Source of the DNA: a virus
DNA length: 26,896 bases
Strand: one strand, 5' to 3'
Virus record (IMG/VR): IMGVR_UViG_3300031624_000011
Coordinates: 1 to 26,896 of that record
Made by a program: the position numbers and the translations under genes. The notes beneath the pieces are model-generated. The model did not search any database. It was not told the DNA's origin and saw nothing but the letters and a program-made list of their open reading frames with translations. Shown here in pieces: positions 1-26,896 of this stretch (within the stretch, counting starts at the first letter, position 1; every line of letters begins with the position of its first letter).

Positions 1-429
1 TAGATGATCTTCTTCATCGCCAGATTCATCAAATACTTGTGTACCATGTCCAGAATGATAATAAAATAATTCATTTCCTACCTTTCTTCCAGATACCAAC
101 CAATTTAGGTGTCCTAATATATTCTTTTTTGTTGCTTGATTATCTAAAAGCATTTTAATACCGGTTTCTTCAAATCCACAACACTCAATTAAAAATTTCT
201 TAATGTTGTTTGCGTCATTCACACAACCACTTAAATCCATTCCTGGAGTTGAGTAATGATTGATTCCAACTATAACTGCAAATTTTTTCATATTCTCCTC
301 CTCACTCGTTATTGGTGGAATATAATTATAATCGTCATCATCACCATCATTTTTTCTTTTTTTAATATATAGAAAAGCACCTACTATTAAAACCAGTCCT
401 ACTACAATAAATATTCCAAAATTTGGCAT
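1..429 (-). CDS. membrane-anchored caspase-like (metacaspase, peptidase C14) protease, C-terminus cut by window edge
   Basis: The ORF is open from ATG at 429 to the window edge (143 codons, no stop). Residues 4-22 form one hydrophobic membrane segment, then a KKRKN stop-transfer stretch and an acidic linker (DGDDDD). A caspase/metacaspase fold starts near residue 47: FAVIVGINHY, then CVNDANNIKKFL, and the catalytic-His motif YYHSGHG followed by GDEED (about residues 123-140). The catalytic Cys (usually a DSCHSG-type motif) would lie beyond the window. Both ATG 429 (AGGAGG upstream) and the in-frame internal ATG at 291 (GGAGGAG upstream) have strong ribosome sites, so anchored and soluble forms may both be made. 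It is last in the operon after lon, 13 bases downstream. The family assignment is firm from motifs; activity is inferred. Confidence 0.85.
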   Translation of the reverse strand, partial: MPNFGIFIVVGLVLIVGAFLYIKKRKNDGDDDDYNYIPPITSEEENMKKFAVIVGINHYSTPGMDLSGCVNDANNIKKFLIECCGFEETGIKMLLDNQATKKNILGHLNWLVSGRKVGNELFYYHSGHGTQVFDESGDEEDHL

Positions 430-442
430 AATATTTCCTCCT

Positions 443-2773
443 TTAAAAAACTATTTTTAAAACTTGTGATGCTTTTTTTACAAAATAGAACTTAATTTCT
501 TCAGAAATATTTTTAGGAAGACCATCTAAATCATTTTTATTCCATTCAGGTAAAATAATTTCTGTCATTCCTGCTCTATGTGCACCTATTACCTTTTCCT
601 TTACACCACCAACAGGTAATATATCGCCTTTTAAAGTTATTTCGCCACTCATGGCTATGCCTTTTCTGATAGATTTATCAGTAAACAATGAAACTAAAGT
701 ACAAAATAAAGCAATCCCAGCCGAAGGACCATCTTTTGGGGTAGATCCTTCTGGTACATGAATATGGATATCATTTTCTTTTATATCGGGTATTTTAATT
801 TTATTCATACTGCGAATATAACTAAAAGCAATGATAGCAGATTCTTGCATAACCTCACCCAACTGTCCAGTTAAAATAATAGTATCATCATCAGAACCTT
901 TAAAAACCGCAGCTTCAATATATCCAACAGTACCACCACTATCTCCTACAAATAATACTGGACACATACCTGCAGATAATTCTCGCACTTTATTTGTTGG
1001 TGGAACTTTTTCCCTGCCTAAATATTTTCTTAAATTACTTAATTTAATTGAACAAGAATTCAATTTTCCTGCTACTATTTCTGTGGCAACACCACGGCAC
1101 GCATTTGCTACTTCTCTTTCTAAATTTCTTACACCAGCTTCAAATGTATAACTGTTTATTAGTTCGTCTAAAGCTCTTTTAGTAAAAGTAATTTGATTAG
1201 ACATTAATCCATGAGCTTTTTTTTGTTTTGGTATTAGAAATTTATTAGCAATATTTATCTTCTCTGGCTGTGTATAACCAAAAAATCTTATAACTTCCAT
1301 TCTATCCCTAAGTGCGGGCGGAATAGTTCTCAAAACATTAGCAGTAGTTATAAACATTACTTTTGATAAATCAAATGGAACATCTAAATAATGATCTGAA
1401 AAGGAGTAATTTTGTTCTGGATCAAGAACCTCCAACAAAGCTGAAGAAGGATCTCCTCTAAAATCCTTACCTAGTTTATCCACCTCATCAAGCATAAATA
1501 CTGGATTATTGGTTCCAGCGCGCTTCAAACCCTGGATAATTCTACCAGGTAATGCACCAACATAAGTTCGTCTGTGGCCTCGAATCTCAGCCTCATCACG
1601 AACACCGCCCAATGATATTCTAATGAACTCACGTCCTAAAGATGACGCTATTGATTTACCTAAAGAAGTTTTTCCTGTTCCTGGCGGTCCAACAAAACAT
1701 AAAATAGGACCTTTAGAATTATTTTTTAACTGTCTTACAGCAAGATATTCTAAAACTCTTTTCTTAGGTTCCTTTAAACCATAATGATCTTTATTTAAAA
1801 CCTTTTCGGCTTCATTTATATCAAGCTTATCTTCTGTACTTTTTGCCCAAGGTAATTCAGTTAAACAATCAAGATAAGTGGTTATAACAGATCGTTCTGC
1901 TGATGATGGGTGTACCCGTTTCAAACGTTTTATTTCTTTTAAAGCTTCTTTTTCAACTTTTTCTGGAAGTTTTGCTTCTTTTATTTTCTGCTTATATTCC
2001 TCAACTTCATCATAGTCATCTAATTCATCCTCACCTAATTCTTTTTTTATAGCCGTAATCTGTTCGCGCAGAAAAAATTTCTTATGGTTTTCAGTCATTA
2101 ATTCCTTAGCCTTTTTGGCTATTTCACTACCAACTTTGTATTCTTCTATTTTTAAAACAATAAGATCAATAAGTTTCTTTAATCTTTCTTCAACATCTAA
2201 TATTTCTAAAAATTCTTGTTTATATTCATCATTAATAGGCAAAGAAGAAGCGATCATATCAGCTATTTGACTAGGATTCTTAATAGAATTTATCATACTG
2301 CTAAATTCTTTAGGAATATTTGTATTAAAACTTACCAACTCTTTATATAATTTAACAACAGTGGGTACTAATATCTTAGTCTCCTGCTTCCATACATTTT
2401 CACTTTCAAGTAAATCTACTTTTGCATATAAAGAAGAGTTTTTAACCATGTTAATATATTTAAAACGCACTAATCCTTGTAAAACTAATTTAGTCTTGTT
2501 ATCCACACTATGTAGTTCGAGAATTTTTGCCACAACACCAACATCAAAAAAATCTTTTTTAGATGTCTGTCCAAATTTATTTGTGGGCTTCAATAAACCT
2601 ACAATTCTATCTTTATCTTCAAGTTTTTCTATAATTTCTTCAGCAAATATATATTCACTTTTACTATTATCCAAAATAATAGGATGAATCATTTTTGGAA
2701 ATAAAATTGTTTCTGACATTGGAATTATAGGGATTAAATTAGGTATATTATTCTTCGTTTTTGTAATTTTCAT
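443..2773 (-). CDS. lon: ATP-dependent Lon protease
   Basis: Full-length LonA-type protease (776 aa; bacterial Lon is usually about 780-800). It degrades misfolded and regulatory proteins in the cytoplasm as a hexamer. Visible parts are an N-terminal substrate-binding domain (about 1-200), a coiled coil (about 200-270), AAA+ Walker A GPPGTGKT (362-369), Walker B VFMLDEVDK (425-433), an arginine-finger region PPALRDRME, and the C-terminal peptidase domain with catalytic Ser in PKDGPSAG (S684) and Lys in GGVKEKVIGA (K726). All catalytic parts are present, so it should be active. Start and stop overlap with the upstream gene as TAATG, implying translational coupling. Lon is rare in phages; it lies next to a caspase-like protease, in the same operon as a ClpA-like unfoldase. 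Confidence 0.97.
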   Translation of the reverse strand: MKITKTKNNIPNLIPIIPMSETILFPKMIHPIILDNSKSEYIFAEEIIEKLEDKDRIVGLLKPTNKFGQTSKKDFFDVGVVAKILELHSVDNKTKLVLQGLVRFKYINMVKNSSLYAKVDLLESENVWKQETKILVPTVVKLYKELVSFNTNIPKEFSSMINSIKNPSQIADMIASSLPINDEYKQEFLEILDVEERLKKLIDLIVLKIEEYKVGSEIAKKAKELMTENHKKFFLREQITAIKKELGEDELDDYDEVEEYKQKIKEAKLPEKVEKEALKEIKRLKRVHPSSAERSVITTYLDCLTELPWAKSTEDKLDINEAEKVLNKDHYGLKEPKKRVLEYLAVRQLKNNSKGPILCFVGPPGTGKTSLGKSIASSLGREFIRISLGGVRDEAEIRGHRRTYVGALPGRIIQGLKRAGTNNPVFMLDEVDKLGKDFRGDPSSALLEVLDPEQNYSFSDHYLDVPFDLSKVMFITTANVLRTIPPALRDRMEVIRFFGYTQPEKINIANKFLIPKQKKAHGLMSNQITFTKRALDELINSYTFEAGVRNLEREVANACRGVATEIVAGKLNSCSIKLSNLRKYLGREKVPPTNKVRELSAGMCPVLFVGDSGGTVGYIEAAVFKGSDDDTIILTGQLGEVMQESAIIAFSYIRSMNKIKIPDIKENDIHIHVPEGSTPKDGPSAGIALFCTLVSLFTDKSIRKGIAMSGEITLKGDILPVGGVKEKVIGAHRAGMTEIILPEWNKNDLDGLPKNISEEIKFYFVKKASQVLKIVF

Positions 2774-3225
2774 TATACCTCTTCATCCTCCTCTCCAATC
2801 ACCCATTTAGGATGTTCTGAACCAGCTTTTATAATTCCGCCCCAACTTTCATCACCCCATTTAACAACAGCTTCTTCGAGAAGCTGGGCTATTCTTGAAA
2901 GATTTAGTTCATGGAAAGGTTCTCCTCCTACAGTTCCTAGCCGATAAGTAAATTCTTTTTTATTATCACCTATATAAACAGTCCACACATCAGTTACAGC
3001 AACAGGTAACATACGTTTTGCCATGCCCAACTCTACACAGTTCTCAAATGTTTGCATCATATAACTAGTAAGATGATTTGCAAATTTAATTTCGTCTTCT
3101 ATAGATGCTCCGGCTGAAAAAAGTTTAAATAGAAGTTCTCTAAGTTGATAAATCATTTTTGCATTTCTTATAAAATCGTCATCATTTTTAAGATGTTTTA
3201 GATTAATATTCGTATTTCTACTCAT
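2773..3225 (-). CDS. hypothetical protein, 150 aa
   Basis: I do not recognise the family. The N-terminal half is helical (residues about 15-70), and the C-terminal half contains a YRLGTVGGEPFHEL segment and ends acidic (EEDEEV). There is no signal peptide or membrane segment. ATG 3225 follows AGGAGG at good spacing; a TTG three bases upstream is less likely. The start overlaps the end of the zinc-ribbon gene, and the stop overlaps the lon start (TAATG). It is therefore translated together with lon and may be a partner or adaptor, but this rests on position only. Confidence 0.75.
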   Translation of the reverse strand: MSRNTNINLKHLKNDDDFIRNAKMIYQLRELLFKLFSAGASIEDEIKFANHLTSYMMQTFENCVELGMAKRMLPVAVTDVWTVYIGDNKKEFTYRLGTVGGEPFHELNLSRIAQLLEEAVVKWGDESWGGIIKAGSEHPKWVIGEEDEEV

Positions 3226-3451
3226 CAATTTCCTCCTCGTTTACCCAACCCACTTCGGAAACAGCACGTATAGCTATCGTTTTCTTACAATTTGAACAGA
3301 AAACTTTTGTAAATCCCTCATCTTCTGAAAATTCTATTCTGCCACAATTCTGACAGATTATACCATATTCCCTATCAATTATCCCTAAAGCCAACTTATC
3401 ATTATCCAATACAAACTTAGCAGGCTGTCTTATACGTTCATCGAAATCCAT
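3218..3451 (-). CDS. small zinc-ribbon protein, 77 aa
   Basis: Two CxxC knuckles (CQNCG near residue 33 and CSNCK near residue 52) make a Cys4 zinc ribbon about 20 residues across, flanked by acidic ends. Such miniproteins in phages may bind nucleic acid or host proteins; the function is unknown. AGGAG precedes ATG 3451. It ends in TAG at 3218-3220, overlapping the next start. If the amber-anticodon tRNA in this window read that TAG, only a few residues would be added before an in-frame TAA. Confidence 0.75.
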   Translation of the reverse strand: MDFDERIRQPAKFVLDNDKLALGIIDREYGIICQNCGRIEFSEDEGFTKVFCSNCKKTIAIRAVSEVGWVNEEEIDE

Positions 3452-3483
3452 ATATATATTCTCCTAATAATAAACATGGTTAG

Positions 3484-3957
3484 TTAATCATCATCATTAT
3501 CACAGCCATTATCACAATCATCATCGTCATCCTTTTTCAACGCACACCCATTTTCGCTTATTCTAAATGTGGCGAAGCTAACGGCACCTTCCTTTCTTAA
3601 AACGTTTCTAATAGCTCTTTGAGACTTAGTTAATTTACTTTTACCTGTCTTGATCTCAATAAAAATAACTTCATCGTCAGTAAATTGTATGCCATCTACT
3701 GGATTCCCAATAAATCTAAATCTATTAGGATCGTATGGCCAATCTTTTAAAAAAGGAGCTAAGTGCTCGCCTATTTTACCAACCCTGACCTCAGATGATT
3801 TCTTCTGCGACAACATTATTTGGTAATTTCTTTGAATTCTTTTTGTTTTATCTTTATATCTTTTTATAATAGAAAACGTTTTAAATGCCAATGCAGCCAT
3901 CACAACTAAGAATACCGTTGCAAATATGAAGGCCATTGACCATGTAATTTCAATCAT
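3484..3957 (-). CDS. membrane-anchored endonuclease related to archaeal Holliday-junction resolvases (COG4741-like)
   Basis: 157 aa. Residues 8-28 form a transmembrane segment followed by a basic coiled stretch. A PD-(D/E)xK nuclease core then follows: GEHLAPF (E63), a conserved WPYDPNRFRFIGNPVDGIQF block (D88), and EIKTGK (E101, K103). This layout matches the predicted secreted or anchored endonucleases distantly related to archaeal Holliday-junction resolvases. The last 16 residues are almost entirely Asp/Asn/Cys, an unusual tail. Motif recognition is good; substrate and biological role are not known. It may cleave branched or incoming DNA at the membrane (inference). Confidence 0.75.
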   Translation of the reverse strand: MIEITWSMAFIFATVFLVVMAALAFKTFSIIKRYKDKTKRIQRNYQIMLSQKKSSEVRVGKIGEHLAPFLKDWPYDPNRFRFIGNPVDGIQFTDDEVIFIEIKTGKSKLTKSQRAIRNVLRKEGAVSFATFRISENGCALKKDDDDDCDNGCDNDDD

Positions 3958-3968
3958 TTTTTATTCCT

Positions 3969-4154
3969 TTATTTAGATAACATTAATAAATCAATTTCCA
4001 TTTTCAATATTTCTATTCTTAATTTTAATTCTGTTTGGCCAACAAATTTATCACAACTGGAATATTCTTTGAGTAAAAAACTACTATCATCTATTCTTCT
4101 TTTTAAATCATTAATTCTTTGAAGTATTGACTTTATTTTCTGTTTTTTGTCCAT
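3969..4154 (-). CDS. small coiled-coil protein, 61 aa
   Basis: An all-helical heptad-like sequence (IKSILQRINDLKRRIDDS, then LKLRIEILKMEIDLL), so probably a short coiled coil. AAGGAG lies seven bases before ATG 4154. It overlaps the end of the upstream 216-aa gene by 44 bases in another frame, which suggests coupled translation. No family recognised. Confidence 0.55.
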   Translation of the reverse strand: MDKKQKIKSILQRINDLKRRIDDSSFLLKEYSSCDKFVGQTELKLRIEILKMEIDLLMLSK

Positions 4155-4761
4155 CACGCCGCTCCTTGATTTTAGCCATTATTTCTTGTTTTGATTCCAA
4201 ATTAGATTTGCTTGAGTCTATCCAATTCCTATACAACATGTCAGAATGCCTAGCTCTGTTAAAACCATATTCATTAACTAAACAACTTTCCCAGTGCCGG
4301 CCGTGAAATTCTCTATATTCTTTTAACACATAGTATTGATGATTAAGAAAACAATGAGACACTCTATCATAAAGACCTATTATTTCCTTTGGATCATATT
4401 CTTTCAAAGCCATAATAGTAAAAACATGAAACATCTTTTGAAATATCTTTTGATGTTTTCTAGTTGAGGGTTGTTCATCCACCCATTCGCCTTTTTCTTT
4501 ATAAACCACATCAAGTTTATCTAATTTTTTTATAAGCTTAGAATAAAACTTTTTTGAACATCTTATAATGTTATAAAAATTCTCATAGAAAAAATGCCAT
4601 TCATCATCCGTATAAAGAATTTCATTATAAATTTCTTTTATAAGTTCCCAAGCACGAGGTTCATCATGATTAATACCTTCACCCTCATATTCCCATATCT
4701 CAACTTCTAACAATACATTATCCTTTTCTTTATTGAAAAAACTCCTCACCTTTTCCAACAT
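4111..4761 (-). CDS. hypothetical protein, 216 aa
   Basis: Charged, Trp/Tyr-rich, mostly helical protein with no membrane segment. Residue runs such as DEWHFFYENFYNIIRCSKKFY and FHGRHWESCLVNEYGFNRARHSDMLYRNW look like a compact cytoplasmic domain. I do not recognise it. GGAG precedes ATG 4761. It is followed by an overlapping coiled-coil ORF and preceded by a small secreted protein in the same operon. Confidence 0.7.
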   Translation of the reverse strand: MLEKVRSFFNKEKDNVLLEVEIWEYEGEGINHDEPRAWELIKEIYNEILYTDDEWHFFYENFYNIIRCSKKFYSKLIKKLDKLDVVYKEKGEWVDEQPSTRKHQKIFQKMFHVFTIMALKEYDPKEIIGLYDRVSHCFLNHQYYVLKEYREFHGRHWESCLVNEYGFNRARHSDMLYRNWIDSSKSNLESKQEIMAKIKERRDGQKTENKVNTSKN

Positions 4762-4773
4762 TGTCTTAGCTCC

Positions 4774-4947
4774 TTATTTTGTAAAATCTTTATAAAAAGT
4801 ATCTCCGTGTAACAAATAACCAAACACATGTTCTATTGGAATAATACCCACATTCGTAGGAACATGGCTAACTCGCCACCAACCAAAGCTTGCACTTGCT
4901 GTCATAAAAACAAACAAAGCTACTGTTATAATAATTTTTTTAATCAT
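4774..4947 (-). CDS. small exported protein, 57 aa
   Basis: The start at ATG 4947 is chosen because GGAGG precedes it and the protein then begins with a textbook signal peptide: MIKKIII, a hydrophobic core (TVALFVFMT), then ASASFG as likely signal-peptidase I site near residue 20. The mature part is about 37 residues (WWRVSHVPTNVGIIPIEHV). No family recognised. The ATG overlaps the stop of the upstream zinc-ribbon ORF by eight bases. Confidence 0.65.
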   Translation of the reverse strand: MIKKIIITVALFVFMTASASFGWWRVSHVPTNVGIIPIEHVFGYLLHGDTFYKDFTK

Positions 4948-5086
4948 TTCCTTCCCTCCTAAATTCTTCATAATATTCTTTGATATTAAAATCACAATCT
5001 AAACACAGATCGCCGTAATACATTATAAAAATTCTAATGTTTTCGGTACCACAGTTCGGACACTCTATACAACCTTCTTCTGCCAT
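4940..5086 (-). CDS. zinc-ribbon miniprotein, copy 2 of a duplicated pair, 48 aa
   Basis: Translation from ATG 5086 gives a 48-aa protein with CPNCG (residues 9-13) and CLDCD (28-32) plus a YYGD signature between them. This matches the 105-aa protein encoded at 5271-5588 (CPKCG, YYGDG, CHNCN and a shared EF ending), so the two are paralogues. The gene sits four bases after the end of its partner ORF at 5090-5257, mirroring the arrangement of the other copy. Function unknown. Confidence 0.65.
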   Translation of the reverse strand: MAEEGCIECPNCGTENIRIFIMYYGDLCLDCDFNIKEYYEEFRREGND

Positions 5087-5089
5087 AAT

Positions 5090-5257
5090 TTACCTCGATA
5101 AATACAAAACTTCTTTTCTAAAATGTCGCTTTCTATAACATCTTGGATTTTGTACTATATCCGTCTGACAAAAAGAACAATGATAGCCTGGTGTAGACTG
5201 TCTAATATTGGACACCAAAGCACCTATATTAAGATTCTTCTTTAGATCTTTTTTCAA
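5090..5257 (-). CDS. small basic CxxC protein, TTG start, 55 aa (member of duplicated pair)
   Basis: AAGGAGG lies eight bases before a TTG at 5257, giving 55 aa: KKDLKKNLNIGAL, then CSFC, then NPRCYRKRHFRKE. The first 34 bases match the start of the ORF at 5596-5760 exactly, and the proteins align along their whole length. This copy has the CxxC pair (residues 27-30) and another Cys at 40, so it may bind zinc; the other copy has lost the CxxC. Confidence 0.6.
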   Translation of the reverse strand: MKKDLKKNLNIGALVSNIRQSTPGYHCSFCQTDIVQNPRCYRKRHFRKEVLYLSR

Positions 5258-5258
5258 T
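5224..5258. repeat. 35-bp direct repeat, copy A
   Basis: Bases 5224-5258 are identical to 5727-5761 (same orientation, about 500 bases apart). The repeat covers the first 11 codons of each small KKDLKKNLNI protein. It marks a tandem duplication of a two-gene unit and is a possible site for recombination between copies. Confidence 0.9.
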
Positions 5259-5270
5259 GTTAAATCCTCC

Positions 5271-5588
5271 TTAATAAAGTCCCGTTAAATCAAAATTTTT
5301 TACACGTTTTAAACGCCTGTTTGTATTTTCCAAACTAAGAGACAAACCCCATTCAATTTGAAAAAATTTTTCTTTATGACCATCACTTTCCGGTGTCAAA
5401 TCATAAAGCTCGTTCAATAATTCTTTTAGTTTTTTCTTTCTGCTTTCTAACCAAAATTCATTATATATATGGGTTCTTATATCATAATTACAATTATGAC
5501 ACCCATCACCATAATACGATACAAAATAAAAGACATTCGAAGCACCGCATTTTGGACAAACCATTGTTTCTAATTTTAATTTATCCAT
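5271..5588 (-). CDS. zinc-ribbon protein, copy 1 of duplicated pair, 105 aa
   Basis: CPKCG (residues 11-15) and CHNCN (30-34) form a Cys4 ribbon with FYFVSYYGDG between them. A helical extension of about 60 residues (SRKKKLKELLNELYDLTPESDGHKEK region) is absent from the shorter paralogue at 4940-5086. AGGTG precedes ATG 5588. It starts in the short gap after the ORF at 5596-5760. The ribbon suggests nucleic-acid or protein binding; no function recognised. Confidence 0.75.
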   Translation of the reverse strand: MDKLKLETMVCPKCGASNVFYFVSYYGDGCHNCNYDIRTHIYNEFWLESRKKKLKELLNELYDLTPESDGHKEKFFQIEWGLSLSLENTNRRLKRVKNFDLTGLY

Positions 5589-5595
5589 AATTCAC

Positions 5596-5760
5596 CTACT
5601 TACTTATATATTTATCTTCTTTTCTGAAACATCGTTTTTTTCTGTACAACTTAGGGTTTTCTATTATGTCACTTATTCCTTGATTATCAAGCCTACTATT
5701 TTTTCTTATGTTAATCTCTAAAGCAGCTATATTAAGATTCTTCTTTAGATCTTTTTTCAA
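5596..5760 (-). CDS. small basic protein, diverged copy of the 5090-5257 ORF, 54 aa
   Basis: Read from TTG 5760 (the start equivalent to that of its paralogue). It encodes KKDLKKNLNIAALEINIRK and ends NPKLYRKKRCFRKEDKYISK. Compared with the paralogue it lacks the CxxC pair. No good ribosome site precedes it; it overlaps the 3' end of the HD-domain gene by 29 bases and probably depends on coupled translation, or is decaying. It ends in TAG with an in-frame TAA four codons later. Confidence 0.45.
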   Translation of the reverse strand: MKKDLKKNLNIAALEINIRKNSRLDNQGISDIIENPKLYRKKRCFRKEDKYISK

Positions 5761-5761
5761 T
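5727..5761. repeat. 35-bp direct repeat, copy B
   Basis: Identical to 5224-5258. This copy lies inside the overlap between the 3' end of the HD-domain gene and the start of the 54-aa ORF, so the same bases encode the end of the HD protein (SIEKRSKEES) in one frame. Confidence 0.9.
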
Positions 5762-6508
5762 TGATGTTTTCGCTTTTTTTTCTTCTTTTGCTTTATCATA
5801 ATCTACTCTTTTCTGATAACTTCCTTCAAGTTCTTTTGTTAAAGCCTCTTTCATTTTTTTTAAATCACCGAGCTTCATATAAACCTCATCCAACTGACCA
5901 TCATCTAACAATTCATTAACTGTATCATCAACCACATTGGAAGAATCAAATTTACCAGCTTGAATAAGTGACCTAGACTTGGCTTCTATATGATCAGCTA
6001 GCATAAGAGCAGCTGCCTCAACACATTGGGGTTTAGTACATCTGTATCTGTAAACATCCTCAATATCAGTATCAGCTTTATCAAAAAAATATTTAACGAT
6101 TGATGTTCCGTGGTGCTGACTTATTATTTCTATAAACTTCCTAGGAAAATCAGGATTATTTACCAATATATTAACCCCATCAGAAACATGTCTAGAAATA
6201 ATTTGATAACTTATATAAGGATCAAGTTTATTATGAGGATTTTCATCATCTATTTGATTTTCTGTAAAATATTTAGGATTATTAATTTTACCTATGTCAT
6301 GATATTGTGCTATCACCTTCATAGAATTAACATCCAAATCTAATGCAATACTAATAGCCTCTATCATAGAAACCACCGCTTGTGAGTGTTTGAAAGTTCC
6401 TGGACAAGCATCTCGGAATTTTTGAAGTAAGGGATAAGTAGCATCTAATAAATGAGTTAAATCACTTTTTTTATCAGTAGTATCACTACTATTATTTTCG
6501 TCAGACAT
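5732..6508 (-). CDS. soluble PgpH-type HD-domain phosphohydrolase (cyclic-di-AMP phosphodiesterase-like)
   Basis: 258 aa. The HD domain resembles the cytosolic domain of the 7TM-HD family (PgpH), which hydrolyses c-di-AMP. Metal ligands are all visible: H41 (FKHS), H70-D71 (YHDIGK), H107 (SRHVSDG), H132/H133 (SQHHGTS) and D172 (MLADHIEAKSRSL). Family signatures NPH, QHHGTSIVKYFF, KPQ and EAAALMLAD are present. The seven-helix membrane part and extracellular domain of the cellular enzyme are missing; the protein begins with about 20 disordered polar residues and ends with a Lys/Glu-rich coiled tail. Expected action is cytosolic hydrolysis of a cyclic dinucleotide, lowering host c-di-AMP or an immune signal (inference). 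The stop overlaps the following ORF. Confidence 0.85.
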   Translation of the reverse strand: MSDENNSSDTTDKKSDLTHLLDATYPLLQKFRDACPGTFKHSQAVVSMIEAISIALDLDVNSMKVIAQYHDIGKINNPKYFTENQIDDENPHNKLDPYISYQIISRHVSDGVNILVNNPDFPRKFIEIISQHHGTSIVKYFFDKADTDIEDVYRYRCTKPQCVEAAALMLADHIEAKSRSLIQAGKFDSSNVVDDTVNELLDDGQLDEVYMKLGDLKKMKEALTKELEGSYQKRVDYDKAKEEKKAKTSIEKRSKEES

Positions 6509-6538
6509 AATGGACTCCTATTTTAAAAATCTTAAACA

Positions 6539-6973
6539 TTAAGATGCTCGTAATAATTTATCTAATATATCTCTATATTGCCGCTGTTTTCTAAGTTCTT
6601 CTTCTAATTTATTTTTAAGATATGAATCATTGGGTCTTTTTCGTAATTCATTTCTTATTTCTCTTTCTTTATCAACAGACTGGCTAGTTAATTGTTGATA
6701 AAATCTTATGTCTGCATTCTTTCTATCCTGTTGAATAGTTTTAAGCAAATCATTCGCAGCTAGACTTATATCTTCTTTAACTTCTTGTTTAACCTCTATA
6801 ACTTTCTGTTCAATAGCAATAATTTCTGGTTTCATTGCAAAAGTATTCATAGAACCCCAAATAACACCACCAACAAGTAAAACCAAACCAAATCCTCCAG
6901 CAAGAAATTTAATCCAAGGATTAATCTTTTTAAATACTGGTGGACAATCACCATTCCCATTTTCTTTAGCCAT
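6539..6973 (-). CDS. single-pass membrane coiled-coil protein, 144 aa
   Basis: A short polar N-terminus with Cys10, then one transmembrane segment at about residues 22-44 (FLAGGFGLVLLVGGVIWGS), followed by about 100 residues of charged, heptad-rich helix (IEQKVIEVKQEVKEDIS and later KNKLEEELRKQRQYRD). GGAGGGG precedes ATG 6973. No family recognised. A spanin-like or membrane-tethering role is possible but cannot be shown. Confidence 0.65.
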   Translation of the reverse strand: MAKENGNGDCPPVFKKINPWIKFLAGGFGLVLLVGGVIWGSMNTFAMKPEIIAIEQKVIEVKQEVKEDISLAANDLLKTIQQDRKNADIRFYQQLTSQSVDKEREIRNELRKRPNDSYLKNKLEEELRKQRQYRDILDKLLRAS

Positions 6974-6974
6974 T

Positions 6975-7679
6975 TTACCCCTCCTTTATCTGTTCTACTG
7001 CTTCGGGGTTAGTTAGTATTAAAGAACCTATTCCTATTTCTTTACATCCCAAATCATAAAGTTCCCACATGTCGGTAATATGCGTCATAGAACACCCTGC
7101 CACATTCAATCCCTCATGATTAAATTTCTTAATAAATTCCCAATTTTTTTGCTTAGCTGCTTTACCTGACCAACCACCTAAATATTTTCCTGGCACAGAA
7201 TTCATTCTTATACCTACAACATTATCCAAATCATATTCATAGGGATCTTGATTACAATTAAGTTTTAAATATAATGGGTAATTAGATTTAGGTATTACTC
7301 TATTGTTAAAACTTTTAACATTAGGACATGAAAAATTTAACTCTATTCCAGCTGGGTTTAAATCTGATATCTCAAGGTGTTCAATCATATCTTCTATCTG
7401 CCAATCATAACCAGCAATAGAAACTATTATATTTGATATATTATACATAGAATTATCATAAAACGTATAATCTAATAACCAATTAAAAAACCCAATATTA
7501 TGTAACCCAACCCTATTCCATACAGTATCATTGTATTTAAAAATAGCAAAAGGCATACCTAATTTCTTGTCCCAAGTTAAAGTTCTAGTAACTCTAGAAA
7601 AATTAGGAAAATTATATTTCTTATGCCAATCATATCCAAAACCATACCCCATAACTGATGCTGAATAAAAAAATTTCAT
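6975..7679 (-). CDS. dihydroorotate-dehydrogenase-like FMN-binding TIM-barrel protein (short form)
   Basis: 234 aa, against about 300-310 for cellular class 1 dihydroorotate dehydrogenases. Recognisable pieces in order: TRTLTWDKK (about 31-39), NRVGLHNIGF (55-64), VSIAGYDW (86-93), IELNFSCPN (112-120, the hallmark substrate-loop motif), LYLKLN (136-141), GGWSGKAAK (168-176, cf. GGLSG), and the last beta-alpha units VAGCSMTHITDMWELYDLGCKEIGIGSL (about 193-220). The order matches the family, with shortened loops. The cellular enzyme oxidises dihydroorotate in pyrimidine synthesis. The standard NGGI/GGI phosphate-binding stretch is altered, so the substrate may differ or activity may be lost. 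Confidence 0.7.
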   Translation of the reverse strand: MKFFYSASVMGYGFGYDWHKKYNFPNFSRVTRTLTWDKKLGMPFAIFKYNDTVWNRVGLHNIGFFNWLLDYTFYDNSMYNISNIIVSIAGYDWQIEDMIEHLEISDLNPAGIELNFSCPNVKSFNNRVIPKSNYPLYLKLNCNQDPYEYDLDNVVGIRMNSVPGKYLGGWSGKAAKQKNWEFIKKFNHEGLNVAGCSMTHITDMWELYDLGCKEIGIGSLILTNPEAVEQIKEG

Positions 7680-7681
7680 AA

Positions 7682-7789
7682 TTAATAATCCTTAAATTTT
7701 TTAACAACTTCTTTAGTATTAGGAATATAAATAACTTTGTACCCTATATAACCAATTAATAATAATATAAATAATTGTAATAAAACCAT
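7682..7789 (-). CDS. membrane miniprotein, 35 aa
   Basis: From ATG 7789: a hydrophobic stretch (LLQLFILLLIGYIGYKVIYI) followed by a basic tail (KEVVKKFKDY). The upstream gene ends at 7791, so translation is probably coupled. No homologue recognised; the single membrane helix is clear. Confidence 0.45.
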   Translation of the reverse strand: MVLLQLFILLLIGYIGYKVIYIPNTKEVVKKFKDY

Positions 7790-7790
7790 T

Positions 7791-8099
7791 TTATTTAGTT
7801 ACTCCATTAAATAACTGCGTTATGTTACCCACACATTTTTCACACAACAACGCTGTACCACTCATTATAATACAACCACCATTTCCAACATATAACTTTA
7901 AATATTTATTATTTTTCGCCTCACATAAATCACAAGCCATTTCTTTACCTGCCACATGTTCTACTATATCAAATTTTACAATATTAAAACGTGGTCGGCC
8001 TTCAATATCTTCCAAATGCCTTGTATTTTCTATTTCTCCAGGCACGTAAAATTCTATAGGTGGTGTGTATTCAAATGTATATGTTTTTTCACTACACAT
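7791..8099 (-). CDS. hypothetical protein with two CxxC motifs, 102 aa
   Basis: AAGGAG lies before ATG 8099, so the N-terminus is MCSEKTYTFEYTPP. CDLC (about residue 57) and CEKC (about residue 90) could form a zinc site; the segment between has LKLYVGNGGCIIMSG. No family recognised. Confidence 0.65.
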   Translation of the reverse strand: MCSEKTYTFEYTPPIEFYVPGEIENTRHLEDIEGRPRFNIVKFDIVEHVAGKEMACDLCEAKNNKYLKLYVGNGGCIIMSGTALLCEKCVGNITQLFNGVTK

Positions 8100-8119
8100 T
8101 ATTGCTCTCCTTTTACTAA

Positions 8120-8296
8120 TTACTCTGTTAAATCTCCTCCACAAACAGCACATTTATATTTCTCACCAAACTCAACGTTTTCAATCCGTTGAATTACTCC
8201 ACACTTCACACATTTAAAAGGTTTTCCTTTCTTTGTAGCATATTCCCTTTCGTCCGCCGGTTCCAGCCTTCCATTAGCTTTTTTCAAGATATCCAT
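8120..8296 (-). CDS. zinc-ribbon miniprotein, 58 aa
   Basis: Start at ATG 8296 after GAGGAGG. Encodes MDILKKANGRLEPADERE and a Cys4 ribbon: CVKCG and CAVCGG, 17 residues between the knuckles. One of at least five zinc-ribbon miniproteins in this operon. Function unknown. Confidence 0.65.
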   Translation of the reverse strand: MDILKKANGRLEPADEREYATKKGKPFKCVKCGVIQRIENVEFGEKYKCAVCGGDLTE

Positions 8297-8324
8297 TACG
8301 ATAACACCTCCTCTATAATAGGGT

Positions 8325-8813
8325 TTATTCCGGCATAAAATCAAAAAAGGCCGGTTCTTTAGATAAATATTCACTTATTCTTCCTTGTCCTTTTGCAAAC
8401 ACATCACAATCTTTGAAATATCTATATTTAGGTATGTCTCCATATCTTTTTAATCTTTCATTAATAATTTTGTTAGCAAAACCACCTTCAAACATCATTT
8501 TCCTAAACTGTGAGTCAGAGCAATTGTTTCTCAACCATCTTAAATAACCACTTCGCATCAATTCCCAAATAATTTCATCTTTTTTTTCTAAAAAATTATC
8601 TTGAACAACAATATAAATAACTCTCCATCCTTTATAAGTCTTTTTTAATGCTGTATTAATGAGTTTATAATCTTTTCTATGCATAGTACATACAACTACT
8701 CCAAAAGTATCTATTATAAAAAGATTGGCTACATTTTTTATTAATTCCATCGTTTTATATTCAACTTGTAAAGCAATTAATGTGGCATTTAAATTGGCTT
8801 CTAATACATTCAT
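8325..8813 (-). CDS. hypothetical protein, 162 aa
   Basis: Mixed alpha/beta protein; a hydrophobic beta run NLFIIDTFGVVVCTM (about residues 30-45) and a basic aromatic C-terminal half (RRWLRNN-like, RYFKDCDVF). GGGGA precedes ATG 8813, which lies four bases from the stop of the ClpA-like gene, so the two are probably translated together. Not recognised. Confidence 0.65.
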   Translation of the reverse strand: MNVLEANLNATLIALQVEYKTMELIKNVANLFIIDTFGVVVCTMHRKDYKLINTALKKTYKGWRVIYIVVQDNFLEKKDEIIWELMRSGYLRWLRNNCSDSQFRKMMFEGGFANKIINERLKRYGDIPKYRYFKDCDVFAKGQGRISEYLSKEPAFFDFMPE

Positions 8814-8816
8814 TTT

Positions 8817-10787
8817 TTAATCCCCTGTTAAATTATCTTCTGCCTCTTTATATTGATCAGACATATAAAAAGGAGCATCATCTATTTTTTGTTCTATGTT
8901 AAAAATTACTTTCTCTTTATCAAGACCTACATAAATATTAACATCTCTTATATCCTCAGAAAGTAATTTTTGAGCTAAAGGTGTAGATATTGTTTTTTCT
9001 ATAGTTCTTTTTAAAGGTCTGGCACCATACTGCTCATCAATTCCCTTTTTATAAATAAACTCTTTAATTTTATCATCAAACTTCAATTCTACATCTTTAT
9101 AATCAGTATCATTGTTTTTCAAATTATCATTTAGTTTATACAATTCAATATCTATAATCTTCATATAATCTTTCTTAACAAGAGATTTAAAATAAATAAT
9201 ATTATCGAGTCTATTAAGAAATTCTGGTTTAAATTTATTTTTAAGTGCTTTACTTATAACACTATCTCTTTTATCATCAGTAATTTTAGCCACATCACCA
9301 AAACCAATAGTTTTACCAATATCACCAACTTCTCTAACACCAACATTAGATGTTAAAACAACAACAGCATCTTTAAAAGAAACTGGATTTCCTTTACCAT
9401 CCGTTAATCGGCCTTCCTCAAGTATTTGTAATAACAATTCATGTACTTTAGAACTTGCTTTTTCTACTTCATCAAAAACAACTATAGTAAAGGGATTAGT
9501 TATTAAAGCATTGGTTAAAATACCACCACTATCATGACCTATATAACCAGCTGGCGCTCCAATTAATTTAGCATATTCATGATCAGATGAATATTCTGAA
9601 CAGTCTATCGTGATCATGTTATCTCTACCTTTAATTAATTCATCAGCTAATACTTTGGTTGCAAATGTTTTTCCAATACCGGTCTGACCAGCAAATAGAA
9701 ATGACCCAATCGGTCTGTATGGATCTTTTAAGCCAACACTAGCTCTTTGAATTGCTTGTGTTAGATTATCTACAGCTTTGTCTTGTCCAATCAAAAACAC
9801 CTTCATATTATCACCAAGTTTTAATAATTCTTTTTTAGGCACATCCTTAAATTTCTTCTGAGACTTTTTTTTCATATATTGGCTCATAGAACCAGCATCA
9901 GTAGATTTTATACCACAACCATTATGTCTATTATCAGTTTTCGGCTGTCTTTCTGATTGATCAGAAAGTTCCTGCGCTCTCTCATAAGTTAAAAAAGAAT
10001 TACATGAACGGCATAATTGATAAAGCTCATTCATAAGAATAGGTGGAGCAACTCTTGCTGGCACACCTAAACTATCCAAATAACTAAATAATTCTTCAAA
10101 ATCTATTATACATTTAGATACTACGTACGCATTAAAACTTGTTCTGTTATGAAAATATCTTTGTTTTAAAATAATATCTCCATCTTGTTCATTAAATTTT
10201 TTAACATTAATATATTTATTTATTCTTTTCCACCATTTCTGTGTAATAGTATTATCTAAATCTTCAACTGTTTTATTAACATCTTCTTTAGATTGTTTAC
10301 TTTCTTTATCTTCATCTTCCTCGATAAATTTTTTATGTTCTTCTTCAAATGTCTCTTGGAGTTTACTTATATCTTCATAATAAGAAACCCCCCAATATTT
10401 ATTCTCCGTTAGAAGTTTTTCACCCACTTTTAACTTACCGTCTTTAATTTTAATAACAAAATTTTTATTCAAAATTAAATTATCAGGATCGAGAAGTGTA
10501 TTTATATCTATTATACATGCCATTAATTCTTCTCTAACTTTAAGTAAATCCGGCGGATCATCCATCTGTTGATTAATATGATGTAAAAGTTGATTTATAT
10601 TAGCCACACAAGTAGCAATAATAAAATCCTCATAATAACTCTTAGTAATTTGACCTTTTTCTTTAGCCAAATATGCTAATTTATCTTCAATTTCATTTAC
10701 AGGTATTTTTAAAATTAGAACTTCAAAACCAGCTTCTTCTAAATATTTTTTAAAAACAGAATAATCGCCGCTATCTTTTTTAGACAT
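8817..10787 (-). CDS. single-module ClpA/ClpC-like AAA+ unfoldase with a novel N-terminal region
   Basis: 656 aa. The C-terminal half (about 325-625) is a class I Clp D2-type module: GQDKAV, GSFLFAGQTGIGKT (Walker A 367-374), IVVFDEVEK (Walker B, D439-E440), EGRLTDGKG, NRLDNII (arginine finger near 526) and GARPLKR sensor 2 (589-595). TIGFGD (493-498) sits where ClpA/ClpC/ClpX carry the ClpP-docking IGL/IGF/LGF loop, so it may feed host ClpP. It lacks the Clp N-domain and the D1 module. Residues 1-325 are unlike any Clp N-terminus I know and include a possible Cys/His zinc site (CRSC at 259-262 with H288/C291). Likely role: unfolding specific proteins for ClpP (inference). Confidence 0.85.
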   Translation of the reverse strand: MSKKDSGDYSVFKKYLEEAGFEVLILKIPVNEIEDKLAYLAKEKGQITKSYYEDFIIATCVANINQLLHHINQQMDDPPDLLKVREELMACIIDINTLLDPDNLILNKNFVIKIKDGKLKVGEKLLTENKYWGVSYYEDISKLQETFEEEHKKFIEEDEDKESKQSKEDVNKTVEDLDNTITQKWWKRINKYINVKKFNEQDGDIILKQRYFHNRTSFNAYVVSKCIIDFEELFSYLDSLGVPARVAPPILMNELYQLCRSCNSFLTYERAQELSDQSERQPKTDNRHNGCGIKSTDAGSMSQYMKKKSQKKFKDVPKKELLKLGDNMKVFLIGQDKAVDNLTQAIQRASVGLKDPYRPIGSFLFAGQTGIGKTFATKVLADELIKGRDNMITIDCSEYSSDHEYAKLIGAPAGYIGHDSGGILTNALITNPFTIVVFDEVEKASSKVHELLLQILEEGRLTDGKGNPVSFKDAVVVLTSNVGVREVGDIGKTIGFGDVAKITDDKRDSVISKALKNKFKPEFLNRLDNIIYFKSLVKKDYMKIIDIELYKLNDNLKNNDTDYKDVELKFDDKIKEFIYKKGIDEQYGARPLKRTIEKTISTPLAQKLLSEDIRDVNIYVGLDKEKVIFNIEQKIDDAPFYMSDQYKEAEDNLTGD

Positions 10788-10814
10788 AATATATTCTCCT
10801 ATATATTTTAACTG

Positions 10815-11738
10815 TTAACTAATTTTATTTTTTTTATATAAATCATTACCATACTGTATAACTGAAACGGCTTGGTCATGTGTTAATGTATTAACATCAG
10901 GGACACTTCCCAATACTTGCTGAGCAAGATCTTCATATTTATAACCCCTCATATCATATAAACTTTGAATGGCTATCTTCTGAACATCACTTATACTATC
11001 AACACTTGGTGTTTCTGTTGTTGTAGATACAGGCGCAGATACAGTAAGAGGTTCTTTCACCGACGGAAGCGGTGCTTTACCCATAATAGGAGCACCATTA
11101 AGAGGGGCACCATGTATAGGTTCTGGAATCTTAGGTATTGATTCATTATGTCTCAGCGGTTCAGGTGTTGATTGCACCATAGTAGTGGTTGGGGGAACCT
11201 GTTGTATATTCATTTCCTGAACTATTGGCGGCTTGCTCGTTGCAAGCACTGGTGGGGATGTGACAACTGGCGGTCCAGTTGGTTTAGATGGTGCTGGCGG
11301 TAATTCCTGTACCGGAAGCGCTGCCACTGGTTTCGGACCAGGCATTCCTGTATCAGTAGGAGTAGTAGTAATTTCATTATCATCATCTAGATATAAACCA
11401 ACACCCCATCTTCTACAAGCATTTACAAGTGCTTTAGAATATGCTGATTTAAAAGAACTTCCAGGTTCTCCACCAGCATCTTTATGCCCACCAAAACCCT
11501 CATGCCAAAACCATGTTTTGGATTCAGGATCTAATACTAATACTTTAACTCTAACAATAACAGTACCATCTGCAAAAGCATCCTGAAATCTAACTTCTGT
11601 ACACCAATTACCTTGAAATAGCCTATTCATTCTATCAGTTACATCATTGGCAGCGACATACGGATACCTTCCACCTCTTCCTGGTCTCGTAGCCACATTA
11701 AATTTGTCATAAAAACCGTTAAAAATTATCTCATCCAT
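10815..11738 (-). CDS. Rad52/Rad22-family single-strand annealing protein
   Basis: 307 aa. Residues about 8-120 carry the Rad52 core: GGRYPYVAANDVTDRMN, FQGNWCTEV, TVIVRVKVLV, WHEGFGGH, then SSFKSAYSKALVNACRRWGVGLYLDD, the hallmark helix. A Pro-rich disordered linker (about 128-240) joins a small helical C-terminal domain (about 245-300, ISDVQKIAIQSLYDM) of the type found in phage annealing proteins for partner (SSB) contact. It anneals complementary single strands in phage recombination and replication. GGAG precedes ATG 11738, and a strong promoter lies 35 bases upstream; it is the first gene of the long operon reaching the left edge. Confidence 0.9.
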   Translation of the reverse strand: MDEIIFNGFYDKFNVATRPGRGGRYPYVAANDVTDRMNRLFQGNWCTEVRFQDAFADGTVIVRVKVLVLDPESKTWFWHEGFGGHKDAGGEPGSSFKSAYSKALVNACRRWGVGLYLDDDNEITTTPTDTGMPGPKPVAALPVQELPPAPSKPTGPPVVTSPPVLATSKPPIVQEMNIQQVPPTTTMVQSTPEPLRHNESIPKIPEPIHGAPLNGAPIMGKAPLPSVKEPLTVSAPVSTTTETPSVDSISDVQKIAIQSLYDMRGYKYEDLAQQVLGSVPDVNTLTHDQAVSVIQYGNDLYKKNKIS

Positions 11739-11773
11739 AATAAAAATCTCCTTTTCCTTCGTTCTTAATACTT

Positions 11774-11801
11774 AATATAAGCATTATTTTTCATTTGTCA
11801 A
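11774..11801 (-). promoter_or_regulatory. phage promoter P1 (TTGACA-N16-TATATT)
   Basis: -35 TTGACA at 11796-11801, -10 TATATT at 11774-11779, spacer 16. It shares AAAT after the -35 and TAATGCT before the -10 with six other sites here. Start of transcription is expected near 11767, giving a short leader to the Rad52-like gene. Confidence 0.8.
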
Positions 11802-11812
11802 GTTATTTTATT

Positions 11813-12032
11813 AAAAAATTAATGATAGTGTGCTATTACGCCAAAGGTACCCGCTGGCTGGTTACTACGGGCAGAGGTTTACAGTCCCAACCTAAGCAAC
11901 CCCAAATACCTTGCATCCAGCCGTGAGCTCAGACGGTATTCGGAGCTGCATCTATAGAGGTTTTACCTCTTTAACGGTTCCACTCTTTAAAAGATGGCTG
12001 CTTCTAAGCCAACTTCCTGCCATTAATTTTTT
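11813..12032 (-). ncRNA. structured RNA containing a 23S rRNA GTPase-associated-centre (L11-binding) mimic with a ~140-nt insertion
   Basis: No ORF. RNA read from the minus strand. Positions 12021-11981 match the 23S rRNA GTPase-associated centre (E. coli about 1051-1090), including GUUGGCUUAGAAGCAGCC (helix 43) and UUUAAAGAGUG. Positions 11841-11828 give GCGUAAUAGC-ACAC, the helix 44 loop. Between them, 11842-11980, is an insertion absent from rRNA. It folds as a small hairpin (AGAGGU/ACCUCU) and a 15-bp helix with three G-U pairs (11935-11949 with 11896-11910) whose loop holds GGCUGG, complementary to CCAGCC at 11856-11861 (possible pseudoknot). AU-rich arms at 12022-12032 and 11813-11823 pair perfectly and close the domain; the 3' arm ends in a U-run and could terminate. 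Likely transcribed from P2 behind two small genes. Confidence 0.85.
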
Positions 12033-12046
12033 ATTAATTTTTAATA

Positions 12047-12256
12047 TCAAATGTCATTAGGATATCCGCTAGCTTCTGTCACATTCATTCGCTCTTCTCT
12101 ACAAACACCAGAATGACATATACATTTATATTTTATACATACTAATATTTTTTTTGGAAACACCCCTGGTCCATATTTAGATATATCAACGCTAATTAAA
12201 TTACCGTTTTCTTTACATTCTAGAAACTGTTCCCTAAATGATTTATAATCTTTCAT
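12047..12256 (-). CDS. hypothetical Cys-rich protein, 69 aa
   Basis: Contains five Cys in all, four of them in ILVCIKYKCICHSGVC (about residues 38-53), so possibly a metal-binding knot. Weak ribosome site; it starts one base after the upstream gene ends, so coupling is likely. It is the last protein gene before the rRNA-like RNA in the same predicted transcript. Ends with TGA. Not recognised. Confidence 0.5.
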   Translation of the reverse strand: MKDYKSFREQFLECKENGNLISVDISKYGPGVFPKKILVCIKYKCICHSGVCREERMNVTEASGYPNDI

Positions 12257-12257
12257 A

Positions 12258-12524
12258 TTATTTTCTCGCTATATCTATAGCTTCTTTCAATTCTCTAACA
12301 TGTTTATAACATCTACCCATAAATACCGCAGCCTCTTGATAATCGAGGTGCTTACATTCACCTAATCTACATACTTTGTTATATACATGCATATCAATTT
12401 CTTCTAAAAATTCATCCACTAAAAAATCATCATTTTCACCTGTTACATAACTCATATAATCATCTTTCCAATGAGAAACCATTCTTTCAATCTCCTCCAA
12501 TTCTTTCACAACATTATCTTCCAT
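12258..12524 (-). CDS. hypothetical acidic helical protein, 88 aa
   Basis: Acidic, mostly helical (EELEEIERMVSHWKDD at the start; VRELKEAIDIARK at the end). GAGGAG precedes ATG 12524. Lies just downstream of the amber-anticodon tRNA, in the predicted transcript from P2. Not recognised. Confidence 0.6.
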   Translation of the reverse strand: MEDNVVKELEEIERMVSHWKDDYMSYVTGENDDFLVDEFLEEIDMHVYNKVCRLGECKHLDYQEAAVFMGRCYKHVRELKEAIDIARK

Positions 12525-12549
12525 TTTTTTCTCCTCTTTTCTTTTTTTG

Positions 12550-12621
12550 AGTCCCTGGCGGGAATTGAACCCGCGACACAGTGTTTTAGAGGCACCTGTT
12601 CTACCACTGAACTACAGGGAC
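12550..12621 (-). tRNA. tRNA with CUA anticodon (putative amber suppressor)
   Basis: 72-nt cloverleaf: acceptor GTCCCTG/CAGGGAC, D-stem GTTC/GAAC, T-arm GCGGG-TTCAATT-CCCGC, discriminator U, no encoded CCA. Anticodon loop CTCTAAA puts CTA at 34-36 (U33 present), which reads UAG. The anticodon stem GGTGC/ACACT has a C-A mismatch at 31-39 and a G-U at 27-43. The body resembles the Gln and Asn tRNAs of this window. Amino-acid identity is not determinable by eye. Confidence 0.75.
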
Positions 12622-12629
12622 CTTAATAT

Positions 12630-12657
12630 AATATAATCATTATTTTTAATTTGTCAA
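12630..12657 (-). promoter_or_regulatory. phage promoter P2 (TTGACA-N16-TATATT)
   Basis: -35 at 12652-12657, -10 TATATT at 12630-12635, spacer 16 with the shared AAAT and TAATGAT elements. Expected start is near 12623, right at the 5' end of the amber-anticodon tRNA. It overlaps the 3' end of the glycosylase gene and should drive the tRNA, two small genes and the rRNA-like RNA. Confidence 0.8.
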
Positions 12658-13221
12658 TGGTTTAACACTATATTTATTCCAAATTTCTAAATCCAAATCA
12701 GCAGGTGCTTTACCTAACTTATCCGCATAGTTAAGAAATATAGTTTCCAATTCCAAATATTTTTTCCCTGTAGGTGTAGATTTAGGTGCATCATACCCAA
12801 GTTTTCTTAAAAATTTTAATATATGTGTATCAAGTCCAGCGTATCTAGCATTTTCTCTCGAATGTAATATAAAACACCGTGATGTTTTCATTCCTATATC
12901 ATATATTTTTTCAAGATCAATGGCTGAACAATTTTTTAAATCTAAATTACTATGAGTTAACTCCCACATAGTTCTTGCTTTAGAAGTGTAGCAACCAATA
13001 CCACAAGATTTTAGAATTTTTGGTAAACTTTCTTTGGGTAATCCTCTTATAACAGTAAATGGTAAATAAATATCATTAACTCCTATAAGATTTAAAAATT
13101 TATCACAACATTTTGCGGCTGTGCGGCCGTTTTTACCAGCCGCACAAACCCAAAATAAAATATATTCTTGTAATTCTTTTTCATTTAAATCATAATTCGT
13201 AATAAACTCTGGATTAATCAT
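12646..13221 (-). CDS. HhH-GPD superfamily DNA glycosylase/AP lyase
   Basis: 191 aa. Carries the helix-hairpin-helix and catalytic pair of the HhH-GPD family: LEKIYDIGMKTSRCF (Lys112, lyase-type nucleophile) and GLDTHILKFLRKLGY (Asp131), 19 residues apart as expected for OGG/AGOG/Nth-like enzymes. Such enzymes remove damaged bases (8-oxoguanine most likely) and nick the backbone. No Cys4 iron-sulphur cluster is seen at the C-terminus. The start overlaps the stop of the PTH2-like gene (ATGA). Confidence 0.8.
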   Translation of the reverse strand: MINPEFITNYDLNEKELQEYILFWVCAAGKNGRTAAKCCDKFLNLIGVNDIYLPFTVIRGLPKESLPKILKSCGIGCYTSKARTMWELTHSNLDLKNCSAIDLEKIYDIGMKTSRCFILHSRENARYAGLDTHILKFLRKLGYDAPKSTPTGKKYLELETIFLNYADKLGKAPADLDLEIWNKYSVKPLTN

Positions 13222-13520
13222 AATAACCTCAAACCACTTACCACTTTTTGTTCCTCTTTATCTAGAAAAGTGGCTATAGCAGTTAATTCATTGTTTCTAT
13301 CTGGCTCTCTAAATGGAACCCACCAAGCACCCATAAGATCAAAAATCTCTCCCCAAGATTTTAAATCTTTTTCATCTTCAACTGCTAAATAAATTAATGT
13401 GCCGTTGTTCCAAAATGACAAACGGTCACGAAGTAGATATTCTGCTACCGCATGACCGCCTTGTATTGCTTGTTGAGACTTAGACAGATCCTTACGTATT
13501 AGCACATATAACTTCTCCAT
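13218..13520 (-). CDS. PTH2-like peptidyl-tRNA hydrolase
   Basis: 100 aa from ATG 13520. The N-terminus MEKLYVLIRKDLSKSQQAIQGGHAVAEYLL fits the Pth2 fold (beta strand ending in RKDL, then an (A/Q)QGGHA-type helix). Further matches are VEDEKDLKSWGE and the late TAIATFLDKEE. Pth2 releases peptides from tRNAs that fall off stalled ribosomes. The protein is slightly shorter than archaeal/eukaryotic Pth2 (about 115). The start overlaps the previous gene by 29 bases; a sigma70-like promoter lies inside that gene 20 bases upstream. Confidence 0.7.
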   Translation of the reverse strand: MEKLYVLIRKDLSKSQQAIQGGHAVAEYLLRDRLSFWNNGTLIYLAVEDEKDLKSWGEIFDLMGAWWVPFREPDRNNELTAIATFLDKEEQKVVSGLRLL

Positions 13521-13791
13521 GCTTAGCCATAATCTCCTCAATATATTTTTCATTGGGGAGATTGTCAAGGGCTGGCTTTTCAATTTCCCATCTAAGACGC
13601 CCTCTAAGCTGGCAATATGCAATGTGCTTATGTCTGAATTCATACTTCCTTTTCCAAATCTGCGCTTCTATCTGCCAAAGTGTGTAGTTTTCACGTTTAT
13701 TTAATTTTCTTCTTGGCTTCCAGTATTTAATTTCTTTTGCCAATTTTTTTAATTCACTTTTTAGTTTCGGATACCTCGTTATTTTAGTCAT
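13492..13791 (-). CDS. hypothetical basic protein, 99 aa
   Basis: Very basic and aromatic (KSELKKLAKEIKYWKPRRKLNK, WQIEAQIWKRKYEFRHKH), likely a nucleic-acid-binding helical protein. GGGAGG precedes ATG 13791. Its 3' end overlaps the PTH2-like gene. Not recognised. Confidence 0.6.
   Translation of the reverse strand: MTKITRYPKLKSELKKLAKEIKYWKPRRKLNKRENYTLWQIEAQIWKRKYEFRHKHIAYCQLRGRLRWEIEKPALDNLPNEKYIEEIMAKHGEVICANT
13540..13568 (-). promoter_or_regulatory. possible internal sigma70-type promoter (TTGACA-N17-TATATT)
   Basis: -35 TTGACA at 13563-13568 and -10 TATATT at 13540-13545 with a 17-base spacer, inside the 99-aa ORF and just ahead of the PTH2-like start. It lacks the AAAT and TTAATGNT blocks of the other seven promoters, so it may be fortuitous. 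Confidence 0.45.
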
Positions 13792-13920
13792 TTTTTAGTC
13801 CTCCCATATTTATGAATATAATTTGTTCTAGTTTAATTTCGTCAATTCATAGGAGGAACTATGGAGGTCCGCGAACCTACGGTGGTACTTTTATCTATTT
13901 AAACATAATATACTCCTTAA

Positions 13921-14634
13921 TTATTTATAATCAGTACCTCGTTTTCCTTCATCACCGCCAATACGATATTTATTTTTAGAACCGTGTTTCCTAGCGTCAT
14001 CTTCAACAATAGGTGTGTCATCTTCTGGCGGTAAAATACTTTCTACATCTGGCAACCCAACATCAGCAAATGGATCTTGTTTTACCCTCATACCTGGCCT
14101 GCCAGCATCTTTCTCTGGATTCTTTTGGTTATCACTTATCTCATAACCCTCTTCAACAGGTTCTGGACGTAAATCATCGTCAGCCGTTTGAGATGCATCT
14201 TTTCCAGGTCGTGTGTAATCTTCAGATTTTACTTTAGTCTCTGACATGTCATAATTAAGTTTCTTTTTTTCTGACGCAAAACCTTTACGGGCTGCTTTAT
14301 TATCAGTGGGACCTAATGTAATCATATTCACCTCTCTCTTCATCCATTGCTTTTTCTTTTTGACTTTCTTCCAATTTCTTTTGTTATGTGATCTCGATTT
14401 GGGATAATCATCCCAAGCATCTGGTAAATTAGATGGATATCTTTTTCCTCTGCTATATTTTCTATGGTCAAGATCTCCATATAACTTACGCTCTTGTAGA
14501 CAATTAGCTGTTCTATAAAAATTCTTAAATTTCCATGTATGTTTTCCAGTTCCAGGTACTGGATCAATTCTGAAAACCGCTCTTTCCACAGAAATAACAA
14601 ATTGTTTCCATGAATCAGGTATTCTATAAGGCAT
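13921..14634 (-). CDS. hypothetical two-part protein, 237 aa
   Basis: AGGAGG lies seven bases before ATG 14634. Residues 1-100 are basic and aromatic (KHTWKFKNFYRTANC; KKVKKKKQW), while residues 105-237 are disordered and Asp/Glu/Pro-rich (VESILPPEDDTPIVEDD). A second in-frame ATG (residue 104, MITLGPTDN) follows GAGAGGTG and may start a separate product. Virion or scaffold-like composition, but no family recognised. Confidence 0.65.
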   Translation of the reverse strand: MPYRIPDSWKQFVISVERAVFRIDPVPGTGKHTWKFKNFYRTANCLQERKLYGDLDHRKYSRGKRYPSNLPDAWDDYPKSRSHNKRNWKKVKKKKQWMKREVNMITLGPTDNKAARKGFASEKKKLNYDMSETKVKSEDYTRPGKDASQTADDDLRPEPVEEGYEISDNQKNPEKDAGRPGMRVKQDPFADVGLPDVESILPPEDDTPIVEDDARKHGSKNKYRIGGDEGKRGTDYK

Positions 14635-14663
14635 AACAAGACCTCCTAAGATTATTTAAAACC

Positions 14664-14741
14664 TTAGAAGATATCTTGTGTATATATTAAACCACCTTTT
14701 GGTCCTTTTTTAGGAGGACAGGGTGTTTTATTAAATAACAT
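14664..14741 (-). CDS. putative miniprotein, 25 aa
   Basis: ATG 14741 preceded by GGGGG; encodes MLFNKTPCPPKKGPKGGLIY and five more residues. It begins two bases after the upstream stop. Could be a real phage miniprotein or only a leader for the next gene; low confidence. Confidence 0.3.
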   Translation of the reverse strand: MLFNKTPCPPKKGPKGGLIYTQDIF

Positions 14742-14743
14742 AT

Positions 14744-14911
14744 TTACCCCCTTAAAGATTGTAAAAATTCTAATTGTCTTCTATGCTCTGTAATATTGTT
14801 ATTAAATTTGTCATTAAGATGAATGATTATTTCGATTAATTCTTCCTTACTATAATCTTCTAATAGTCTACCTTTATAACAAATATATTTTGAATCTATT
14901 ACAGAATCCAT
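14744..14911 (-). CDS. hypothetical helical protein, 55 aa
   Basis: ATG 14911 follows AAGGAG placed directly behind the 3' end of tRNA-Asp. Sequence includes LLEDYSKEELIEIIIHLND and a charged helix. The tRNA-then-ribosome-site arrangement recurs through this region. Not recognised. Confidence 0.6.
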   Translation of the reverse strand: MDSVIDSKYICYKGRLLEDYSKEELIEIIIHLNDKFNNNITEHRRQLEFLQSLRG

Positions 14912-14925
14912 ATTAAATCTCCTTG

Positions 14926-14999
14926 CGGAGCATGCCGGATTTGAACCGACGGCCTTGTGCTCGACAGGCACCTGCACTACCAGACTGTGCTAATGCTCC
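14926..14999 (-). tRNA. tRNA-Asp (GTC)
   Basis: Acceptor GGAGCAT/ATGCTCC, D-stem GCAC/GTGC, anticodon loop CTGTCGA (GTC), T-arm GTCGG-TTCAAAT-CCGGC, discriminator G as expected for Asp. One mismatch at the top of the anticodon stem. CCA not encoded. Confidence 0.92.
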
Positions 15000-15002
15000 A
15001 TA

Positions 15003-15335
15003 TTAAATAATTAATAAAAACGAACCTACTAATACTACAGCAGCTCCAATAAAATTAACTAAATCCAGTACTTCTTTAAAATATAATATACTTCCACCAA
15101 AACCACACAAAAACAATGCTGCGGCTCCAACAAACCATGCTTGAAAAAATGATGGTGCTATTTCATATGATTTTAAAAACATCCAAGAACATATTAAAAT
15201 TGATATAAGTATATAAACTAAATACGAATTCCAATTAAGTCCTTTTACTCTACCATAAGCTAAAGCAATAAAAACACCTATTGAACCTGTTAATTGTAAA
15301 ATCCACCACAAATGTCCTTTTAAAAATTCTAACAT
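15003..15335 (-). CDS. four-helix membrane protein, SMR/EmrE-like layout, 110 aa
   Basis: Four hydrophobic segments (about 8-26, 33-51, 58-80, 88-109) in a 110-aa protein, the size and helix count of small multidrug resistance transporters. The last part (SFFQAWFVGAAALFLCGFGG, then YFKEVLDLVNFIGAAVVLVG) resembles the TM3-TM4 turn of EmrE-type proteins. The TM1 Glu typical of EmrE (E14) is not seen. Start chosen at ATG 15335. Transport role is uncertain. Confidence 0.55.
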   Translation of the reverse strand: MLEFLKGHLWWILQLTGSIGVFIALAYGRVKGLNWNSYLVYILISILICSWMFLKSYEIAPSFFQAWFVGAAALFLCGFGGSILYFKEVLDLVNFIGAAVVLVGSFLLII

Positions 15336-15345
15336 TTCCTTTTCC

Positions 15346-15609
15346 TTATATTTTAGGTTTACCACATTCACTACATACTTCTATATTTGGATCAGTCTTT
15401 TTCTTACCATTTCTTTCAATATATGATTGTGCAACTTTACCGCCAAATAAAGCGGCGAACCAAGCAGCATCACCCATAGAAAATGACTGAAATTCTTGTG
15501 TCATAAAAGATAAACATGACCATGTTGTTATTATAACAATAACTGAAAACGCCCATACAATTCTAGTTACTGACGTTTTACCAGACGTATCTTTAAATGT
15601 TGAATCCAT
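15346..15609 (-). CDS. small membrane protein with C-terminal CxxC, 87 aa
   Basis: From ATG 15609 (AAGGAT upstream, just after tmRNA). Residues about 13-35 form a transmembrane helix, a second amphipathic helix carries MGDAAWFAALFGGKVAQSYIE, and the protein ends CSECGKPKI. The GGKVAQ helix is familiar from small phage membrane proteins of unknown or holin-like role; I cannot assign it. Confidence 0.6.
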   Translation of the reverse strand: MDSTFKDTSGKTSVTRIVWAFSVIVIITTWSCLSFMTQEFQSFSMGDAAWFAALFGGKVAQSYIERNGKKKTDPNIEVCSECGKPKI

Positions 15610-15634
15610 AATTCTATCCTTTTCCTTTTTTATT

Positions 15635-15961
15635 TGGTGGAGACGCTGGGAATCGAACCCAGGTCCAGAATGTTTTGCTTCGAAACGTTGACAGCGATAA
15701 TAACGCCAGAAAGAAGGTGAATCATACAAACAAAAAACGTTTAACAGATTCTGTTGCTAAGCTCTGCTGGGCTTCATGGCTTTTAAGCGGCTAACGCCGT
15801 TAAAGGCTCAGAATGGCGTACTGGACATGAGTTCAACATATCCGCCATATAAGTTATCATAGATTTACCATCTATATTTTTTCACAATTTTAACGTAGTT
15901 TGTGAGTTCTACGCGCTGAGGTTTCGACCAAATCCACCCTGTCGAAGCCAATATCGTCCCC
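15635..15961 (-). ncRNA. ssrA: tmRNA (transfer-messenger RNA)
   Basis: 327 nt with the tRNA-like ends: 5' GGGGACGATATTGGCTTCGA and 3' GGTTCGATTCCCAGCGTCTCC followed by encoded ACCA. The 5' GGGGACG pairs with CGTCTCC. The tag frame ends GCG-TTA-GCC-GCT-TAA (Ala-Leu-Ala-Ala-stop, stop at 15783-15785), the classic degradation tail. Upstream in that frame the codons read V-R-H-S-E-P-L-T, so the tag is probably some form of (A)(VR)HSEPLTALAA; the resume codon cannot be fixed by eye. It adds a degradation tag to proteins on stalled ribosomes. A promoter-like site ends four bases upstream. Phage-encoded tmRNAs are known but uncommon. Confidence 0.95.
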
Positions 15962-15965
15962 ACAT

Positions 15966-15994
15966 AATATACTTATCATTCTATATATAAACAA
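15966..15994 (-). promoter_or_regulatory. putative tmRNA promoter (TTGTTT-N17-TATATT)
   Basis: -10 TATATT at 15966-15971, -35-like TTGTTT at 15989-15994, 17-base spacer. The tmRNA 5' end lies 4 bases after the -10, so transcription could start at or very near the mature end. Confidence 0.5.
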
Positions 15995-16000
15995 GTTAGT

Positions 16001-16231
16001 TTATTCCATCCAAGTTACAATATAACCTTTATTATTTAAATCAAACATTCTACTTATTTGATATGTCAAACCATATTCATCTAAAATATTCATAACTAAC
16101 CCGCGCATTTCAACACTGTTACCAGTTATTATTTCAACTTCTTCGCCAGAAGCCCAATTGGATTCTACAAAACGAATTGTTTCATTCCTTACATATTCAT
16201 GTCTTATTCTATGTAAATCTAGTTTTTTCAT
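16001..16231 (-). CDS. Smr-domain protein, 76 aa
   Basis: The Smr fold is complete in 76 aa: KLDLHRIRHEYVRNETIRF (the LDLH motif with catalytic-type Asp and His), EVEIITGNS (the GxG-type loop, here TGNS), and a C-terminal strand GYIVTWME. Smr proteins are small endonucleases or nucleic-acid binders; bacterial SmrB cuts mRNA at collided ribosomes. ATG 16231 starts two bases after the 3' end of tRNA-Ala with no ribosome site in view, so it may be read from a processed, nearly leaderless end. tmRNA follows directly downstream. Confidence 0.8.
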   Translation of the reverse strand: MKKLDLHRIRHEYVRNETIRFVESNWASGEEVEIITGNSVEMRGLVMNILDEYGLTYQISRMFDLNNKGYIVTWME

Positions 16232-16232
16232 G

Positions 16233-16304
16233 TGGAGATGAGAGGATTTGAACCTCCGACTTGATGCTTGCAAAGCACCTGCTCTCCCCCTGAGCTACAT
16301 CCCC
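16233..16304 (-). tRNA. tRNA-Ala (TGC)
   Basis: Acceptor GGGGATG/CATCTCC with one G-U (G3-U70 position, the Ala identity pair), D-stem GCTC/GAGC, loop TTTGCAA (TGC), T-arm GGAGG-TTCAAAT-CCTCT, discriminator A. CCA not encoded. Confidence 0.95.
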
Positions 16305-16305
16305 A

Positions 16306-16632
16306 TTATTTAATCTGTATCCCATCTAAATCACATCTAAATCCAATATCTAATAATCCTTTGTTTAATGATCTTTTTAACAGTTTAGACTGTCTAAGTT
16401 TTTCAACATTATCTATCTTTTTCTGTTCAATCATACCTTTGCCAAAAAATATACCTTCAGGATCGTTTCTATAATCCCATATTTTTCCAAAACTTTCGGC
16501 TTTATGTGTTTCTTCATTTATATTTATTTCAAGTGCCAATCCAAGTGGATGAAAAAATTTACGATTAACTTCTTGTAGTAAACCTAACTCCCTAAATTCA
16601 TCAAAATCCATGTACTTGATTTCTTTTGTCAT
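16306..16632 (-). CDS. conserved phage protein of unknown function, 108 aa
   Basis: The segment MDFDEFRELGLLQEVNRKFF with HPLGLALEI and WDYRNDPEGIFFG is a pattern I recognise from many phage genomes, always as a hypothetical protein. No membrane segment or catalytic motif. GGAG precedes ATG 16632; ends two bases before tRNA-Ala. Confidence 0.75.
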   Translation of the reverse strand: MTKEIKYMDFDEFRELGLLQEVNRKFFHPLGLALEININEETHKAESFGKIWDYRNDPEGIFFGKGMIEQKKIDNVEKLRQSKLLKRSLNKGLLDIGFRCDLDGIQIK

Positions 16633-16656
16633 TTTATTATCTCCTTATTTTCCTTG

Positions 16657-16729
16657 AGCGAACGCCGAGAATCGAACTCGGAACCTCAAGACTGGCGGTC
16701 TTGCACTCTACCAATTGAGTTACGCCCGC
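16657..16729 (-). tRNA. tRNA-Gly (GCC) with C33
   Basis: Acceptor GCGGGCG/CGTTCGC, D-stem ACTC/GAGT, anticodon arm CAAGA-CCGCCAG-TCTTG (GCC), T-arm CCGAG-TTCGATT-CTCGG, discriminator U as usual for Gly. Position 33 is C instead of the near-universal U. CCA not encoded. Confidence 0.88.
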
Positions 16730-16731
16730 AT

Positions 16732-16808
16732 TGGAGCGACCGGAGGGAATCGAACCCTCAGCCAAAAGATTGGAAATCTTCCACTCTGCCTAATTGAGTT
16801 ACGATCGC
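16732..16808 (-). tRNA. tRNA-Gly (TCC)
   Basis: Acceptor GCGATCG/CGGTCGC, D-stem ACTC/GAGT, loop TTTCCAA (TCC), T-arm GAGGG-TTCGATT-CCCTC, discriminator U and an encoded CCA. Two bases separate it from the next tRNA-Gly, so the pair is co-processed. Confidence 0.93.
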
Positions 16809-16814
16809 ATTTAT

Positions 16815-16828
16815 GCCCCTTTCGGGGC
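16815..16828 (-). terminator. GC-rich GNRA hairpin between a gene and tRNA-Gly
   Basis: GCCCC-GAAA-GGGGC, a very stable tetraloop hairpin in AT-rich DNA, between the stop of the 237-aa gene and tRNA-Gly(TCC). No U-run follows on the minus strand, so it may slow, protect or guide processing rather than terminate. Confidence 0.5.
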
Positions 16829-16836
16829 GTTCTTAT

Positions 16837-17550
16837 TTAAACAGTGGTTTGTTTATTATCTGCACGTCTTGCAACAACACTATCTCTAACAGCGGTAGCT
16901 CGTTCACGACACTTAACAGTATAACTATCGGTAGTTTCTACTAAAATTCTACCATCAACATACTGATCAAACATCCGATAATTTTTTCTGTAATACTTAC
17001 CGTCAAGAAGTGCTACAAATCTATAATTATTTGCATGTTTAGCAATATACGCATTCGCACCATCAAGGAAATTCAAAACATCACGACCTTGATTATCCTG
17101 AGAACCACCATTATCCTCAGTAAATTTTGAGAATAACCAATCATTAGCTCTTCTACCATCTAAAGCTTTAGTCGCACGATCAGTAGCACCAAGACTACCA
17201 TATACTAAATCACCATCCAGAATTCTTACTGCTCCTGGTCCAGAACTAGGAAGTTTTTCAACGTTAAGTCCGTTCTTATTAAGTGTAGCAAACTGAATCT
17301 TTTCAGCAACACTCTGTCGAACAGCACTTTTAGCATACTCAGCCGCAGTAACACGACTTGAAGCTATCTCACCAACAACCTCACCAAATCTAAAACCATA
17401 CTTAATACAGCGTTTAATAATTTTTTCCTCTAACCAACGAGGAAGTTCCTCTCCATCTTCGATAAACAGAAGAGCAGCAAATTGTGTTTCCTCTGCATTA
17501 TCAAGGTCTTTTTTGTCTAACTCTCTTCTAATAGTTCTCTCTGTACTCAT
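16837..17550 (-). CDS. putative type II restriction-endonuclease-like protein, 237 aa
   Basis: GGAG precedes ATG 17550. The C-terminal half has GGSQDNQGRD (148-157) and, 20 residues on, FVALLDGKYY (178-187); this pairing resembles type II restriction endonucleases of the PD-(D/E)xK class, where a GG(S/N)Q..Q..D stretch is followed by an (I/L)LDG(D/K)YY strand. The N-terminal half is helical and Lys/Glu-rich. It follows two DNA methyltransferase genes, though driven by its own promoter P3. The call rests on a short motif and context; an unrelated phage protein remains possible. Confidence 0.4.
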   Translation of the reverse strand: MSTERTIRRELDKKDLDNAEETQFAALLFIEDGEELPRWLEEKIIKRCIKYGFRFGEVVGEIASSRVTAAEYAKSAVRQSVAEKIQFATLNKNGLNVEKLPSSGPGAVRILDGDLVYGSLGATDRATKALDGRRANDWLFSKFTEDNGGSQDNQGRDVLNFLDGANAYIAKHANNYRFVALLDGKYYRKNYRMFDQYVDGRILVETTDSYTVKCRERATAVRDSVVARRADNKQTTV

Positions 17551-17625
17551 AATAATCTCCTTTTCCTTTATGGGTGTTTTAACACCGACTTTAAAAAATT
17601 TATTTATGGCTTTTACCATATATGT

Positions 17626-17653
17626 ATAATAATCATTAATTTCCATTTGTCAA
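17626..17653 (-). promoter_or_regulatory. phage promoter P3 (TTGACA-N16-TATTAT)
   Basis: -35 at 17648-17653 and -10 TATTAT at 17626-17631, spacer 16, with AAAT and TTAATGAT blocks. Expected start near 17619, leaving a leader of about 70 bases before the 237-aa gene. Confidence 0.8.
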
Positions 17654-17670
17654 GTTTTTAAAATATTGTT

Positions 17671-18021
17671 TTATTCTTTTTTATCAAATGATACTGAAGT
17701 TAAATTACCAGAATTTATTAAACCAACTTCCATTGCCGCAGCTTTACACATTATGTAAGTATATACTCTCCCTCTATCCAACACACCGTGTGGTTTATAT
17801 AAAGAATATCGTACCTGCATCTCCACTGCGCCTGCAGTTAAATTAATATTGTACATAATTGAAAGTGCTTTTGCCATTTCTTCATAAAAATCAAATAAAG
17901 GCTTTGTTCCCTCCCCTTTAACTGGTACATATTCTGAATACCATTCATCTAAAGAACCAAATCTGTTTAAAAGTCCTTTACAAACTATTTTCCTCATTTC
18001 CATTGTCCATATTTTATTCAT
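17671..18021 (-). CDS. hypothetical protein, 116 aa
   Basis: Soluble, mostly helical (NKIWTMEMRKIVCKGLL; FYEEMAKALSIMYNINLTAGAVEMQVRYSLYKPHG). GGAAGG precedes ATG 18021. It is the second gene after promoter P4, behind the ParB-methyltransferase, and may act with it. The fold suggests a small DNA-binding helical protein, but I do not recognise it. Confidence 0.6.
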   Translation of the reverse strand: MNKIWTMEMRKIVCKGLLNRFGSLDEWYSEYVPVKGEGTKPLFDFYEEMAKALSIMYNINLTAGAVEMQVRYSLYKPHGVLDRGRVYTYIMCKAAAMEVGLINSGNLTSVSFDKKE

Positions 18022-18034
18022 TTTAAATCCTTCC

Positions 18035-19393
18035 TTAAATCAACCTTTCAACCTTAGGTTTCATTAAATTACTCTTAATAATATCAATATACTGTTCATC
18101 TATCTCAATCCCGATACATTTTCTTTTCTTATCACGAGCAACAACTAAAGTTGTGCCACCGCCAACAAAAGGATCTACGACCAATTCTCCTGGCTTAGAA
18201 AATTTGTCCATTAAATAAGCAAAAGCACTTTCACCTTGACCCCATTCATGAAATTCTTTATCTCTATAATCTTTTGTAAAAGAATCAACAGTATATTCTA
18301 CATCAACATCAATCTTTCCTGGTTCACCTTTTCTGAAAACAAGAATTGGTTTCCATGTGCAGATTACATTGCGCGGGTGAACAGATTGTGTTGGTCCGCT
18401 ATGAAATAACGCTATTGTCCAACAATAAGATAGGTGTTTTGATAACATTTCCATTACCTTATCAAGATACATTTGACCTGAATATACAACCAAAAATCTA
18501 TCTGGTTCTAACACTCTTGCAGCTACCTCACCTAATTGATCCCACAGGTATAAAAATTCTCCTGGATAAGGTGGGTCTGTTATGATTGAAGGTACACTGT
18601 CGTCTTCAAGATTCTCATTACACCATGTATAAAAATCTGCATTTATTATTTGTATGTCTTTGTCTGGTTTATAAGTTTTAGCAGTTTCTTCAAACTTTTC
18701 TTTTCGCGCGAGAATTTTTTCTTCACGCTTTATATCCTTATGAACCGCACCAACAGTTAGTTTTCCGGATCTAAGTTTAGCTAAAGTTTCCTCATCAGGA
18801 TTTCGGGCTAAAATTTGCTTCACATTAAATATATAACCATGTGAAACACCTACATCTTTAGCAATTTCTTCCCTTGTATCAGTCTTAAGTTTTTTCACAT
18901 CCGCTATGTGTTCCAATCCATCTATCATTGGTTGCATCTCATCATTTATGGTTTTGGCTTTTTCCGCATACAGATGTTCTACCGCAATAGCCATTTCAGC
19001 TTTTATAAAATCCGAAACATTCCTACGACCTGCTTGATTTTGAAATATCCAGATCTTTACATCAGCTTCGTTAATTAACTCAACTTCGCTTACTTTAAAT
19101 TCTAAATTATGTTTCTTGGCTAATTTATATCTGTGATGTCCATCAATAATAATTCCATTCCAAACACATATTGGATCTCTAATACCATTAGTCAGAACAT
19201 TTTGTTCTAATTCATAAAATTCATCATCGGATAATTTTGGTAATAGTTTTTGAAATTCTTTGTTGATTTTCAGTTCCACATATTTCTCCTTTAGGTGACT
19301 CGCGGCAACTGGCGCCTCAGCTGCCGCTTGCCGAGAATGTATCGTGTTGCGTACACCTGTACTCCCTACATGTAAAGATGTAGGAGCCACCAT
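18035..19393 (-). CDS. ParB-like nuclease domain fused to DNA N6-adenine/N4-cytosine methyltransferase
   Basis: 452 aa from ATG 19393, which sits exactly at the predicted transcription start of P4 (leaderless). An in-frame GTG at 19279 with AAAGGAG upstream would give 414 aa starting at the ParB domain. Counting from that GTG: ParB/Srx fold with IIIDGHHRYKLA (43-54) and IWIFQNQAGRRN (76-87), a helix-turn-helix-like DTREEIAKDVGVSHGYI (134-150), methyltransferase motif IV TDPPYPG (234-240) and AdoMet motif I VVDPFVGGGTT (367-377), a beta-class order. The N-terminal 38 residues are Ala-rich and GC-rich, unlike the rest. Such phage fusions modify phage DNA against host restriction. Confidence 0.9.
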   Translation of the reverse strand: MVAPTSLHVGSTGVRNTIHSRQAAAEAPVAASHLKEKYVELKINKEFQKLLPKLSDDEFYELEQNVLTNGIRDPICVWNGIIIDGHHRYKLAKKHNLEFKVSEVELINEADVKIWIFQNQAGRRNVSDFIKAEMAIAVEHLYAEKAKTINDEMQPMIDGLEHIADVKKLKTDTREEIAKDVGVSHGYIFNVKQILARNPDEETLAKLRSGKLTVGAVHKDIKREEKILARKEKFEETAKTYKPDKDIQIINADFYTWCNENLEDDSVPSIITDPPYPGEFLYLWDQLGEVAARVLEPDRFLVVYSGQMYLDKVMEMLSKHLSYCWTIALFHSGPTQSVHPRNVICTWKPILVFRKGEPGKIDVDVEYTVDSFTKDYRDKEFHEWGQGESAFAYLMDKFSKPGELVVDPFVGGGTTLVVARDKKRKCIGIEIDEQYIDIIKSNLMKPKVERLI

Positions 19394-19399
19394 CTATAA

Positions 19400-19427
19400 A
19401 TTATAAGCATTAATTGTCATTTGTCAA
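19400..19427 (-). promoter_or_regulatory. phage promoter P4 (TTGACA-N16-TATAAT)
   Basis: Both hexamers are perfect sigma70 consensus: -35 at 19422-19427, -10 TATAAT at 19400-19405, spacer 16. The ATG of the ParB-methyltransferase is six bases past the -10, i.e. at the expected +1. Confidence 0.85.
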
Positions 19428-19465
19428 ATTTTAATCTGAACATATTTTTAATAATTCAAACCCAG

Positions 19466-20440
19466 TCAATTCTCCTTTGCTTTATTTAATATTTTTCTTG
19501 CCCAATAAAAATCTAATCTTCTTCTACGTTTTCCTTCTTTATTATTACCTTTGAACGGTGCAAAAATTACATCTTTTGTATCCTCTCTAAGATTATTTAG
19601 GTATAAATTTGCTTTTTCAATCAAATCTGTTCTATCAAAATCTCCTCTAACATTAAGGATTGTTATTGCGCGCGAACTAACTTTTATTTTATCTGTATTA
19701 TAATTCAATTCTTCAGGCAAACAAAATTTAATCTTTTCATTAGGATTTACACCATCTACACCACGAAGTCCTATATTTCCATTAGGATCATTGAATATTA
19801 TATTTAACAACTCTGTATTTGAAGTGTATTGCCTTAAAATGGCTTCTAAATCATAATTATCAAACAAAAATTTATCGTTCTTATATATGTCATACCCAGG
19901 ATATTTAAATGGACAGCTTTTTACAAAACATGCTACGCATACTGGACAATCTGTATCGTAAAACGGGTTATCTTCAAGTACAGTTACAGTAAGTAATCTT
20001 TCTTTAAAGAAAATATCCTCTGTTAAAAAATATGTTTCCGGTATTATGAAAACAGCATCATCGTATTTTTCCAAAACTCTTGCGATAGCTATCTGATATA
20101 AATCAGCAAAACTATTATCTTTAAAATACTTCAAGCAGGACGATTCCTTCCTGCTTGCTGAGACCCGCGCGTAATAAGGCGGATTAGTAACTACAATAGT
20201 GTCCTCATAATAAGGTATATCTAAAAGACTATCATTAACTTCCCAATCTAAATTTGGATCTATGTCTAATCCTTTAACTTTTTCTAAACCAAGGTTGAAC
20301 ATAACATTAATAAGATCACCTTGTCCCGCAAAAGGATCAAGCCCATTTTTATGTTGAGTTGCCTTTATAAAATCTGACACTTGTGGCTTTAACCACACAT
20401 CTAATTTTGTATTAAATTGTCCTAAATCTGTTTTTTTCAT
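19466..20440 (-). CDS. DNA N6-adenine methyltransferase (gamma class)
   Basis: 324 aa. N-terminal KKTDLGQFNTK resembles the LGQFFTP box of N6-adenine methyltransferases. AdoMet motif I is LDPFAGQGDL (about 34-43), acidic loop LDID (79-82), catalytic motif IV TNPPYYAR (85-92). A target-recognition region with a Cys cluster (DTDCPVCVACFVKSC, about 167-181) follows, possibly zinc binding. Order I-then-IV is the gamma type of Eco57I/TaqI-like enzymes. ATG 20440 lies six bases beyond the -10 of P5 and has no ribosome site, so the mRNA is probably leaderless. Confidence 0.88.
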   Translation of the reverse strand: MKKTDLGQFNTKLDVWLKPQVSDFIKATQHKNGLDPFAGQGDLINVMFNLGLEKVKGLDIDPNLDWEVNDSLLDIPYYEDTIVVTNPPYYARVSASRKESSCLKYFKDNSFADLYQIAIARVLEKYDDAVFIIPETYFLTEDIFFKERLLTVTVLEDNPFYDTDCPVCVACFVKSCPFKYPGYDIYKNDKFLFDNYDLEAILRQYTSNTELLNIIFNDPNGNIGLRGVDGVNPNEKIKFCLPEELNYNTDKIKVSSRAITILNVRGDFDRTDLIEKANLYLNNLREDTKDVIFAPFKGNNKEGKRRRRLDFYWARKILNKAKEN

Positions 20441-20446
20441 CTTTAT

Positions 20447-20474
20447 AAAATAACCATTAAATTCTATTTGTCAA
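20447..20474 (-). promoter_or_regulatory. phage promoter P5 (TTGACA-N16-TATTTT)
   Basis: -35 at 20469-20474, -10 TATTTT at 20447-20452, spacer 16 with AAAT and TTAATGGT blocks. Directly precedes the methyltransferase ATG at the expected +1. Confidence 0.78.
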
Positions 20475-20480
20475 CCCCTG

Positions 20481-20553
20481 TGACGCCGACAGGATTCGAA
20501 CCTGCGCATCTCTGGTCGAAAGCCAGATGTGTTAACCACTTCACCACGGCGCC
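20481..20553 (-). tRNA. tRNA-Glu (TTC)
   Basis: Acceptor GGCGCCG/CGGCGTC, short D-stem GTG/CAC with an AAGTGGTTAA loop, anticodon arm TCTGG-CTTTCGA-CCAGA (TTC), T-arm GCAGG-TTCGAAT-CCTGT, discriminator A. CCA not encoded. First product from P6. Confidence 0.93.
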
Positions 20554-20567
20554 TCTCTTATATCTAT

Positions 20568-20595
20568 AATATAACCATTAATTTTGATTTGTCAA
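20568..20595 (-). promoter_or_regulatory. phage promoter P6 (TTGACA-N16-TATATT)
   Basis: -35 at 20590-20595, -10 TATATT at 20568-20573, spacer 16 with AAAT and TTAATGGT. Expected start near 20561, eight bases before the tRNA-Glu 5' end. Confidence 0.8.
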
Positions 20596-20624
20596 GGCTC
20601 TTTTAAAAATTTATTTCTTCCTTA

Positions 20625-21029
20625 TTAAAGTATTATCTTATCCCCTTGTAATTTCTCTCTTTCCTTAGCAACTTCTATGTTTTTAGCCATAAATCTAGCT
20701 GCTCCTTTTAAACCAATTTCTTTTTTAAATCTAAAACCATAAGACATCATACCATTTCTAAGATCTACATCATAATAATCCCCATCCTCATGAATATATC
20801 CAAGTTTACTTTCATATTTTTCATACCAAACATAATAACCGCCTTTATATTTAGCACGATCTTTAGCAGGACCAATTATGAAAAGCCTTCGTGTATACAT
20901 AGTACCATCTGTAAGTTCGCCTGTTTTATCTAATTCAAAATCTTCTTGTGCATACTCACATAATTTCCAACTTGGAATTATTTCTATTTTGTAGCCCTCA
21001 TATTCTGTTTTTATATATTCCTTATCCAT
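20625..21029 (-). CDS. hypothetical protein, 134 aa
   Basis: AAAGGAG precedes ATG 21029, itself just behind the CCA end of tRNA-Gln. Tyr-rich beta-type N-terminal half (YIKTEYEGYKIEIIP; GGYYVWYEKYESKLGYIHEDG) and basic helical C-terminus (RFMAKNIEVAKEREKLQ). Not recognised. Confidence 0.65.
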   Translation of the reverse strand: MDKEYIKTEYEGYKIEIIPSWKLCEYAQEDFELDKTGELTDGTMYTRRLFIIGPAKDRAKYKGGYYVWYEKYESKLGYIHEDGDYYDVDLRNGMMSYGFRFKKEIGLKGAARFMAKNIEVAKEREKLQGDKIIL

Positions 21030-21043
21030 ATTTTCTCCTTTTC

Positions 21044-21118
21044 TGGCAGGGGTGGATGGGATCGAACCACCGACGCCAGGGACCAAAACCCTGTGTTCTA
21101 CCTCTGAACTACACCCCT
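21044..21118 (-). tRNA. tRNA-Gln (TTG)
   Basis: Acceptor AGGGGTG/CACCCCT, D-stem GTTC/GAAC, anticodon arm CAGGG-TTTTGGT-CCCTG (TTG), T-arm GGTGG-TTCGATC-CCATC, discriminator G and encoded CCA. Weak A1-U72 pair is typical for Gln. The stop codon of the upstream ORF overlaps its first two bases. Confidence 0.94.
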
Positions 21119-21296
21119 ATTCATCAATAACTTCAAATGTTTGTATCGTTATAGGATAAAACTTCCTACAATTTTTATTATTTTCTGGATCATAATCACA
21201 CTCGTAACAATTTCCTTCACCCTCAAGCTGTATAGAATCTCCTGGCCTTTGTTTCTGTCCTTTTTTATTATGAAGGCAGATTTTTATTTGGAACAC
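21117..21296 (-). CDS. small Cys-containing phage protein, 59 aa
   Basis: GTG 21296 start behind an AAGGGGG run after tRNA-Asn. Encodes FQIKICLHNKKGQ, GDSIQLEGEGNCYECDYD and KNCRKFYPITIQTFEV; four Cys (7, 30, 33, 43) could bind zinc. The LEGEGNCYEC pattern is familiar from small phage proteins. Its TAG stop straddles the tRNA-Gln 5' end. Confidence 0.55.
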   Translation of the reverse strand: MFQIKICLHNKKGQKQRPGDSIQLEGEGNCYECDYDPENNKNCRKFYPITIQTFEVIDE

Positions 21297-21306
21297 CCCC
21301 TTAGCT

Positions 21307-21381
21307 TGGCTGGCACGGTAGGGATCGAACCTACGACATGACGGTTAACAGCCGACTGTTCTGCCTCTGAACTACGTGCCA
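21307..21381 (-). tRNA. tRNA-Asn (GTT)
   Basis: Acceptor TGGCACG/CGTGCCA, D-stem GTTC/GAAC, anticodon loop CTGTTAA (GTT) with one U-U mismatch in the stem, T-arm GTAGG-TTCGATC-CCTAC, discriminator G and encoded CCA. Confidence 0.94.
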
Positions 21382-21716
21382 GTTAGATAATCACGACCTT
21401 CTTTTAATGCATCTAAAAAACCATCTATTTGTTCATCACCACAGAATATAAAACACTCTTCAATTTCAGTATATCCTAAAAATAGAATTTTAAACATCAT
21501 TTTGATTTTATACCACAATGTTTTAAAAAAATTATCTGATCTCCAATGAGCTGACCAACGAAGTTTCTTATACATATTAAGAAAAATCATATCACAATCT
21601 TTATCTTTTTCTAATTCTAATGTTAAATCACAATCTGGTTCTCCACAAGAACAAGACGCTCTATAATAAACCGAATCTTCAAACTCATGTATTTTCATTA
21701 TTCTATTTGATGTCAT
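21372..21716 (-). CDS. hypothetical protein, 114 aa
   Basis: Contains a Cys cluster CSCGEPDCDLTLELE (about 22-36), a basic helical middle (RSDNFFKTLWYKIKMMFKILFLGY) and ends DALKEGRDYLTGT. GGAG precedes ATG 21716, right after tRNA-Leu. Its TAG stop is U8-A9-G10 of tRNA-Asn, ten bases inside the tRNA gene, so the last codons are shared with the tRNA. Not recognised. Confidence 0.65.
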   Translation of the reverse strand: MTSNRIMKIHEFEDSVYYRASCSCGEPDCDLTLELEKDKDCDMIFLNMYKKLRWSAHWRSDNFFKTLWYKIKMMFKILFLGYTEIEECFIFCGDEQIDGFLDALKEGRDYLTGT

Positions 21717-21729
21717 ATTAATCTCCTTG

Positions 21730-21812
21730 TAGGAGGAGAGAGATTCGAACTCTCACGGGTTACCCCATGCGGGCCTAAACCGCACGCGCCTGCCAAATTA
21801 CGCCACCCTCCC
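21730..21812 (-). tRNA. tRNA-Leu (TAG)
   Basis: 83 nt class II tRNA: acceptor GGGAGGG/TCCTCCT (G-U at both ends), TGGCG D-arm, anticodon arm TGCGG-TTTAGGC-CCGCA (TAG), variable arm GGGGTAACCC, T-arm GAGAG-TTCGAAT-CTCTC, discriminator A. CCA not encoded. Confidence 0.92.
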
Positions 21813-21813
21813 T

Positions 21814-21891
21814 TGGTGGGAAGGGCTGGAATTGAACCAGCGCAAACCTAGGGCTTCAACCTAGTGCTCTACCTGCCTGAGCTACCTCCCC
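21814..21891 (-). tRNA. tRNA-Phe (GAA)
   Basis: Acceptor GGGGAGG/CCTTCCC, D-stem GCTC/GAGC, anticodon arm CTAGG-TTGAAGC-CCTAG (GAA), T-arm GCTGG-TTCAATT-CCAGC, discriminator A and encoded CCA. One base separates it from tRNA-Leu. Confidence 0.94.
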
Positions 21892-21896
21892 CACAT

Positions 21897-21940
21897 TTCA
21901 CCTAAGTAGGTGAATAAAAGTGAGGAGACATAGTCGTCTC
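21897..21940 (-). other. two consecutive hairpins upstream of tRNA-Phe
   Basis: A perfect 18-base palindrome (TTCACCTA-AG-TAGGTGAA, 21897-21914) and a GAGAC/GTCTC hairpin (21925-21940). On the minus strand the second is followed by a short T-rich run, so it could be a weak terminator or a tRNA-processing site. Confidence 0.45.
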
Positions 21941-21958
21941 ATACCTCTTATAATTATT

Positions 21959-22138
21959 TTATTTGTTTTCATCTGGTCTATTATGTTCCTTCATTTCTTC
22001 AATTGTATAAATACCATTAGCCCACAAAAATCCTTGGACAAAACCTAACCATCTATTTGCTTTCCTTCTCCTACCTTCCTTAACAAAAAAAAGGTATTCG
22101 CCAAAGCATCCACAATATATGTTTATAGGTTTCTCCAT
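21959..22138 (-). CDS. conserved small phage protein, 59 aa
   Basis: Encodes MEKPINIYCGCFGEYLFFVK, then GRRRKANRWLGFVQGFLWANGIYTIEEMKEHNRP. The RWLGFVQGxLWxxGIYTIxE pattern is one I know from small hypothetical proteins of many phages. No strong ribosome site; its start lies inside the preceding 46-aa ORF in another frame, suggesting coupling. Confidence 0.65.
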   Translation of the reverse strand: MEKPINIYCGCFGEYLFFVKEGRRRKANRWLGFVQGFLWANGIYTIEEMKEHNRPDENK

Positions 22139-22220
22139 AATTACAAGGTTCAGTAATTTGGAAAGGTAAGACTCTTTCCTTATATATTTCGCATATTTCA
22201 GAAAACTTTTCGTCTTTCAT
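22080..22220 (-). CDS. putative small protein, 46 aa
   Basis: GGAGG lies five bases before ATG 22220, just behind the odd CAT-anticodon tRNA. Sequence KFSEICEIYKERVLPFQITE with a hydrophobic, Trp-rich end (HILWMLWRIPFFC). Overlaps the next gene. Possibly a translated leader for it. Confidence 0.4.
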   Translation of the reverse strand: MKDEKFSEICEIYKERVLPFQITEPCNYGETYKHILWMLWRIPFFC

Positions 22221-22232
22221 AATTCCTCCTTT

Positions 22233-22321
22233 AAGCGGGGGCGGGATTTGAACCCGCGTGCTCTTTTAGGAGCTTCCTGCTTATGAGGCAGGCGAGATTG
22301 GCCAGACTTCTCTACGGGGCA
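22233..22321 (-). tRNA. unusual class II tRNA-like gene with CAT (Met) anticodon and non-pairing acceptor
   Basis: D-stem GAGA/TCTC, anticodon arm CCTGC-CTCATAA-GCAGG (CAT, loop as in elongator tRNA-Met), extra arm GCTC-CTAAAA-GAGC, T-arm GCGGG-TTCAAAT-CCCGC. The extra arm is typical of Leu/Ser/Tyr, not Met. The 5' strand reads TGCCCCG and the 3' strand CCCCGCT, which cannot pair (three C-C clashes). It may be a pseudogene, a decoy or an edited/remodelled tRNA. Confidence 0.65.
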
Positions 22322-22329
22322 TTAATTTG

Positions 22330-22414
22330 CGGAAAGGGGTGGATTCGAACCACCGGAAGTATTATCTTCGCTCCCTTAGCAGGGGAGTGCTTTAAGCCGC
22401 TCAGCCACCTTTCC
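22330..22414 (-). tRNA. tRNA-Ser (GCT)
   Basis: Class II: acceptor GGAAAGG/CCTTTCC, TGGCTGAG D-arm, anticodon arm CTCCC-CTGCTAA-GGGAG (GCT), long variable arm with GAAG/CTTC, T-arm GGTGG-TTCGAAT-CCACC, discriminator G. CCA not encoded. Confidence 0.94.
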
Positions 22415-22416
22415 CT

Positions 22417-22617
22417 CTATTTAAGATTCCACTTTTCTTTCCACATCTTTTCAAACAACACTCTTGCTTTGGCTTGTTGAACAAACGATAAATTTTCAAA
22501 CCAAACACACTCTGTCCCACCACATTCAGGACAGTTATCTGGAGCCCAACTTCCGCCATTCACAAAGAAGCTGTCTGCTATTAAACATTTTTTACATAAA
22601 AGTAATTTATCTGGCAT
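22417..22617 (-). CDS. zinc-ribbon miniprotein, 66 aa
   Basis: CKKC (residues 8-11) and CPECGGTEC (29-37) form a likely Cys4 ribbon, followed by a basic Trp-rich helix. GAGG precedes ATG 22617. The TAG stop lies two bases before tRNA-Ser. Confidence 0.6.
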   Translation of the reverse strand: MPDKLLLCKKCLIADSFFVNGGSWAPDNCPECGGTECVWFENLSFVQQAKARVLFEKMWKEKWNLK

Positions 22618-22626
22618 AATATCCTC

Positions 22627-22863
22627 TTACTTTTTCCTTACCATTTCATCCCAATTTTTAGAGAAAGCTTTCTGATTCTTTCTCTTCCAGGCTATAAAGC
22701 CTCCTTGATCTTTCCAAGTCCTGTAAGTCATTAAAATTAAAAATATACTTATAATTCCAAAAAACACATTTTGCATTCTAACCATAGAATAAAATAATAC
22801 TATACATGCTAGGACTATTAATATATCACTAAACATTACCATTAATTGTACTAAATACTTCAT
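22627..22863 (-). CDS. two-helix membrane protein, 78 aa
   Basis: Two hydrophobic segments (about 5-25, FSDILIVLACIVLFYSMV; and 33-47, FFGIISIFLILMTY) and a basic, Trp-containing cytosolic tail (WKDQGGFIAWKRKNQKAFSKNW). GGAGG precedes ATG 22863. Not recognised. Confidence 0.6.
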   Translation of the reverse strand: MKYLVQLMVMFSDILIVLACIVLFYSMVRMQNVFFGIISIFLILMTYRTWKDQGGFIAWKRKNQKAFSKNWDEMVRKK

Positions 22864-22907
22864 TTTGTCCTCCTATATTTTCCGTTATCGTTAATATAAA
22901 CCAATTG

Positions 22908-22979
22908 TGCCCAAGGCTGGATTTGAACCAACGGCTTCCTCCTTGTAAAAGAGGCACTCTCCCCCTGAGTTACTCGGGC
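22908..22979 (-). tRNA. tRNA-Val (TAC)
   Basis: Acceptor GCCCGAG/CTTGGGC, D-stem ACTC/GAGT, anticodon arm CCTCT-TTTACAA-GGAGG (TAC), T-arm GTTGG-TTCAAAT-CCAGC, discriminator A. G1 is also the last base of the upstream gene's TAG stop. Confidence 0.94.
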
Positions 22980-23293
22980 TATGTTATATTATATTTTTGC
23001 TTATAGTTTCTTATGTATTCCCGTTCATATCCCATGATATCAAAATGACCATCTATAATTTCTTCCTTCTCATACCATGGCGGCTGCCATAAAGTGTGTC
23101 CTTTTTTTAATTCCTTTTTTATAAAAGATACCAATTCTTTTTTCGTTTTAAATTCAGCATAACTAACTGTCCATCCCATTACCGGCTTACCATCAATAAA
23201 AGCATTATGTCCTTTCCAGTTGCCTGTATATATCTTTGTGTTGTACCATTTTATTTGAACACAATATTTTTCAGTTTTAATATTTCTCATCAT
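22979..23293 (-). CDS. hypothetical protein, 104 aa
   Basis: From ATG 23293 (AAGGA behind tRNA-Ile): MMRNIKTEKYCVQIKWYNTK, GHNAFIDGKPVMGWTVSY, FKTKKELVSFIKKELKKGH, WQPPWYEKEE. A beta-rich N-terminal half and a basic helix; not recognised. Its TAG stop uses G1 of tRNA-Val, so RNase P cleavage would leave the mRNA without a stop. Confidence 0.6.
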   Translation of the reverse strand: MMRNIKTEKYCVQIKWYNTKIYTGNWKGHNAFIDGKPVMGWTVSYAEFKTKKELVSFIKKELKKGHTLWQPPWYEKEEIIDGHFDIMGYEREYIRNYKQKYNIT

Positions 23294-23305
23294 ACTGATT
23301 CCTTG

Positions 23306-23377
23306 TAGTCGCGGATGGATTTGAACCAACAACCAAAGCCTCATCAGGACTCTGCTCTACCATTGAGCTACGCGACT
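23306..23377 (-). tRNA. tRNA-Ile (GAT)
   Basis: Acceptor AGTCGCG/CGCGACT, D-stem GCTC/GAGC, anticodon arm GAGTC-CTGATGA-GGCTT (GAT, two G-U pairs), T-arm GTTGG-TTCAAAT-CCATC, discriminator A. CCA not encoded. Confidence 0.92.
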
Positions 23378-23384
23378 ATACTTG

Positions 23385-23458
23385 AGCCCCCAGTAGGAAT
23401 CGAACCCACGACATGCTGCTTACAAGGCAGCTGCTCTGGCCTGCTGAGCTATGGAGGC
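23385..23458 (-). tRNA. tRNA-Thr (TGT)
   Basis: Acceptor GCCTCCA/TGGGGGC, D-stem GCTC/GAGC, anticodon arm GCTGC-CTTGTAA-GCAGC (TGT), T-arm GTGGG-TTCGATT-CCTAC, discriminator U. CCA not encoded. Confidence 0.94.
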
Positions 23459-23459
23459 A

Positions 23460-23550
23460 TGGCGGAAGAGGTAGGATTCGAACCCACGGGGCTTTTGACA
23501 CCCTCTAGTTTTCAAAACTAGCGCCTTAAACCAGACTCGGCCACTCTTCC
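23460..23550 (-). tRNA. tRNA-Ser (TGA)
   Basis: Class II, 91 nt with encoded CCA: acceptor GGAAGAG/CTCTTCC, TGGCCGAG D-arm, anticodon arm CTAGT-TTTGAAA-ACTAG (TGA), long variable arm GGGTG...CCCC, T-arm GTGGG-TTCGAAT-CCTAC, discriminator G. One base from tRNA-Thr. Confidence 0.94.
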
Positions 23551-23552
23551 TT

Positions 23553-23741
23553 TTAATCTAAACATTTACACATCATACTTTTTAAAATCTCATAACCCGT
23601 GTAAGGTGCGTCACTATCACAATCGGAGGAAGGATCGTGCCCTTCTCTATCGCCACTGATAACATGAATCTCACGTGTCTCTTTGTTTATCATTAAATTT
23701 ACGTTTACCCAACCATCTGGATACGATTCGCTATTTCCCAT
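23553..23741 (-). CDS. hypothetical acidic protein, 62 aa
   Basis: ATG 23741 with GGAG upstream. Contains VNVNLMINKETREIHVISGD and a Cys/Asp-rich end. The upstream ORF (23751-23948) is in the same frame, separated by one TAG and three codons, so amber read-through would fuse the two proteins. Not recognised. Confidence 0.55.
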   Translation of the reverse strand: MGNSESYPDGWVNVNLMINKETREIHVISGDREGHDPSSDCDSDAPYTGYEILKSMMCKCLD

Positions 23742-23750
23742 TTCTCTCTC

Positions 23751-23948
23751 CTAACAAATACCACTTATTTTATATTTTTCGATAATTTCAGCTATTTCTT
23801 CCAAGACTTCTCTCTTAACAGCCTTGTTCCTAAGATTTAATTCTTCAGAACTAAGGAACTCTGTTATGAGATTATTCTTTTCATAAACAGCATATTTGTG
23901 ATGGATGCTATTTAATCCTAAGTATTTTACATAATATCTTTTCTTCAC
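23751..23948 (-). CDS. hypothetical basic/helical protein ending in TAG, 65 aa
   Basis: GTG 23948 is preceded by AAAGGAG (an in-frame ATG at 23963 lacks a site). Sequence KKRYYVKYLGLNSIHHKYAV then a helical half (VKREVLEEIAEIIEKYK). Ends TAG at 23751-23753, in frame with the next gene's ATG 12 bases downstream. Confidence 0.55.
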   Translation of the reverse strand: MKKRYYVKYLGLNSIHHKYAVYEKNNLITEFLSSEELNLRNKAVKREVLEEIAEIIEKYKISGIC

Positions 23949-23969
23949 ATATTCTCCTTTCATTTTATT

Positions 23970-24383
23970 TAGTAGGTAGATAGTAGCAGCATTACTTATT
24001 TTCTATAATTTACTACTATTTTTTCAATCGTTTTACCATCATCATTTAATAAATATGCAATTGTATCAAATGTAACTGTATATTCCTCGCCGTCTTTCAT
24101 CCTACAAACCAATCTTTTAACCCAATATTGATCCCAGTCTAAACAATCCGAACAAGCATTCCAATTTTCCCCTTCAGATTCTACATGAAAACAATTACAT
24201 TTTAAAAGATCAAAGAAAACTGAATCACTAAGAGGAAGATCGTTTATATTTTTCCTCGTGTAATCCTTAGAAACACTAACTTTATCTATTTTATCTATAA
24301 TCCAAAAATTTTGATCGTCTATATATCTCTCTATCTTTAATATCATGTCTGTCTCCTTCCTACTGTCTACTATCTATCTACTA
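23970..24383. repeat. 17-bp inverted repeat flanking the 116-aa gene
   Basis: 23970-23986 and 24367-24383 are reverse complements with one mismatch (TAGTAG-R-TAGATAGTAG). They bracket the ORF at 23996-24346. Low-complexity TAG/TAGA composition, so chance or slippage is possible. Confidence 0.5.
23996..24346 (-). CDS. hypothetical protein, 116 aa
   Basis: GGAG precedes ATG 24346. Has a Cys-rich centre (CNCFHVESEG, then CSDCLDWDQYW) and a C-terminal beta region (YTVTFDTIAYLL). Flanked by the 17-bp inverted repeat. Not recognised. Confidence 0.6.
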   Translation of the reverse strand: MILKIERYIDDQNFWIIDKIDKVSVSKDYTRKNINDLPLSDSVFFDLLKCNCFHVESEGENWNACSDCLDWDQYWVKRLVCRMKDGEEYTVTFDTIAYLLNDDGKTIEKIVVNYRK

Positions 24384-24387
24384 TTGT

Positions 24388-24801
24388 TTATACTGGCCAT
24401 ACATAAGGAAGCGTTTCTTCCTCCGGCCAACCAATTTTAATATACCAATTCCAGCCTTTCTCTTTATCTTTTTTTAATAAATTACTTCTATGTGAAGCGT
24501 GAAATTCTTTATTACCTAACCATGGTGGATAACCAGTATCAGGTAATGATTTTCTAATGTGTCTTAGCTTCACAGCAGTTTTCCCATACCATTTACCTTT
24601 TAATTGTAATGTTTTTTGACAAAATAATAAATATTCTGTCAATGATTTTTCATATCCGCGCCACATTTTATGCGCGGGATGATTTTTCCACCCACCATTT
24701 AATAATGTCATGCCTTCTCTATAATACTGATTACCTAAATGTTTAGGATGAAGACATTTTGCGCTTTCAAAAAAATCTGAATATGGTAAAAAAGTTTGCA
24801 T
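24388..24801 (-). CDS. pyrimidine dimer DNA glycosylase-like protein (T4 endonuclease V superfamily, MSMEG_6728 type)
   Basis: 137 aa. The N-terminus MQTFLPYSDFFESAKCL, then HLGNQYYREGMTLL, WKNHPAHKMWRGYEKSL and, near the end, PPWLG, HASHRSNLLKKD and LPYVWP are the conserved blocks of the bacterial/phage MSMEG_6728-type proteins placed with pyrimidine-dimer glycosylase/endonuclease V. It should remove UV photoproducts; activity is inferred. ATG 24801 follows the -10 of P7 by seven bases, at the expected transcription start. Confidence 0.82.
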   Translation of the reverse strand: MQTFLPYSDFFESAKCLHPKHLGNQYYREGMTLLNGGWKNHPAHKMWRGYEKSLTEYLLFCQKTLQLKGKWYGKTAVKLRHIRKSLPDTGYPPWLGNKEFHASHRSNLLKKDKEKGWNWYIKIGWPEEETLPYVWPV

Positions 24802-24808
24802 ACCTTAC

Positions 24809-24836
24809 AACATAATCATTAAAATCTATTTGTCAA
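24809..24836 (-). promoter_or_regulatory. phage promoter P7 (TTGACA-N16-TATGTT)
   Basis: -35 at 24831-24836, -10 TATGTT at 24809-24814, spacer 16 with AAAT and TTAATGAT blocks. Drives the endonuclease-V-like gene and probably the tRNA field below. Confidence 0.78.
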
Positions 24837-24873
24837 GTATCAAAAGTTCTTTATAATGCTTTAATCTTTATGT

Positions 24874-25098
24874 TTACTCATTTTCCGAATCCACCAACCA
24901 ATGCCACAATGCTTTCCAATATGAGTCTTCATATGTAAATATCCAACCATTAAATCCAACAAAATTTGTTATGAAAGACCAAAATCCCCACACACAATTA
25001 CACTCTTTGTTCTTACACAGAAACATTGGCAGGCCAAAGTATATTATTTTATATGATTCTTCTTGTTTGCATAAAGGACACTTCATTTTATAACCCAT
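24874..25098 (-). CDS. Cys-rich, Trp-rich small protein, 74 aa
   Basis: CPLC (8-11) and CKNKECNC (28-35) suggest a zinc-binding knuckle; the rest is strongly aromatic (VWGFWSFITNFVGFNGWIF, WKALWHWLV), perhaps membrane-associated. GAGGTGGT precedes ATG 25098. Not recognised. Confidence 0.6.
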   Translation of the reverse strand: MGYKMKCPLCKQEESYKIIYFGLPMFLCKNKECNCVWGFWSFITNFVGFNGWIFTYEDSYWKALWHWLVDSENE

Positions 25099-25225
25099 AC
25101 CACCTCATATATTTAGATCGATAACGTTTGTTTGCAATATAAAACCATAAAGGAAATGCTTGATTTGCTGCATAAATATCATTTGCAAATACTTTTAATA
25201 TTCTTTTTGACCAATTTACTTTCAT
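25088..25225 (-). CDS. basic miniprotein, 45 aa
   Basis: ATG 25225 two bases after the upstream stop; encodes MKVNWSKRILKVFANDIYAA then aromatic/basic residues (WFYIANKRYRSKYMRWYGL). Overlaps the next gene's start. Real size and function are uncertain. Confidence 0.45.
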   Translation of the reverse strand: MKVNWSKRILKVFANDIYAANQAFPLWFYIANKRYRSKYMRWYGL

Positions 25226-25226
25226 T

Positions 25227-25586
25227 TTATTTCTCACTATCAAATATTGGAGGAAAAAGTTTATTTATTTTACGAGCCGATTTAAAATCCGGCATAATAA
25301 AAATTTCTCTCCCGTCTTTTAAAATTATATTACCAGGCTGACGACCGTGCCCACAACAACAAGCTATAGTTTCAATACCTGCTTCATTAAGAGTTTTAAT
25401 TATTGGAGCTATACATTTATCAATATTCCTTGATCTGCCATTTATATTTATTATTTCAGGAGGCTCACCACAAACTGAACAATAATGTAAATGATCAACT
25501 ATACAATCAGTTCCAAAATATACCCATCTGTTTTGGTTTTCATCAAACTCTATTTCATGTCCTCTGTTAAAAGAGCGTGCGGTCAT
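25227..25586 (-). CDS. conserved phage Cys/His protein, 119 aa
   Basis: ATG 25586 overlaps the UDG stop as TAATG. Contains CSVCGEPPEI (about 36-45), and GIETIACCCGHGRQPGNI (about 70-87) followed by a strand IILKDGREIFIMPD. The CCCGHGRQPG pattern occurs in small hypothetical phage proteins and probably binds metal. Confidence 0.65.
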   Translation of the reverse strand: MTARSFNRGHEIEFDENQNRWVYFGTDCIVDHLHYCSVCGEPPEIININGRSRNIDKCIAPIIKTLNEAGIETIACCCGHGRQPGNIILKDGREIFIMPDFKSARKINKLFPPIFDSEK

Positions 25587-26149
25587 TATATAAATTCCTT
25601 TAAACATTTTTTTGCTAATTCAAAATCATCAATAACTTTTGGATAATTTTCACTCTCTACTCCCCCACCTCTCACTAAATAAGAAGGATGGAATGTTGGA
25701 ACTATTATAATACTATCAGTATAGTACAATACTTTCCCTCGTAATTTTCCTATTGGCAAATTCGAATCTACTAAATTTTGAGACGCATCTGCGCCAAGGG
25801 TTATAATAACATATGGTTTTATTAAACGGATTTGTTCATCCAAGAAAGGACGGCAGGAATCTATCCATTTTTTAGATAGAGATTTCCCTGCCGCAACAAA
25901 ACATTTGACTAAATTGGATATATATACATCGTTGTAGGTTAGATTTACTTCATTTAATATAATATCTAAAAGTTTTCCAGCCCTACCAACAAAAGGTACC
26001 CCAGCCAAATTTTCATCGTGAGCAGGAACCATCCCACATATCATTATCTTAGCTATTGGATTTCCTTTATCAAATACCGGATTTATTCTTCCTTTATATA
26101 ATTCACAAGCAGTACATTCTGCTGCTACATGCCTTACCTTTTCAAGCAT
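25586..26149 (-). CDS. family 4 (iron-sulphur) uracil-DNA glycosylase
   Basis: 187 aa. Four cluster-ligand Cys are present: C12 and C15 (CTAC), C83 and C99. Motif 1 is CGMVPAHDENLAGVPFVGRA (38-57; usual form GExPGxxED...G.PFVGRAG) and motif 2 HPSYLVRGG (154-162). Family 4 enzymes remove uracil from DNA. Motif 1 is degenerate at the first positions (GMVPA for GEAPG), worth noting for activity. AAGGAAA precedes ATG 26149. Confidence 0.92.
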   Translation of the reverse strand: MLEKVRHVAAECTACELYKGRINPVFDKGNPIAKIMICGMVPAHDENLAGVPFVGRAGKLLDIILNEVNLTYNDVYISNLVKCFVAAGKSLSKKWIDSCRPFLDEQIRLIKPYVIITLGADASQNLVDSNLPIGKLRGKVLYYTDSIIIVPTFHPSYLVRGGGVESENYPKVIDDFELAKKCLKEFI

Positions 26150-26174
26150 AACTATTTCCTTTTAAATCTTATAA

Positions 26175-26234
26175 AACTCATTGATTATCACCTTATCCTT
26201 TTATCCGATATTTAAAGCTGAAAAACAATGAGTT
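26175..26234. other. 9-bp inverted repeat in the intergenic gap
   Basis: AACTCATTG (26175-26183) and CAATGAGTT (26226-26234) flank a 42-base gap between two minus-strand genes. Could be a protein-binding site or weak hairpin; no T-run. Confidence 0.35.
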
Positions 26235-26236
26235 AG

Positions 26237-26671
26237 TTATTCTTCTGTATCAAACAATTCTAATCCTGGATTATCAATTGATTTTTCAACCAATTCTTTG
26301 GTGGATTTAAAAATATCAGAACTATAAATCTTTTTTTCTTCAGTAGAAAGTTCGATATATTTTGGATACCACTCCTCCATGCTTGCTTTAGCTTTCTTTC
26401 CTGGTTTACACCCAAGCTGTTTAGATTTTCTATTAATACAAGCAGCAATTTTTTTCTTCGTTGCTGTTGAAAAATTTGATCTACCTAAATAAGCTTTAGC
26501 TGTGGCAACATGTTGGCAATCCGGGACTGGGAATGATCTGTTTGGACCACAAAAAGTAGACGCTTTTAATTTTTTTCTATCTTTCGTAGTAAGTTTCTTG
26601 CTTGTTTCAATAGCTTCTTTAGCTCGTTCAATTAAATCGTCTAATGTATTTTTATCACATTCACAACCCAT
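26237..26671 (-). CDS. conserved phage protein of unknown function, 144 aa
   Basis: GGAGG precedes ATG 26671. The middle LKASTFCGPNRSFPVPDCQHVATAKAYLGR and IAACINRKSKQLGC form a block (FCGPxRSFPVxDCxH...A...CxxRKxxxLGC) I know from phage virion-region and prohead-associated proteins. N- and C-terminal thirds are charged helices. Function not known. Confidence 0.65.
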   Translation of the reverse strand: MGCECDKNTLDDLIERAKEAIETSKKLTTKDRKKLKASTFCGPNRSFPVPDCQHVATAKAYLGRSNFSTATKKKIAACINRKSKQLGCKPGKKAKASMEEWYPKYIELSTEEKKIYSSDIFKSTKELVEKSIDNPGLELFDTEE

Positions 26672-26690
26672 AATACTTATTCCTCCTTAT

Positions 26691-26858
26691 TTATTTAGTA
26701 CTTCTACTTAAACCCCGACCACGCCCTCTATTAGAACCACCACGGCCTTGGCCACTTCTTTTTCCACCGCCGCCGCCAATTCTTTTTGGTGTGGGTACTC
26801 CCTGATTATCTTTTTTTGGACCTTTACCATCTGGTCCAGTTCCGTCTTTTCTTGGCAT
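26691..26858 (-). CDS. Gly/Arg-rich small protein with DUF5320-like start, 55 aa
   Basis: ATG 26858 is behind a GGTGGT run. MPRKDGTGPDGKGPKKDNQG resembles the MPxxDGTGPxGxGP start of DUF5320 proteins; the remainder is Gly/Arg repeats (GGGGGKRSGQGRGGSNRGRG), as in RNA-binding RGG tails. Function unknown. Confidence 0.5.
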   Translation of the reverse strand: MPRKDGTGPDGKGPKKDNQGVPTPKRIGGGGGKRSGQGRGGSNRGRGRGLSRSTK

Positions 26859-26896
26859 TAGATCACCACCTTTTTATTTATCAAATAGTTTATAAA

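Follow-up and report, generated by a model that had tools for sequence, protein, structure and literature searches.

Metacaspases, a family whose fold is already known, have been discussed both as weapons against phages and as the bacterial origin of programmed cell death. Phage lysis is described as the work of holins, endolysins and spanins, and a caspase-family protease is not known to belong to that scheme. The closest described enzymes are the type I metacaspases (yeast MCA1/Yca1, C. glabrata MCA-I, T. brucei MCA2; PF00656). The phage protein described here, as judged from its full-length relatives, resembles them in carrying p20 and p10 on a single chain with a short linker, in its fold, in its HSGHG and DxCHSG motifs and in most of the acidic residues of the Ca2+ site; it differs in that a transmembrane helix and an acidic linker replace the usual N-terminal domain, in that the gene has an internal start with its own Shine-Dalgarno site and lies beside an endolysin gene, and in that the third Ca2+-ligand Asp is not kept. 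One N-terminal transmembrane helix was reported in 46 of 671 bacterial metacaspases (Asplund-Samuelsson 2012, PMC3501461), which have the same order of helix and then metacaspase domain; these, however, are chromosomal and some of their helices may be signal peptides, whereas the phage copies form a group of their own on a long stem.

Among viruses, the soluble phage metacaspases (485-kb phage LR745208, L006, L013/L162) are likewise phage-encoded C14 proteins with both His and Cys, but they lack the transmembrane helix, have DUF1353 or a BTLCP proteinase as neighbours and sit on a different branch of the tree. Viral structure matches (Foldseek) come otherwise from giant viruses of eukaryotes; the top ones, C14 proteins of NCLDVs such as Fadolivirus, Clandestinovirus and medusavirus, have no endolysin link. 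Finally, the bacterial gasdermin-caspase anti-phage systems also place a caspase-type protease at a membrane death step, but no gasdermin or sensor gene is found among the ten proteins near the phage metacaspase. As far as the open literature and the searched collections show, the anchored phage metacaspase, its conserved internal start and its endolysin neighbour are novel; no earlier report of phage metacaspases was found in the openly accessible literature, a scope that leaves subscription journals aside. With a membrane-anchored metacaspase whose gene neighbours the endolysin gene, a phage would be putting a death protease to its own use.

A metacaspase gene at the edge of a virus record

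The window, by which we mean the whole stretch of DNA analysed, is a complete 26,896-base virus record in which nearly all long frames lie on the minus strand (Table 1). The frame running from 429 to 1 almost certainly encodes a metacaspase, a caspase-type protease: Pfam Peptidase_C14 (PF00656) matches residues 48-134 at 52.4 bits against a cut-off of 21.4, and the histidine stands in the context YYHSGHG. The contig edge cuts the frame before the p10 part and the catalytic Cys are reached. No overlapping contig that would extend the gene leftward came out of protein-guided scans of viral contigs, and no GenBank phage is near-identical to the window.

Table 1. Features of the metacaspase locus in the window
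Feature	Coordinates	Strand	Evidence
Metacaspase gene, 5' part, 143 codons	1..429	-	Open frame to contig edge; PF00656 E 7.8e-14; 73% identity to N-terminal part of 306-aa L003 protein
DESGDEED, start of metacaspase cation-binding loop	7..30	-	Alignment to C. glabrata MCA-I loop (PMC9622860)
HSGHG motif with catalytic His128	43..57	-	Alignment to L003 H128 and solved metacaspases
Internal ATG (Met47), predicted soluble-form start	289..291	-	Met kept in three phages; alignment with bacterial homologues
Acidic disordered linker, aa 27-46	292..351	-	Sequence; pLDDT <50 for residues 31-43, L003 model
Internal AGGAGG Shine-Dalgarno, within Glu codons of SEEE	297..302	-	-12.2 kcal/mol duplex
Single transmembrane helix, aa 5-27, ending KKRK	349..417	-	Kyte-Doolittle 19-mer maximum 2.84; helix 5-27 in L003 AlphaFold model
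AGGAGG Shine-Dalgarno of long anchored form (ATG at 429)	437..442	-	-11.6 kcal/mol duplex with anti-SD
lon protease gene	443..2773	-	Lon_C E 5.3e-67; 13 nt upstream of metacaspase ATG

Scans of 2.9 million viral contigs yielded two full-length relatives of the same architecture, L003 and L005 (310 aa), which are about 63% identical to each other. Both have the transmembrane helix, the acidic linker, HSGHG and DTCHSG, with His/Cys dyads at H128/C183 in L003 and H125/C180 in L005, and both carry p20 and p10 on one chain with a short linker, p10 being a part that lies beyond the window's edge. The sequence-only reading had proposed a membrane-anchored caspase-like protease in a phage, and this proposal is supported: the window itself has the PF00656 match, the helix and HSGHG, and the relatives with the same helix and linker have the Cys. 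We describe the gene product as a type-I-like metacaspase with a His/Cys dyad and p20 plus p10, the Cys and p10 being seen in the relatives; the catalytic Cys of the window's own copy, like its endolysin, would lie past the contig edge.

Fold and catalytic residues

In L003 the Pfam C14 match is a single domain over residues 49-287 (E 3.4e-27, 96.1 bits), and the best sequence matches of the protein are solved metacaspases (7qp0, 1.7e-35). Structure prediction on this relative (AlphaFold, 24 sequences, pLDDT 82.9) gives helix 5-27 and a complete caspase-like sheet, and the model matches Arabidopsis MC9 at Z 28 and both CgMCA-I and Geobacter 3bij at Z 23, in keeping with the fold that had been proposed from the letters of the window. 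D144, D160 and D161 of L003 align with D198, D214 and D215 of CgMCA-I, which together with D245 are the Ca2+-site ligands reported for CgMCA-I/TbMCA2 (PMC9622860); since the position of D245 is occupied by R190, Ca2+ dependence is uncertain, and we regard Ca2+ control of the phage enzyme as likely but not settled. Two low-confidence loops of the model, 192-197 and 212-220, are K/R-rich, and a poorly ordered K/R-rich linker between p20 and p10 is as expected for self-processing, although in a predicted model this is only suggestive.

Membrane anchor and linker

The anchor is confined to the window, L003 and L005, the other phage metacaspases examined having none. The helix is not signal-peptide-like, because its positive charges come after it; by the positive-inside rule this charge pattern would give an N-out/C-in orientation with the protease domain in the cytoplasm. 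In the window protein the acidic linker that follows reads GDDDDYNYIPPITSEEEN.

A conserved internal start

Both starts of the metacaspase gene are preceded by strong Shine-Dalgarno sites in all three phages, with duplexes of -12.9 (outer) and -12.2 kcal/mol (inner) in L003 and -12.0 and -12.1 kcal/mol in L005, while the medians at internal in-frame ATGs of the three phages range from -1.6 to -2.2 kcal/mol. Conserved internal Met codons in orthologues were compared pairwise, 18 between the window and L003 and 47 between the window and L005; among these 65, the inner site of the metacaspase is the sole one at -12 in both comparisons. One other passes the cut-off, at -9.1; its frame was probably drawn too long, so that this Met is the real start. 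When synonymous codons are resampled, a site as strong as the inner one arises with p of 0.017 for the window, 0.016 for L003 and 0.060 for L005, values that are not independent since the genomes share ancestry.

In alignments the inner Met falls on the initial Met of soluble, free-standing bacterial metacaspases, and for this reason the SEEE segment looks like an ancestral ribosome site that is now translated. The conserved inner start and its Shine-Dalgarno site support two predicted products, one anchored and one soluble; the suggestion that two spaced starts might give such forms, originally made for the window's gene, is strengthened by their retention in three phages.

Gene neighbourhood and the link to endolysins

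In L003 the metacaspase stop at 4613 is followed by a GH24 endolysin gene from 4626 (PF00959 1.2e-49, phrog_7), and in L005 the order is metacaspase, GIY-YIG homing endonuclease, Amidase_3 endolysin (4.7e-23, phrog_435). In both phages the endolysin closes the gene run, and the genes beyond have the opposite direction. The GH24 and Amidase_3 endolysins are unrelated, and the presence of unrelated endolysins in the same place beside the same metacaspase suggests that the two genes form a lysis module and were not simply passed on together as one block by chance. The adjacency rests on two phages because the searched collections hold just two full-length anchored members, and the two genes may be adjacent merely through co-transcription.

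No holin was identified beside the metacaspase, and no PHROG lysis family matches the metacaspase itself, such matches being limited to its neighbours. Among 54 contigs with an L005-type amidase, L005 is the only one with a metacaspase at the amidase locus. The soluble phage metacaspases (L006, L013, L162, LR745208) have no recognised endolysin adjoining, and tests for two endolysin families beside them were negative; in LR745208 a gene some 4 kb downstream of the metacaspase gives a weak Rz-like spanin match (E 0.003).

Several further genes in these regions may be recorded here. The homing endonuclease of L005 (9055-9759) is of the GIY-YIG/NUMOD3 kind, and its insertion separates the metacaspase from the amidase endolysin. 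A window gene at 6539-6973 encodes a protein with one N-terminal transmembrane helix and a coiled-coil-like tail, an i-spanin-like shape; it has no PHROG or Pfam match and a 50% counterpart in L005's contig. Convergent with the endolysin of the L003 phage is an NAD salvage set, located on L004: NAD synthase (7103-7966), nicotinate phosphoribosyltransferase (10169-11374) and an isochorismatase-fold, nicotinamidase-like protein (11386-11949).

Possible roles of the anchored metacaspase

Our reading of the locus as a whole is a protease that acts late, on the inside of the host membrane, probably depends on Ca2+ and is linked to lysis; we hold it tentatively, at somewhat less than an even chance. 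Translation from 429 would give a form that a single N-out/C-in helix tethers to the inner membrane on its cytoplasmic side, and translation from 291 a soluble form; the endolysin, encoded like the metacaspase where a long gene run ends, would be made along with them. Ca2+ is low in the cytosol and high in the medium, so that membrane damage would switch on a tethered Ca2+-dependent protease: the enzyme would stay quiet while cytosolic Ca2+ is low, and a breach of the membrane at lysis would let Ca2+ enter and lead to self-cleavage in the Lys/Arg-rich p20-p10 linker and to maturation. Once active, the enzyme would cleave proteins of the host or the phage on the membrane and close to it, completing lysis or freeing virions. 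Orientation, activity, Ca2+ trigger, late timing and the lysis role itself are all presumed here. Maturation of CgMCA-I takes days in vitro (PMC9622860), and by analogy such a pace would be slow for a lysis trigger, which counts against a role in lysis.

A bolder version, which we consider rather unlikely, would make the dual-start metacaspase, anchored and free, a new protease-based lysis step, in which it would sense a breach through Ca2+ influx, dismantle host structures and release itself by self-cleavage at KKRK, and, jointly with this, would have SEEE record how the gene of a soluble bacterial metacaspase acquired an in-frame transmembrane leader. Given the endolysin link and the conserved dual start, the lysis question can be addressed in ordinary laboratory strains.

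The main rival is protein turnover or host takeover, in which the metacaspase would work with the phage Lon, a Clp-like AAA+ protein and tmRNA to reshape or recycle the host proteome, its nearness to the endolysin reflecting a shared operon end. The lon gene lies immediately upstream of the metacaspase in the window and in L003, a Clp-type AAA+ gene (phrog_4871, 5.6e-101) and a tmRNA gene lie within the window, and eukaryotic metacaspases have non-death roles in protein homeostasis (PMC12914765). The link to lon that was noted from the window's sequence is, however, weaker: the order stands in the window and L003, but lon is absent from the L005 site and from its 45.8-kb contig, where metacaspase and endolysin nonetheless stay together. 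The Clp-like gene, moreover, is retained in two relatives, L106 and L107, that have no metacaspase at the site. We think turnover a possible role, but less likely than not. A read-through fusion of lon and metacaspase was also considered and ruled out, as lon ends in TAA in a different frame.

A second rival would make the protein an effector against competitors, a membrane-tethered death protease that aborts infection by other phages or blocks superinfection. The closest PADLOC model is 'caspase' (PDLC02987, 1e-21), gasdermins are activated by bacterial caspase-like proteases in anti-phage defence (PMC9612521), and the acquisition of metacaspases by phages is patchy and repeated. Against this, the enzyme is free-standing and has no sensor domain, it is placed beside an endolysin, and neither a gasdermin nor a NACHT protein nor any other caspase-system partner occurs among the ten nearby proteins; the neighbourhood lends no support to defence or abortive infection, which the earlier reading had named as the usual role of caspase-like proteases, and we judge such a role improbable. 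A counter-defence role, in which the protease would cleave host immune proteins or its membrane form would divert host caspase-type defence as a decoy, fits a phage copy of a host defence-type enzyme that was gained repeatedly; counter-defence genes are usually early, whereas the metacaspase ends its run with an endolysin, and this role seems a little more doubtful still. The contig stops before the Cys, so the window copy might be decaying or have lost catalysis, but this is very improbable: it keeps the His, the anchor, the two ribosome sites and, over the common part, 73% identity to L003, and no stop or frameshift interrupts its 143 codons.

Distribution and origin

Only one of 50,697 GenBank phage records, LR745208, has a metacaspase match, and it was the sole match to five different queries; metacaspase genes are thus very rare in known phages. 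More distant metacaspases lacking a transmembrane helix are found on the phage-like contigs L006 and L013 and in LR745208 (L007), and a further distant one comes from G008. In two large relatives, L106 on a 228-kb contig and L107 on a 161-kb contig, the Clp-like, HD and Endonuc_Holl genes remain, with neither lon nor metacaspase at the site; the 161-kb contig instead has another, soluble metacaspase, 71% identical to that of L013, beside DUF1353. In the tree the phage label needs four changes, the starred branches forcing two, and L003 and L005 are grouped at 100/100 on a stem of 0.77; some branches are very long, and there is no clear bacterial donor. From the different type and site in the 161-kb relative together with the tree, we conclude that this broad phage lineage gained metacaspases at least twice.

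The second, soluble type lies beside DUF1353 in a block that is syntenic in two phages (L163 8924-10546, L013 5461-6867), with two lipoprotein-like genes and a small transmembrane protein upstream; L163 also has a BTLCP proteinase.

tRNA, tmRNA and other genes

The window contains a tmRNA gene (15635-15961) with an unusually long predicted tag, standing among 14 ordinary tRNA genes and one tRNA with anticodon CTA (12549-12621), which ARAGORN calls tRNA-Pyl and which is possibly an amber suppressor. Recoding of TAG by this tRNA was considered and set aside: TAG still terminates several genes of the lineage, and the metacaspase frame is independent of TAG. At 6975-7679 the window encodes a short dihydroorotate-dehydrogenase-like protein (234 aa) with a partial match to the family profile. 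A 1,149-aa protein (L098 7642-11091) weakly matches the beta subunits of phage RNA polymerases; the L003 phage may thus encode an RNA polymerase of its own.

Follow-up and report, generated by a model that had tools for sequence, protein, structure and literature searches.

A family of phage RNAs with the fold of the 23S rRNA GTPase-associated centre and an exchangeable insert

A family of RNAs that is restricted to phages, and is carried by large ones rich in tRNAs, adopts the fold of the GTPase-associated centre (GAC) of 23S rRNA, as established by covariation. Between the equivalents of positions 1090 and 1091 each of these RNAs carries an inserted domain that varies strongly from member to member. 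Capture of host uL11 is the role best supported by the evidence, although the ligand is inferred, without binding data, and the effect is speculative. The full reading, in which a trans-acting GAC mimic with an exchangeable insert captures host uL11 and alters host translation control, seems to us as likely to be right as wrong; no transcript, binding or phenotype has been shown.

The window, that is, the whole stretch of DNA analysed here, is the 26,896-nt virus record IMGVR_UViG_3300031624_000011 of IMG/VR. The GAC-like RNA is encoded on its minus strand, at about 12037–11807 ( Table 1 ). The GAC core is kept in two halves, equivalent to E. coli 23S rRNA positions 1055–1090 and 1091–1104, which are separated by a 136-nt insert and a UUUG linker. 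A first-pass annotation, made from the sequence alone, had claimed that the conserved loops of the L11-binding domain are kept, that about 140 nt are inserted in the 5′ strand of helix 44, that the insertion contains a 15-bp helix with G-U pairs, and that an AU-rich helix closes the domain. All four claims held: the loops were located on the minus strand as GGCUUAGAAGCAGCC (12010–11996) and GCGUAAUAGC (11841–11832), the insertion lies between 1090 and 1091, the 15-bp helix is found in the predicted fold, and the closing helix is present. There is a single copy of the 17-mer TTGGMTTAGAAGCAGCC, against none expected from shuffles. The alignment to LSU rRNA proposed in the same annotation was run, and the Rfam model RF02541 matches the 5′ half of the RNA at 20.6 bits (E = 2e-4), below its gathering score of 50.

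The whole RNA is predicted to fold more stably than any of 200 shuffled sequences (z = −4.4). When the GAC pairs are enforced, the model reaches −63.1 vs −76.1 for the minimum free energy (MFE) structure, or 13 kcal/mol above the MFE; nearest-neighbour energies omit the tertiary contacts that stabilise the GAC fold. The three insert hairpins are identical in the two models. A GGCUGG/CCAGCC pseudoknot, also proposed by the first-pass annotation, is not supported: the sequence would allow it, but in the predicted fold CCAGCC is taken up by a nested GGUUGG, and the window insert recurs in no homologue that could support either pairing.

Table 1. Features of the GAC-like RNA and its surroundings in the window.
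Feature	Position	Strand	Basis or remark
Promoter-like TTGACA-16-TATATT upstream of the CTA tRNA	12630..12657	-	Candidate transcript promoter; consensus scan only
tRNA with CTA anticodon, nearest upstream same-strand tRNA, 533 nt from the RNA	12549..12621	-	ARAGORN, Rfam
Closing helix, 5′ strand; H42-like with AU-rich extension	12018..12037	-	Predicted fold; columns 1047-1054 covary with 1105-1112 (93 members)
GAC 5′ half, 1055-1086 (H43, 1082-1086 pair)	11986..12017	-	RF02541 match; covariation
GAGU, 1087-1090, H44 5′ strand	11982..11985	-	Invariant in 86 aligned members
Inserted domain of 136 nt between 1090 and 1091, closing stem G..C	11846..11981	-	Covarying closing pairs in the family; fold
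Insert hairpin 1, AGAGGU-AAA-ACCUCU	11956..11970	-	Predicted fold only
Insert hairpin 2, 15-bp helix with G-U pairs (11949-11935 with 11910-11896)	11896..11949	-	Predicted fold only
Insert hairpin 3, GGUUGG/CCAGCC, rival pairing to the proposed pseudoknot	11856..11892	-	Predicted fold only
UUUG linker, family hallmark, not in 23S rRNA	11842..11845	-	86/86 aligned members; the search motif accounts for part of this
GAC 3′ half, 1091-1104, GCGUAAUAGCACAC; A1101 replaces rRNA U1101	11828..11841	-	
Closing helix, 3′ strand; U-rich	11807..11827	-	Predicted fold; family covariation
Promoter-like TTGACA-16-TATATT after the RNA, before the Rad52-like gene	11774..11801	-	Consensus scan only
Rad52-like gene	10815-11738		Pfam match

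The window encodes 15 tRNAs and a tmRNA, all on the minus strand (ARAGORN, with which Rfam agrees), as well as Lon, a ClpB-type AAA protein, a Rad52-like protein, DNA methylases and a UDG-family protein. Upstream of the GAC-like RNA lie the CTA-anticodon tRNA and two small ORFs; a promoter-like site and the Rad52-like gene come after it. The claim that promoters flank the RNA held only in part: promoter-like sites are present on both sides, but the total of such hits in the window by consensus scan is no more than expected by chance. The CTA-anticodon tRNA is labelled Pyl by ARAGORN and is possibly a UAG suppressor; three of the 36 listed window ORFs end in TAG, so that no stop-codon reassignment is evident. 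The phage-encoded tmRNA (15635–15961, minus strand) has the tag GKSMITYMADMLNSCPVRHSEPLTALAA.

A blastn search for distant matches in phage records recovered the same 5′ half from phages belonging to different genera, most hits falling where no gene is annotated. Among these phages are Cronobacter GAP32, Pectobacterium CBB, Serratia BF, Erwinia phages, Xanthomonas XbC2 and XacN1, Acinetobacter ME3, Vibrio 2.275.O, Pseudomonas pf16, UNO-G1W1, Astolliot, Milchi and Aeromonas 4_4572. The hypothetical proteins whose annotations overlap the RNA in Milchi (L008, 2528–2659, minus strand), UNO-G1W1 (L005, 2573–2680, minus strand) and Kaldavass (L003, 3031–3123, plus strand) are probably spurious. A scan of IMG/VR with the phage-specific 3′ motif CTTTGGCGTARNARCRCAC alone returned at least 120 rows, and four narrower scans added more. 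A script that looked for a 5′ half within 620 nt of the 3′ half recognised one in 152 loci, which gave 114 elements less than 88% alike; members span both cultivated large phages (GAP32, CBB, BF, ME3, 4_4572, Astolliot) and IMG/VR contigs. In twelve further loci the script recognised no 5′ half, although two or more of these (L010 and L011) are divergent members. A 20-nt form of the 3′ motif is matched by only seven contigs from 84,980 species of bacteria and archaea, and their neighbours, where checked, match phage protein families. Paenibacillus phage Pd_22F (L007) and short rRNA-bearing phage records were excluded as contaminating 23S; the contiguous genuine 23S in these records probably reflects contamination or misassembly.

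Two loci (L078 and L110) each contain two elements, and two different copies lie on one contig (L132 and L159). A second extra stretch, between 1077 and 1081 (after GCAGCCA and before the UUUAAAG segment), is found in about a dozen members (L110, L116, L126, L018, L056, L066, L076, L079, L091, L102 and L157), many of which form an obvious hairpin there.

The family is apparently undescribed and is likely not an Rfam family. In the window, no intron, GOLLD, ROOL or other family apart from tRNA and tmRNA exceeded its gathering score, and the window RNA matched no intron family at a relaxed threshold. The best 150 of 184 Rfam hits from 18 member loci belong to tRNA and tmRNA families only. No description of a GAC-mimic RNA was found in the open-access literature searched; coverage of subscription papers and preprints was incomplete, and a prior description cannot be excluded.

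The evidence for the fold comes from a covariation scan (mutual information with average-product correction) of 93 members joined across the insert, with no structure supplied. The top fifteen pairs are all expected helix or tertiary pairs, namely 1058-1080, three insert-closing pairs, the H42 pairs 1047-1112 to 1054-1105, 1082-1086, 1057-1081 and 1064-1074. Pairing of 1058-1080 is 1.00 vs 0.45 in column shuffles, that of the first insert pair 0.98 vs 0.56, that of the lone tertiary pair 1082-1086 0.92 vs 0.55, and that of seven H42 pairs 0.71–0.89 vs 0.37–0.46. Column shuffles do not preserve relatedness, and 88 of the 93 sequences are effective at 80% identity. Positions 1072/1092/1099 change together, being CCG in 90 members, UUA in two and CCA in one, and U1060, A1088 and A1095 are invariant in the family. 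The 1082-1086 pair, the 1072/1092/1099 triple and U1060/A1088 are established tertiary partners in rRNA, known from the crystal structures of L11 with RNA (Wimberly 1999; Conn 1999; both cited in PMC4409310). By H42, H43, the 1082-1086 pair and the triple, the RNA belongs to the GAC fold. The phage-specific hallmarks are the insert-closing stem, UUUG, and an A1101 that lies opposite and pairs with U1090, where rRNA has U1101.

A portion of this conservation was imposed by the search. Because CUUUGGCG and CAC belonged to the search motif, the invariance of those 3′ columns is in part a product of the method. The columns of the 5′ half, H42 and the insert stem lay outside the IMG/VR search motif, but the script joining the halves still required a loose 5′ match. 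The central claim of the first-pass annotation, a phage mimic of the GAC with a new inserted domain, is supported by homologues in many phages whose pairing is conserved and compensated, the kind of support that this annotation had itself asked for.

The inserts range from 23 to 363 nt and are hypervariable, with 63 singletons at E ≤ 1e-3. One class of 27 carries a common GGCACCCCGUAAAUGGUAAGGC element, and a class of six (BF-, GAP32-, CBB- and ME3-like, L154 and L099) carries a common (A)GACCCUUAGA element. The window insert is unique apart from a 16-nt motif in common with L069 and L162. One insert class was searched for in plasmids, without a match.

The tip of the domain is relaxed in the phage RNAs. 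Position 1067 is A in 93 of the 114 members, G in 16, C in three and U in two, position 1068 is A in 24, and position 1070 is G in 28. The bacterial 23S tip at 1067–1070 is always AGAA in 41 genomes from the phylum of a Bdellovibrio bin and 32 from the phylum of a Thioploca bin. This comparison was limited to genomes matching a pattern with 1067–1070 left free and to these two phyla; a Clostridia pattern gave no match. In the ribosome the tip contacts factors, tRNA and thiopeptides. Since the tip varies and the core is kept, a ligand of the core such as L11 is preferred over factor blocking or thiopeptide binding, either of which is, on this inference, unlikely as the general role of the RNA. 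Consequently, the roles listed in the first-pass annotation (titration of L11 or L7/L12, blocking of RelA or factors, altered thiopeptide sensitivity) are not equally likely, and L11 or another ligand of the folded core is favoured, with neither function nor transcript shown.

The RNA is closely associated with tRNA genes, which are found in the fetched locus of 80 of 114 members. A same-strand tRNA lies within 500 bp in 60 of the 114, often at a distance of 7–20 nt, and all 640 tRNAs near the RNA are on its strand, with none opposite. This tight spacing suggests, by inference, that the RNA is transcribed together with the tRNAs and that the enzymes of tRNA processing form its ends. No protein gene recurs widely near the RNA in 112 loci. 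The commonest neighbours are HNH-type genes (seven and five loci) and a cytosine methyltransferase (five loci), with gene names read from the sequences and partly checked. The L11 family has no match in 56 phage records. In the absence of both a recurring partner gene and a phage L11, the partner should be a host molecule. Phage L7/L12 exceeded the cut-off in six of 46 records, mostly as partial matches, and is thus not general.

The L7/L12 C-terminal-domain-like sequences lie in the L154 record (G340, 304136–304336) and in G309, G317, G319, G311 and W05; one phage L7/L12-like sequence is full length (E = 6e-26), the others being mostly partial. A class-V aminotransferase (cysteine-desulfurase-like) is found near the RNA in L139, L141 and L042; in L139 and L141 it is phrog_12787. 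An integrase / MrpR-like gene in L139 suggests a temperate phage lineage.

In the mechanism proposed here, the family member would act in trans as a free-standing phage noncoding RNA, probably co-transcribed with the phage tRNAs, a stable transcript being inferred. Sharing the tertiary structure of the 23S GAC, it would offer its conserved H43/H44 core as a docking site for host uL11; the autonomously folding GAC region is the known L11 site (PMC4409310), and binding by the phage RNA is inferred without binding data. The exchangeable insert would form an extra arm between 1090 and 1091 that keeps the RNA out of ribosomes and adds a lineage-specific function, a role that is speculative. Also speculative is the outcome, a change during infection in L11-dependent translation control of the host, through RelA activation or the behaviour of release or elongation factors. 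Because RelA activation requires the N-terminus of L11 (PMC4974054), a relaxed stringent response is one plausible consequence among several. It is possible to object that ribosomes already hold L11, so that mostly unbound or freshly synthesised L11 would be open to a decoy and the effect may be small; the insert at 1090/1091 could also hinder L11 docking, and a GAC ligand other than L11 remains possible.

A bolder reading, against which we lean slightly, is that these RNAs are widespread viral mimics of a ribosomal functional centre, in which the GAC half stays constant and captures either the uL11 of the host or a defence protein directed at the GAC, the swappable insert supplies a second, lineage-specific activity, and the two jointly reprogram host translation.

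Several rival explanations were considered. The RNA could be a decoy for a defence protein or toxin of the host (a nuclease, a modifying enzyme or a sensor) that recognises the GAC on ribosomes, with the phage copy being sacrificed or blocking that protein. By analogy, the tRNAs of phages may stand in for host tRNAs that have been cleaved. The association with tRNA arrays, the conserved fold and the fast-changing inserts and loop are as an arms race would give. However, the searches made turned up no anti-phage effector directed at the GAC, conservation of the fold alone cannot separate a decoy from L11 binding, and we regard this rival as unlikely. It is also doubtful that L11 or another GAC-binding protein merely stabilises a phage ribonucleoprotein as its scaffold while the insert carries the actual activity. 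The inserts are large (up to 363 nt) and structured and some fall into common classes, but 63 have no detectable relative and some are only 23 nt, making a common insert activity unlikely. Direct binding to the tRNA elbow or a translation factor, as by the ribosomal GAC tip, with action on phage tRNAs or EF-G/EF-Tu, would suit the tRNA-array context and the retention of A1095 and the loop fold; it is very unlikely given that A1067–A1070 vary in phages and not in the 23S checked. Still less likely is a cis-acting element, either an rRNA-mimic leader or a self-splicing insert within a GAC exon. Leaders of r-protein operons that mimic rRNA are known (PMC8058203) and the main insert is always at one position, but there is no recurring downstream gene and no phage L11 in 56 records, no Rfam intron family exceeded its gathering threshold in the window or in the best 150 of 184 hits from 18 loci, and some inserts measure only 23 nt. 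A remnant or chimeric piece of host rDNA, suggested by the closeness of the GAC halves to 23S, is, in agreement with the first-pass annotation, all but excluded by the rebuilt and covarying closing stem, by hallmarks common to many phages, by the number of independent isolates and by the lack of any LSU match elsewhere in 22 phage records.

Very different phages, including several cultured isolates, maintain a functional centre of the ribosome as a separate gene that was apparently taken from 23S rRNA. The family allows a direct test of whether phages use RNA instead of protein to act on translation control through L11 and the stringent response. It also offers a natural test of which GAC nucleotides are important away from the ribosome, and it goes some way towards explaining what the extra non-tRNA RNAs in phage tRNA arrays are.

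GOLLD and ROOL are large structured RNAs of phage and prophage settings near tRNAs. Their structures have been reported (PMC12286853); unlike the family described here they are much larger, and neither is matched by Rfam in the window or in the best 150 of 184 hits from 18 loci. The phage T4 species 1 and 2 stable RNAs (rnaC and rnaD) are likewise non-tRNA RNAs in a phage tRNA cluster, but by inspection the T4 sequence has no GAC motif and only location is held in common. Like the leaders of r-protein operons, the phage RNA imitates the rRNA site of an r-protein (PMC8058203), but it is not upstream of any r-protein gene seen and lies instead in tRNA arrays with variable neighbours. In its fold the phage RNA resembles the 23S GAC itself (the L11-binding domain, E. 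coli 1051–1108, part of RF02541). The LSU cut-off was reached in none of 22 phage records, and in records with any match only the GAC segment was detected, with no contiguous 23S gene around the RNA. The phage RNA differs from the 23S GAC in being a free-standing gene, in its insert and UUUG between 1090 and 1091, in the change of U1101 to A, in its variable 1067–1070 and in its sub-threshold Rfam score. It shares with the 23S GAC the H42/H43/H44 plan, the 1082-1086 pair, the 1072/1092/1099 triple, U1060/A1088 and the invariant A1095.
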